From positions 1,922,001 through 1,986,000 of the forward strand of contig NC_057378.1 in NCBI RefSeq assembly GCF_016906535.1: DNA of 64,000 nt, written 5' to 3'. The position numbers and the translations under genes were made by a program. This DNA is from Rhizoctonia solani (taxonomy: Eukaryota; Basidiomycota; Agaricomycetes; Cantharellales; Ceratobasidiaceae). Under the pieces are notes generated by a model. It was not told the DNA's origin. It did no database searches and worked only from the letters and a program-made list of their open reading frames with translations. Each line of letters opens with the position of its first letter. Position 1 is the stretch's first letter. Shown piece after piece: positions 1 to 64,000 of this stretch.

Positions 1-260
1 GCCATGAATCACCAAACCAGCCATTTCCGGAATGCCCTCCTCCTGAGTCAATAGAAGGAGAGGAAGAATACAAAGTAGAACAGATCATAGATTCCAAGAG
101 GCAACGGGGAAAGTGGTTCTATCTGATCAAATGGAAAGGGTACGGTCCAGAAGACAACTCCTGGGAACCAGAGGAACTACTGGAACATAGTCAGGAAGAA
201 ATCTGTTGCTTCAATAAATCACAACTGAAAAAGGCTTGTGACTCCGCCAAGAGCCTTTAA
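1..260 (+). CDS. C-terminal end of a Ty3/gypsy chromovirus polyprotein (chromodomain), 5' truncated by the window
   Basis: The frame is open from position 3 to a TAA at 258-260. It encodes a chromodomain: an EYKVEQIID start, then [19 protein letters not shown], which carries the aromatic residues that bind methylated histone tails in this family. Chromodomains at the end of integrase define chromoviruses, where they steer integration to marked chromatin. The purine tract at 259-271 and the LTR at 272 follow at once, as expected for the 3' end of such an element. The rest of pol lies outside the window. The same protein end occurs in the complete element at 36600-42997, but the two LTRs are unrelated, so this is a different family. 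Confidence 0.9.
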
Positions 261-271
261 GGGGGGGGCAA

Positions 272-832
272 TGTTACAACCTTCTTACATATACCACTGG
301 ACTCGCACGATTTTTCTGATATTTTTAGTATTTTTTACGGACTTTATATCTTATGTTTTTCAATCACGTGATCTCGGCGCTTACTATGCCAAGATGCCGC
401 GCCGAGATGCCGTGCCAAGGGCGCTTAGGAGAAATCCATGCTTCTGCGCAGCCTGCAGCACGCTTCCCTTTTTCACACGGACTCTTCTTTTCTCATGAGC
501 ACAGACCATGTAGATAGTGTGCTCTTGTCTATATATACAGCAGGGAAATTGCTTGGAGACCCCAAGTCAATTTTACCTTGTCTCATATTCATTGAGGAGG
601 CATCAGCCAGCTAAGTAGCCGGTCCCCAGAAGTTCAGCTAACGCACCACCCCTTACTTAACCTATCACACCTCCCAGGCCTAAGGCCCCCTTGCAGTAGT
701 ATAGTTAGTAGACCGCCTTAAGCGGTATTAGGATAGCCTAGTTTAGTAGTAGGTTACCTTGTTGCTTGTAGTAGTACGGCCCTAAGCGCCTGCTCCCACC
801 AGCGTGTACCCACCTTACAGTGGTGTACAACA
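272..832 (+). repeat. 3' LTR of the left-edge chromovirus
   Basis: The repeat starts TGTTACAAC right after the polypurine tract and ends TGTACAACA, giving the TG...CA ends of an LTR at 561 bp. It contains a TATATATA-like stretch near 530-538 as a likely promoter. The 5' partner is outside the window, so the exact ends and target duplication cannot be checked here. Confidence 0.8.
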
Positions 833-1849
833 TGGGGGCTGCCTTGCAATCCATTAACCTACTGTTGAAGCCGGGGGAACATACAAAACACCTAATGGAA
901 TATTTACGCAAAGTTTGGGGCCTGTCCAGGGGAGCAGGTACCGCACGGGGCTGAGAGGAGATGAGGCAAGGTTAGGATGGAGGGTCTGTGTAGGTGAAGG
1001 AGGTGGACCGGTTTCCTTTTATTTTATTTTATTTCTTTTTGTACCTTTCTCTCTTTCTTTCTTTTGCTCTCTCTTCACTTTGGACGTGACACCGCCTTTG
1101 GCGCCAATCATAGGAGCAGATACAGGGTCTATATGTATGGGACGGTGTGGGGTGTGTCTCAAAAACACTGCATGGGTGCAGTGGATGGCGGGGGGGCTCA
1201 GGCTTGTCTGTTGGGCTTTGATGACATCACACTGTTTCCCTTTTATTTGAGTTATGTCTTACATACCATAGGTAAAAGACAATAAATCACAGATACCAAA
1301 AAAAAAAAAAATAGTTCTATCCCCAAGCTACTGTGCACCCCCAAGGTGCGGATTTTTGTCAAAATTCGCACCTTCATAGCTCATGGTGAGGTTCCAAATG
1401 GGCCGGTTCTGTCCCAGGCCTGGCCAGGTTTCATATTTTAACACCCGCCAAAAGGCCAGTACCTTCTGCAATCTGTAACTAGGTTACTTTCAGAGAATTG
1501 GATGTCCTGGCATTGTACTAGTATTTGCTTTTAACTTTGAGCCAAGGTGTTGCCTTGTATATTATAGCCCAGGATTTCCTGGCCTCTTCTTAGACAGGAG
1601 CCTTTATGACCCATTATTCCTCCATGTTGATGCAATTGCCTAGGGCTTGTTCCCTGACCGCGAGCAATTCCGCTACGTGCCTAACCTTATCTTGGCGGCT
1701 ATGTGTTGCAGACCTGGGCCCATAGTATGGTAATGCGTGACGCTCTGCATTAAAGCCATAACCATTCCGCAAAGCTTGTCTGGTGATCTTGTCACCTATG
1801 TGCTATACTGTACCCATGGGTCAGTTTAACGCCCAAGCTTGTAACCCGG
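833..1849. other. Non-genic stretch with A-tract and GTGCGG hairpin
   Basis: I see no coding exon. An A-run of about 13 nt near 1300 follows a possible polyadenylation-like AATAAA (about 1281), so the sequence up to it may be the 3' end of a retroposed copy. A near-perfect hairpin lies at 1343-1374: 14-nt arms AAGGTGCGGATTTT and AAAATTCGCACCTT with one mismatch. The same GTGCGGATTTT word forms the ends of the small element at 27496-27678. Confidence 0.4.
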
Positions 1850-2069
1850 CACTGTACAAGGTTATAATGCTGAAAATCAGTGCGTGTGTTTGAGTGAGAA
1901 TTGAGCTGAAATCAAGGTCAATACATACTGATTTTAGGTATCAATTCTTCCATAGTATGGTTCATGCTGAGGGAGGCATACTAACATTGTAATTTTCAGG
2001 CCATATCCTACTGAAAAAAGGAATCTTTTACTGATGTACTGATTTTCAGGATCTTATCACACTACAGTG
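1850..2069 (+). mobile_element. 220-bp MITE, copy 1 (CACTG ends)
   Basis: The element begins CACTGTACAAGG and ends CACACTACAGTG. Its arms are imperfect inverted repeats that also share CTGAAAATCAGT. It is flanked by CGG at 1847-1849 and CGG at 2070-2072, a 3-bp target duplication. A second copy of exactly 220 bp lies inverted at 15153-15372. There is no coding capacity, so it is non-autonomous. CACT(G/A) ends with a 3-bp duplication suggest a CACTA-type source of transposase; that assignment is inference. Confidence 0.8.
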
Positions 2070-2070
2070 C

Positions 2071-2266
2071 GGGTCTTGGCCTGCATTTTCACTTTGCAGT
2101 ACTAGCCGATGAGTCTTGTAATAAGCTTCGCGACTTGATAACCGAGAGGTTCTTGCAATATGAGACTGATTATTCGGAGGTTTTTGTTCCAACCAGTATA
2201 GTTGCGTTCTCCCTAATTGGGGTAGAGTCTCGTTTGAACTACTTCTCGCGTAAACTCAGTGCATAA
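2071..2266 (+). other. Possible coding remnant directly downstream of the MITE
   Basis: The frame beginning GGT CTT GGC is open for about 64 codons to a TAA at 2264-2266 and includes LRDLITERFLQYETDYSEVF. The composition looks protein-like, but I recognise no family and no start codon. It could be the 3' exon of a gene interrupted by the MITE, or chance. Confidence 0.2.
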
Positions 2267-2737
2267 TTGCACAACCTTCCTTTGTATCTGGAATGTGTGG
2301 TACGCTGCACCTTCCACCGTGTTTCCTGGTAGCAGCCAATACAATTCCCAGTTCATAGAAGATTATACAATCAGCGAACAAGTGCACACAGCGTCGGCCA
2401 AGTTAGATTTCGACATTGTTGAGATTTGTTCCTCATAGTTCGATAGCTACAAAGAATGTCAGTGAGCAATGGTAACTCAAGATAAATAAATGTAATTCTC
2501 TATATCCACAGGGGTAGTCTCACAGCACATACAACTTCCAATGTGGGATGCTAAACTTAGGGTTATAGAGGGCGACTTTGTTTACATGCATACTATTCAA
2601 CCCAACCATCACACAAAACCCCGTCTTGGCGATGAGTCAGGACCACTCAATCGTCATTATCATCTTCAGGCTCCTCTGCGATTACATCTAGTAACTCAGG
2701 ACTCAAGGGTAGCATCTTTCCGTGCTTCAGAAATTAG

Positions 2738-5396
2738 TCAAACCTCCCACAATGGTTCACAGACTTGACTCGCCAGCGTATGAACAGCCTGAGCTGTCGG
2801 ACGACCCGCAGGATTGTACGACCAGCAGCTCATAAGTATCGCCCACAGTACGTTCCCAAGTACGCTCCTCTCAGGTATGATGCTCTCGGGCCGTGGAGGC
2901 GTCTTTTTTCGATCTACAATATGCCGGTAGAGCGAGATCTCAGACCGGCTAGAGAACGGAACCTCTGTCGTGAACGCTTCCTGATTCGTATATCAGTAAA
3001 CATAAATACCGCAGAACCACTCAGACAAGCACCAGAATAGTCTGCAACTGCAAGTCAGTTTCATTTACACAAAGAGATGGGCCATCTTACCATTCCGAGC
3101 GCATATATGTCTCCTTCCTTTGTATGACCAGTCTTTCCTCGTAGTATCTCCGGGGCCTGTGATGATATCACGTGAGTTTGCCCAGCGACAGGAGAACGTT
3201 TGGCCCCAGCTTACTGTCCATCTAACCGAGTAGCTCGGACCGGTGTTAGTTTGCGTGAAGTGCAGTGTAGTGCTCAGAAAACTGGCACAGCCAAAGTCGG
3301 TCAGTCTTGGAGCTCCGTTGCGGTCGATGAGAACGTTCGCCTGTAGTTAGTTATTCAGGGAGTCAAGAAAGCTGAGATTGGTATGCCTCGTACTCCTTTC
3401 AGGTCCCCGTGTACCTGATGAACCGAGGTCAAACATCGAGGCAAAGGTGGGTGATAGCCTGGTTTTGATATGGAGTCACTCTACTCACAATATCCATGCT
3501 GTGTAGGTATAAGACTCCTGCGCAGATAGACTTGCTCTGGGAGTCCGGCGTGAGGACGCCTGATGGATAGAGACACGTAACACCAACTCGACTCACTAGC
3601 TCGCATCTGTTGACCGTTGGGTTGCGTGACAGGTAGTGTGGCATGTTTCCGTTGTCTTCCCACTCAGACACCATCGCCAAACATTCGCGGAATACTGTCA
3701 ATCCGATCAGCTCAACGACATTGGGATGCTGGCATTTCGACCATGTATGAATCTCCCGTGCGGCTCGCTGAACACATTCATAAGGCGAGTTGCGAGACGA
3801 TAAAGTGCCGGGCTACCTGCCTTTTGGTACTTTCCAACTAACTCACTTGATTCGCCGTAAGACCGAAACACTTTGATGGCAACGCGTGTTCCAGTACGAA
3901 GTCGACCAACAAATATATCACCCAAGCCGCCAGTAGCGACTGGATGATTGGAGCACAGAGATAAATCAATCGATGGGGTGATATCGACGCAGCCATGGGT
4001 TGTAAGAAGGTTGAGAATTTGGGTGGAGGTCTAAAACAATGAATGTCATAGAGCAGAAAAAGTAAGGAAAAGAAAGAACCATGACAGATGAGACAGTATC
4101 GGAAAGATTCTGTTCAAAATCCAAAGTGGCTCTCTGTGGTTGTAGCGCATTCTGGTTTAGCGCCGAAAATGATTAAAAAACTGAAGATCGTTGAACAACC
4201 AAAACGATTGGAAGGCTATAAAGTAATATGCGCACATGGTCATGAGAAAATTACGGGCAAAACCAAAATTTTAGGATCGCAATGCCGGCCTGGGATCGTA
4301 CATACCAGCTGAATTTGTGAGGTAGAATGAGCAAAATTTAGGGTTGATGGACAAACGTGGAGCCCTACTCACAGGCTATATCCACGACGCAGCATGAGCA
4401 CGAGTGAGAGCGGCGAGACGAATGTACAGTCCCACTCACTTCCTATATCCACGAAGCAAGATGAGCACGAGTGAGAGCGGCGAGACGAATGTACAGTACT
4501 ACTCACAATCTATATCCACGAAACAGGATGCATGAGCACGAGTGAGAGCGGCGAGACGAATGTACAGTCCTACTCACAGTCTATATCCACGACGCAGGAT
4601 AAGCACGAGTGAGAGCGGCGAGACTAATGTACAGTCCTACTCACATACTATATCCACGAAGCAGGATGAGCACAAGTGAGAGCGGCGAGACGAATGTACA
4701 GTCCTACTCACTTGCTATATCCATGACGCAGGATGAGCACGAGTGAGAGCGGCGAGACGAATGTACAGTCCTACTCACAACCTATATCCACGACGCAGGA
4801 TGAGCACGAGTGAGAGCGGCGAGACAAATGTACAGTCCCACTCACTTGCTATATCCACGACGCAGGGTGAGCACAAGTGAGAGCGGCAAGACAAATGTAT
4901 AGTCCTACTCACAGTCTATATCCACGACTCAGGATGAGCACGAGTGAGAGCAGCGAGATAAAGCTATAGCATTACTTACAGGCTTTATCCACGAAGCAGG
5001 ATGAGCACAAGTGAGAGCAGCAAGACGAATGTACAGTCCTACTCACTTGCTATATCCACGACGCAGGATGAGCACGAGTGAGAGCGGTGAGACGAATGTA
5101 CAGTCCTACTCACTTGCTATATCCACGACTCAGGATGAGCACGAGTGAGAGCAGCGAGATAAAGCTATAGCATTACTTACAGGCTTTATCCACGAAGCAG
5201 GATGAGCACGAGTGAGAGCGGCGAGACGAATGTACAGTCCTACTCACATACTATATCCACGACGCAGGATGAGCACGAGTGAGAGCAGCGAGATAAAGCC
5301 ATAGCATTACTTACAGGCTATACCCACGGGCTCACAGTTCAACTTATTAGTTCTCGCCTAGCAAACCTTTCAACCCACCGGGTTTGAATTATTCAT
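2738..5396 (-). CDS. TKL-type protein kinase with N-terminus built from single-codon exons
   Basis: Spliced exons give a complete kinase domain. In order they encode a glycine-rich loop (TGGLGDIFVGRL), VAIKVF, the segment HPNVVELIGL, catalytic loop VHGDLKG (about 3395-3412), DFG (3290-3298), APEIL, DIYALGM and C-lobe CWSYNPAGRPTAQ; the stop is TGA at 2738-2740. This HGDLKG class is greatly expanded in Rhizoctonia-type fungi; substrates are unknown. The proposed start is ATG at 5394-5396, giving MNNSNP before a 61-nt intron. Fifteen 3-nt exons in the array at 4373-5317 and a sixteenth (CTG, 4306-4308) follow, all in phase 0. The connection between 4305 and the exon starting at 4030 is unresolved: either one 275-nt intron or an extra small exon. 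The gene is divergent from the SNF2 gene across 310 bp. The kinase domain is firm; the 5' model is a prediction. Confidence 0.85.
4373..5317 (-). repeat. Array of 14 near-identical introns separating 15 single-codon exons
   Basis: The unit is 67 bp: 64 bp that on the minus strand read as an intron, plus a 3-bp spacer. Every unit starts GTGAGT or GTAAGT, carries CTCTCAC as a branch-point-like site, and ends GGATATAG or GGATAAAG. One unit (4510-4577) has 4 extra bp. The 3-bp spacers lie at 5315, 5248, 5181, 5114, 5047, 4980, 4913, 4846, 4779, 4712, 4645, 4578, 4507, 4440 and 4373 (left base). In gene order they read P Y P Q Q P T Q V Q Y T I E P: seven different triplets and no stop. Two intron subtypes exist; the GTAAGTAATGC type always follows CCT, which points to duplication of blocks. 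Flanking introns at 5318-5378 (61 nt) and 4309-4372 (64 nt, diverged) look like older members. Whether all units splice is untested. Confidence 0.85.
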
Positions 5397-5706
5397 GGCT
5401 GCTCGACTGGTGTATAAAATCTAATCGTCAGACACGATTTCTCCCAGCTCAGCGCAGTCGATACTTCCACACCGGTGGTTAGTATTCACACAAACCTCTA
5501 CTAATGGACCTGTAATCTACTTGGGGGGATTGTTGTGGTCGAGCGCCAGCGGAGGCTAAGGGCAACCCATTATAACATTCTGTCCGCATGTATGTTACGT
5601 GAGCACATCAGCTCACCATTAGCCCGTCACGTGAGATTCGGCACCCCAGGGCCGGCCTTGGCGTGTCGATCTCCAGTCGCCTTTTCTTCTCGATCTCGCT
5701 AACGCC
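5397..5706. promoter_or_regulatory. Divergent promoter region between kinase and SNF2 gene
   Basis: These 310 bp separate two oppositely directed start codons. On the minus strand TTTTATAC lies about 25-30 bp upstream of the kinase ATG and could serve as a TATA element. A CACGTGA-type motif occurs twice, near 5596 and 5627. No other feature is seen. Confidence 0.45.
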
Positions 5707-8700
5707 ATGTCGTCCACTTCTGTACGTGCTTGCTCTTCCTTTTGCTTGTTGATATTGATTCGATGGGTTTAACGCAGCACTCACCGTCACCTGAAACCAT
5801 GACTCGAGCAAGCACAGCAGCTGACACTCCAGCCGCCGCAACACCTGGCTCAACCGCAACTGACCTGCCGAACCTTGCAGAGATGGCAATCACGACACCA
5901 GTGGAGGATGTAGATGCGACGCGTCGAATGGCTCGTCTCAACTTCCTACTCGAACGGTCCTCGCTCTATGCAAAGATCCTGGAAGCACGGATTAATCAGC
6001 AGAAGGAAGAACAAGCAAAAAAGCCCGCAGTCGAAAAGGATACAGCAAAACCGCAAAAAGCCACCGGAAAAGGAAAGAAAAGGGCAAGAGCGAGCGATAG
6101 CTATGATATTGCTGGGCACATCGATTCATCGACACTGGAAAAAGCCAACAAGCGAGCAAGGGGAGAAAAGGTCAAAGAGGAAGAACAGACCACTTCGTTA
6201 CCAAGTATGGAACAGCCAGATCTAATCACAGGAGCAAGACTGAAGGACTACCAACTGGAGGGGGTGAGGTGGATAGCAAGTCTATGGGAGAACGGGCTGA
6301 ACGGGATCCTTGCGGACGAGATGGGACTTGGGTGAGCTGGCTTGCATTGTTTATCGATCTCGACTATTGCTGACTTTACCCAATAAAAGAAAGGTTTGTG
6401 GATCATAACACAATGCACACGTCTCTGATCTATGTTTTAGACCCTGCAAACAATCTCATTCCTTGCGCACATGAAATCCAAAGGGGTGTGGGGCCCGTTC
6501 CTCATTGTCTGCCCTCTGAGTGTGCTGCACAACTGGATATCGGAGTTTGAGAAGTTTGCACCATCAGTGAGTACTAGTATAGCGTTGGTCATTGCTAGCT
6601 CACAAGGTATGACAGATACCGGTGTGTATGTATCACGGCTCCCCTCAACATCGAGTCGAGCTGCGACAGACTGTACTACGACAGCCAACGTCAAACGCAT
6701 CACTGCCTAAACCCAAGCGAGGACGACCGAAGAAAAAGACTGATGACGAACTGCCTGAACAAACGACACAGACGTTCCCGGTTATTGTGACAACTTATGA
6801 CATGGTAAGTGACCCTGTTTCATTGCTCTTCCCCACTGATCCCTTTTTCAGGTCATCAGAGATCGGATACATCTGGCCAAGTTTGGATGGAAGTACATTG
6901 TAGTCGACGAGGGCCATCGACTGAAAAACGTTCGCGCCACATCCAGCTCACCATGAATTTGATATTTACGTGATGACAGATGAACTGCAAGCTGATCCAA
7001 GAGCTGAAGCAGTACCCGAGTGCTAATCGACTGATTCTGACTGGCACACCTCTCCACGTACGTTCTTAAATATCAGACCATATCCACATAGCTCACTTCG
7101 GGGCAGAACAATCTTGCGGAACTATGGTCTTTATTGAACTTTATTCTTCCGGATATCTTCAACGACTTGCACTCGTTCCAACAATGGTTCAACTTTAGCG
7201 AGAATACTGACCTGGGCGACCGAACAGCCGGGATTGTATCACAGCTGCACGCCATTCTGAAGCCGTTCCTGTTGCGTCGACTGAAGACGGATGTGGTGAC
7301 CGACCTACCGCCGAAGAAAGAGTACGTACTGTACGCGCCGTTGACCAGTGAGCAGAAGGATCTATACCAGGCAACACTGGAGAAGGACGTTCGGGACTAC
7401 CTAATGAAACAGGCGTTGGATGCATTGGAGAAGGATGAGGAAAAGGAAGAAGTAGAGGAAGTTGTGGATGAAAAGGACGACAAGAGGAAGCTGAGGAAGC
7501 GGACTAAGCCCGCTGCTCCGGCCTACTTGCTGGAAGATGACGACGATACGTACTTTGATGCCTTGGAAAGAGGCGACTACGATATCCCGGAGGAGACCGA
7601 AGAGGAAAGGAGGAAGAAAGAGAGGGACGCTGCCAAGAGGCAAACAAGTGAGTTGATCATCCCCATTTCATACACGGCTCTGATTTCGCCCTAGTTCGAG
7701 GTGTAAACAACCAGCACTTGCAAAATGTTGTGATGCAACTCCGCAAAGTCTGCTCTCACCCATACCTGTTCGACTGGCCTACGAAACCCGACTCGGATGA
7801 ATCTGTTGTTGACGATACGTTGGTTGCGAAGAGTGGAAAGATGCTGCTTCTGGAACGAATGCTGGATGAACTACTAAAGAAAGGACATAAAGTCTTGATA
7901 TTCTCCCAGTTTACGACGGTGTTGGATATCATTCAGGTTCGTTCAGTTCTCGCATTGATCAATATTCACATTAAATTTGACCATGTGTAGCAATGGTTAA
8001 CTCACTGCAAAGACTTGGAGCACTGTCGAATTGATGGATCTACTTCTCCCGAAGATCGACGTGAACAGATGGACTGGTTTAACAAGTCCGGACATGGACA
8101 TGACGATCCTCGTATCTTTTTGCTTTCGACTCGTGCGGGAGGACTGGGGATTAACCTTGTGGGAGCTGATACGGTCATATTCTTTGATCAGGACTGGGTG
8201 AGTATAGACTACCTCCTCATTAAAACTGGTAACTGATTCAGAGTGGGATTAGAATCCTCAAATGGACTTGCAGGCTCAAGACCGTGCTCATCGTATTGGC
8301 CAAACCAAGCCCGTGTTGATCTTCAGGTTGATCTGCCAGCACACAATCGAGACCAAGATCATGCAGAGTGCGACGAACAAGAGAAAGTTGGAGGCGATGG
8401 TTATTGCCAAGGGTGCGTCCATCGAACCAGTCCCACAAGATACACTAACACTCTTGATAGACAAATTCCGAGGCTTTGAAAGCCGCAAATCTCGCAACGA
8501 GAACCTCGTCAACATGGCAAACGAAATGCTCCAACTCGAAGGCGAAAAGATCAACTTGGTGCATCATGGAGATAAAATCATTTCAGACGCAGATATGGAT
8601 GTCCTGCTCGACCGTCGTCCCGAAGTGTTCACACAGCGTAGCAAGGGCTGGACCGGCAAGAATGAAGGCACGTTCGAGGTGTACGAGGCGGAAAAGGATG

Positions 8701-8741
8701 AAGGGAACGATGGGTTGGCGAGGATGGGTAATGACGAGTAA
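5707..8741 (+). CDS. SNF2-family chromatin remodelling ATPase, Lsh/HELLS (Irc5) type
   Basis: Twelve predicted exons: 5707-5721, 5778-6331, 6390-6393, 6441-6566, 6616-6804, 6852-6929, 6980-7057, 7107-7647, 7695-7936, 7991-8197, 8253-8412, 8461-8741. The start MSSTS is chosen because its donor joins in frame to HSPSPET. Motifs in order are [19 protein letters not shown], the DEGH box, [45 protein letters not shown] and [15 protein letters not shown]. An AT-hook-like KRGRPKKK sits between motifs I and [15 protein letters not shown] and the [11 protein letters not shown] stretch match the Lsh/HELLS/Irc5 branch, which moves nucleosomes and supports DNA methylation or genome stability. The third exon is only 4 nt (AAAG) and supplies part of the Walker A Gly-Lys. 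The gene appears intact. Confidence 0.92.
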
Positions 8742-8970
8742 GGTAGATCTAGGTTTCGTATCTGGGTATAATTTTCTTTTACGTTCGTGTAATTGTTCTC
8801 TCGATTCGAGATGTGTTATAATTATTTCTTTTTCAATGCAATGGTTGTGTCTCTACGCGCGTGATGGCCTGCCCTGAATTTGATCTTGGTGCGGGGCTTG
8901 TGATCGGCGACCACCCACAACAAACGGGCAACTAGTACTGGAGTCTCTGGTTTCTGTGGCTGATATCGGT

Positions 8971-9903
8971 ATGCCTCGATTATCCCAAGCTGCTACGAAT
9001 GCTGCTTCTGCGGAGAGTCAACAGGATGTGGTTATGGCTTCCGAAGGAGTTGATAATTATGAATTGCCCAAGACGTTAGTGACGCGGATTGTCAAGTCAG
9101 CGGTGAGTGCTCAACTATCCAACACAAAGACCGAGTGTCTCATGGGCATGCAACGACTTAGATACCTGAAAACGCCAAAGTTCAAAGAGAAGCAATGCAC
9201 GCGTTCTTGAAAGGCTCGACGGTGTTTATCAACTACCTCGGTGCGTCTCGACCATACCATTTCAACCAACACGAAATTAAAACTCGCCGCATTCGTTAGC
9301 TGCGACAGCACACGAACTGTCACGAGCACGAGGGCACAAATCGGTCGGTGCCGCAGACGTGATCAAGGCTATCGAGACGATCGAGTTTAATACCGACGGA
9401 TTGGTCAAGTTTTTAGAAATGGATTTAGAAGGTGGGTCTCCCTCTTGTTTCTTTTCACTACTTGATATTTAAATATTGTGATAGCGTATAGGCAAGGGAC
9501 GAAAAAGCCTAAACCGGCTGCAAAGCCCAAGCCTAAACAAGGGGATGCAACCACCACTGCTGGTGCATCTGTCGCTGCCTCGGCGTCTGCCTCTACACCT
9601 GCCAGCGCGAGTGGTCGCAAGTTGAAAATTGTCGTTGCGCCTATACGGGATGATGACGAGACGGGTCCGATGGAGGGTGAAGTGGTCGAGATGAGGCAAG
9701 AGGAAGAAGAGGAGGAAGAGGTTGGCGAGGATGTGGACGAGTTGGAGGATGACGGTGAGTCCAATCCTCGAGTTCTTAGAGTACCTATTGACATTGTTGT
9801 AGTGGATGAGGAGCCGGACGAGACGGTTACAGAGGGTGTTAGTTTTGCTACTAGTGGAGTTGAGAGTTCGATGATGGACGAATCGTTTAGGTCGACTACC
9901 TGA
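8971..9903 (+). CDS. DPB4: DNA polymerase epsilon subunit D / CHRAC histone-fold protein (Dpb4/POLE3-like)
   Basis: Five exons (8971-9102, 9162-9240, 9301-9431, 9485-9754, 9803-9903) encode a histone fold: ELPKTLVTRIVKSA, IPENAKVQREAMHAF, KGSTVFINYL, TAHELSRARGHKSVGAADV and IKAIETIEF. This matches the NF-YB-like subunit that pairs with Dpb3/POLE4 in DNA polymerase epsilon and in the CHRAC remodeller. After the fold come a Lys/Pro/Ala-rich linker and a very acidic stretch of repeated Glu, as in other fungal Dpb4 proteins. The ATG at 8971 is the first in frame. It lies 230 bp downstream of the SNF2 gene on the same strand; both are chromatin or replication factors, but each should have its own promoter. 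Confidence 0.9.
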
Positions 9904-10412
9904 TACTATATTTGGCTAGTTCAATTATTTATTGCATTCTTTTGAGAACCCAAGCTAGACCGCGAATCTCATGAATGAGGATCTAGGCCAAGTTTGAGAT
10001 AATTAGAAAGTCATTGATGTGTTTGCTCCGAAACCCGAGGACCTGTCATTGAATTCAACCAATTTGGGAATTGAAGAGACGCCGCCGGGCGCTTGTGTGA
10101 TGTGCCCGGGGGTGTGGGTTAGATCGAGTGAACGTCCATCGCTGCTGTCCAGGCCACTCCTCGTGGCTAGATATCAAGCATCCCTAGTCAAGTGGCAAGA
10201 GTGTAGGGAGACCTGACCTCGCCTGAACGCGTGCTTGGGCTTCCTGGTTCGGCTATCTATCTGTTCTGCCACACACACCGAATCAAACGGGCTCTTTTTC
10301 CGTGTCTAATCGGGATTTGGCAGTGTGCTATTTGGCTTGGTCATCCGACCCTTGGACGCCCGCGATATCGATTATTTTATCCTACAACGACGACCAACGC
10401 TCTACGCCCTAG
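9904..10412. other. Intergenic region upstream of Zn2Cys6 factor 1
   Basis: About 510 bp with no recognisable gene. It must hold the 3' end of the Dpb4-like gene and the promoter of factor 1. No strong TATA box or repeat is visible. Confidence 0.4.
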
Positions 10413-13400
10413 ATGAATGCCGCTACGATGGAATATGCACATACTAATCAGCGTCGGGTCCAGCCTACTGCATTGACCATGCATCCATCTGGAACTAGCG
10501 CATATTACACACAGTCCGATCCACAGTATATTACTCATGCCGATCCCTCAACATGGCAGCAGCAGCAATACTATAATAACCCCTCTCCCCAGGACTCGGC
10601 TCGCGCAACCCTCTCTCCCCCCAATGCATTCAACACACAGGGCTATTCCTCGGATTACCTCACACCCTCTCCTCGCTCGTCCCATCCCGACTCGTGGAGC
10701 GCATCCAGCAACCAATGGGTCAGCCCACGCGAGAGTCCGATCATGGCTAGCGCCGCCGCCCCACCCGCCTGGAACGCAAATGCGGCCGAAGTCACTTGGA
10801 ATTCGGGCATAGGCAGCTTTCCTCCTCTGTTACCTGGTCCCAAGAAGACCTTGGACCCGCGCCAGGCGAGTTTGGCGCCTACTACTTCATCCTCTGACCA
10901 GCGCAGCACGTCCGGAGCGAGCGATAATGATACATGGGCCATCACTACCGCTCGTGGAAAACGACTTCGTACGGACGAGAGTCAAAAGCTCAAGACTGGG
11001 GCGTGTAAGAATTGTAAACGATTAAAGGTGCGTGGCTGTTTTATAAAGTGTGGAGGATAGGGGGTTTGATGATGGGCTAGATGAAATGCACGTTTGATCC
11101 ACCTGGGTCCGCAACGTGCCAACGGTGTCGAGGGAACGGACATGACTGTATCGTCGAAGGACGAAAGCCCAGGAAGAACTCGGAGTGCGTCCAGTTTATC
11201 ACCTATTTACTTTCCGTTTGCTAATCACCTCGCACACAGACCACTAGAACAGCTCTCTGCACTCATCGATGATAAACAAGAAATCATCGATGGCCTGTTG
11301 CGTATCGTTTCCCGCCCACGCACGGCCGAGAACACAGGCGCGGACACGGCCGAAGTATGGCGCTGGATCGAACGAGCCGCCCGTTCGCTCATGCCCGCCC
11401 AGCCATCCGGCGAGGATCCCGAAGTAGGAAACGAAGAAGAGCGCTTGCCGCCCGATCCGACACCCATCGGCCTATTAGCAGATCTGTCGCTCAACGATCC
11501 CGAAAAGGAGGATGGGCAGACCAAAGGAATGAGTAGCTCCAAGAGTCAGACGGAAGAAGGGGACGACGTTGGAGTCGCCAATGCCGAGTATTTTAGACCT
11601 GGTCCGATGGCGCATCCGGATTTGAGGAGGATTATCGTCGAGAGGCAGATGGTCCCGGAGATTTTGACGTTGAAGGTCATTGCGGATGATGAAGTCGAAC
11701 ATTTGTTTAGGATGTGAGTGGGTTGGATCGCGAGTTGGGATTATGCTAATTTAATCGGGGCAGATTTCACGAAAGGATTGATGTGGGGAGATTTATTTTT
11801 TATCCGGTGTTAATGGCTCATAGTGTTACAGGCAGTAATAGCTATCATTGATCCTGTCATTCATACGGTTGCAGGAGTCAAAGCCCGATGTCCTTTCTTG
11901 TTCACAGTCAGTGCGTGCAAATTTTCCATCATCCCGTAGCACCTGCTCATCTCATTCGTTTGATCCATCCACTCGTGCCCCTGTGCCCGTGCCACAGTCT
12001 GCGCCATAGCCTCTCGGTACTGGATCGAACGACCCGAACTCTACAAGGTCCTCATGCACTATGCCAAATCCGCCGCCGCCACCGCTATAACCGACGGATG
12101 GAAATCACTCGAAGTGTGCCAGGCGTACCTGCTACTCAGCGTTTATCCCCAACCCGCCAAATCCTGGGCGGAAGATCGAGGATGGCTATACCTCGGGTGT
12201 GCAATCCGGTCCGTATTTCCTCATACTTTTTTTTTAATTAATGCCTTTGCTGACACAAGCGATTATAGCCTGGCGATGGACTTGGGGCTGTACAAGCAAG
12301 CAAGTAAAACGTACATCAACGAGACACACGAGCGCGAAGTCTTGAATCGCACGAGGACGTGGTTAATTTGTTTTAACATGTATGTGGCTATTTGTCCTCG
12401 CCTCGGCCTTGTCTGACCCGGCTCGGTTACTCTTTCCTTGCGCGTCCACTTTCCTTTTGTGGAAAATGTGACGTTGGTGTGTCAAAAATCCTAGGGATCG
12501 AGCGCTGGCTACGCGCCTTGGTCGTCCGACCACGATTCCTGAAGATTACATCGTGCGGCACTCGCGAGAGTGGTGGCGACGGTCCAAGTACAACGGACGA
12601 CTGGACGTGCACTTGTGTTACTACACCCAGCTCCTCCGAACCGTGACGAGGTACTTTAGTCTGATTTATTCGGATCCGGAGAGCGTTAGCGGGTTCAACG
12701 AGGTGCGTTGCTCTAATTACAGTATCCACGAATAAAAAGGCTGATTGAATTGGGGAAAGAGTACCGAGTTTGGGCCGATTACGCGCGCGTTTGATGATGA
12801 GATGGAGCAGTTTAAGCAGGATGCCGAACATGCGTATTCGACTGCGCCGGAATCTCGTCATCCGACGTGTCAGTATCGTCTTGCACTGGTACGTTCCTTG
12901 GGTTTTGGGATCGAAATGTATGCTAATTATTGTGAGCGAATTGTAGATGCCATTGTAAGCCGATGTTAAGGGGCATATTTTATTTTGAGCTGATACTCGG
13001 ATCCTAGAGCGGTTGCGTACTATCGTTTGGTCATGTACTCGTTTGGACTAGAACACGCGCATAGGTCCGCGTCTGAGCCTGGGAACATGTTTCTTATTCG
13101 AGTAGGTCTCCGTTTCCGTTTCAAAAAGGTCTTTGAGCTAAATAGGCGGTCATGATCCAGTCGGTGGATACCGCCTCGGAGGTCTTGCGTATCACAAACG
13201 AGGACTTACCGATACATGAGTATCATCGGTATTCGCCTGATGGACATTGGATGTGGTCTGTATTTGGTGAGTAACCATCTCGAGAGTCGATTCGAGCAAA
13301 GTTTATTCATGTCTCAAACAGCCGCTGCGTTCCTCATCAAGGTAAAGTTCACATCTTAACGCATCCCCGATACGCTAACACCCCCTTCAGCTCGCAAAGC

Positions 13401-13786
13401 CGCGTTCTGTTCAACCGCCACATTTGACCATGACCGAAACTCAGCGTGAAACCTCTCTCGTACTAGTCGAAAAATTCATCCACACGCTAGAATGCAGCGC
13501 GGTAGACGACCGACACTCTCCAGCCCTATATGCGCGATTCTTGAGACGGATCATGGGCAAACCGATAAATGCGATTGCTGAAAAAGATCAACAGCTCCAA
13601 CCGGCCGATAACAACGCGGTCGTTCAATCTCCTCCCGCGCGAATGCTCACTCCCGGGCCGAGCGATATGGGGTCCGCACAAGACGAAGATGTCTTGGCGG
13701 CCATGTACAACCTTACCGGAGACTTTTGGGACAATGCGTTGTTGCCCGGTACGTGGGGTATTACTTCCCAGATACCTCGGGCGTAA
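10413..13786 (+). CDS. Zn2Cys6 fungal transcription factor, paralogue 1
   Basis: A long Gln/Ser/Pro-rich N-terminus from ATG 10413 leads to a binuclear zinc cluster: ACKNCKRLK, then after an intron MKCTFDPPGSATCQRCRGN and GHDC. This satisfies C-x2-C-x6-C-x8-C-x2-C-x6-C. A leucine-rich helix follows (PLEQLSALIDDKQEIIDGLL), a likely dimerisation element. The C-terminal half is a fungal transcription factor homology domain, recognised by GWKSLEVCQAYLLLSVYP and the pattern DRGWLYLGCAIR...LAMDLGLY. The protein ends near LLPGTWGITSQIPRA. It should be a nuclear DNA-binding regulator with unknown targets. Paralogues lie at 24234 and 46126, and a decayed piece of its 3' exon lies at 15733. Confidence 0.88.
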
Positions 13787-14847
13787 GTTTGTTTTTGTTT
13801 TCCTATTTTGTTTTCTTTTTTTTGTACGCTTTGTTGGCGGTTTTGCTTTTTCTGTTAGATGTACTGATATGCACGCATGCTGTGGTCAATTTTGAAATTA
13901 TTTCAAGGATGTAACACTTGGCTGTTGGTCTACTGGTCCAGTTTTTGATCAACGAATTGCGATTTTATTATGGCTGTTGGTAATACTAGAGATCAGGCCC
14001 AGGGAACCGGTGATTTGGTGCGATTTTCCTCGACTCGTAATGCTGCAAAGGTGGGACGAAAAACGACAAAGCAGGCTGCTCTCATCAGCGGTCCTGTGTC
14101 TGCCCCAAGACTTATGGTCCTTAAGCATATACTGTACCAATATACTTGCAATGCAGGGATGAGAACTACACGCAATCAATCCTTTAATAGTTTCTAAATT
14201 CTGCATATTCTGAGTGTGTAAGCTTCTGTGTGCTCGAATTGAACAAGTTGCACAACTAATGAGATTTCTTCTCTGATCTGTCCGGCATCTATTAGGTTAA
14301 TGCCTTGCGGACCCAAGACACGGGGAAGCCGGTAGCACATTTGAGGGGGCCTGGTTGCAGGTAGGCTAGATGATCAAAGCCCTACTCATTCGGCCTCTAT
14401 GTGGCCAGTGCAACTTTTTAAGTATTCCAAATAGACGCTTCACGAATGCTTCGAACTCCAAATATATTCCCCTTTGTAATTTTTTTTTTCATTCTATGTA
14501 TTCTACGATGTTACGGGGCTGAGCCATTTGTTATGTTAACCAAGCGAGTTCAATGGCATATCACCCGGCCGAAGGGCGGGCGTACTGTAGAAGATAGGCA
14601 CTTACAGCGCATATATCTTTCTTTTTAATCGGATTTATCACTGTGTTCGTGCCTTGCCTTTCTTTTTCATTAGTATAAGAACGCTTTCGTTTTGTAGCCA
14701 ACCCTCGGTCATCGCGACCATTGTCTATGCACGATTGAGGTGAGGAGTTCCGTAGTCGTCGTCGTCGTCTCTGTTTTCACGCACTCATTTAGTTTAGCTT
14801 TCCCTTTTGCCTTTCACTTATCCTTAGTTACCGAATTATACCAACAT
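13787..14847. other. Non-genic stretch
   Basis: No exon, RNA gene or repeat is convincing here. T-rich pyrimidine runs and short open frames are present but show no family resemblance. Confidence 0.35.
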
Positions 14848-15165
14848 ATGCCGCCGCTATTTACACTATTTGGAACGTGTCTGCCACCCGTAGCCCACCG
14901 TCTGAAGCGCCGCATTCGTGCGATTAACTCGGCTCGGTTAGCCATCCCACTCTCGCTATTGTTTGCGTTAGTCGGGATCAGGCTCGCTCATCTCACCCCT
15001 CGTTGGTACCGCTCCGCGCCGACCACCCCTCGCTTCGCCTCATATTCATCGCCTCGACTCGACCCCTCTTTGCTTGCCTCGCTCCACCATCACAATTTGT
15101 TTCACCTGCCGCTACCTATCTATTATCCTAGGCAGATGTCAGACCGCTATATCACTGTGGTGTGA
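14848..15165 (+). CDS. Hypothetical small ORF whose 3' end runs into the MITE
   Basis: ATG at 14848 opens a 105-codon frame starting MPPLFTLFGTCLPPVAHRL, with one hydrophobic segment (LAIPLSLLFALVG) and a basic, Ser/Pro-rich tail. The last residues and stop lie inside the MITE at 15153. If this was a gene, the MITE cut it short. I recognise no family and chance is a real alternative. Confidence 0.2.
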   Translation: MPPLFTLFGTCLPPVAHRLKRRIRAINSARLAIPLSLLFALVGIRLAHLTPRWYRSAPTTPRFASYSSPRLDPSLLASLHHHNLFHLPLPIYYPRQMSDRYITVV

Positions 15166-15372
15166 CGAGACCCTGAAAATCAGTACATCAGTAAAAGATT
15201 CCTTTTTTCAGTAGGATATGGCCTGAAAATTACAATGTTAGTATGCTTCCCTCAGCATGAATCAGACTATGGAAGAATTGATACCTAAAATCAGTATGTA
15301 TTGACCTTGATTTCAGCTCAATTCTCACTTAAACACACGCACTGATTTTCAGTATTATAACCTTGTACAGTG
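15153..15372 (-). mobile_element. 220-bp MITE, copy 2 (inverted relative to copy 1)
   Basis: Read on the minus strand this begins CACTGTACAAGGTTATAAT and follows copy 1 (1850-2069) over its whole 220-bp length with scattered substitutions. The outer CACTGTGG end differs slightly from CACTGTAG in copy 1. No clear 3-bp duplication is visible here (TAT on the left, CGC on the right), so a flank may have changed. Confidence 0.8.
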
Positions 15373-15732
15373 CGCTTGTTTGCTCGCGGCCGTTCGTCTT
15401 CTCGTCTTTGCGCGCTCTGGGCTTCTCCACTGAACATGATAGAACTGCTAGAAAGCAGAGTCAAGCAGTCAGGTATAATAAGTGGGCACACCTAAAGCCA
15501 TCGAGCATACAGCAAGTGACGGCTGTGGCTTAGCTCGAGCGCCTCTCCCCTGGATGGAGTGAAACATACTGACTTAGCTCACCACAGACACAAATTGGGA
15601 TCACCCGCTACTAATTATATATGGCCCAGACAATTATTCCAGTATTGCGCGCAAGTGCATCATCTTGTAACATGTAATATCGAATACAACCAGACGCATG
15701 TCGAATTCCATCCAGCGCAGAACACCAACTTG

Positions 15733-15932
15733 ACACCCCTTCAGCTCGCAAAGCCACGCTCTGTTCAGCCGCCACATTTGACCATGACCAAAACTCAATG
15801 CAAAACCTCTCTTGCACTAGTCAAAAAGTTCATACACACATTAGAATGTATTGCGGTAGACAACCGGCACTCTCCAGCCTGATATGCACAAATATTGAGG
15901 CGGATCATGAGCAAAACAACGGACACAAATGT
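15733..15932 (+). pseudogene. Decayed duplicate of the 3' exon of Zn2Cys6 factor 1
   Basis: The sequence encoding LAKPRSVQPPHLTMTKTQCKTSLALVKKFIHTLEC closely follows the factor 1 exon at about 13390-13575 (LAKPRSVQPPHLTMTETQRETSLVLVEKFIHTLEC). The frame then hits a TGA where factor 1 reads on to LYARF, while nucleotide similarity continues to about 15932. Most differences are C-to-T or G-to-A transitions, giving E-to-K changes. The copy lacks the zinc cluster and homology domain and cannot be functional. Confidence 0.85.
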
Positions 15933-16396
15933 GGGAAGTCAATAGCCCTGGCTGACTAATTCATTCTTTTGTTGGATGCACCAGCATTTATGTATATTGT
16001 GATGAATTTGAAACTACTTCAAGGATCTATTGGTCTCCAAGCAATCAATTGGGGTTGTGCAAAATTAAAAACTCTGTAGTACTAGCTCTGCTGATGCCAT
16101 GAAGTACCTTAAAGTCTTCAGTGTCATCAAAGCAAAGACAACAGTAGATGTCAACAGGGAAAGCAGTTCTCATAATGGCAGTTCCCATATCTTTGATGTT
16201 CAAGCCCATCATCATATACTAGTACTTAGGCCATGTATATTTAGATTTTATATCAGTATTAATACATCATTACCAGCTCCCTATCAAAAAGCCAAGCTCC
16301 CTCCAAAGATGCGTATCATAGAATACTTCCCCCAATTGTGGGGATCATCTTGTCTGTGATGATTTCACTGTTTTGGCCTCTTACTAAGCTCACATA

Positions 16397-16603
16397 CACT
16401 TGCGCCCAAAAAGATTGAGCCACGTGAGCTCAAATCAATGATGCTCACACGTCACCCGCACAATTGAGAATTTGTTTACAATGTAATAGTAAATTATGTA
16501 GATACAGTAGTATAGAACATATGTACAAAGTTTTAGATTGAAACTAAGTCTCCTTGTGGAGATACGCGTGAGCAAAATTTTTGGGCTGGCTCATTCTTTT
16601 TGA
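16397..16603 (+). repeat. Left terminal inverted repeat of the Tc1/mariner element
   Basis: It runs from CACTTGCGCCC to TCATTCTTTTTGA and is matched in reverse at 17806-18012. It carries paired short motifs (CACGTGAG, TGGAGATACGCGTGAGC) that may be the transposase binding sites. Confidence 0.92.
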
Positions 16604-16680
16604 GCATTTTCAAATTGCACCTGCAACTGCATGCATGCACCCAAAATGACATGCAAAACTGAATAATTTGGATACAAATT

Positions 16681-17718
16681 TTAGTATTTGGTGTTTCCAC
16701 CTTTAGCTAAATACACAGCTTGTACTTGACGCAGTAATGAATCATACAAATTGCCAATATATTTTGGGGAAATTTGTTTCCATTTGTCCCTCACTATTTT
16801 CCATAATTCTTCCTTATTTGAAGCGGGAGGTTGGTGAGTACGCACGCGCTCCTTCAGATGCCACCAGACGTTCTTGATTATATTCAAATCCAGGCTTTTT
16901 GATGGCCATGGGAGGACGCTTACGCCCCAACTGGCAAGCCAATGTTGTGTCAGCCTGGCTGTATGCTTTGGATCTTGGTTGTGCTGGAATGTAATGTCAA
17001 ACGGGGTGATTTTATAGTTGGCAAGGGTTCCAAAGAAGGCGTCCCCAAGGATTTCAATGTATCCTGGGGCGTTCAGCTTGCGTTGTATAAGGTACAATTG
17101 CCCAACTCCCTCTTGGGTAATGCACCCCCAAATGAAGATACCCCTGCCACCATGAGATATTGTCTTTTTGGTGTATTGGGGATTATACGGGGACTCACTA
17201 GGCCGCCTCCAGTAATATTGGCCGCTGTTGGCCCCAAATAACTTGATTTGGACTTTGTCCAAGAAGACAATGTTGTCCCAGCGTGATTGTGGCCAGAATA
17301 ATTGACTGTGGGCCCACACGCAACGGGCTTTTCTATGCCAATAAGTGAGCAGGGGTACTTGGCGGCGTTTGTATGGCCATAAACCCAGCTCTTGGAGGTA
17401 GCAGCGGAGGGTAGAGGACCCAACGGCAGGGAAGTACTGCCGTCTAATATTTGCTGCTGTTGGTACTCTACTCCAAGCTAGGGCCAAAGTGGCAAATCTG
17501 ACGTTGCTGGGGGTTAATTTTTGTGGGCGCCCAGGAATGGGATTGTGTCAATCAAGTGGGCGGTCAGTAAGTCCATACTTGGCCCAGATACAACCAACAG
17601 TTGCGTGAGAGACCTTGGTCTGAGGTTGCAAAAGCTGAACAATAGCCCAATCTGAGTATTCAAGCTTTTTCAGTGCAATTATCTGAGCCTTAGTCTTGGG
17701 ACTAGTGTATCAAGCCAT
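16681..17718 (-). pseudogene. Tc1-like DDE transposase, nonfunctional
   Basis: From ATG at 17716-17718 the frame runs through an N-terminal helix-turn-helix region (KTKAQIIALKKLEYSDWAIV) and GRPQKLTP. The catalytic core follows, with FLDKVQIKLFG (first Asp), FQHNQDPKHTA (second Asp) and WPSKSLDLNIIKNVWW. Two TGA codons interrupt the N-terminal part: codon 3, and one just before HNPIPGRPQK. In Tc1 relatives the third catalytic residue lies in DLNPIEN; here that Glu is Lys. The remaining 268 codons are open to the end. Stop codons of the CGA-to-TGA type and the lost Glu make it inactive, though related copies could still mobilise the ends. Confidence 0.9.
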
Positions 17719-17805
17719 TTGCGCACTTTTGGCAGGTATTTGAGCGTAAAAAGGGGTGGTAAATGGCACTTGATGAGGGAGGACCAAGTAGCTTATATAA
17801 AGTGA

Positions 17806-18012
17806 TCAAAAAGAATGAGCCAGCCCAAAAATTTTGCTCACGTGTATCTCCACAAGGAGACTTAGTTTTGATCTAAAACTTTGTACATATGTTCTATACT
17901 ACTGTATCTACATAATTTACTATTACATTGTAAACAAATTCTCAATTGTGCGGGTGACGCGTGAGCGTCACTGATTTGAGCTCACATGGCTCAATCTTTT
18001 TGGGCGCAAGTG
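17806..18012 (-). repeat. Right terminal inverted repeat of the Tc1/mariner element
   Basis: This is the inverse of 16397-16603, with only scattered substitutions, so the two arms have not diverged much despite the dead transposase. Confidence 0.92.
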
Positions 18013-18142
18013 TATGTGCAATGCGGTTTATCATGGACCAGACGCATGGCGCTCAATCTGATGGTAAAGGCCACGTCACCCCCATAAACTTGTTTGGTAC
18101 ACCTTTTACCATTTCTTTTCACATCAGAACCCTTCAGCATCA

Positions 18143-20533
18143 ATGCATGTTTTGTCTGAGTCTTTAATGATGGATGGTGATGGCCTGCGCTCTGATGATT
18201 TCCATAGTTGGGCTGACTTTATATCACTTGATTGTTCAGGGATTAGCTTTTCTCAAATATCCGCTCAAGGGCAACCTTTGTTGGAGATTTTAAGATCAAA
18301 AACAAATCTCCCAGCTGTGCATATAGAGCCTACTCCCTTTGATGAAAATAATCAGGGCCAAGATATCAATATGTTAGAAGATTGTGAACCTCATGTTCCT
18401 GGAGCATGGATACACCCCTCACAAGCTGTAGTAGTGGTGCCAGAACCGCTCATTGGAGTTGGTGATGAGGGAAGTGTAGAGACTAACGTTAACCTTTGGC
18501 GCTGTCTTGGAGACGCAATTCGACATGGCGATTCAATGCCTACGGATAAATCAACTTACAACTCAAAAGGACCAGCCAAACAACGTGCGCTGATAGTATG
18601 CTTTTGTCTACTCACGCATGCATTATTGAGTACTGAGTACTCAGTGTTAGGTTGGAGGGCAATATGAGACTGATACAAGAAATATACCCCTTCCCGGGAC
18701 CCCAAAGGATATATTGAACATATATTGCATGTTATGTGTGTTGTTTCTTACCTAATATCAAGCTTAATCATGTGGTTAATGATGGCTAACGGCTCGCCCA
18801 GTGAAGCATGGATATAAGAAAGAAAATATCCGAATTTTACTAGCAAGGGCAGTGAATGCCAACCAATACAAATGTCAACCAACCAAAAAGAACATTGTGA
18901 GTGTGAATCTGGTTGACTATATGCGGTACCAACTGTAAAGTTTGAAACTTTCAAAGGTCAAGAGCTTGGAATGGTTGGTTCGTGGTACTCGGAGGGGGGA
19001 TTATCGTTACTTTCACTGTGAGTAGACTCCTAATAGCACTTAGATGTATCGCTGGTTAAATTTCCTTTTTTTGAAAGTCAGTGGGCATGGTGAGATTTTT
19101 GAAGATCCTTCTGGAAAATTGGCAAGAAAAATCCCAGAGGGTGGGGTTGACCCAAAAGAGGACGATTCAGAGCTTTATGGAGATCAAACCGATAAACTAC
19201 GGGTCACCTCACAAACGATTGATGTCTCTGAGCTAAAGCGTTACAGTGAAGGTTTTTCTCTTATTACTTATGAGTATCGCTTCATTACTAACCAATGACT
19301 TGAGCACTTTCGGCCTACTGTCATGATAAGCCGCCACATGCCACTCGTGAATTTGACGTCGTAGACTGGCAAAACAGCTACCGAATACGCGACGAGGTGC
19401 GCTCTCAAGCTACACCGTCGTTATGCCGGACTGTGAATGATAGCTTATCCGGTTTAAACCCGCAGGAGCTGAATCAGGTTTTTTCCTCCCTACCTGAGGG
19501 ATCTACATTAACGGTATGTTCAGTATTAATTTTTACTACTGAAACTAACCCCAATCCTTTAGTGTACAATCGATGTAAGGACCAATGTTCCACAATAGAG
19601 CTGCTTCAATACTGAGATATCCTAACTTAGTGCTGCCATAGTGGAAGGATAGCAAGTAAGTCCCTCATCATGTCTAGCTACCCAAAACTGACAGCTCACC
19701 ATAAACAATCTTGTTTTCTGGTAGACAATAACTTCAAATTGCTGGGCGCTGGATTTCGTGGCTCTATGGTATGCGACGAAAACACAGGGCTGGAGCAACC
19801 TGTATCACAAATCCCCCCATTACAAGACGTACATTCTCGGGTTGGTGCAGAGCCCGAGATCAACGGGGGTGTGATCTTGAGAAATGGCCCAATCAGTGAG
19901 CGCTATGAGGCTAAGATTTGTTTACCTTTACAATCATCACTCCATGGATCTATGGGACTCAGTGAAGTTCGGCGCATGAATGATATGGATACTATAGAGT
20001 CATGCGAGTTTCCTCGAGGACTGACCGGCTTCGCCACAAGTGTATATCGATACTTTTGCCCTCCAACCTTGGTTCCTGAATCCGACAAACAAGGGGACAA
20101 CATTATGACTTCCGGCAAAGTCAAAATGGAAGAGAAACTACCACCAGATGAAGTACAAAAGGATAATATAAAGGCTAACATGGTATGTCATTTATTACCA
20201 TTGAACTTATTGAAGAGTAACTATCGCGGCAGCTAACGTGGGGGGGGGGGGGTTGTCATCAACGTCAAGTAGCATTAGAAGGAGACAAGGGGGGTTATTT
20301 TACGTCTGTAAGTTGAAGTACAAGCGCTATAGTCCTGAAGCGAGTAAGTTCAAGTACAATACGTTTGTTGAACTATGCCACTTTAGGCGTTCGTCAAGGG
20401 GGTGGAAGAGGTTAGCGGAAGGACATCTACCGTGGGCGAGCTCTTTGATATTGTTAAGTAAGTTTTCTGAAATCAGGCCTACTTTTTTTCTAGTGCCTCG
20501 ATTAATATTCTTGATCAAGCGCAAAAGTTGTAG
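18143..20533 (+). CDS. Metacaspase-like caspase p20 domain protein
   Basis: Exons join to give a p20-type core. AKQRALI joins VGGQYETDTRNIPLPGTP, then KDILNIYCMLLKHGYKKENIR, then KSLEWLVRGTRRGDYRYFH. The catalytic His is in FHFSGHGE and the catalytic Cys in CTIDCCHSGRIA. Predicted exons are 18143-18595, 18651-18735, 18801-18896, 18957-19017, 19078 to about 19251, an uncertain exon ending at 19513, 19563-19574 (12 nt), 19631-19655 (25 nt) and later ones to TAG 20531-20533. The C-terminal VGELFDIV motif is typical of these basidiomycete proteins. Type I metacaspases are Arg/Lys-specific cysteine proteases tied to protein quality control and cell death. A run of 13 G within the exon coding for GGGGCHQRQ is unusual. 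Both catalytic residues are present. Confidence 0.88.
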
Positions 20534-20952
20534 AAATGATGAGGAGAAATACGAACCAAAACAAGGTTCCTCTGAGCAGCCAGACAAGTGCAACAGATAA
20601 AATTTCATCAATAACAAAAGGGATAAACCTTCAGTACATACAATTATGGACGTCCCTTGGGAGAGGCAGTGATTTAGCTGTGGGTAGTGTTCAGTCGTGA
20701 GAGTTTGAAGTTTGACTCGCTAACTTATCGGCCTTTTTTAGCAGAGTTCCAAGCTGAATGAGCGGTTCATTATTTAGATACCAATACAAATATCACTTTT
20801 TGTGGGCACTAGACAACGCCTTTTCTCCTCCGGGGCCCCTGATCACTGGGGAATAAGGATGAATACTCGTTTTGGAGAATTTAATATTGGTGAAAATGAA
20901 GGTGCAAATAATAAACCCAGAACCCAATGAAAATTAAATGATGCAACACCAT
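20534..20952. other. Convergent intergenic region (3' ends of metacaspase and kinase)
   Basis: About 420 bp between two converging genes. No gene is seen; it should hold both transcript ends. Confidence 0.4.
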
Positions 20953-22322
20953 TTACATCGTTTTCAGTTGCAAGGCCAGCAACTCACAAAGTGTCATCAG
21001 TTTACTGGATTCTGGCCGCCGTGATGGGTCCGCTTCCCAACAGTCTTGAATCATGCTCCACACTTTGCTTGCGATCGGATGACAATGTAGTTCCAAGGCT
21101 GACTCCTGTACTGGATGCCCTGTTCCTGCATTATACTGTCTAGCACACATTTTCCTAAGATTCCCTTCACGCTCGGGGTCCCAAGGTGCCATCCCCATTT
21201 GCACCTATGTACTTCCCTAATTAAGAAATACAACCAAGTAACAAATGATACACACCTCCAAAGCGACACAGCCAAACGCCCAAACATCTGACATTTGAGT
21301 GCGCTGCCGCACCTTTTCCTCCACGTCGTCGTCGTCGTCTTCCTCATCACCTTCGCCTTCAGTAAGAGGATCGTACCAAAGCTCTGGACTGTCCCATGCA
21401 AGTGTTCCTTCCTGTGTCTGTGGGCCCGAATAGCACCCGCACTCGATTCTGGAAGAGCCAAAATCGCATATCCTCGCCGCATGACCTTCACCGTCGATCA
21501 GAACGTTACCCTATGAGTCACTGATATCTCAGTAATTCATGATGCCAAGAAACATTTTCTAACCGCCTTTAAGTCTCCATGCACAATCGATTGCGAATGG
21601 ATGTATGCAAGTCCTCGTACGACGCCTAGGAGCTATAACAGGTAACTTAATGTTGTTTTCAATGAGATGAGGAATGATTGATGTTATTACCAGCAGAAAT
21701 CTCATTTCGTGATTGTTTACATCCGGATCAACCTTGTATAGATACTAGATAAAACATATACCTAAGTTCGTAATAGGGAGAGGTGCCCATTTACTGTACC
21801 ATATTAAGATCGCCATGAACATAGTAGTCTGACACTGGACCTTGTGAAAAATATTTCGGGTGGTAATTATCGATGGGCGCAATTCCAATGAACGAGGCTA
21901 TGTGAGGATGAGCGCATAGCAACCGCCAGATGGCCAACTCATTTTCGATAGAAATCTATAGCGAGTTGTAAGGCTTGGATGCAGTAGCATTTTATAGACC
22001 AGAGGTTTGACGCACTTTGTCCTGAGCAGTAACGCGGCGAAACGCCTTTACCGCGACCTACGAGCAAGTGAGACAGTTAGTGGTAAATTTCAAATAGGGA
22101 TAGAAGGAGCCACAGGTCACCCTTTTACGCGGCCGAACAACCTTCAAAGTCCCACTGAAAGTTGCAAGTTGGTTAAGGTTAGACTAGTACATTTATGGGG
22201 AGTAGTACATACCATACGAGATCCGCATGAGCACCTCTCGTAATTACCTTGTCAATAGTGTCGAATTCACATGAGGAAAAGATTGTGAACGGCTGGCTCA
22301 GGCTGTGTTTACAGCCACTCAT
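20953..22322 (-). CDS. TKL-type protein kinase
   Basis: Spliced exons give MSGCKHSLSQPF at the start (ATG 22320-22322), a nucleotide loop TRGAHADLV, VAVKAF, the segment HPHIASFIGIAP, catalytic loop SIVHGDLKA, NVLID, CDFGSSR, an activation segment ending in LAWDSPELW, DVWAFG and C-lobe WSMIQDCWEADPSRRPES; the stop is at 20953-20955. All catalytic residues (VAVK Lys, HGD Asp, DFG Asp) are retained. An unusual run of Glu and Asp (GEGDEEDDDDDVEE) is inserted just after the SPELWYDPL part of the activation segment. It is divergent from the pseudokinase at 22535 across about 210 bp, and the similar nucleotide loops (RGAHADLV versus RGNAADVW) suggest a duplicated pair. Confidence 0.87.
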
Positions 22323-22534
22323 ACCGGTACGAGGACTTTGGATGGAAAGCGGGTGCGAGTAAGGAAAGGCCCCAGAGTTCCAAATACCCTTGGTGAGCTT
22401 ATCCGGGCGCTTATTGTCATAGCCGGCAGTTCTAATCTGTTACTGTAACATTACACAATCTCCACCTGTTGGGGTACTTATACGAGACTATTCCCGGTCC
22501 AGCCACACCTTGTCAACCAGATACTAAAGCTCAG
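22323..22534. promoter_or_regulatory. Short divergent promoter between kinase and pseudokinase
   Basis: Only 212 bp separate the two start codons, so the genes probably share control elements. No motif stands out. Confidence 0.4.
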
Positions 22535-24033
22535 ATGGAATCCGAGGAAGAACCACCCGGAACAATTCTAGTGGTGAATTTACCATATGATGTTTATCTG
22601 TCCCTGGTCTTATTTTGTTCGAAGCCTATAGATCGAGCACAACGCGATCGACCCATTCCGAATGGGACCAAGTTCTTGGCGCGAGGAAATGCAGCAGATG
22701 TCTGGTTGTAAGTTGAATAAATCATAGGATAGCATCCGAGGTTTACGCCTTTCTACTTTGTGTTGTGTCTCAGGGTTGATATTCCGGATGCACACGGTCA
22801 GAAGGTTGCACTGCCCCTCAGCTACATCATCAAGTCACTAAATAAACCTAATATAGTATGTACTCAAAGCCGTTCGAATGAGCTTGGAGTCACTTCGAGA
22901 GAATCTTAATCCAAAGGTGAGTGGCCAACACACGTCACTTAGGTTGGGCACACCAACGATCTGAGGCCAGAGTTCGAAAGGAGCGACAGAATTGTGGGAA
23001 GTATTCACCAGCGTAAGAGAGTTTTTGAGTTGGCCAGAAATGTGTTTTGACTCTCCTATAGGCTTTCCTATCAAAGGTTGAGCAATGGAAAGCTCTGCGA
23101 CATACACACGTTATTAGTCTGTTCGGTCTTCAAGCAGAGCTGGTGATTTACACCGAGTTCTGTGTAAATGGCACTGCCACGCAGGTTAGAATTTTGGCAT
23201 GATTTGGCTTGTGTATAAACTGTGGCATTGACAAGTGATCCCCTAGTATTTGAGTCAGCATCCAGAAGACCACATCAGCCGACGGAAAAGCATGGTAGGT
23301 GGGCCACGTTCCGGCAGTTTTTTTTGGACATATACGTACCACTATTACTAGATTTCAGAAGTCCTGGCTGGAGTAAACTATCTGCATCTGCAGAATCCCC
23401 CGGTCATTCATGGTTGTATTTGCATGGTGAACCCCTCGCTTCTTTTGGTTGTGATGCCATTGTCTCATATCATGATTACGACCCAGGATAAAATCTTCGT
23501 CGACATGCATGGTCGAGCTAAGATAGGGGAGTTCGGACTATCGAATTTGGTCGAAGAATTTGGGCTTTTCGTCCCTTCTATATCCCAGGTCAGTCGGATT
23601 CGATGGCTGAGCCCGGAGCTTCTGGATATCAATGCCGAGGATCATGTTCCGATCCCAACCGTTGCATCTGATGTTTGGGCTTTGGGGTGCACAATATTTG
23701 AGGTTCGCTAAACTTCCTCTGTTCCGTAACCATTATTCATCTCCATGCATACAACTCTAGATTATGAGTGGAAAGCTACCATATTTCAAATTTAAGCATG
23801 ATCTACGAGTGCAGCAGGAGATATTATCGAAGAAACTCCCTGGTCGCTCAAGCAATTGCCTTGATACTGAACTCTCAGATAGCTGGGCCACGCTTGCTCA
23901 ATGTTGGGTCTGGATGCCAGAACAACGGCCAACGGTTGATGCGTTGGCGCGATCAGCTCTTTCAGCTATGGACAAAAACGCAGAAATGGATGTCGAGGAA
24001 CCAGCATCAGAGAAAGTTTTGGCAGAATTGTAA
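22535..24033 (+). CDS. Pseudokinase of the TKL class, possibly the 5' half of a fusion gene
   Basis: From ATG 22535 exons encode a loop FLARGNAADVW, a probable VLK lysine (YVLKAVRM), HIHVISLFGLQAELVIYTEFC, then VIHGCICM where active relatives have HGDLKA, DKIFVD in place of the NxLxD element, and IGEFGLSN in place of DFG. RWLSPELL, ASDVWALGCTIFE and CWVWMPEQRPTVDAL complete the fold. The catalytic Asp, the loop Lys, the metal-binding Asn and the DFG Asp are all replaced, so phosphotransfer is unlikely; a binding or scaffold role is inferred. Without splicing the frame ends LAEL then TAA at 24031-24033. That TAA lies inside a perfect GTAAGT donor at 24030, which joins in frame to 24081 and the Zn2Cys6 factor 2 frame. 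Confidence 0.85.
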
Positions 24034-24233
24034 GTCTTGTTCGGCGAGACTTATGTGATTTGACACTTGAGTCTTTTTAGATCTCAGCCTTCTGTCGATC
24101 GTGACCAGCCCCTATCATATCAGCGAGCAATACCTGTTCAAGAGTATTTGATTTCGACCATCCAACCAACCTCAAGATACAGACCACAGACTAGACTCAA
24201 CACTTCGACAGACGTACAGTATCCACCGACCCG

Positions 24234-27042
24234 AATGAGAGGCTTGGCGTTTTCATCCGGTAGCTTTGGCCGCAAACGCGCTCGCTCCCAAACGCGCCAG
24301 CACTCAGGTAATGCTTCATGCTTCACTTGGCTTTCTGGAGGCTTTAACAACTTCCCAGCGGCTGCCCCCGGTGGAAGTTATGCATTTACATGTGAGAATT
24401 GCAGACAGTTCAGGGTGAGTTTTCTCCCTCCTAGAATAGTGACCAGCATCGAGGCTCATGAAGATTTAGATGAAGTGCAGGTATCCCCCTGACTCAAATA
24501 CCTGCTTTCGCTGTGAATCGACCGGAAGTGATTGCATCATTCAGCCACGGAAATTCAGGCAGACCGTTAGGTCCGTTCATCTTTTTAAAAGATTTATGAC
24601 CTTGGGACCCTCAAACACCTGCTTCATGTTTATAGAGGGCCAGACCAGCTCGCCGCTCTTCTCGAAGAAAAGGAGGCGGTCGTTCAAGGCCTTCTTCAAG
24701 TCCTTTCCAGAAAGGGGACAGAGGATGAAGCAAATTACACTGAGGACAACCTGCACTGGACTGAACGAGGGGTTCGTTCATTGATCGCTAGTAAAACGCC
24801 TTGGGAATACCCCCAGTCGAGGGAAGGAGCGCAATTACCTACGTTTCTCGAGCAAATAGCTGGTTCATCGCCCAATGCTCTGAATACGCGGGACATGGGC
24901 GTTACTATTGGGCCGGCATATCATACTCAGGGAACGGACAAGTCTGTACCTGCGAACTTGTCATATACTCGACCGGTTCATGAACTGAATCCCGAACTAA
25001 GGAGGATTTATAAGAGGCAGATGATACCTGAAACTCCGATAATGAAGATACTTGGCGATGATGAAGTTGAGCATTTGTTTTCTATGTAAGTTCACCCCGG
25101 ACACTTGGGGATTGGCGCTGATGACGAGCTAGTTTTCATGATAAGCTTAATGTGCGGTTTCGGGCATGGCCTTTATGAAGCATGGCTCAATTCTTTGGGT
25201 TTCTAGGTGTCAATTGCGCTCTTGGACCCCACGATTCACACTGCTTGGAACGTTAAAACATGCAGCCCGTTTTTGTTCACAGTTAGTGCGTATACCTACC
25301 TTTTCCTTTCTATATATCCTTATATTCCTTTGCCGTTGATTCGCAGTCTGTGGTGTTGCGTCGCGATACTGGGCTGAGCGCCCCGCAATGCATGCAACCC
25401 TAATGCAACACGTTAAGTCCGCTGCCGTGGCCGCGATAACAGAAAACCAGAAAACTCTCGAAGTGTGTCAGGCCTACCTGCTACTTAGCATCTACCAACA
25501 GCCCACGAAAGACTGGCCTGAAGATCGAGCATGGCTATACTTGGGGTATAGCATAAGGCGAGTATTGATCAAATATTATTCAACCCATATTTTGACGGAA
25601 TGTGCAGGCTTGGACTGGATTTGAATCTGCACCAAGACGTTCCGGCAGGTTATATGAATGATACACATGAGAGGTATGCTTTGAACAGAGCGAGAACGTG
25701 GTTGGTTTGCCATAATATGTGGGTATACTCTTATTCTCACCGCTGTCTTCACCTGATAGTTTCTTTTCTGACACTCTCCCACTCCGTTCTCATTTTCCCC
25801 ACTTAATCGATCTAGGGACCAAGAATTGACAACTATGTTTGGCCGACCTTCTGCCATCCCCGAGAATTACATTTCCAATCGTTCTCTAGAATGGCTGAGA
25901 AGTTCACCATACAACAGACTTCTAGACTTGCATCTTTGTGATTATAACAAACTACTTCACGTTGTAGCAAAATATGCTAGTAATATTTATTCGGATGTGG
26001 AAAGTACGACCGGCTTTAATTGGGTGAGTCTCTTGATCAAGCCAAGCATGGGATGGGCTGACCAGGTGATAGAACACCGACTTTGCATCAATCGCTCTTG
26101 CGTTTGATGAAGAAATAATGCATTTCATGGAGGGCATCAGGTATAGTCATGCAAGCAGTCTCGAGCCATCGCCTCCTTCGTACCAATATTGGCTGGGACA
26201 GGTACGTACTGGGCTCGTTAATAAGAAACTTGTTGACTCAGATATCTTGCAGATGTCATTGTAAGTCAATGTTATCCAATACCTATTTGCTGAAACTAAT
26301 CTGCCAGAGCGATCAAATACTACCACTTAATGATGCACTCGCTTGCGCTGGAGCGTTCGTACAAGGCAACCAGCGTAATTTCAGCCGCGCTTCTCGCCCC
26401 TGTAAGTAAGCCTTGACCCATCTATTGGTTATAACTCAGTATATGTTCATGAGCAGGCAATTGATGCAGCTTCAGAGATATTGCATACCATGAACGAGAA
26501 CCTGCAAAGATATGAATCTTATCGACACTCACCGGACAAAGCGTGGTTGTGGTCGGTTTATGGTGAGGATTGAAAACACAGAGGGAACGATCATAATTTA
26601 ACAACAACTGACGATAGCCGCCATGTTCTTGATCAAGGTAAGTACATGCCAATGTGCATTTCCATTAGGTTAATTACCCGTAGCGTAGTTCATTAAGCCA
26701 CGCTCTACAAAATTACTGCACTGCACGTTAACTGACTTGCAACGCGAGAGAGCGATTCTTCTCATTGAGACGCTCATTCGTAACTTGAGGACAAATGCTG
26801 TGGATGGCCGGCACATTCCCGCCTTGTACGCGCAGTATTTGTCTCATCTTCTGGTTAAAACGGCTGTATCAGATGCACGGGAGATGGAGCAACCGAACCC
26901 CGACATCCGAGCCAGTGTAGGTTTAGATAACCAGTGGCCTGGTTTCTCCACAGATAATCCTATTTTTGAGGCCGGACACGAAAGCTTTTGGGATAACCTT
27001 CTATTACCCGGTATTTGGGGAATTTCGATGTTCTTAGCATAA
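24234..27042 (+). CDS. Zn2Cys6 fungal transcription factor, paralogue 2
   Basis: The zinc cluster is TCENCRQFR, then after an intron MKCRYPPDSNTCFRC and ESTGSDC, with correct Cys spacing. GPDQLAALLEEKEAVVQGLL corresponds to the leucine-rich helix of paralogue 1. The homology domain follows in small exons (QKTLEVCQAYLLLSIY, EDRAWLYLGYSIR, ERYALNRARTWLVCHN, DVESTTGFNW), and the end ESFWDNLLLPGIWGIS matches paralogue 1. The first in-frame ATG of the upstream exon is 24234. The reading frame is open further upstream to 24081, where it can splice from the pseudokinase, so the real start may be at 22535. No stop or frameshift is seen. The cluster carries QFR where the others have RLK. Confidence 0.85.
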
Positions 27043-27495
27043 TTATGCGTGGATCACAACCACGGATTGATGTACATGTTGTAACACAATTTCTTTTTAT
27101 TGTATAAATATGTATACTTTGGCCTTTGCCAATTGCGTAAGGCACCCTACAATCAAGAGCTATGCTATTTTCGTAGTCGACAACATTGCCTATTCAAAGG
27201 CAAAATGGCAAATCAGTATTAGCTGCACGTTTTGAGGTAGTATGAGGTGGTGCACTGCAGCCCGCGAAAGGGCTAATATCGGCACTCGGCCAGATCACAT
27301 GCCATATGGTCATTGAGCCTCTCCTTACTCCCGATCGCATTACTTGCAAGACTCGCGCATTACACGCTAGTAGTACCTCATTTTTCTCGACTGAATTCTC
27401 TCTAATTGCGCATATGGAGTCCTTTGGCCACCCGACCCGGGAGTGGTACTCGTGGCGGGGGGCGGGGGGAGAGTGGCTCACACCTGCTGCCGCTT
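27043..27495. other. Intergenic, no gene seen
   Basis: AT-rich 3' flank of factor 2, then sequence with a GC-rich patch just left of the MITE. Nothing coding is recognised. Confidence 0.35.
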
Positions 27496-27678
27496 CACGG
27501 TGGACCCCAAAAGTGCGGATTTTCTGAACGTGAAAAATCGCGCGTTATATGCGGAGTGTTGGCAAAATCCGACCATTTTTTCCATGAATCCGCATCCTCA
27601 ACTCACCCCTGTGTGTCGTCGAGGTGCGGATTCTGCTATTTTAGGTGCGGATTTTTCGCACTTTTGGGGTTCACCGTG
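27496..27678. mobile_element. 183-bp MITE-like element with CACGGTG ends
   Basis: The left end reads CACGGTGGACCCCAAAAGTG and the right end, reversed, CACGGTGAACCCCAAAAGTG. It is flanked by CTT at 27493-27495 and CTT at 27679-27681, a 3-bp duplication. Inside are several copies of GTGCGGATTTT or its inverse, giving strong hairpin potential. The same word and a CACCCCCAA stretch occur in the hairpin at 1343-1374, so that may be a degraded relative. Confidence 0.75.
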
Positions 27679-29035
27679 CTTCGCGGCTGTGCCCCCCGAA
27701 ACCGCCGGCTAGACTCCATCCTTATTGCCACAAGCAGCAGAGATATGCACCTATTAGAGAATCTACAGATATATTACATGCTTCCTCAATATATGTTGCT
27801 CCCAGGGTAACAGAGGCACCTCGTTTCAGTGTGTGCTCCGGACCTTATCAACATCATTATGCATGAATTATCTTTCGACTTGAAATTAGGCCTTGAAAAT
27901 TACGCTTTATTAATAATCTCAGGAGAACTGAAGAATCTACACCTATAAGCGTTACTTCCTAATGAGACTTCTACTATCCCATCGTATCAATATGCATATA
28001 TTTTTCAGCTCTCCGATGGCATATTTGGGCACTGACGTCATCCTCAGCCGAACCATCTCGATCAAGTATCAAACATTTGCGAATAGAATATATTCATATA
28101 TGCGCCTAGTAAAGCTTAGCAGTTTAGGGTGCATTGCCAAGTTGGGGGCGGTTTCTGGAGATTTCTGTTGACGCTATAATAAAAGACACCAAAGCGGTTA
28201 CTCAAACGAAATTTCCAGAATCATGAGCCTACAAACAAACGTCTCCGAGTTAATTTTTAGCACTTCGAGTGGCAGCGGATGTACTAAGTCATATATGCAG
28301 AATTTTCTCAGCTCCTCATGAGTTCATCGGGTCTTTTTGCCTTGAAATGTAACAAATATCGAATCAAGTCAATTTACATTCATCACTTGGGGCTCCAAGT
28401 GGCCATATACCAATCGTATTTAGCCACTTTAAATGAGTCCTTAGGACTCAGGATTCTCCCCGAGTCGCCTTATCGCGAACAGCGACCCCGGCCTGACGCG
28501 ATTAAATTATGACCAGCTACTAGATTTAGACCGGTTCTAATTTCGTCCGACGTTGATTCAACATATCAAAGCCGGCACGATCAAACAGCGACTGCTGAGT
28601 GTTTGAAGCTGCAAATCAACACCCAATTAAAAAAAGTCCAATCATTCCCTGTTAAGTACTGGACAGAGAATAGCAACATACACATTTATCCACTCTGTTG
28701 CCCCTACCGTTTTCTATCAGGGTTTTGGAGGGCATCGTTTTATCCTTAAATATATACCATTGACGTTGGTTGAAGACGAAATTGATCCCAGACCACAAGA
28801 GTCGGCAAACGGAAATGCTGTCCTTTAGTCTGGCAGGTCAAATTGACTTTTACTAAAAATAGCAAGGTTGTCATTCCAGAAAGGGGAAGTGGTGCGATTG
28901 GAGTTGAGTCCGTCACGAACGTGGGGCCACCCGTCTAAGTCCATTTCGAGGGAATGTTTGAAATAAAGATGGATTCAAAATGGATTATGGGCTCAGTGAC
29001 ATCCTATAGAAAAGCTGGCTTCCAACGCGGAAGAC
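27679..29035. other. Intergenic, no gene seen
   Basis: I found no exon or repeat that I can defend in this 1.35-kb stretch. Confidence 0.35.
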
Positions 29036-29457
29036 TTATTCGCCCTTTCCTTTTGATTTCCTCCATTTAAGAGGGTTACGATTCAAGAATGGCCATGGTG
29101 GTACAAATGCCTAAAAACAGTATTCGTCAGACTGCTCTCAATATTACGCAACAAAGTGGTACACATACAAGCATCACAGCCAACGTGGCAAGGGTGAATG
29201 AGCCAAAGCATATCTGAAGTGACTGAGTCACATATCCGGCTACAAACGAAAACGCCTAATGAATATCAGTTGGCAAATTGCGCCTTAGGATATGGAAGGG
29301 ACACTCACCGTCGCTCCAACGAGCGCATAGTGCATTGTTGTCTCCACCAATTCTTGGCCTTCAAAGTCCTGAAAATAGCTCGTATATTTTTTCAGGTCTA
29401 TAATAGGAGAGCGCTTACGATCTTTCCATCAATTATAGCTTGAATCTGGTAAGACAT
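29036..29457 (-). CDS. SPC1: Signal peptidase complex subunit 1 (SPC1/SPC12)
   Basis: Four exons, all joined in phase 0, give an 86-residue protein: 29419-29457 (MSYQIQAIIDGKI), 29309-29368 (DFEGQELVETTMHYALVGAT), 29169-29255 (AFSFVAGYVTQSLQI...) and 29036-29110 (AFVPPWPFLNRNPLKWRK..., stop TAA). The DFEGQ motif, two membrane segments (LVGATAFSFVAGYV and FGSFTLATLAVML) and the PPWPFLNRNPLKW end are diagnostic of the small non-catalytic signal peptidase subunit of the ER membrane. Its length matches the family's usual 80-100 residues. Introns are 50-58 nt with GTRNGT donors. It is a single-copy housekeeping gene with no neighbour within about 2 kb. Confidence 0.92.
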
Positions 29458-31760
29458 TGTGAGGTCGACGTGGCGGACTGTAGGCGACAAGTTAGGTAAC
29501 GTGTAATCTGGTTACCGTTGATTAGTCAGCACAAGTCAAAAATCATGGCAACTTGGACCGAGCAATACCGAGAATCGACTGTGACCCCAAGAGCCCATCC
29601 TGGAGTAAACCAAGCGGTTGTGCTGAGTCTCTCCGCACCTATTATCTCTAAATATATTATCATCACAGCCGCAATTCAGTTCTTGCTCGAACTCATGATC
29701 CTGCAGTGGACTCCCTAGTTCAATTTACTCACCCTGTCAAGCGTCAATTTTATTATCTACAATGGAAACCAGTGGCACTCAACGCGAAACCTGGGCTCTT
29801 TTCTCGTACATGCTAAAACTCATCAAACTCGGCCTTGGACACATCTTTATCTAGCATAGAACACTACCCGATAAGTCTTCGCATATTCTAATTTGATCAC
29901 TGGTATCCAATGTGGAGATATAACTAGACTCTTGCAATTGGGATAGTTTGGTCTTTCGCCCGACTCTGAATACTATTAATGATTGAGTCTTCTCGGATGA
30001 ACGCGCCACTTGATATTGTTAACTCCCACTTGGCTCGCTACGATCCCAAGCATTATAAATTATCATTCTTCTACGGATCTCTTTTACTCTCTACCTGAAT
30101 ATACGCCTCTTCGGATATCCTATGTTGCGAATGTTTATTCAGAGACTAAAAATGAATACTCTCTCTCAGAAACTCCCACGATCCTAATTAGCAAAGGTCT
30201 ATCTTGAGGGTCATCTTGCAGGGTGTTGGTGTTGGCCAGTACTACTCTAATCATTACTTGGATCCTTTCTCACTCGCTCATTATCAAACATAAGTGGGAA
30301 GGTTTTATTTTACAACCCTAATAATACACAAGGGATGGACGCAGTGTACTTGGGGACATTTCCCGCGAGACCCGATGACACTATACCACAACACAAGTGA
30401 CCATGGCGATGTACTTTGACGCCTGCTTGGGCAATGTTGAGCTTACCAACTGAATAAAGTCCCTAGCATAGTAGAAGGGGCTCAAAACGCCTATGTACGC
30501 CTGCTCGTTGTTGGGGGTTCACGTACTGACCAAAGTGACAATGTCCCGGCGGATGCTACCATCACTCGGCAACAATTGTGGGAATGGAGCAGGGGTATTC
30601 CATGGAGCGAAGCCGGGCATTGACCTATATATTTTATTTTCTTTACACGTATATAATCAGACCCGGCGTATGTGGTGATTGTGGGGCATGTTCTATACCA
30701 CCGCATACTCGCGAGTTGGCTTTTCAGCCCGGATAAATTGCTTTAAATTCAAACACTATTACTTGAATGTCATATAAGCTAATCATCCGCCGTAATAGTA
30801 CTCGCAGATGTACCTCCTTTACGTGTGCGAGTAATAGGAGAGAGGTCATGTGGCATTAGTTTACAGCTTGAAAACATGGGTGGAGCGTGCCCAAGGATTT
30901 TTACATTCGTTGAACTTGAATTGCGATATCTGGTATTACTTGGGTATTGGGCCCTCAATAAACAGCCTCATAATTGGAATTGGCATACTTGTTGTGTTTG
31001 CCTTTTCTACGGAGGATATCCCAAAGCGACGTATTTTCAGGTCGGGCTATGGGATCATATGAGGGGAACGGGCTCGAGTCCAACTTGGCTCTCAAGCAGA
31101 TTATTAAAATGGCAAAGGAATGACGGTACTTAATACAACTCACCTTGCGCGGGAGCACGGAACGACCACTCCCCTCGAACGAAAACATAATCAACTATCC
31201 CACCTCTGATTAGAAGCGCCAAATCGTGTACCAGGCTGACCAACCTGATACAAGCAACCTCGCCACTCCACTGCTCAGGGCTCAAGTCACTGATCTTCAA
31301 CGTAGCCAAACGTAATCGAATTATCACATTTACAAGTACCCGACGGCAGTACGGAAATACAAGTTTGAAGCACATGCAGCCCACCAACGAACCTCGCGTA
31401 GCATAACATCATGCTAGCCTACGCATAGACATTTACCCAAATAGGGAAGCTTAGGACTCCTATTTAAAGAAAATAGAAGCCGATAGGATTAATAGTCTTT
31501 GATATTGAACTTTATCATTTATACACCTTCTGCCACGCCGTTTCCCATGTGATGCATGTGGGGCTTGTCACTACGTCAAACTCTCCGTGAGAATGGGAGC
31601 ACGATATCGACTGCGCATGTCGATATTAGCTCTCTGAGTATGTGGTTTGCTTGCGGTCTCTTTGTAGTCCTGTTAAGTATATGCGCGCTTAATGATGAGC
31701 GTGGATGATCTGAATGCGATTTGATATCATCGCTAGCGATAGTGGAACTGATGGCTTTGC
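29458..31760. other. Intergenic, no convincing gene
   Basis: A short frame from ATG 29542 (MATWTEQYRESTVTPRAHPG) and another near 30850-31062 with a hydrophobic stretch (WYYLGIGPSINSLIIGIGIL) are open, but neither resembles a known family. A further possible minus-strand exon lies near 30530-30630 (MPGFAPWNTPAPFPQLLPS). Because SPC1 next door was hidden in tiny exons, other small genes could be missed here. Confidence 0.3.
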
Positions 31761-31784
31761 CATCACGAAATTGGTGTCAGGCTG
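31761..31784 (+). repeat. Left terminal inverted repeat of the Plavaka-like element
   Basis: 24 bases starting CATCACGAAATTGGTG; pairs with 45408-45431 at 21 positions. Confidence 0.65.
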
Positions 31785-32108
31785 GCCCAGCCCGATACGT
31801 CAAATAGGAATTGTCGGCTAGATCATCGCTGTCAAGTCGGTGTCGGGCGCTGCCACGAGTGTGAAATTTAATCTGTATTTTGTAGTCATATCCGAATAAC
31901 AACAGAGCGTTTTATAATTATCAGACGGCTTCCGAGATATCTGTGACCCGTCAGTCGGGCAGTGAGCATGTATGCAACCGCCGAACTGTTAAGTCCCGAT
32001 ATGGGTATATACATATATATATATGTGTGTGTCTGGGCGACTGTCTTAGGCTTGAAGTTGATCACTCGATATTTACTTGTGTTGGTTGAAATCGTTAGAT
32101 TAGATGAA

Positions 32109-35100
32109 TTAAAACCCGTACAATACATCCTCATTCTCATCTATAGCATAGCCTTCCATTTCATCCTCCGAAACATTATCCCCGTATTCGGTAGCTCCAT
32201 CGTCCATGCTCGGTTCTTCTTCATCGCTAATGTCGTCTTGCGCCAGACAGATAGATTCGCCTCCATCGCTCCTTTCGTCTTCGCTCCTCTGGCCTTCGCT
32301 CTCCATATTACCGCTTTCCCCTTCTCCCCCTGTCCCCAGAGGGACTTCAGTGGTTTCGTTCGCTGTTTTATCACTTAGTCTCAGTTTTGAATATAGTAAC
32401 ATCGTACATACCATTTTGCTCGGAACCCAGCGTAACGTCAGAGCCGCAAGTTGCATACAGGTAATGGCCAATCCCTCCCCCCAGATAGCGCATCAACATA
32501 TCCCGGTCAACAAACCTACAGAATCGTTGAGCACTAGCATTCTTATAAGTTTAATTGTATACTCACCTATTGACGTAGTAGTATTTCCAATCCCAGTGCT
32601 CCGGGTCTTTGCTATCGTGTGCGACCGACTCGGCGAAGCTGAGCAAGGTACCGGAAGAGCCGGATCGGAAGTCGGGGATTAAATGCACAGCTCGGATAAT
32701 GTCGCTTGGGTGAACGAAATTGAACGAATCAAGTAAATCCTGATCCGTGCAGCATTGCTCATAGCCGATATGATCTAATCGGCACTCATCCCATCCACCC
32801 TGGCGTGCCTTGTCTGTGTCGTAATACAGCCATCTGACATGAACAAAGTCCTCTCGACAAGGCACCACGTTGCCGTAAGAAACCTGCGCATGGTAAATAC
32901 CCAAAACCTTAGCATATATGAACGGATGGGGGGACGTTGAACCGTCTTCAGACTGAGCGTGTAATAAAATAAACCAATTCGAGGTGGAGGGGTTGAGCAG
33001 GTCTTGTTGGCGTAGGACGTCGTAAGATGTGTAATTAATGCGAAGCGTCTTATGGCGATACATACGATCTTGATGAAACCTAACTTTTAGGATTTCTTGC
33101 TCGTTGAATTTCGGGTGATTGCGATTCCCAAGAAAACGGGCTAAGAAATACCTCTTGAGCTGCGGAATGAAGAACTAAACATAGTCAGATAGCTGTAGTG
33201 CGCGCGTACAAATGGGAACAAGATATCTTACCTTCATAGCATCGTCGTGTTGTTGCTCACGGACCCAGCGCGTAATGCTTGGGATCAAGTCTTCTGAGCG
33301 CTCAGTCTGTCCAATTGTATATGGGGATCCGTTAAGGAGCGATTCCAACCCCTCAGGATCGAGTGAAGGTGGCGCGGAGTCACCAATTTGTGATCGTAAT
33401 TGCTCCTCCCGCTGTTCGAGCTCCAGTTCCATCCTTTTGAGGGCACTAGATACATCCCCGATTTGCGTCATCTGTTCGACCACATCCTTCTTATTGGTGC
33501 GCTCAAATTGGTCCTTGATAAAGCGATGTTGAAGTTCGTACTGACATGAGAAAAAATGTTGTCAGATGACGGCCAAAGATTCAGTGATTTTACTTACAAT
33601 TTGAGTCGAGTATGAATCTGTGGTTCCAAATTCGGCAATTATGTAGATATAATCGCCGATCGCGTGTACCTTGTAAGTGTTGATGTTGAAGAAGCATAAG
33701 CGCCGGCCATCTGCTATCTCCGAAGGAGCCGAGGCCTTTGATTTCCCTTTTGAAGTAGCGACCTGCATAGAGCGTTGAGCCTGGGCCGATGCTTGTCGTT
33801 TCTTCCGACGCGTGTACTCGTCTGGTGTCTCGCAAACGTTCATGTTTTGTGTCAATTCGGCAAAGCTACGGAGCTTGGAGCCAAGTTTGGCAGTGAGTTT
33901 CTTCATGATCTTAAGGGTTTCCGTGGTATGGCGACGAAGCTTTGCGAGTCCGTGCCAGAATGCAAAGGTAAACAGTAGTCTTTGCACGGGAGCATCGCAT
34001 TCCGAAGGAAGTAGGCCTTCGAATACGGGGAGACAGCACTATTGAAAAGTACCAAAAATATTATCCAAATTAGAAGCTGGTAACAAACGACAAAGCCTAA
34101 GATTTGAAGCATACCTGAAGGATATCCTCAAAATCGCGTGCCGCTAATCGTCCCATACTCGCCACATCATCCAAGAACATTCGTATAGTTGAACCAAAAG
34201 TTGGGACACTTTGGAACCTAGCAAAGAATGAGATAAGGGAATCCCGGATATTAGCATATAGCTCACCTTTTGTTAAATTCAACAATCGTCCGGCTCCCAC
34301 CAAGGTGAAGAAGTCGAACCAAATGTTGAAATAAACTCTTCCAGACGCCAAGCTCGATCTCATGGAGTTGGTCCACGACAAACGTTTCAAATATGTTAAA
34401 CTTGAAAATTCTAGGGCTCAGGCAACGCAAAAACGCGTTCTAGTCATGGTGAGTGACACTGGCAATTAAAATCAATAAAAACAGGACACACCAGAGTAGG
34501 GACATAGGATTCAGCCTGTAATAAGGCTTCGACTTGCTTGCTTTGAACCGAGTGGCCCAAATCGTATATCAATCGTTGTGCTTCCTGAATTTTCTTGATG
34601 CGCTTGGTACTCTTGACACGGCGTTTGGATACTCGGACGAGTGTATTGTGGGAGGTTCCCAGCTTTGAGGCCAATCCCTTCTTGGCTAGACAGCGTGGGC
34701 ACAGGCAAACTCCCAAGTTTCGAATTGTTGCCATTGTGACCCTGTGATGTAGTCAGCATATGGTATGGAAAGATCGAATAGATATATGCGCTTACTTCTC
34801 CAGGTAGTCAACTGAGTGAATTTTAATACGAGGGAAAACCCGTTGCTCAATTCCATCGGTGCATTTAATCACAATTCCGTGGTTCCAAGCGTAGAGAAAG
34901 TCGTCATCTAGTAGGTGGACCCAGACTTTGTGCATTAATTCACGCCGGAGGTGGGTGATGAGGGATTCAGGTGGGGGCTTTCCATCATGGTAAGCTGTAA
35001 TAGTCTCCCGAGCGCTATCTGGGAGCTACCAGGCAATGTCAGTTCACGTGATCGCGCATATATTTGAAATATAAAATGGACTAGCACTTACCAAAGGAAT

Positions 35101-36588
35101 ATGAGCCACATGGAAGCAAGTATTTGACCCTGGTTTGCATCGTTGGTACTTGCTCTTGTTCCCAAAAAACGCGTATATTGGGTGGCCTTTGACATGGCTA
35201 AACCCCTTTCCAAGCACAGTCCCATCGGAGCCAAACATCATATATGCGACGCATCGTGGACGAGTACAGCCGGAGTCGGCTATTTTCAAGCGTTGAACTT
35301 TGCGGTGAGCGTTGAGCATTGAGGGCGAAGAATAAATCTCATCGAATACTTGCATTGCAGGCCAAGAGCCGGAATCCAATGGCTTCCAGAGGGCCTTGTA
35401 AGGAGTGTAGTGAAACGAGCGGGGGTTATTCTGGGAGAACACCTTGTACACGATGTTGGTGAGCCTTTGCGCACGGAGCCCATTAACCGTAAGATAGTGT
35501 TGCGGAACTGCCATGCCCTTATCAGCCTGAGTACGGGCCTTTGTTTGTCAAAGGGGAGGGATTTTGAGTTGAATGGAGACATTCTTCCAACCTTTGGATG
35601 GCGGACACAAGGTATTCCAAGTATGCTCCAATTCAGCCAACTTCCGGTCCAAGGCACAAAAATTGTAGCCGACAACATCCTGTGGACAAAAGCCCGGTTG
35701 CCCAATCACGTCATTGCATAGGGATTCACGGCTGTTCAGCGACTTTGAATTCCCGGTAAGCCAGTGATGTTGTTGCATGTAGAAGATGGAGAGGTTGGGG
35801 CAAGGGTGGATGATTTCCTGGACCGAACGTAGTTTTTTTGGTGGGGCTGGAAGAACAACAGAGTCGGATAGAGGAGAATTGGCATCGGGTATGCGGAGTG
35901 GGTGTGTATTGTAGATTTGGTATTGGCCAAATATATCTGGCTCCGTGGTATAGGTTCCTGTAGGTAGCTTTGGGTCGGTAGCAGTGCCACTAGCGCAAGT
36001 GGGCTGTTCTTGACCTTGGCCTGAGCAAGTAGTGTTGGGCGTATTGTCTAAACGGGGGTCTGTCGGAACAAGGTTGGAGGACGGTCCCTCCGGTAGAGCA
36101 TCGATTTGCAATCTGAATCCTGAATGTAAAAGCCGTGTCTGAGAACAAGTTGCTGGGCGTGCACGATTAAGGATGTTAGAAGTCAGGGGTGGCTGGGAAG
36201 TGGCGGTAATCAATGTTGGGTTGGACAAGGTGTCGGCAGTTGTGTTGTTGAGTTCAGCACCGGGTACAGGCGGTGAATCAGATGTACCTGCAGTGTTGGG
36301 TTGTTGCTCCTTTAACATGCAACAAGAGGAATGAGCATATATGCGGCAAAAATCAGTTTAACAGAGCGGACATACCTGGGATTCATCACCACCCACACTG
36401 CCTCCAATGCTAGTTCGACGCCGCTTGGCAGGCGGCTCTGTCTCGTAACATCGTGCACGTGAACGTTCCAATAGTTTACTATCGTACTCTATCGCAATGT
36501 CGCACCGACTACAATGGTTGGATAGGCTCTTTGGACTGTTGAGTTTCCGTTTGCATCCAGCAACACAGCTGTATAACTTAGCAGACAT
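32109..36588 (-). CDS. Plavaka-family transposase-like protein
   Basis: The start ATG (36586-36588) opens on MSAKLYSCVAGCKRKL, a C2H2-like zinc finger (CVAGC ... HCSRC). A Ser/Thr/Pro-rich linker follows (35800-36320). Then come ALWKPLDSGSWPAMQVFDEI, GHPIYAFFGNKSKY, LRRELMHKVWVHLLDDDF, HGIVIKCTDGIEQRVFPRI, HSVDYLE and TMATIRNLGVCLCPRCL. The C-terminal region has MYRHKTLRINYTSYDVLRQQ, YAKVLGIYHAQV, FVNPSD-like FVHPSDIIRAVHLIP and FVDRDMLMRYLGGGIGH, then an acidic tail to TAA near 32109. This order is that of the Plavaka transposases expanded in Agaricomycetes. At least seven introns are needed. I saw no stop within the exons, but the catalytic triad was not traced. A retrotransposon interrupts its 5' flank. 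Confidence 0.8.
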
Positions 36589-36599
36589 GGATATGGGGT

Positions 36600-37137
36600 T
36601 GTCATGCCCTAGAGGCGTGACCACCTTAGAATCCACTAAGTCGAAGAAATAGTGAATATATGCGCTATTTTCATGAAGATTTATGGATATATGCATCTCT
36701 ATGCTATTTAGGCGCTGAGCGCTTATTATGTAATCTCATCACATGACCTTTAGTCATGTGATCTTGTTTTCTTATCTCTGGTCATGTGACCTTATCTTTG
36801 TTATTGTGTTTGTCACTGTATATACTATTCCCCTTGCTTGTTGAATATATAAGGAGGGTTCTGAGAGCCTTAAGCCTCAGAACTCGACCTCTTATCCCCT
36901 TCCTACATCTACCTACCCTAAGACATACACTTTGAGTATTGCCTGAGAGCATACCTGTCCCTGTCAAAGGTTCCTTGCCCTGCTATCTTAATAGCATTAG
37001 TGCACTTAACTATATTAGGTCTTGTCCTACCCCTTCCTGGCATTGCCTTGAGCACTGTTAGGCCCTACTAGCTGATAAGTCCTATATTAGGCAATAGCTT
37101 GTTAGGTTTTACCTCTTGGTAGTTGTCAGCTCTGACA
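36600..37137 (+). repeat. 5' LTR of the nested chromovirus
   Basis: Starts TGTCATGCCC and ends CTCTGACA. It holds a likely TATA element (TATATAAGGAGG, about 36846). Upstream are three spaced CATGTGA/TCACATG boxes (about 36739-36790) that may bind a host regulator. Confidence 0.95.
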
Positions 37138-37569
37138 TTAGGTCGAGTTCTTCATCACCAACCCTTGTGGACTACTAGGGTGTTAGTACTGGCACGACCC
37201 ATCAAGAACCAGTGATCCAGCATAGCCAGATAATAGTCAAAACTGGTGATTGTTGCACTAGGGGGTTATTGTTACACGGCTAGCATTGCGAACGTCCACC
37301 CAAGAGTCTGCCACAACTCCTTCTGCGTCACAGACAGTCAAAAACCCGCTTGTGCAAAACCTGCCTCTGTATCACGCCCATCCAAGGCTTGTTGATCAGT
37401 TGTAAGGAGCATTCAACGCTAGGTATTGAGACAGTGATTAGCGTAAAGAATAAACTGTGAGCTTAGTGGGGCCAATCATCTAGCCTCCCATCTTTCCTAA
37501 ACTAGTAGTGAAGTTGCCTTATTTAGCAAGGACATTACTTAGTATCTTCCCATTCCCCTTTTCTCCACT

Positions 37570-38907
37570 ATGTCGACCCAACCATCTACCTATGTGCATG
37601 CCGATCCCAATGCGCTGTCTGTCCCCACCAATATCCAGGAGATACCTGCGTGGGCCCAGGAGATCAAAAACCTCCTCCTGGCTATGAATCAAAACCTCTC
37701 CTTGGTCATAGGACAAGCGGCTGCCCATCACACAGATCTTGGCACCACACAGGCCACCCTCAACAACCACGACAGCAGCATCACCAATCTTGATGCCCTC
37801 ATTGTTAAACTTGGGGCTGATATTGCCAAAATAGGCACTGCGGCTGCGTCTGGTTCTTCTATTGCCTCGGCTACCAAGGCTCCCAAACTTGCAACGCCAG
37901 ACAAATTTGATGGGTCTGACAAAAACAAGGCAATCTCCTTTAGGGTTGCTGTTTCTCATTATCTCAGGATCTCATATCCTGGCTCAACAGTGGATGAGCA
38001 AATCGCATTTATCATTTCCTGCCTGGATGGCAAGGCCCATGAGTGGCTTGAGCCCTACCTGGAAGAGGACGTTGTTAAAGGGAATCCTGTCTCTTGGCTC
38101 CACAATCTGGATGCCTTCTGGCTGCAATTCAATGCACGCTGGAATGTCCAAAATAGGACAGAGAACTTCCGCGCCAAGCTGCGCACCCTCAAACAAACCA
38201 AGGGAGTCCAAGACTATTACAAGGACTTCCAGACCTATTCTCAAGGTCTTGGTTACAACGACCCCTCTCTTAGGGATATGTTCTATGATGGCCTATCCCA
38301 CAAAATTAAGGAAACTCTCATGGTCCAAGATTATGACCATGCAGATGCCTCTGTTACTCTTGCAACTCTTGCAGAGAAGGCCCTTAAGGTGGATCAGCGC
38401 CTAGAGCAGTTTGCGGCCCAGCACAAGGGTTCCTCCTCCTCTTCAAACCAATCTGGAAGCAAATCCAGCACCTCTACGTCAGCAGCAGCCCAGGGAGCGC
38501 CCAGGGATAAACTGTCTGTTGGGGAACAGGTGTATGCAATTGTGGATGGAAAGGCCAAGAAGGGGGTCCTCCAAAAAATTGGCCAGAATGCCAAAGGGAT
38601 AGCAGTTCCAATTGTTAAGTGGAATGATGGCACCACCATGGACGTTACCTTCAAAACTATCAAGAAGGATAACCACCCAATCACTGCCACTTCCACTCCT
38701 GCTCCCAAGGCTTCCTCCTCCTCCTCTGCGCGCAACTCTGGTCCTTCCCCTATGGACCTAGACTCTGCCTCCTCAAAAGGCAAAAAACCTATTATATGCG
38801 CAACATGTGGAGGTAGGGGACACTACGCCAATCAATGCCCCTCCAAATCCTACTCTGGCCATGAGGCCCATATCTCTGAGGATGAGTCGGAAAATGGGGA
38901 CCTCTGA
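37570..38907 (+). CDS. Ty3/gypsy Gag protein
   Basis: A 445-residue frame from ATG 37570 to TGA 38905-38907. It contains the retrotransposon capsid region (FRVAVSHYLRISYPGSTVDE, LDGKAHEWLEPYLEED and FNARWNVQNRTENFRAKLRTL) and, near residue 413, a CCHC knuckle CATCGGRGHYANQC that binds RNA. A Ser-rich linker separates them, and a short domain around VGEQVYAIVDGKAKKGVLQKI lies between capsid and knuckle. It is intact and forms the virus-like particle. Pol begins in another frame about 50 nt later. Confidence 0.93.
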   Translation: MSTQPSTYVHADPNALSVPTNIQEIPAWAQEIKNLLLAMNQNLSLVIGQAAAHHTDLGTTQATLNNHDSSITNLDALIVKLGADIAKIGTAAASGSSIASATKAPKLATPDKFDGSDKNKAISFRVAVSHYLRISYPGSTVDEQIAFIISCLDGKAHEWLEPYLEEDVVKGNPVSWLHNLDAFWLQFNARWNVQNRTENFRAKLRTLKQTKGVQDYYKDFQTYSQGLGYNDPSLRDMFYDGLSHKIKETLMVQDYDHADASVTLATLAEKALKVDQRLEQFAAQHKGSSSSSNQSGSKSSTSTSAAAQGAPRDKLSVGEQVYAIVDGKAKKGVLQKIGQNAKGIAVPIVKWNDGTTMDVTFKTIKKDNHPITATSTPAPKASSSSSARNSGPSPMDLDSASSKGKKPIICATCGGRGHYANQCPSKSYSGHEAHISEDESENGDL

Positions 38908-38957
38908 ACACTAATGGGAACAGTGTATCAGAGGGAAACAATGGACATTTAGATAGC

Positions 38958-41900
38958 TTGGAAATCTTTTCTGTAAATAATATATCTCCTTTAAATATAT
39001 ATTTTCAAGCATCTTGCGTTCAACAAGTTCCCAACCCTAAGGTTACCAAGAAAATGAAGCCCTTCTTTGGATGGGCTATGATTGATTCAGGTGCATCATC
39101 TTGCTTTATACACAAGGACTTGATCAAACAATATGGTATACCTACTACAAAAAAATCTGTACCACGTTGCCTTAAAGTGATTGATGGAAGAGACATTAGT
39201 TCTGGTTTGGTAGATTCAGAATGTATATTTACTTTAGAATTAGGTAGTCATAAAGAGGTTCTGAAATGTAACGTAGCTGATATAGGTAAACATAGCATAG
39301 TCCTTGGAATGTCCTGGCTTAAGTTACACAACCCTACTATAGACTGGCCTAATAAGCGTATCACTTTTAATTCTCAATATTGTAACAACTCTTGTCTTTC
39401 TTTTTCTAATTCTATCCTGGGAAATGTCGGTGGGACTTCCAACCACCTTGAAGGCATACCAGAAGACTTAGGAGGTGTCGAGGTAATTGAACCTCTTGAA
39501 GGCATCCCTAGGGAAACTGGAGGTACTGTGGATTCTCCACTTGAAAGTATCCCAGTAGAACTGCGCAATTTTGCGGAGGTGTTCTCTGAGGACATGAAGG
39601 TGACGGAACTGCCGCCGCACCGTCCTTTTGATTTAGGGATTGATTTAATCGATCCTGATAAACCTGTTAAGGCTATGGTATACCCCTTGAAGGCATCTGA
39701 TGATGAGGAACTTAGAAAACTTCTTAAAGAACAATTGGACAAAGGATTGATTTGCCCATCCAAATCCAAATATGGTTCCCCAGTTCACTTTGTCAACAAG
39801 AAAAATGGGAAAAGGCGTATGGTTGTGGATTATAGATCCCTAAATGCAAATACAGTCAAAATGCGTACCCCCTACCTTTAATACAGTCTCTCATTGAGAA
39901 ACTAAGGGGCGCAAAATACTTTTCCACCATTGACCTGAAATCTGGATACAACTTGGTCCGGATAAAGGAAGGTGATGAATGGAAGACTGCATTTAAAACC
40001 AAATACGGCCTGTTTGAATACCTAGTCATGCCTTTTGGGTTATGCAATGCTCCTGCTGCATTTCAGCACTTCATGAATGAGATATTTAGGGACATATTGG
40101 ACGTCTATGTAGTAGTATATCTAGACGACATCCTAATATTCTCAGAAAGCAGGGAATTACACACAAAACATCTCCAAGAGGTACTGAAAAGGCTGCAAGA
40201 CAATGCATGCTATTGTAACCTGGAAAAGTGTAATTTCTATGCGTCTGAAGTAGACTACCTTGGTGTCATTGCCAATGGTGAAGGAGTAAAAGCAGATCCC
40301 AAGAAAATCACTCAAGCGGTTGATTGGGCAACACCGCGCTCTGTCAAAGGGGTTCAAGAGTTTTTGGGCTTTATAAATTTCTATAGACGCTTCATACACA
40401 ACTTCTCAAAATTGGCACAACCCTTATACCAATTACTCCAAAAGAATATACCTTGGGAGTGGGGTGAACGCCAAGAAGTGTCTTTTAAAGCTCTCAAACA
40501 AGCTCTAATTGAATCCCCTGTTTTAATCCAACCTGATCCATACAAGGAGTTTTTCCTTGAGTGTGATGCCTCTGATTTTGCAACGGGCGCTGTCCTTAAT
40601 CAAAAGGGCAGTGATGATAAATTACACCCGGTTGCATTCCTATCAAAATCCCTAGCACCTGCTGAAAGAAACTATGATATCTTTGATAAAGAGTTACTAG
40701 CGGTAGTAAGGGCTTTAAAGGAATGGCGTCACCTGCTGGAAGGAACAGTAATCCCTGTCAAAATACTAACAGACCATAAAAATTTGGAGTATTTCCAGAC
40801 AAAAAGGGATCTGAACCAAAGGCAGTTAAGGTGGATGGGATTTTTGGCAGATTACAACTATAGGATTGTGTATAGGCCGGGCGCACAGAATAGAAAAGCA
40901 GATATTCTCTCTCGCCGTGAAGACCACAAGTCTGCGGTCAAAGGGGGGGGTGAAACCCCTGTGCTCATAAGCCCAGAGCTTTTTATTGCAGCTATTCAAA
41001 CAGATAGTGACCTTAATGACTTAATAAGGGACGCTCTGCATGATGATAAAGCTGTACACAAAATCCTTAAATCCTTGGAAGAGGATATACCTGTTAAAGG
41101 ATGGAAGATTGATAATGGCCTACTGTACTATCATGATCGGATCTATGTCCCCAATGAGCCAGAAATCAGGAAAGCCATCTTAGAAAGCAGGCACGATAAC
41201 CCTTCCACTGGGCATCCAGGACAGTTCAGAACCCTAGACCTCCTCTCAAGGGATTACTATTGGTCAGGGATGAAACAGTCTGTAACAAAATATGTCCAAG
41301 CATGCGACTCATGCATACGTAGCAAACACTCCAACCGGGCTCCTGAAGGTCTCCTTCAAAACATAGATTTACCCAATAAGCCCTGGGAGGAAATAACGTA
41401 TGACTTGATTGTAGGACTCCCCACCTCAGAAGGATATGATGCAATATTAACAGTAGTGGACCGATTATCCAAAATGGTTCATTTTATACCAACGCACTCT
41501 GATGCTACTGCTGTTGATGTCGCAAACCTCTTTGTATCCTTTGTGTGGAAGTTACATGGGTTACCCAGGAAAACCATTTCGGACCGAGGCCCCCAATTTA
41601 ATGCAAAATTCTTGAGACAAGTCTACAAGCGGTTGGGGATAGAACCACATTTCTCCACTGCATACAGACCACAAGTTGATGGACAAAGTGAACGCCTGAA
41701 CCAGTTTGTGGAAATTTACCTACGCCACTACATCAATTATAGACAAACAGACTGGGTTGCGTCACTACCACTTGCAGAATTTGCGTACAATAATGGGAAA
41801 CACTCAGGCTCCAAACACTCTCCCTTCTACATGTGCTATGGTTATAATCCAGACTTCACAGTTGGAAACACCAAGGAAAGCCATGTCCCCCAAGCCGACG

Positions 41901-42448
41901 ACCTAGCAGACTTCCTGAAAGAAATCCAAACTGAAGCAAAAGCTGCTTTAGAAATTGCTGCAAGACAAAATGCGCAATACTATGATCTAAACAGAAGGGA
42001 AGCAACCAAGCTGGAAGTTGGCGATAAAGTCTATTTGAGTAGCGCCAACATCAAAACTTCAAGGCCTTCCCATAAGCTAGAGCATAAGCGATTGGGGCCC
42101 TATAAGGTCTTGGAGAAAATTGGCAGGAACTCCTATAAACTGGATCTCCCTAAATCCATGAAGGTCCATCCTGTCTTCAACATTGCCCTTTTACACAAAA
42201 AACCAGTAGATGAATATGACCGTGATCCAGTACCACTCCCCCCAGTTGTCACAGCTGATGGAGAAGAGGAATATACTGTTGAAAGGATCCTAGACTCCAA
42301 GAAAGTGGGTCGACAAGTCAAATACTTGGTTAAATGGAAAGGGTATGGACCAGAGGATAACACATGGGAACCCAAGGCCCACTTAGTCAATGCCCCTGAA
42401 AAATTGGCTAAGTTTCACCGTGAACATCCAGAGGCAGCTGGACCTTAA
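38958..42448 (+). pseudogene. Ty3/gypsy Pol polyprotein, interrupted by one frameshift
   Basis: The first segment (to 39881) has the protease motif MIDSGASSCFI and the start of reverse transcriptase (KKNGKRRMVVDYRSLN). The frame then breaks near 39878. The second segment resumes at once with FSTIDLKSGYNLVRI, FGLCNAPAAFQ and the active site VVVYLDDILIF. RNase H (FFLECDASDFATGAVLN, TDHKNLEYF), the integrase zinc finger (H..H..CDSCIRSK), the integrase core (ISDRGPQFNAKF, YRPQVDGQSERLNQ) and a C-terminal chromodomain ([18 protein letters not shown]) follow. The break sits in a short C-rich direct repeat and looks like a small deletion or sequencing slip. Otherwise all domains are complete. Confidence 0.92.
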
Positions 42449-42459
42449 CGGGGGGGAAG

Positions 42460-42997
42460 TGTCATGCCCTAGAGGCGTGACCACCTTAGAATCCACTAAG
42501 TCGAAGAAATAGTGAATATATGCGCTATTTTCATGAAGATTTATGGATATATGCATCTCTATGCTATTTAGGCGCTGAGCGCTTATTATGTAATCTCATC
42601 ACATGACCTTTAGTCATGTGATCTTGTTTTCTTATCTCTGGTCATGTGACCTTATCTTTGTTATTGTGTTTGTCACTGTATATACTATTCCCCTTGCTTG
42701 TTGAATATATAAGGAGGGTTCTGAGAGCCTTAAGCCTCAGAACTCGACCTCTTATCCCCTTCCTACATCTACCTACCCTAAGACATACACTTTGAGTATT
42801 GCCTGAGAGCATACCTGTCCCTGTCAAAGGTTCCTTGCCCTGCTATCTTAATAGCATTAGTGCACTTAACTATATTAGGTCTTGTCCTACCCCTTCCTGG
42901 CATTGCCTTGAGCACTGTTAGGCCCTACTAGCTGATAAGTCCTATATTAGGCAATAGCTTGTTAGGTTTTACCTCTTGGTAGTTGTCGGCTCTGACA
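42460..42997 (+). repeat. 3' LTR of the nested chromovirus
   Basis: Same 538 bp as 36600-37137 apart from one base. It follows the polypurine tract CGGGGGGGAAG at 42449-42459. Confidence 0.95.
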
Positions 42998-43307
42998 GGG
43001 TGAGGTGGTGGTTGGGTAACGAGCTAGTTGGTTGTAGTACCGTAGAAAACATAGAGTTGTACCAAAGAGGAAGTAAATTGGAAATAATTGTGCCCGTATG
43101 ACAGACAAGTATAGACAGGGTTATGACACGCAAACGTTGCCAAGAACCTATCTAGACATGACAATGACCAGACGGGCAGTTTCTAGAAAACAAGGAGAAC
43201 GGGGGGAGTGAAAAGGAAAGGAGCTGAACAGAATATAAACCTAGGACGCTGCAAGTGCCTCTACCACTCGATAATCTTCCATCCCCGCCCGACCACCATT
43301 TCTAACT

Positions 43308-44743
43308 ATGCCTCGAACTAGTGCTAGCGCTGACTCTAGCGGTAAGGCCAAGTCCATACCTGTTATTAGTCGTCAGGTTACTCGTTTATACGAGATGTTT
43401 TGGCCAGTCATTGATGTCATCAACATGGGAAAAGAGACTCGACCAATGTCCGCTGATGAGAAGAAGAGTTTTAAGGCGACGTTGCCTCAAGAGTAAGAGT
43501 GCTAACCTGATCGCGATGCTGCAGTGGAGTGCTAACCACATATGCTACAGTCAGAAGCGGGTTTTTTCATTACTTGAGAAGATCTTAGAAGAAGATTCAA
43601 CCCTCATTGAGAGGGTGATGCGTGCTCCTCGGGAGCATACAGCTGCACTTACTCGTGACCTCAAAAAACTGGTAAGCTGATGATCTTATATGCGTCTCAT
43701 TTGTGTTGCTCATTCGTTTGACTTAAGCTGGGCGATGGTCAGAGCAACGGCCGATCCGAGGATATGGGCAAGGTTAGCCGAGAAATGCCTGGCTGGGAGG
43801 CTATGGCGTGGGACCCCCCGCTCGGGGATAAATCCAAGCGTGGTATGTTTCATATCCAATGCGCAGAGCTCCTTGCGCCAGTTCAATATGACTGGGTCGA
43901 TCCAAAGTACGTGATCTATTGATAAGAAACACTCGCATTCTAATTTATCACCCCTAGAGTTCGCAATGATTTCCGAAACGGGGTGCTCACAGCAACCCCG
44001 CTACAATTTCCTCGACATCTATGGCTGTCTAACGGCGATTTCTACGACCCTCAAAGACCATCGGATGGATTACTCCAGGGCGAAATTCTGATATGTGTGA
44101 GTAACTACGGGATTTGGCTTACAGACCGAACTGAAACGCTTGCTACACTAGGCCGCGTATTGCATAATGTTTTCCCCCACCTCTGTCAAAACGATGAGTG
44201 CGTCCACTACTCAAATCAGCGGGGCACGTGGATGCTCCTTCAAGCGCTCGAGGGGGGGGATAATAGGCCTTGCGAAGGTGTATAACCTTACCAAGGTAAC
44301 GCCGGCATTTATTGCGTATGTTGCCGTTGTGGTACGTGTTTACCCTTACCTTCCTGTTAGCTTGCTCAATATTTTTTAGGTCCACCACGCTCTTACAACC
44401 GAGGCAATTTTTTCGGAAATTTGTGGCGGGTTCAATTACGGAGTCTACTACAATCAAATTCGCACGTTCCTTGAGGCGCCAAGGTTTGCCAGTCGTGCTA
44501 AAGTCCTATTAGATTGGTGGAACAAGTGAGTATCAGCTTATATGCGCCTTATCATCCCTCACGCTACGTTTTCATAGGCGACTCTTTGGCTCGTATAACA
44601 TGGGGATGCACACACTGAACGAGGGTGGGGTGTCTACGCTTGATGAGCTTGACGCGGAGGCCGAAGCTGACCCAGGGTTATCGGGGGACAAGAGAGTGGG
44701 ATCCAGCCGCCAGTTGGATGAGGATGAGGAGCCAGAGGAATAG
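43308..44743 (+). CDS. DUF6698-type protein, second gene of the Plavaka-like element
   Basis: ATG 43308 starts MPRTSASADSSGKAKS. Exons continue with VTRLYEMFWPVIDVI, a KRVFSLLEKILEEDSTLIERV segment, WVDPK...VRNDFRNGVLTATPLQFPRHLW, SDGLLQGEILI, VYNLTKVTPAFIAYVAVV and VHHALTTEAIFSEICGGFNY, then YYNQIRTFLE, LDWWNKRLFGSYNMG and an acidic end to TAG 44743. The pattern of PRHLW, GLLQGEILI, VTPAFIAYV and DWWN is that of the basidiomycete DUF6698 family, whose function is unknown. It is divergent from the transposase; the original spacer between their ATGs was about 320 bp before the chromovirus landed. A TATAAAC lies near 43233. Position inside the inverted repeats suggests an accessory transposition gene, which is inference. 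Confidence 0.75.
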
Positions 44744-45407
44744 TAGAAATCATATCATTCGTAATCATTCTATCTATGTTTTTATGTCTCCTATACCATT
44801 GTTCAATACGAATACATAATTGGTCCGATCACTTTAGTCATACCGTGATTGATCAAACTATTATATCCACAAATGGTAGTGATCAACATATATTTGATCG
44901 GCTAAGCCTACAACTTTTACCCCGCATATAAATATCATCCGTCGTATAGCTAGATGTATGTATCGCCCACTTAGACCAAATCCAACAGAGGGGTGTCGAA
45001 TTATCCGCAAACATACGCCATACTGTTATCCAGCTGATAGATCCAAACAATCTTCCCGGCCAGTGGCTGATGCATGTCGCTGGTCTGACAACGGACGCTG
45101 GTCTGACAACAGAAGTGTGGTTTGTATCTGAAATACAGCTGATAGATGGATAAGGCCTGTCGGACGACTGTCTGGGGAGATTAGCCAGGCTGACAGCAGC
45201 CATCTACATTTCATCTCGCTGATGATTTTCGGCTTTCGGGTCGCGGGCTGTTGGAAATGAGCAGTCTCGGATGTGTCCGCTATTTTGTATCTTACGGATG
45301 AAATCCCCGGGTGATAGATATGTGACATATATGTGTATTACCAGACAGATAGACAATATACCGACATTCATTACATATACGTGTAGAGGAGGGATATATT
45401 TCAATAA
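44744..45407. other. Subterminal region of the Plavaka-like element
   Basis: Non-coding. Contains direct repeats GCTGGTCTGACAAC (about 45080 and 45098) and repeated AGCTGATAGAT motifs (about 45032 and 45137) that could be transposase binding sites. Confidence 0.4.
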
Positions 45408-45431
45408 CAGTCAGGCACCAATTTCGTGATG
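45408..45431 (-). repeat. Right terminal inverted repeat of the Plavaka-like element
   Basis: Inverse of 31761-31784, ending in ACCAATTTCGTGATG. Confidence 0.65.
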
Positions 45432-46125
45432 GCTGTATTAGGGGTGTTATCTTGCATGGGATGGCAGAGCAACTGTCCTGTAAGATGTGAGTATGAGAGG
45501 GCTTCTTCAGTTAAGGGGTCCCGGCTTTAGATGGCTAAAGGGTGCCGGGATAATCCTATCCAAGTGATCATACGTAGACGAGCCTTGCAGCTCATCGCTA
45601 ATGGGAATATGCCGAATAGCCGAAGAACTAGGGGAAACCAGCCCCATCTATGTTTGGAGGGCTACGATTAGATAGAATTCTGATCGACCTGGGCGCTCAT
45701 ACCTCACCACAAAGGTTGCGATTAGGCACACATGACTATGCATGAGTATTTGACTCGGAGCGTTGCTCAAACTACTTTTCTTGGTAATGCCACCTTGAGC
45801 CGGTCGAAACGGATACATGGGTTAATATTGTACGTCTCAATGACTTGGTCTGAATTTCATTGGTTTATCAGCGCTCGATTGCGCACGTATCTCGTTCGTT
45901 TAATTATTCGGTTGACCCCTTGTGCAGACCACAAAGTTAGAGAAATTGGGCTTAATAATAACTCACGTGACGTTGCCACTCGTGGACGCCCAGCGGCTCG
46001 GCTCACCTCGAGGCCATCTTGGGGAAGAATCGGGGTGATATCAAACCTCGTGGGTGTGCACTGACCGAATAGGTACCCAAGCGCTCACATTTCGCATCGA
46101 TAGACATATAGAAGAGAAAGGCAAG
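45432..46125. other. Intergenic region upstream of Zn2Cys6 factor 3
   Basis: No gene is recognised. A GC-rich hairpin-like stretch GTCCCGGCTTTAG ... CTAAAGGGTGCCGGGA lies at about 45520-45551. The promoter of factor 3 should be at the right end. Confidence 0.35.
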
Positions 46126-49100
46126 ATGAGCGATCCCTCTCCGGGAAACAACCACCACCAACACCAGTATCGACTGCAAGGAGCGATGATAGGACCTACA
46201 CCGACTGGATATCGACCGCAGACACGGCAGCCACAGCCAGCGCCGGGAGAGATGGAGGCATTTTACCAAGCGTATTTGGGACAGGATATTCCCTCGTCTA
46301 CTGTGCCCTCGGCCCCCCATTCGCAATCCCAGCATCCTCCGACACTCGATACTGCCAATTTCGGTGTATTCGAGCCTCAGCCTGCGAGTGCACGTCCCTT
46401 TCCCACTTTTTCCTCCATCACATCCGAACGACCCGGGCCACAGCCCCACCAGCAGCAAATACCTGGTGACTTCATACCTGGTGGAGGCGCAGGCACGAAT
46501 GAATGGTATCAGCAACAGGTAATGTAATCCAAATACTTTATCAGCCTTTTATCTCACATCCGCTGTAATCTCGATGGGTGGCGATCGCAGCGCAACAATT
46601 CGATGATATCGAACAATTCGGGTTCATCCGCAGCCCAACTCTCTTCACCAGTACGCGATGCCACCGGCCAGCATAATTTTTCTTACATTGGTTCCAACTC
46701 CAACGCCGGGAACAATTTCACCTCGCCCACTCGTCCGTCGCGCTACCCCAATGATTATTCTTCTGGGTCCGATTTTCCTTCGACTAGCGAGCAGTACAAC
46801 TCTCCTCAGGCAGTCGGTTCTATGTCTCCCGATAAGCATTTTATGTCCTCGCCCGAGCAGATGCACTATACCCACTCCGCTCAGCCCATGTATTCGGCCG
46901 CGTCTCAAGCACCTCTTTTTGCCGGACAGGCTTTTACTATGGGTCAAGCTCAGCCATTTGCTCAACCTAGCTCGAGTCCGACGCGTCCCCAGGCCATGCC
47001 TCAGCAGAATTCGAGTCCCATTAGGATGACAGCACAACAGGGCGCAGGGTATGATTGGCGGCCCGTGGATAGCGGTCTGACGCCAAGCGGAGGCCCTGGC
47101 GGAAGCGCGGGTTCACACTCGAGCGGTGGGGGTACTAACGGAGGAGGGGCTTATGCAACGTCCAGTCAATCGGCGAATTCAAGTGGCAATCAAGTCCGCC
47201 CCCCGCAACATGCAATTCGTCAACCTGGATCTGGCTTGGGTCGCTCTCACTCCATGAGCTCACGGCCCACCCACCATAGGCCTACCAAGAGCGCGTCTGG
47301 CCATCTGGTTCCTCCTAATCCTGCCAAACGTCCCCGCCCCGAGGAGCCCGAGGAGGAAGAAAGCGAGGGGGACGATGACCCTCAGCAGTCCATGCCGAGT
47401 GGACGACACCATCGCAGTCCACAAAGCAAACGCCTGTAAGTGTCGTCTTGTCGAGTTTTAGAAGGGGAGGAAGGGCACTAACCACGATTCCGCCTCGCGC
47501 TCTTATACCCAACTCGTGGCCATCCCACCATGGCGCTTCTGCAATAATGATATGCTGTCATAACCTCGCTTGTCTTGCCGTCCGGTGGTTGGTTGCTCCG
47601 TGGCGCTCCTCGACCGGCGAAACCTACCCCCGTATTTGTCCCTGTTTTCCCTTCGTTCGACATGGTGCTTCATTGGGAATCGTCTGCATCTTGTGTGAAT
47701 GGGATTGGGGGGTGATTGCACATCGATGTGATTCGATTATTGGATGCCTATTGGTGACTTGGGTCTTGTGGTATCGCTTGAACTTGCTTTTACGACCGTC
47801 TTGGGTTGGGCACTTTCGTTCGAATTGGGATTGGTCGCTCTTGGACTTTTGATATATTGCATCGACACTGAATTGCGCTTCCTCGCGGCACTCGAATCGT
47901 CTTTCTCTCCTCGACCCCGAATTGATTCCCTCCGCCTGTCCACCATGATGAATTTCGCACCATCTCTACCGCCCCCCTTGTTCTTTGTCGGCCCGATTGT
48001 CCATAGGCCGGGAGCATGCAGCAACTGTAAACGCCTCAAGGTATGTTTCGTTTACAGTTGGCCTCGTATCGATTGCGGTGTTGATCGATCTTATCTCCAT
48101 TCGCTTGTCCATTCGCTTGTTTGGCATCTCCGGGTGGTGTCTGTGTATTCGTTTTCATGATGCTATGCCTACTCTAGATGAAGTGCGTTTTCGAAGACGG
48201 GATGGATATTTGCCAGCGGTGTAAGCATACGAACAAGAATTGTGTTGTCGAGGGTCGAAAGCCCAGACAAGGTCCCAAGTGAGCAGTATGATTGAAGTCT
48301 TTGTCAAATTTCTGACGCATATTGGGCAGTAAACGCGAATTGATGATGCGCGAGATTGCAAACAAAGACCAGCTTATCGATTCACTCTTGAGACAGGTAA
48401 GCCACAATCAATCGTTCGCTCCGCCGTCGAGAGCCTGATTGGTGCAAGATCCATAACCCCGCCATGCGGACACCCATCAATTGGCCGCCTAGCGTTCCGG
48501 CCCCCCAACAATCCACCAATCCTGACCGCCCGCCCGACCGCGATGTCGTTGCTTGGATCGAATCGATCAAGCAGTACAAGCCTCCTACTCCTACCGGCTC
48601 GATCGATGCGGGAAGTAATGTCCAGGGCCACACCCGCGCCACCTCTGAGCCTCTGACGATCCCAAATGACCAGCCCGATGACGACGCAGTCAGCTTTGGC
48701 GAAAGTGCTTCCAACGTCAAAGGAAGAGTAAGCCCCAAAGAGTATTATTTATCAAGTGCATTTTGTTGATGGGTTGTTTTGCGGCTCTAGGACGAGCGAC
48801 CTCGTACACCTGTCGAATTGCGCCAAGACAGCGGCGAAGTCGACGATAAGCTCCATTCTATTCCCGACGGCACCTCGCCCGTCGGACTCATCGCCAAACT
48901 CTCGCTCCGCGCGAACCGCGATAAGCGCGGGAGCGATGCCGGAATGACGGGCGACGCTGAGGAAGAGGATAAATGGGTCGGGGTCGGGAATATGACCTAT
49001 TTCGAGGCGGGGCCGAGCGCGAATCCCGAGTTGAGGCGGATGATCATCGAGAGGCAGATGCCGCCTGAGATTCTGACGCATGGAATTATCAAGCCCAACG

Positions 49101-51808
49101 AGGTTGAGATTTTGTTCAAGATGTGGGTTAATTTTTTTCTTTGTCGTGTGAGGAATTGGGCTTATGGGTTTTTGGGGGGTTAGATTTTTCGATCAATTGA
49201 ATGTGAGTTGGGTTTAGTGGCGAGATTACAGGATATCGTATTGATTGATTATATTTCATAGCCGTTCCTCTCGATTCTTGATCCTCATATGCATACACCC
49301 GCCTTTGTCTTTGGTAGATGCCCATTCCTTTTCACAGCGGGTACGTACCTCCTCGTTCATAATAGCTTGCAGCTAAACCCTACCCCCGCAGTCTGTGCTA
49401 TTTCCTCCCGATATTACACCAAGCGCCCAGAACTATACACCATCGCGATGCACTTTGCCAAGCAATCCGCTGCCACGGCGTTGATCGACGGGTGGAAGAG
49501 CGTCGAATTGGTACAAGCGTACATCATCATGAGCGTCTATCCCGTCCCGGCTCGGCGATGGGAAGAAGACCGTACCTGGTTGTACCTCGGACTGGCCATC
49601 AGGTGAGTCAGAGAGTTTAAGTCATGCGAGCACTTTTTTGGGCTGATTTCCATCGGGTGTAGGATGGCGACCGACTTGAATTTGCATTTGCCTTGGCAGG
49701 GCAAGGCTACTGGTGAAGCTCACGAGCGCGAAATATTGAACCGGACGAGGACATGGTTGATCTGTTTCAATTTGTGAGTAGACTCATTCAGTGTATTTCG
49801 TTCGCGCACTTATGCATTTTGTAGGGACCGGTCCGGTGCTACGCAGTTTGGACGACCTCCAACGATCCGGGAGGACTATATTGTGAGGAAATCGGGTGAC
49901 TGGTACAAGCGGAGCAAATTCAAGTGAGTTCTAACAAGGTCAAGTTCTAAATTCGATCGACTGACTGACGGCGCCCGATAGCTTGCCACTTGATATTCAT
50001 TTGACTGGGTATACCCATCTGCTCCGGATTGTGGCTCGTTTCTTGGCAAGCGTCTACTCGGATTCGAACTCTCCCACCGCCTTGAACAAGGTATGATATC
50101 AATTAAATATTTATGAATGTCAAAACTCACTAGGCAATAGAACGCGGATTTCTTGACCTTGTGTACGCAGACGGATGAAGAGTTGACTGCGTTTGAACGT
50201 GAGACCAAGGAGTTATTTGAAAAAGAGTCTGATCCGAATGGTTCGTGGAATACGGTTCACAGTAATTCGATGAGTATTGACGATAGGTTCACCCACAGAT
50301 CCGGCGTGTAAGTACAGGTGTGATCTGCTACCCTTGTGAGTATCACTTTGTTAAAAATCGTACACGTACTAAATTAGGTTATTTGTCTAGCCTGTCAAAC
50401 TATTCTCGCGTGGTATGTTTCGGCGCTTATCTGGTCCGCTTGTCGCTCACATGTTTGGTCTAGGTCATCTTTTCTTTCGGGCACCAACAAGCTTTCCAGA
50501 GAGGGCTTGAAAAGGGGAAAGTGTTCTTTGACAAGGTGGGTCGCCGGTTGGCATTATTGCGATCTTGTTTAAATGGTGTTGTCATGCAGTGCTACAAAGC
50601 TGCCTCGGAGGTTATTCGTATAGCGATCGAAATCCTTGCACCTAGTGGCCGGTTAAGTATGTATGCTTTTTTGAAACTTTTTTCTAGTTTCCGACAGTTG
50701 AACCAGAATATTCCCCGGATGGTCATTTCGTATTCCTTAGCTTTGCGGCTGCGTTCCTTCTCAAAGTTAGTATCTTCACATTACTCCCACAGTACCTTTC
50801 TTAAACTATCCACTCTAGATGCTCCGTCCTCAATTCGCCGCAGCACGCGAACGTTCCCAATCTCAAAACATTATCGCTCTAGTCAGCCGATTGGCCGAAG
50901 TTCTTGGTTCCAACGAGGTGGCCATCGACGACCGGCACAGCCCGCGCCTATACTCTCGATTCCTTTCTGGGCTTATTCAGAAACATACCCAAGGATCGAT
51001 GATTCTCGCTGCGCCTTCGAATGTGAATACTGGTGGAGGTTCTGGTGCTAGCGGCGGTTCAGCGCCCGACAGGTCCGGTGCTCAGGGCAAGGGCAAAGAT
51101 CCAGCGGGGGGTGCACACAAGCCTGCCAACCCATCTATTTCAGGATCGAACAAGAGCGCGCCGGCTACAGATGCAGGTTTTATGCACGAATCGCCACCAT
51201 CTGGGCCCGTGCCGCTACCTTCTGAAGCGGATGAAGCTCGCGATCAGATCGGAATCGTGCCGCCCGTAAGAATGAAGAGCCCGCCGATTGTCATTCGTCC
51301 TCCGACTATCGACCAGAGTATGCATGATCATTCTCGGCCCAACGGAGTTCACCAGCGAAGCCTCTCGGACGGACAACAGCCAGCTTCGAATAGTATCATG
51401 GGTGGCTATGTCACTGTCGAGCCCAGTGGGGATACCCTTTCCTCAATGGCGAGCACCACTCAAGGCGAGACGACTATCACCGACGTAACAGGCGACGATA
51501 TGGAATTCGAGGATTCGCACAATATGCTGGCGGCGATGGCAGCGCTTCAAGATCCTACCTGGTGGGACACGAGCTTATTGCCCGGCTGGAGTGCGAACTT
51601 TGCAGACGACGGAAGTAACTCTTCGCAAGAAATGAGGAACTGGTACGCGGCCAACCATCCGCAGGCGAACCATCCACAGGCCAACTTGCCAATGATGAAC
51701 AACCTACCGAACCTCATGGTGCCAGGCCTTGATTTTACCCAGGGTATGCAAATGAACCCGCACGAGATGGGCATGGACCACATGATGGCTGGCTACGGGT
51801 ACCGATGA
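46126..51808 (+). CDS. Zn2Cys6 fungal transcription factor, paralogue 3 (long form)
   Basis: Exon 1 (46126-46518) and exon 2 (46591-47435) encode a Ser/Gln/Gly-rich N-terminus with a basic, possibly nuclear-localising patch (PAKRPRPEEPEE). After a 571-nt intron, exon 3 (48007-48040) and exon 4 (from 48178) give the zinc cluster ACSNCKRLK-MKCVFEDGMDICQRCKHTN-KNC. Then come KRELMMREIANKDQLIDSLL (leucine-rich helix), FEAGPSANPELRRMIIERQM and the homology domain (GWKSVELVQAYIIMSVYP, EDRTWLYLGLAIR, DLNLHLPW, REILNRTRTWLICFN). The last exon holds a long Ser/Pro/Gly-rich tail with DPTWWDTSLLPGW, the counterpart of the FWDN-LLPG end of the other paralogues. The ATG at 46126 is the first that keeps this frame. 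Intact as read; targets unknown. Confidence 0.87.
47436..48006 (+). other. Unusually long intron inside Zn2Cys6 factor 3
   Basis: Donor GTAAGTG at 47436 and acceptor CCATAG ending 48006 are required to join KRL to PGACSNCKRLK in frame. At 571 nt it is about ten times the local intron size. It contains no conserved coding exon that I recognise. An alternative is that it holds a second promoter or start for a short isoform beginning at the zinc cluster. Confidence 0.6.
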
Positions 51809-52542
51809 TAGGAAGCGATGTGGTATGAATGCAATGGTTAATGGACGAATTGTACTAATAATTTACGAACTTTGGACAATTTCTCAAAAGCTGACTCTTC
51901 TGTTTTAACAACTGTATGCTTTTTGTGTTTTGTATGCGCTGACTTGAAGAAAATATTTCAATTCTGTAATGAAAGTAGTTATGGTATTTTGAATTTCATG
52001 ACATCACTGTGTTATTCCATTTGGCTGCCACCGATCCCGTGATCCACTACCTTTCTTCGAAGAACCAGCATGCTCATCTCAAACAGCGACTACCCGGAGG
52101 ATACCAACCACTCGAAACACTATACCTGGGTCTACATCCGACCAACTCCAATTGGGCTTGCCAAGCCCCCAGTAATAGCTCACGGGCCGGGACAGATTTG
52201 ATTCTTAACGTCATCTTCCGACTTCGTGATTAATCAACCGAATTTCGTTTAGTCAAGTAATTGTACTATTTTGTTCTTATAGGCAAACATCTTGTTCGAA
52301 TGCTCAGGAGAAGTGAGGCCGGTCTCCCTTCGGCACTTGGCAAGCGCATGGACTGTCTGGGGTGGGGCCGAGGACGTGCTCTTCGACTTCGGGTCATCTT
52401 GCTTCTGTCGTTCTTACCATGTAACGATGCAATCATCCAACTCGGTGAAGATCCTATCAGGGACCATCTCCGACTCTGATTCTGTAACTCTTATAATATA
52501 TATACTGCGAGGCTTTGAACGAGCATTCATCAACTTGTCGAG
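51809..52542. other. Intergenic, 3' flank of factor 3 and promoter of GH95
   Basis: No gene seen. TATAATATATATAC at about 52491-52504 sits roughly 40-50 bp upstream of the GH95 start codon and is a plausible TATA region. Confidence 0.4.
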
Positions 52543-55500
52543 ATGGTGCTCAACTCGGCGGCTCTCGGATTACTCATATCGAGTACTGTGGCTCTCGCTG
52601 TTCCAAACGGGTTTCCTCAAAGTGGGAATGGGCTCTGGTACAAGGAACCCGGTGTGAACTGGGCTACCCAATATTTACCCATCGGAAATGGTTACCTGGG
52701 AGGTTAGTGGATTGCATTACGAACCGATTGTCTGTGAGCCTAACTTTTGTTAACTCAATATTTAGCAATGGTAAACGGAGATCCAGTCTCTGACCGCCTT
52801 CAACTTAACATTGAATCCTTATGGTCCGGCGGCCCGTTCGCAAATGCTGTAGGTTTATATGCCATTTATACATGTAAATTTGCCTAAACAAGTTTCACAG
52901 AGTTACAACGGGGGCAATCATCAAAAGCCAGAGTCGGGCTATCTCGCTACTCAGCTTGCAAAGATCCGAGATACCATTTTTACGACTTCTAATGGAGGCA
53001 AATCAAAGGTAACCGCTTAAATTACGTTACTTCATGCGAGCTCCAACTCATATTTTGTAGACGTTGCACCCCTACAGTCAAGCAATGATGGCTACGGTAT
53101 GCAATGACCTGCATTAACATCAACATAATATTGACCTTTTTATTAGGCTCTTATTCAGGTATTGGATTCATCAACATTACCCACACTGCTTCAGGGGGAA
53201 TCACCGACTACGCTCGCTGGCTCGATATGGACAATGCGCTACTCAATACCGTATGGAAAGAGTCGAGTGCTTCCTTCAATAGGTCAGGAAGGGCCAGACC
53301 AAGGCTTCTCGATCACTGACTGTAAAATATTCAGGACATATTTTTGCTCGAACCCAACTCGAGCGTGTACAGTGCACACAGTCACCTCAAACGCAGGAGC
53401 ATATTCCGCTGCCTATTCGTTCTCTTCATTAAAAGGTCTTCCCAAGCGAAACATCACCTGCTTAGACGATACAACTGCTCAATTACGTGGGACCGTTGGA
53501 CCTCCAGGAATGTTATATGAACTGCTAGCCCAGATACAAAATTCGGGCCCCGACGGTACCGTACAATGTACTATCGACCCGGCCAGCGGTGAGGCTCAGC
53601 TGGTTGCCAACGGGACGACTGAGGCTTGGGTTACTTGGGTAGGGGGGACTGAATATTCTATGGACGCCGGAGACGCTGCCCACGGCTACTCGTTCAAGGG
53701 ACCAGATCCTCACGGTGGTCTTGTAACTTTGCTCAAAGAAGCCTCTTCGCAAAGTGTTAGCTCCGCGCTCAAGATTCACGTCGCGGATTACCAAAAGGCC
53801 TTGGGTGGGTTTTCTCTCGATATTGGGCAGGAATTCGACAGCACGCGGACTACAGCCGAATTGGTCGATAACTATACGACTAATGAAGGGAATCCGTGAG
53901 TACCACTTGGATTATTATCAAATGGTGGATTTAATTGGATGTTAGCTATATCGAGTGGTTATTGTTCAATTATGCCCGATATATGCTCGTTGAAAGCACT
54001 CGAAGCTACCTTCCGGCCAATCTGCAGGGGAAATGGGCCCGTGATGCCCTGGCGCCTTGGGATTCCGGTGAGTTGTTATGCTACTGCTCAGTTCGACCTT
54101 TTATTGAATATTATGGATAGACTACCGTAAGTTGTCTGGTTCCCTTGGTAGAGCCTAATTTGATTATATAATCAGATGCCAATATTAATCTCCAAATGAA
54201 CTACTGGATCGCCGAAGTGACCAACCTCGATGTAACATCTGCACTCTGGGATTATATGGAGGTAAGTGTATGTGGGATGCCCGGCACATTTCACTTACAA
54301 ATTGATCATTGTAGAAAACATGGGCCCCACGAGGTGTAGAAACTGCGGCCATACTATATAATATCACTCGGGGATGGCTCGTCCATGATGAGGTGAGCAA
54401 CCAAGCTGTTTTGACCGAGCTTATACTAATGCTAAATATCTGCTCCAGCTAAATGTACGTTATATTGCCTTGTTTGGTTTACTCTGCCGTGAATGTTGAC
54501 ACCCCGCACAGATATTTGGTCACTCTGGAATGAAGAATTTTAGTGCAAAATCAACCAACTACCGAGAGGCGCCTGCTTGGATGGTACGTTGAACTCCCAT
54601 ACTGTTGACCCGATGATTGACATAAAGCCAGATGATGCATGTTTATGATCACTTGGATTATACGAATGATGTAGCGTGGTGGAAACGACAGGGCTGGCCG
54701 CTTCTTAAAGGCGTTACCCAATTTTGGCTCGATTATTTAATCGAAGACAGGCATTTCAACGATGGGACTCTCGTGGTCAATCCGTGCAACTCTCCAGAGC
54801 AGGAACCAACCACATTCGGTAGGAAGCGTTTCAGTTATCGAGGGGTCGATTATTCGCTGACAAGCTTGCAGGTTGTGCAAATTCCCAGCAAATCCTTTGG
54901 CAACTCTTTGAATATGTGGAGAAGGGCTTCGATGCCTCGGAAGATACTGATACTGCGTTTCTGGAAGGTTAGATAATCACAGGATTACCCTCCCAGTTTG
55001 GCCTTTCACTAACAACCGAGTCCAGAGGTTCGAGCTAAGAAAATCAAACTTGACAAGGGTATCAAAATTGGTTCATTTGGTCAGCTTCAAGGTAAATAAT
55101 CCTTGTTAACAAAACTGTACTGGCACATATATAAGCCTATGGAACAGAGTGGAAGGTCGAGTTTGATAGTCCGACCAATCTGCACCGTCATCTTTCGCAT
55201 CTCGTAGGATTATATCCAGGCTACGTGGTATCAAACTTCAAACCGGCGACCGAGGGCAATCAAGGAATACCAGATCTTACACGCGAACAAGTTTTGAAAG
55301 CTGCTGAAGTATCACTAATTTCTCGGGGAAATGGAACAGGCCCGGATGGGGACTCCGGTAAGTACGGATTTACCTAGTCTCTAACATGTGATTTATTTAT
55401 TTTCAAACCCTACCCTCAGGCTGGGAGAAGGTCTGGCGCGCAGCATGCTGGGCTCAACTGCAAAACTCAACTGCATTTTATCATCAATTGAAGGTGAATA

Positions 55501-55999
55501 AAACCGCGCCAGGCAAAACATAGCAATATTAACTCCAATTTTAGTATGGGATCGAGAGGAACTTTGCATTCAATCTCTGGAGTATTTACGATGCATCTGA
55601 GACAGATCCAACCTTCCAAATCGATGCGAACATGGGTTATTCTGGCGCAGTCATAGTGAGCATAAATAACCGGATACTTAACCTGTGATCAGTTTAGATA
55701 ATTCAATTTTGTAGAACGCATTGCTGCAAGCTCCCGATACCTCTGCATTATCTGACACTTTGCGGGTTACACTCTTGCCCTCGCTTCCTAGTGCTTGGAA
55801 CAATGGGTCTATCAAGGGCGCTCGAATTCGTGGTGGAATGTCAATTGACGTAGAATGGTCAGAAGGCAGGGCTATAAAGGCTGACCTTACGGTAGACCCC
55901 GTAGTCAGGCATGTGCGTCAAGTGGAATTGTGGTATGATGGGAAGTCTGTTGAAATTTTCTCCGCAATCGCCGGATTAAAGAAGAGCTTCTCGTTCTAA
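52543..55999 (+). CDS. Secreted glycoside hydrolase family 95 alpha-L-fucosidase
   Basis: ATG 52543 gives a signal peptide [19 protein letters not shown] followed by VPNGFPQ. GH95 motifs then appear in order: [88 protein letters not shown]-type [25 protein letters not shown] (catalytic Glu region), [28 protein letters not shown] and [13 protein letters not shown] (Asp-containing loop). The C-terminal beta domain ends KKSFSF with TAA at 55999. The enzyme would hydrolyse alpha-1,2-fucosidic bonds of plant xyloglucan or glycans outside the cell. About 17 short exons are needed; no frame break was found. Confidence 0.9.
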
Positions 56000-56765
56000 T
56001 ATTCTAGCAGCGAAAATCATAACAATAGCTCAATTCTGGCTGTATAAGTTGTTTCCTTGTTTTATTGCGCTATATCTACAATTGAAGGCAAATAGTGGGG
56101 CGTCTGAACGAATACATAACGCTCATGAGATGAGAAATATATCACAGTCGTTCAATTAAGCACGTTACAGAGAACTAAATTGACAACTGATTCATAGTAT
56201 CATGAGTAATTTAATGAATTCGAAAGATTGCGATATATTCTTGTCCTCGGACAATGAGTCAATGCGATAACAGCACATCTTTCGTTCGGTGCCCGACCTT
56301 TGATCGGCTTGGCGTTTCTTGTTCTTCGGTAATTCCTCCTCATACCGAAATACGTACTGATATGGTCCCCTTCAAAAAACTACTACACGTATATGTATCA
56401 GGTTCCCGTCCCTCAACGCACTGACCAACTAGAAATGTTGGGAACGAAGACCCCAACGGGCTCCCTACATATATGCTAGTATGTCAGTCCAACAAACGAG
56501 GATGACCATCGGGAGTGAGTATCAGTGCGCGAAGATAGGATTCCATTACTTTCCCGATGTCAATGAAATCAGCCGCATTTGTGTTATATAAAATGGTGAC
56601 ATATTTTTGAAAATATTCAACACTACTAGCTGTATATTGAGTAAAAGCACAACCCGAAGTTGGTCAGAGTCTCGTTAGCCTTACGCCTCTTAGAAATATT
56701 TCTGTGCTCACTTTAAGCGCTAAGGCCTTCAATTTAATTATAAACATTTTATCCATGTATTTAAT
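56000..56765. other. Convergent intergenic region
   Basis: No gene seen between the ends of GH95 (plus) and the CHAT gene (minus). Confidence 0.4.
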
Positions 56766-59700
56766 TCATACACCGAAATGTACAAAGGACGCCCATCTCT
56801 CAAAATTCTTGCACCCAACCTTCGCGCGTAGCTTTAGCACCGCGCCGTGTAGTGCTCTGCTTGCCTGTAAATGGTCCAATACACCCCTAGTGAGTAGACT
56901 GGTGTACACATCCCGAGATACTTCTGGGGCATCTTCGTCGTAAACCGACCACAGGGTTGCGATGACACCTGAGTAACCTGCGATGAGTAGCCCTGCGGCC
57001 AAGTGAACTGCTTCATCTGGTAGATCAGCTGCACCAGTCGCCGTCTGACATGCTGATAAAAATGCCAGCCCTTTGTTTTTGAATGCCCTCTGGGTAATTT
57101 CGAAAAGCTTCAAGCTACCATCATATAGATGGAATGCGCTATTCGTTGGGTCATCCACTTTCTGGCTGGCATGACAAGCAAAGTGCACCCAATCACATTG
57201 TTCCATCCCAGAAAGAACAGCATCGATAGTCGCTTTATCGTCTTTGAGCTCTAGATATGGTATCGAAACACCCTGAGACTTCTCCCTGATGTTAGCCAGC
57301 TCAACAATTGTATTAGATATGCGAGAGAATCCAGGAGTATTCTCTTGGCCGACACCTAGGATTCCTGATGTGACCCTTGATGAATCGGTGGATGATGTCA
57401 AAAGTGCGCTGATTGTTGGAGTGTACGATGAGACTACTAAGTCGAAGGCGTCAGGATGGGTGCCGTCGTATAAGCCGGCGGCATGAAGCGGAAAGCCGGC
57501 AAGTTCACCAGTCGTGCACCATGTTATGTGTGGTAGTTCCCTATCCGGAATTATTTCCTGCACTCGAGCGTGAGCTACTACGCAAAATATTAAAGCATAA
57601 TCAACTTACTTTGACTCCAAGAAAGTTCAATATAGGTCCGACAACCTCCGCTCATAAAGTGGCCAACAGCTTTTCAAACATGGCACGGGGATCGTAACCC
57701 GCGCGTTTGATTCCTCGGGCTCCTCGGGATAGTAGAGCATAATCTTGAAGTAACGGATAGAATTGTGAGCGGAGGGACACCGCCTTTGACCGAGATATCC
57801 CTGCTAGCGGTAAATGCCTGATTTCACTACTGTTCGGACTAAGAAAAAGTGCGTCCCCTTGGGTTTCGCCAACGTTGATGATGACGACCGGCCCACTTTT
57901 GGCCGCATCCATTAGCATTGCTTTGGACTTGGGACGCAGAAAGTCTTCAAACCCGGGAATGCTACGAGTTCGGGTTATGAGTTGATCCCATTTGGACGCG
58001 AGTTCACGATGGCGATGTGCGTCTTGCTTATAATCAAGCATTTCTCCTACGGAAGATACGAGAATGGTACTTCTAGAACCTGCACTTTCAAGGTAATTAC
58101 CAATAATCTGAAGCTCATTGGCAAGCTCCGCATCAAGAGATTTCAATGTATTAAAAGGGGTTCGAAGTTGAAGTATTTGATTCCAGACAATCGACCGCCC
58201 TTGCTCAAGCCACTCAAGTGCCAAATCGAATGATCTCAGTGATATAGCATGAGACACCGCTTCTAAAGCCAAGTCCCCCATCGTCCTGAGGTACCCATAA
58301 CGCTGTGTAATAGTGGTTCCAACCCAGAGAAGTTGAGGTATCAGCCCCATAGCCCGCCCATATGCGACCTGTGCGATGGGGAGCTTGTGTAACGATGATA
58401 GTTTGGCCCATTTACGAGCAGCTAAGAAAGTGATATACGAGGCCCACCCTTGAGTAGCCGGGTATGCTGCTTGCTGATAGAGCTCGATGGAAGCGGTGAG
58501 ATCGTCTTGGTTATTGCACTTGATTGAACGAGCTTCATAAGCGCACGCAAGGTAATAATATGACTCTGAACGATAAGAGTTATCATCTGGAGTACTCAAA
58601 ATGACCGCGTTGTATTGCGCTATTGAGTTATTTAGGTCGTCAAGGTTGCCGCTGATATCGAATCTGCAATGATATGATCTGCCAAGGTTGATGAACCACC
58701 ATGCTTTATCGGCAAATGTATCCGACACAAGCCCAAGAGAAGAAGCTTGGTGTCGGATTGCCTCGTCGAGGTCATTGACCTCTTCAGAGGTTTTGTAGCG
58801 CGCGTAGTGTGCACTTCCCAAATGCTGGATGTAACTGGGCCGAGATATGTGGCTATCGGGAATCAGGGAAATTGCTCTTGTAAGGCATCCAATTGCTAAG
58901 TCAATTAATAACGGATTTTCTTCGGCTTGGTATGTGTGCGCCAGATGTCTCAATACTTGGGGTTTCTGCGGATGATCGTCTGGGATCAATGATAGAGCAT
59001 GAATAGAGCAGTCTCTCGCTCTCCTGAGATCTGAGCTCTCTCCGAATAACGTAAATCGACTAGTATAAAAGCCTCCAAGGTTGTTTATCCAGATCGGCAG
59101 ATCGGAGTGTCCTCGAGGGAGTGTTGATACCGCTAGATTCAGGTGCTCGATTGCCTTGTCAATATCAGCGATCGCACCAAACCGTGTGAATCGACGATAC
59201 AACGAGTTTCCGAGGTTCAAGTCGATTGACGGTCGTCTATAATGATTATCAGGGCAAAGTGATAGAGCCTCGATCTGGTGATTGATTCCGCGTGACAAGT
59301 CTTCAACGTTGCCTATGGCCGTATATCGAAGTTGATATAAAATTCCAAGATTACTCAGCCATACTAATCTATCTGCATGGTCCTCAGAGGTCAGTGAGAT
59401 TACCTTGACCTGGCATGCAATCGCATTCTCTAGATCTTCAGCCTTTCCTAGATGCTCAGAGCGGCGCTGAAAGGAAATCCCCAAGTTATTCAAGAAGAGT
59501 GCTTTGTCCTCGTTGCTGTCTGGTGTGAGGTTAACAGCCTGAGTTTGGTATTCAATCGCTCGATCGATGTCCGCTATGTTACCCAAGCGTTCAAATCTAC
59601 TTTTCAAGATGCTCCCCAAGTTACAAAGGAAAGTTGGCTTGCGGGGGTGATCGTCCGGAGTAAGTTCTACGGCTTGAGATTTGGAATCGATTGCCTTTTT

Positions 59701-60499
59701 CAAATCCTCTAGGCCGTCTAGTCGTTCAAACCGCCGTTGGTATGTGTTACCAATATTATTTAACCAAGAAGGCTTCTCTGCATTGTTATCCTAGGTGAGT
59801 GATATGGCTTGCTCTTGGTAGAAAGCTGCTTTTTGCAAATCTTCAATTTCCCCAAGCCTCTCATAGCGACCTCGGTATGCGCAACCAAGGTTATTTGCAC
59901 TCGTTGGATATCCCAGGTGACCGTGAGGGAGAAGTTTGAGAACATTGTTCAGACAACCAATCGATGCTTCGATGTCTTTGATTTCGCCAGAGCGTGAGAA
60001 CCGATCCTGATAGGCTATTGCAAGGTTATTAAGCTGGGACGGTTTGTCCGGGCGGTTATCTGGTATAAGCAACAGTAGTTGGCTCAGAAGCTGAATATTC
60101 ATGTTTGCATCATGAGAGAAATAGTTGAGCATAGTCTTCAGAAACGCTTCTTCCTTTGAGTTCTCATTGGGTTGCGGGCTAATGACAGGTTATTTCTAAG
60201 CATCCAAAACAAGATAAATAGTACCTCTCATCATTTTCCCCTACTGGTATAACTGGTAGCCCCACGTCTTTGCACTCATTGGCTGTATTAAGATTGTTGA
60301 GAGTAGAAGCTGCGCCTTTGGAGTCGACTTCTTTGGAACCAGCGCCACCGTTTTGTGGATGGTCAATTGCCTTTGTTGATTGATGATCAAGTATAGAATC
60401 TGTAGTTAGGAGATCTTTGCAAGTGGCCTTGTCACCGGGTTCAGGCACCGTTGGTCTATTCGTAGCTTCGGGAATAGCATAGTCCGCCACCAATGACAT
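56766..60499 (-). CDS. TPR-CHAT protein with two in-frame stop codons
   Basis: From ATG 60497-60499 (MSLVADYAIPEATNRP) an exon joins over an intron (about 60180-60227) to a long series of tetratricopeptide-like repeats. These repeats are of the form DLEKAI...Q..A..LTPD..P..P..LNNLG...RF and run from about 60150 to 58500. The CHAT domain follows: VVIINVGETQGDALFL, then after an intron PHITWCTTGELAGFPLHAAG, HFACHA (catalytic His), LAFLSACQTATG (catalytic Cys) and AGYSGVIATLWSVYDEDAP. CHAT proteins are caspase-like proteases or scaffolds, and the class is expanded in these fungi. Two stops lie in frame: TAG at 59791-59793 inside a repeat, and TGA at 57652-57654 where relatives usually have Trp. 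Both catalytic residues are intact. It may be a recent pseudogene, or exons may avoid the stops. Confidence 0.82.
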
Positions 60500-61399
60500 G
60501 ATACTAATTAAAGTTAAAATTCCTTTTCTCAATTCTCTGAGACGCAGCTCACCTATTGACACACTTTTTGGGAGAATATAGATTAATGTTGTTCTAGTAT
60601 GTGGCGGTAAGTAGCTAATTTTAATTACCGACGCGACCGAACAATTCTTTCGCTTATCGGAGCAGCAATCCTATCAATCAGAGATTAGTGCACTGCATCG
60701 CATTAGGGTATGGTTAGGATATGGAATCAGTGAATCAATCGAAACACGCCGTTGATCACGTGGAAACTCTTTTTTTTGGATTCATATTTACAGAGTTATA
60801 CGCGAACAAGCCAAACCACTCACAAGCCGAGTTAAACTACGCTAAGAGAGAGAAGAGAAAGCAGAAAAGAAATGAGAATAAGAGAACGCAAGAGAGGTAG
60901 GGAGACTCGGGGGAGCCTTTCGACCCGACACAGACTTGTAAACTCTGTTTTTATTCTTATGCTGCTTGCAAGCTTAAGTCATTGCCGCTCAACGGATTGA
61001 TGTGAACTTATTGCTGATCACATAGGACTCGACCCTACTTCCATCTTGAACATAACGGTAGATATACAGCCTAGTATAATAAATCTTCCGGGTATAGGCG
61101 TGATGTTACTTTGACAATTGAGAGTCAAAGGAGTAATACGCATTTAACTTGCAAGGCAGAAGCTCATTCACCAAATGCCTCACACAGATTGAGAGCACAA
61201 ATCAGTTCGCGGCGTCTTGCCTTGGAGGTATGATGGATCATTTATCTATCTGTACTGAGAACCCCGTTCACTAGGGAGCGACGACGGGTATTGATTTTTA
61301 CGGGTTGTGCGGGTCGAGTTGTTTACTAATTCCTACTTGTCATAGCGCACAATTATCTAGCAGGTTGAGGTAGGTGCAGGTAAATCAGAAGCATAACAT
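60500..61399. other. Non-genic stretch with a purine-rich tract
   Basis: No exon recognised apart from a possible short 5' extension of the CHAT gene near 60520-60562. A GA-rich run (about 60840-60900) is the only notable feature. Confidence 0.35.
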
Positions 61400-61515
61400 C
61401 CGTTCAAACCCGTTAAAGGAGGCGCAGCAACCCACTAGTACCTAACTTCAGCGCTTATCAGAAACGGTTGACTCCCGCCCCGTTTCTGATGGTGAGTCGA
61501 GATTTTCTCCCCTTG
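61400..61515 (+). repeat. Left arm of a long inverted repeat
   Basis: Begins CCGTTCAAACCCGTTAAAGG and ends TTTTCTCCCCTTG. Its reverse partner is 62338-62453, with many but not all positions conserved. Within the arm, ATCAGAAAC and GTTTCTGAT form their own hairpin at about 61459-61490. Confidence 0.7.
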
Positions 61516-62337
61516 TAGAACAATTCTCAAACTTTGTTACGGTCATTTTATGCAAAATAATCATTTGAGTTGTTTTATTTACTCACAAATATTTAAAGTT
61601 TCCGTATAAAAAAGCAGTTTGCAAAAGAGTACAGTAGTGACTTGGTAGGCCGCACGTGTTGAATGGGTGCTTTTTTACATAGCCACGGTGGTTTGAAGTG
61701 CGCCGAACAAGATTCCTATCTCATTTGCGGAGTCCGGGGGTATGTCAACTGTCGGGTAACACTTGCATTGAGCAAAACATACAGCAGGTTAATATATACA
61801 ACTCTAAAAGTGCACCATGTAATTAAATTTGACCAAACGCAAGGTGTGCGGGTGTTTGACAATATGACCGGGACGTCTTTGTAACACGTTCAATAGCGGT
61901 AAGGCCGCTTTTCTTTTCAATGTATGCGTCCACAAAGCGCTGCACTTGTGCGGAAAATCCGGATGTAAAGTAAGTAACAAGCACAAATTGTTGCGTTTGA
62001 GATAAAACTCACTTCCGAATCGATTCTAACCGCACTGAATTGAAAGAATCAATCACGTACTGTTTTATTGCAGGCTCCTTGCTGCTTTCCGGCACATCAC
62101 GATATTTCCTCTTTGCAGAGCCCATCTGACATAATACTTATTGTAAGAAACACTTGGCCTCATTGAGCTATTGTGGCCGTGCATATAACCCGTTACTCAT
62201 CACGTGCTGGACCTCCAAGCTGGCAGTGTTTGGTGAACTACTTTTTTTCGAGGAGTACACTACATAAGATATATATCTACAGATCTGAAAGAGATTTCTA
62301 CACAAACGTTCCGTAGAAAAAGTTCCAAAATCGCATT

Positions 62338-62453
62338 AAAAGGAGAGAAAATTTGGACTTACCATCAGAAGCGGGCGGGAGTTGGCCATTTCTGATAAGC
62401 GCCAAAGTTAGGTAGTGGTGGATTGCTGATACTTCCTTTACGGGTTTATGCGG
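62338..62453 (-). repeat. Right arm of a long inverted repeat
   Basis: Read on the minus strand it follows the left arm: AAACCCGTAAAGGA, CACTACCTAACTTTGGCGC, TTATCAGAAATGG, CCAACTCCCGCC and CTTCTGATGG. Together with 61400-61515 it bounds about 820 bp of unique, non-coding sequence, like a foldback element. Confidence 0.7.
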
Positions 62454-62619
62454 ACCACATGCCAAGCACAAAATACAGTGGAATGGAACTTTAAAGAACC
62501 AGATAAAGACTATATTATTCAATTTTTGCCCTCCTTTGTATTCGTGGATTTAGCCCACTTATGAGTAACAATATGGAAGGTCTTCCACCACCCTCGCCAA
62601 ACCTTACACTTATGATGAC

Positions 62620-63146
62620 TCAAAACAAATAAATACTTTTCCATTCATATCCAACAAGTACGCCAACTTCTCTAGATTGATTTGGTCTGTACGCCACTCG
62701 ATATGCCCCAGGTGTAGCACCTGAAACATCTGACAAAGCTGAAAGCTCGTCGAGTGCTATTTCTTCGGTAATTTCAGCTCCAAAATACAATAATACAATC
62801 CACTCAACCGCGCTGTCCGTTGCCCACCACAATTCTACGACGATGACTTTGTCACCTCCACCCCTACCCCCTTTGAATTTACCTTGCTTTATCATTCGTA
62901 TCCAGAGTCAGAATCAATACTAGGTCAGCTCTGGGACCACTCGCCTTGGATGTTTTGACAGCTCCCTATAATCATAAGTGACTGATTGACGACGACAAGA
63001 AAGTATTCACTCATCAATTGGTACAGCATCCTCGGTTGAAGCCGAGCGCACTTTTTCAGGTGGTCGCATGTCATTCGATTACCGCCAGCACCGCACAAGT
63101 TTAGCGACATTCCGTTCAAAAATAGTCGTCGCCTGGTTTGGGACAC
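62620..63146 (-). CDS. Two adjacent hypothetical minus-strand frames
   Basis: A 91-codon frame (62620-62895, starting MIKQGKFKGGRGGGDKVIVV) and a 73-codon frame (62925-63146, ending NIQGEWSQS) lie head to tail. They read like coding sequence (for example DELSALSDVSGATPGAYRV) and could be exons of one gene. No family is recognised and no splice pair was proven. Confidence 0.25.
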
Positions 63147-64000
63147 CGCTTCCAGATGTGGGCGAGGCGATTGATATGATTCAGGGTAAAGGCGAGACCT
63201 AGAGGCCGGTGGAGATCGATTGAGCGAGATTCAGGGCATTGCTTGAGTTCAAAATTTGGGATGGGTTTTATTTTTTACGTTGATTGAATAAAATCTTTCT
63301 CTATATTATCCGAGCTTAGGCTTTTCTCCCCAATCAAAAACCAAGTCAATGATACATCTTGATTATATATATAAACTGGTCAACTCCGCATTAATTCAAG
63401 ACAGATGATCAACTGCAGGTAGGCTATACTCGCTGAGCCAGCAAGTTTGATTATACCAGTATTATACCCGACCCGAGGCTGATTAAGCAACCCATATGCT
63501 TGTTGGGTGGTTGCTACAGGTCACTGCAGGTCACACTCGTTTCAGCCCCTACCGTTCACTCATTACTTGCGAGACCTTTTGTGCAGATCGCTACATTCAC
63601 CTATCCACCTAACGGAATTCAATACCTAGTTGCTCGTTCTCTAGAGATTATTAAAATATGCTTCCGCTTGTAAATAACGTGCAGTATCAAGATTGGTGCC
63701 ATCGTGAGTGACAAAGTTGAGCTGGATGATTGTTTGAAGCCTTTAATCTTATTCACAGCGAACCATCAAAAAGCTGAGTTTTCCGACGCAAAAGTCGTAC
63801 TTGATATGCGGACTGCCGGCAAAATCCAGCAACTGCTTTCATGGGTCCACATCTTCAGCGCATCCCCGTATACTGTTGAGATATAGGCTCGGTGTTTCTT
63901 GGTCCGCATCTACTATATCCTGGAGGTTCAATGTGATTTAAAGGAGCTCGTGCCATCAAACTAATACCGCTGGTGGTTGCATCAGCACATTAGGTTTTTG
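63147..64000. other. Intergenic, no gene seen
   Basis: Short open frames only, for example 63704-63886 (DKVELDDCLKPLILFTANHQ) with no ATG of its own; that one could be an exon of a gene continuing past the window. Confidence 0.3.

Follow-up and report, generated by a model that had tools for sequence, protein, structure and literature searches.

The micro-exon genes (MEGs) of Schistosoma mansoni contain many consecutive, very short exons, mostly of 3n nucleotides, and specify variable proteins (PMC10526429). As excerpted, that account gives MEG exons of 6-81 bp in its text (3-81 in its abstract), mostly 15 bp, and introns of 0.1-5 kb. So far as this excerpt describes them, MEGs are the nearest in architecture to a protein kinase gene of the crop-infecting fungus Rhizoctonia solani and to its sister gene, both of which have a run of very short 3n exons: 15 and 64 exons of 3 nt, predicted from sequence and all in phase 0. 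Here, however, every array exon is a single codon, the 64-nt introns are near-identical, and the product is a fungal kinase. Nor do these genes belong with the schistosome family itself (secreted trematode proteins, long introns): the matches listed, where named, are R. solani and Ceratobasidium proteins, Pfam identifies a kinase, and the predicted introns measure 49-74 nt, with one of 172.

Inclusion of a single 3-nt exon by the spliceosome is described, for example, for micro-exon 8 of Drosophila homothorax (PMC7392893). That example, as excerpted, concerns one microexon per gene, whereas the present genes would have runs of 15 or 64, flanked by cloned introns. Tandem duplication as a means of intron gain, outlined in an excerpt of PMC4974935, offers a possible route to the first array unit. 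Fungal introner-like elements are families of multiplied, similar spliceosomal introns (PMC4457414, in excerpt). They multiply into various genes, according to that excerpt, whereas the array units lie at two loci, in tandem and always 3 nt apart. Near-identical introns with splice signals are found here too, and dispersal over many unrelated genes is not: 77 of 81 genomic matches to the unit core fall in the two arrays.

Stwintrons and recursive splicing involve consecutive splicing reactions, and a stwintron is an intron in which a splice element is interrupted by a second intron. The array units, by contrast, each own a complete GT-AG pair, with a 3-nt codon between. In TAL effectors and fungal WD40 NLR proteins, homogeneous repeats carry hypervariable specificity residues and are reshuffled by recombination. 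There the constant part is protein; in the array it is intron that stays constant, and translation is predicted for the variable residue alone. The cited accounts, as excerpted, describe no run of single-codon exons, and among the open-licence PubMed Central papers listed no report of such an array was found; the preliminary description of this DNA had likewise known of no system built this way. We think it probable, from the analysis below, that the array is real and that its single-codon exons encode the amino-terminal tail of the kinase.

Two arrays of triplets and cloned introns

The window (the whole 64,000-nt stretch analysed, G000:C9:1922001-1986000, in a genome of 40.7 Mb and 16 contigs) holds the window array of the window gene (copy A); the second locus holds the sister array of the sister gene (copy B). 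All features of the window gene lie on the minus strand. A predicted promoter or 5′ UTR (5397..5700) is common to the gene and to a divergent helicase gene. From 5396 to 4306 the order is as follows: a predicted first exon, ATG AAT AAT TCA AAC CCG (MNNSNP; 5379..5396); a first intron of 61 nt (5318..5378), GTGGGT...GTATAG, with GTAAGT as its donor in the sister gene; the array (4373..5317); a last intron of 64 nt (4309..4372), GTGAGT...TTCAG; and a 16th single-codon exon, CTG (L; 4306..4308), followed by GTATGT and identical in both copies. GT-AG ends are found as well in the introns ahead of the first triplet and behind the last. The last intron resembles the array introns in its 5′ part and is a possible progenitor of them. 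Farther on are a predicted 172-nt intron, GTATGT...CCACAG (4134..4305); a predicted exon, RATLDFEQNLSDTVSSVM (4080..4133); a phase-0 kinase exon that starts TSTQILNLLTTHGC... and contains no internal in-frame ATG (3817..4030); and the remaining predicted kinase exons (2738..3763; Pkinase / PK_Tyr_Ser-Thr).

Parsing of the array from 5317 to 4373 gives 15 sense triplets with 14 cloned introns between them, of which 13 measure 64 nt and the other 68 nt. The single-codon exons are, in order, CCT (P, 5315..5317), TAT (Y, 5248..5250), CCT (P, 5181..5183), CAA (Q, 5114..5116), CAA (Q, 5047..5049), CCT (P, 4980..4982), ACT (T, 4913..4915), CAA (Q, 4846..4848), GTT (V, 4779..4781), CAA (Q, 4712..4714), TAT (Y, 4645..4647), ACT (T, 4578..4580, then the 68-nt intron), ATT (I, 4507..4509), GAA (E, 4440..4442), and CCT (P, 4373..4375); GAA CCT is the end of the sister array too. 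The predicted peptide, PYPQQPTQVQYTIEP, is identical to the 15-residue peptide of the preliminary description, and parsing agrees equally with its 14 tandem intron-like segments (64 nt, one 68), each with donor, CTCTCAC and acceptor. Donors are GTGAGT (11) or GTAAGT (3) and acceptors ATAG (12) or AAAG (2); CTCTCAC is present in 14/14 window-array introns and in 57/63 sister-array introns. Tandem Repeats Finder (TRF) reports a single array of 67-bp period and 13.8 copies at 4364-5293.

The sister array (C9:1780758-1784932) is on the same strand, 142 kb from the window array, at the equivalent position of the duplicated kinase gene. It has 64 triplets, and its predicted peptide, RLFSAESARAEFRALLEELASLNEEEQQAREPEFRALFNELRRAQQAEEENAEEWRRRASENEP, is rich in E/A/R/L; CTG then follows, as in the window gene. 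Three nucleotides between introns, always sense and in phase 0, had been claimed for the window array; this holds for 15/15 triplets there and for 64/64 in the sister gene. The latter, which stand beside the same kind of introns, lend independent support to the earlier interpretation, whose arguments from anatomy, phase and frame are supported by the sequence. That interpretation had not included the 64-unit sister array, the single triplet type per amino acid, or the focusing of variation on the triplet. An own-genome protein search matched at least 49 places, all from query residue 55 onward, and so showed no continuous exon for the 64-residue tail. Amphipathic or helical order in this tail is not significant (295/3000 shuffles reach the observed value).

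The DNA flanking the array on either side occurs at two genomic places only, the window and the sister locus. The duplication takes in the 5′ part of the adjoining helicase gene, and the helicase frame has a stop in the second copy, so the sister copy is probably the derived one. A genome-wide search with the unit core (up to 3 mismatches) leaves four matches outside the arrays, with 3 mismatches each, compared with 5 matches for the reversed control. The GTGAGT pattern with acceptor ANAG gives 77 matches genome-wide, 7 of them beyond the two arrays, and 0 for the reversed control. Six of these 7 belong to one unrelated repeat; the seventh is an isolated site. The unrelated family, ACTCACATCCTGTTTCC...ACTCACCCTCT, lies by this pattern search at C9:1046089, C11:1261118, C12:474354, C12:598743, C13:829702, and C16:3415462 of the same genome (G000).

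Pattern searches for further arrays with GTAAGT or GTATGT donors found none (1 match, control 1; and 2 matches, control 1); these searches, like that for GTGAGT, are exact and limited in form, and diverged arrays could escape them. Beside paralogous kinases, TRF reports no arrays in 18 loci of about 3.2 kb, and AG-NNN-GTRAGT pairs spaced 45-90 nt number 0 in the rest of the window plus these 18 loci (57 kb), against 14 in the window array.

Splice signals, frame and the triplet alphabet

Six positions are invariant in 78/78 introns of 64 nt, a count that takes in the two terminal introns: G1, T2, A35, A45, A63, and G64. In the consensus intron the branch-like residues A35 and A45 lie within CTCAC and CTCAT, and A45 is 19 nt from the 3′ end; both contexts fit the branch consensus yUnAy. 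Donors of all 79 array and terminal introns are GTGAGT (75), GTAAGT (3), and GTGAGA (1). Intron definition is usual in fungi, and would favour pairing of the nearest GT and AG here, as 64 nt is close to the lengths of the gene's other predicted introns (49-74 nt, except the one of 172). Against the reading of the array as single-codon exons count the weak predicted donor behind SSVM, GTTCTT, and the steric demands of a run of 3-nt exons.

Since all predicted phases are 0, any subset of triplets could be skipped without loss of frame, as had been proposed. Retention of a single intron would shift the frame, as had been proposed for those of 64 nt, and a stop then lies in the retained intron itself, in the triplet behind it or in the intron after that for 74/79 introns. 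Exon skipping that yields variants within one cell is possible; the variation seen in the sequence is between gene copies.

The same phases preserve the frame when the whole array is skipped. The array might thus be a plain minisatellite in one long 5′ intron, with the MNNSNP exon spliced over it to the L or the RATLDFEQ exon and the triplets untranslated, and no annotated model that was read uses the array. We consider this unlikely. Variation in a plain minisatellite or VNTR would be spread regardless of codon or splice site, and neutral repeats would not be expected to focus it on the 3 nt between AG and GT, to leave GT, AG, and the branch-like A's unchanged throughout 78/78 introns, or to hold 14 triplets for 14 amino acids. 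The focusing is marked. Per-site diversity is 0.653 for triplets versus 0.078 for introns in the sister array, and 0.603 versus 0.115 in the window array. Across 76 units, the triplet itself takes 14 forms, a 3-nt frame overlapping it by two bases 8, and any frame wholly within the intron at most 5.

In the two arrays together, 79/79 triplets are sense (the CTG after each array excluded). They comprise 14 types (AAC, ACT, ATT, CAA, CCT, CGA, CTT, GAA, GCT, GTT, TAT, TCA, TGG, and TTT) for 14 amino acids, with no synonyms. Fourteen random sense triplets would all specify different amino acids with P = 0.003, and the value is the same when triplets containing AG are excluded; with codon-position composition kept, absence of stops plus all-distinct residues has P = 0.016. 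For 12 types drawn from codons that end in A or T and lack AG, P is 0.07. Lack of stops by itself is uninformative (P 0.47 for 14 types), and absence of synonyms taken array by array is not significant (P 0.32 for copy A, 0.08 for copy B). Codon usage is not a full explanation for one triplet per amino acid: the array triplet is the commonest codon for 9/14 amino acids when usage is counted over 10 long open frames from the window, some of which are not known genes, and R uses CGA and S uses TCA. The concentration of variation on the exon triplet, together with the lack of synonyms, indicates selection on the triplets at the protein level.

Constraint beside the arrays and the deposited gene models

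Downstream of the array, the kinase coding sequences of the two copies (948 aligned nt) differ with dS 0.121 and dN 0.029 (dN/dS about 0.24). The two spliced predictions match Pfam Pkinase with E values of 1.4e-41 (window gene) and 8.5e-41, and the kinase relatives, wherever named among the 120 matches listed, are R. solani and Ceratobasidium proteins. Introns of the kinase gene outside the array differ at 65/684 sites (9.5%), and unevenly so, which softens the arguments from constraint that follow. Two of these introns (3596-3537 and 3393-3341, minus strand) are identical between copies (0/60 and 0/53 sites), others differing at up to 13/58; local gene conversion is possible at these two.

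The promoter region differs at 3 of 303 sites, plus one 1-nt indel, versus 65/684 for the introns (Fisher p 4e-8), and the MNNSNP exon is 18/18 identical. The helicase fragment beyond the promoter differs at 35/654 sites. This intergenic stretch (5397-5700) is about 1% diverged, even though the helicase fragment beside the second copy has a stop. Behind the array, the 172-nt intron differs at 14/172 sites plus one indel, and the exon RATLDFEQNLSDTVSSVM is identical at 54/54 positions amid introns about 8% diverged (p 0.03). A segment ahead of TSTQ in P0003 and P0004, DFEQNLSD-[TI]-VSS, matches this exon, which supports reading it as coding.

Four deposited models (P0001, P0002, P0003, and P0005) have four different starts, in or after the array. 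P0001, from a 16-kb contig, starts with DCTFVSPLSLVLILLHGYSL, the last unit in another frame (20/20 residues identical to copy B), and its model then omits the last 64-nt intron. P0003 starts MDIAS-GMYDPR; its tblastn match begins at residue 5, and by our reading of the sequence its start would be the ATG at the end of the last unit, with the same last intron removed. The starts of P0001 and P0003 imply that other R. solani records have the last unit at least. P0005, an R. solani protein, has its first 50 residues identical to the window copy. It starts MAASISPHRL in a shifted frame (3996-3847, minus strand) and loses the glycine-rich loop and VAIK; as a model of the window gene, this deposit is probably incorrect. 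With all four starts in or after the array, similar arrays could be hiding in annotated genomes as apparent satellites.

These models raise another alternative: that the array lies upstream of the true gene, which would be transcribed from a downstream start: the 4082 ATG (MTSTQIL...) or, for the sister copy, an ATG in the last unit. P0002 (MTSTQIL) and P0003 (MDIAS-GMYDPR...) start at these places, by our own placing of their first residues. In the sister copy, the stretch after CTG and part of the next exon (L009 4677-4453, minus strand) form 75 stop-free codons that match P0003. This open frame is incompatible in phase with the array, as is P0003; with the post-CTG stretch open in a non-array phase, the sister copy and P0003 could have their start within the last unit. 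In P0003's frame, however, the window copy has a stop and a 1-nt indel, its last unit lacks the ATGGATATAG start, and the post-CTG region has diverged at the level of an intron, 14/172. The ATG at 4082-4080, in frame and downstream of the window array, is the last codon of the exon RATLDFEQNLSDTVSSVM, whose identity between copies and matching segment in P0003 and P0004 speak against a start there; so does the strong conservation found upstream of the array, in the promoter and the ATG exon. We regard a downstream start as improbable.

Proposed shuffling of triplets and its possible mechanism

The consensus array introns of the two loci differ at only 1/64 bases, compared with 9.5% for the gene's other introns, a closeness that masks three window introns with at least 10 differences from every sister-array intron. 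One intron of the window array has an exact counterpart in the sister array, with different adjoining codons. The encoded residues have diverged far more: by eye, the two peptides share a final E-P-L and are otherwise not alignable, and the array residues differ between copies except at the last two triplets (GAA CCT).

Sister-array triplets show association with intron sites -27, -18, -17, -13, -11, -6, +19 to +21, and +38 (at most 3/500 permutations each), and none with +25, +26, and +28. Association with outer sites is weak or nil (-46 and -44, 26 and 17/500 permutations; others at least 71). This association with near flanks is as cassette shuffling predicts. The EFRA block of four recurs 22 units apart, its introns differing by at most 1 base. 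FNELRR and EEWRRR, 15 units apart, likewise have introns at most 1 base different each, with 4/6 residues changed. Among triplet pairs with one difference in the 64 flanking nucleotides, the triplets differ in 74/96; with zero differences they differ in 13/33. We infer that a triplet is copied along with its flanks, and that exchanges within introns reassort the triplets.

The last two sets of pairs bear on an alternative in which the triplet is hypermutated in a targeted manner, for example at recombination junctions, with little selection on the amino acid: triplets do change faster than flanks. Such a process would be expected to leave stops and synonyms, of which there are neither among 79 triplets, and the association of triplets with near flanks points to copying instead of new mutation; we judge this alternative very improbable. 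Chance or artefact is ruled out by recurrence of the units at two loci whose arrays differ in length and residues, and is countered also by the last unit's presence in gene models of other R. solani records.

Under the reading that we prefer, an array of translated single-codon exons, the amino-terminal kinase tail would be encoded by a series of 67-bp cassettes, one intron plus one codon apiece. Each array intron would be removed individually, and the spliceosome would join the residues singly, to give PYPQQPTQVQYTIEP in the window gene and a 64-residue tail in the sister gene; the tail would then be translated. Unequal exchange and gene conversion within the homologous introns presumably drive array evolution, and such intron exchange would add, remove or move single residues with the frame intact. 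If selection on the residue spreads only new amino acids, the lack of synonymous triplets would be explained. New triplet letters may arise by mutation and selection or by a directed process. The tail itself is a putative segment for interaction or tethering of this signalling kinase, one that could be rewritten rapidly.

A bolder formulation, on which we are evenly divided, is that of an editable peptide memory. Its one-residue cassettes would be written in a fixed alphabet, 14 letters so far with one triplet per amino acid. Near-identical introns would serve as recombination handles by which single residues are inserted, deleted, copied and permuted, and splicing would read the string out; nearly all of the kinase tail would have been rewritten, against changes of a few percent elsewhere in the gene.

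If the arrays are translated, they represent an extreme of exon shuffling, with recombination at single-residue resolution, the intron conserved and the codon as payload. The spliceosome would then be able to handle dozens of consecutive 3-nt exons. And because one genome holds two sister genes with very different tails, the system would provide a direct test of the idea that introns speed protein evolution.

The three divergent introns mentioned above form a subtype of their own, GTAAGTAATGCTAT..., with GTAAGT donors. These 3/14 window introns (5314-5251, 5180-5117, and 4979-4916, minus strand) each stand right behind a CCT codon and show at least 10 differences from any of the 63 sister-array introns; they make up a second intron lineage, seen in the window array only.
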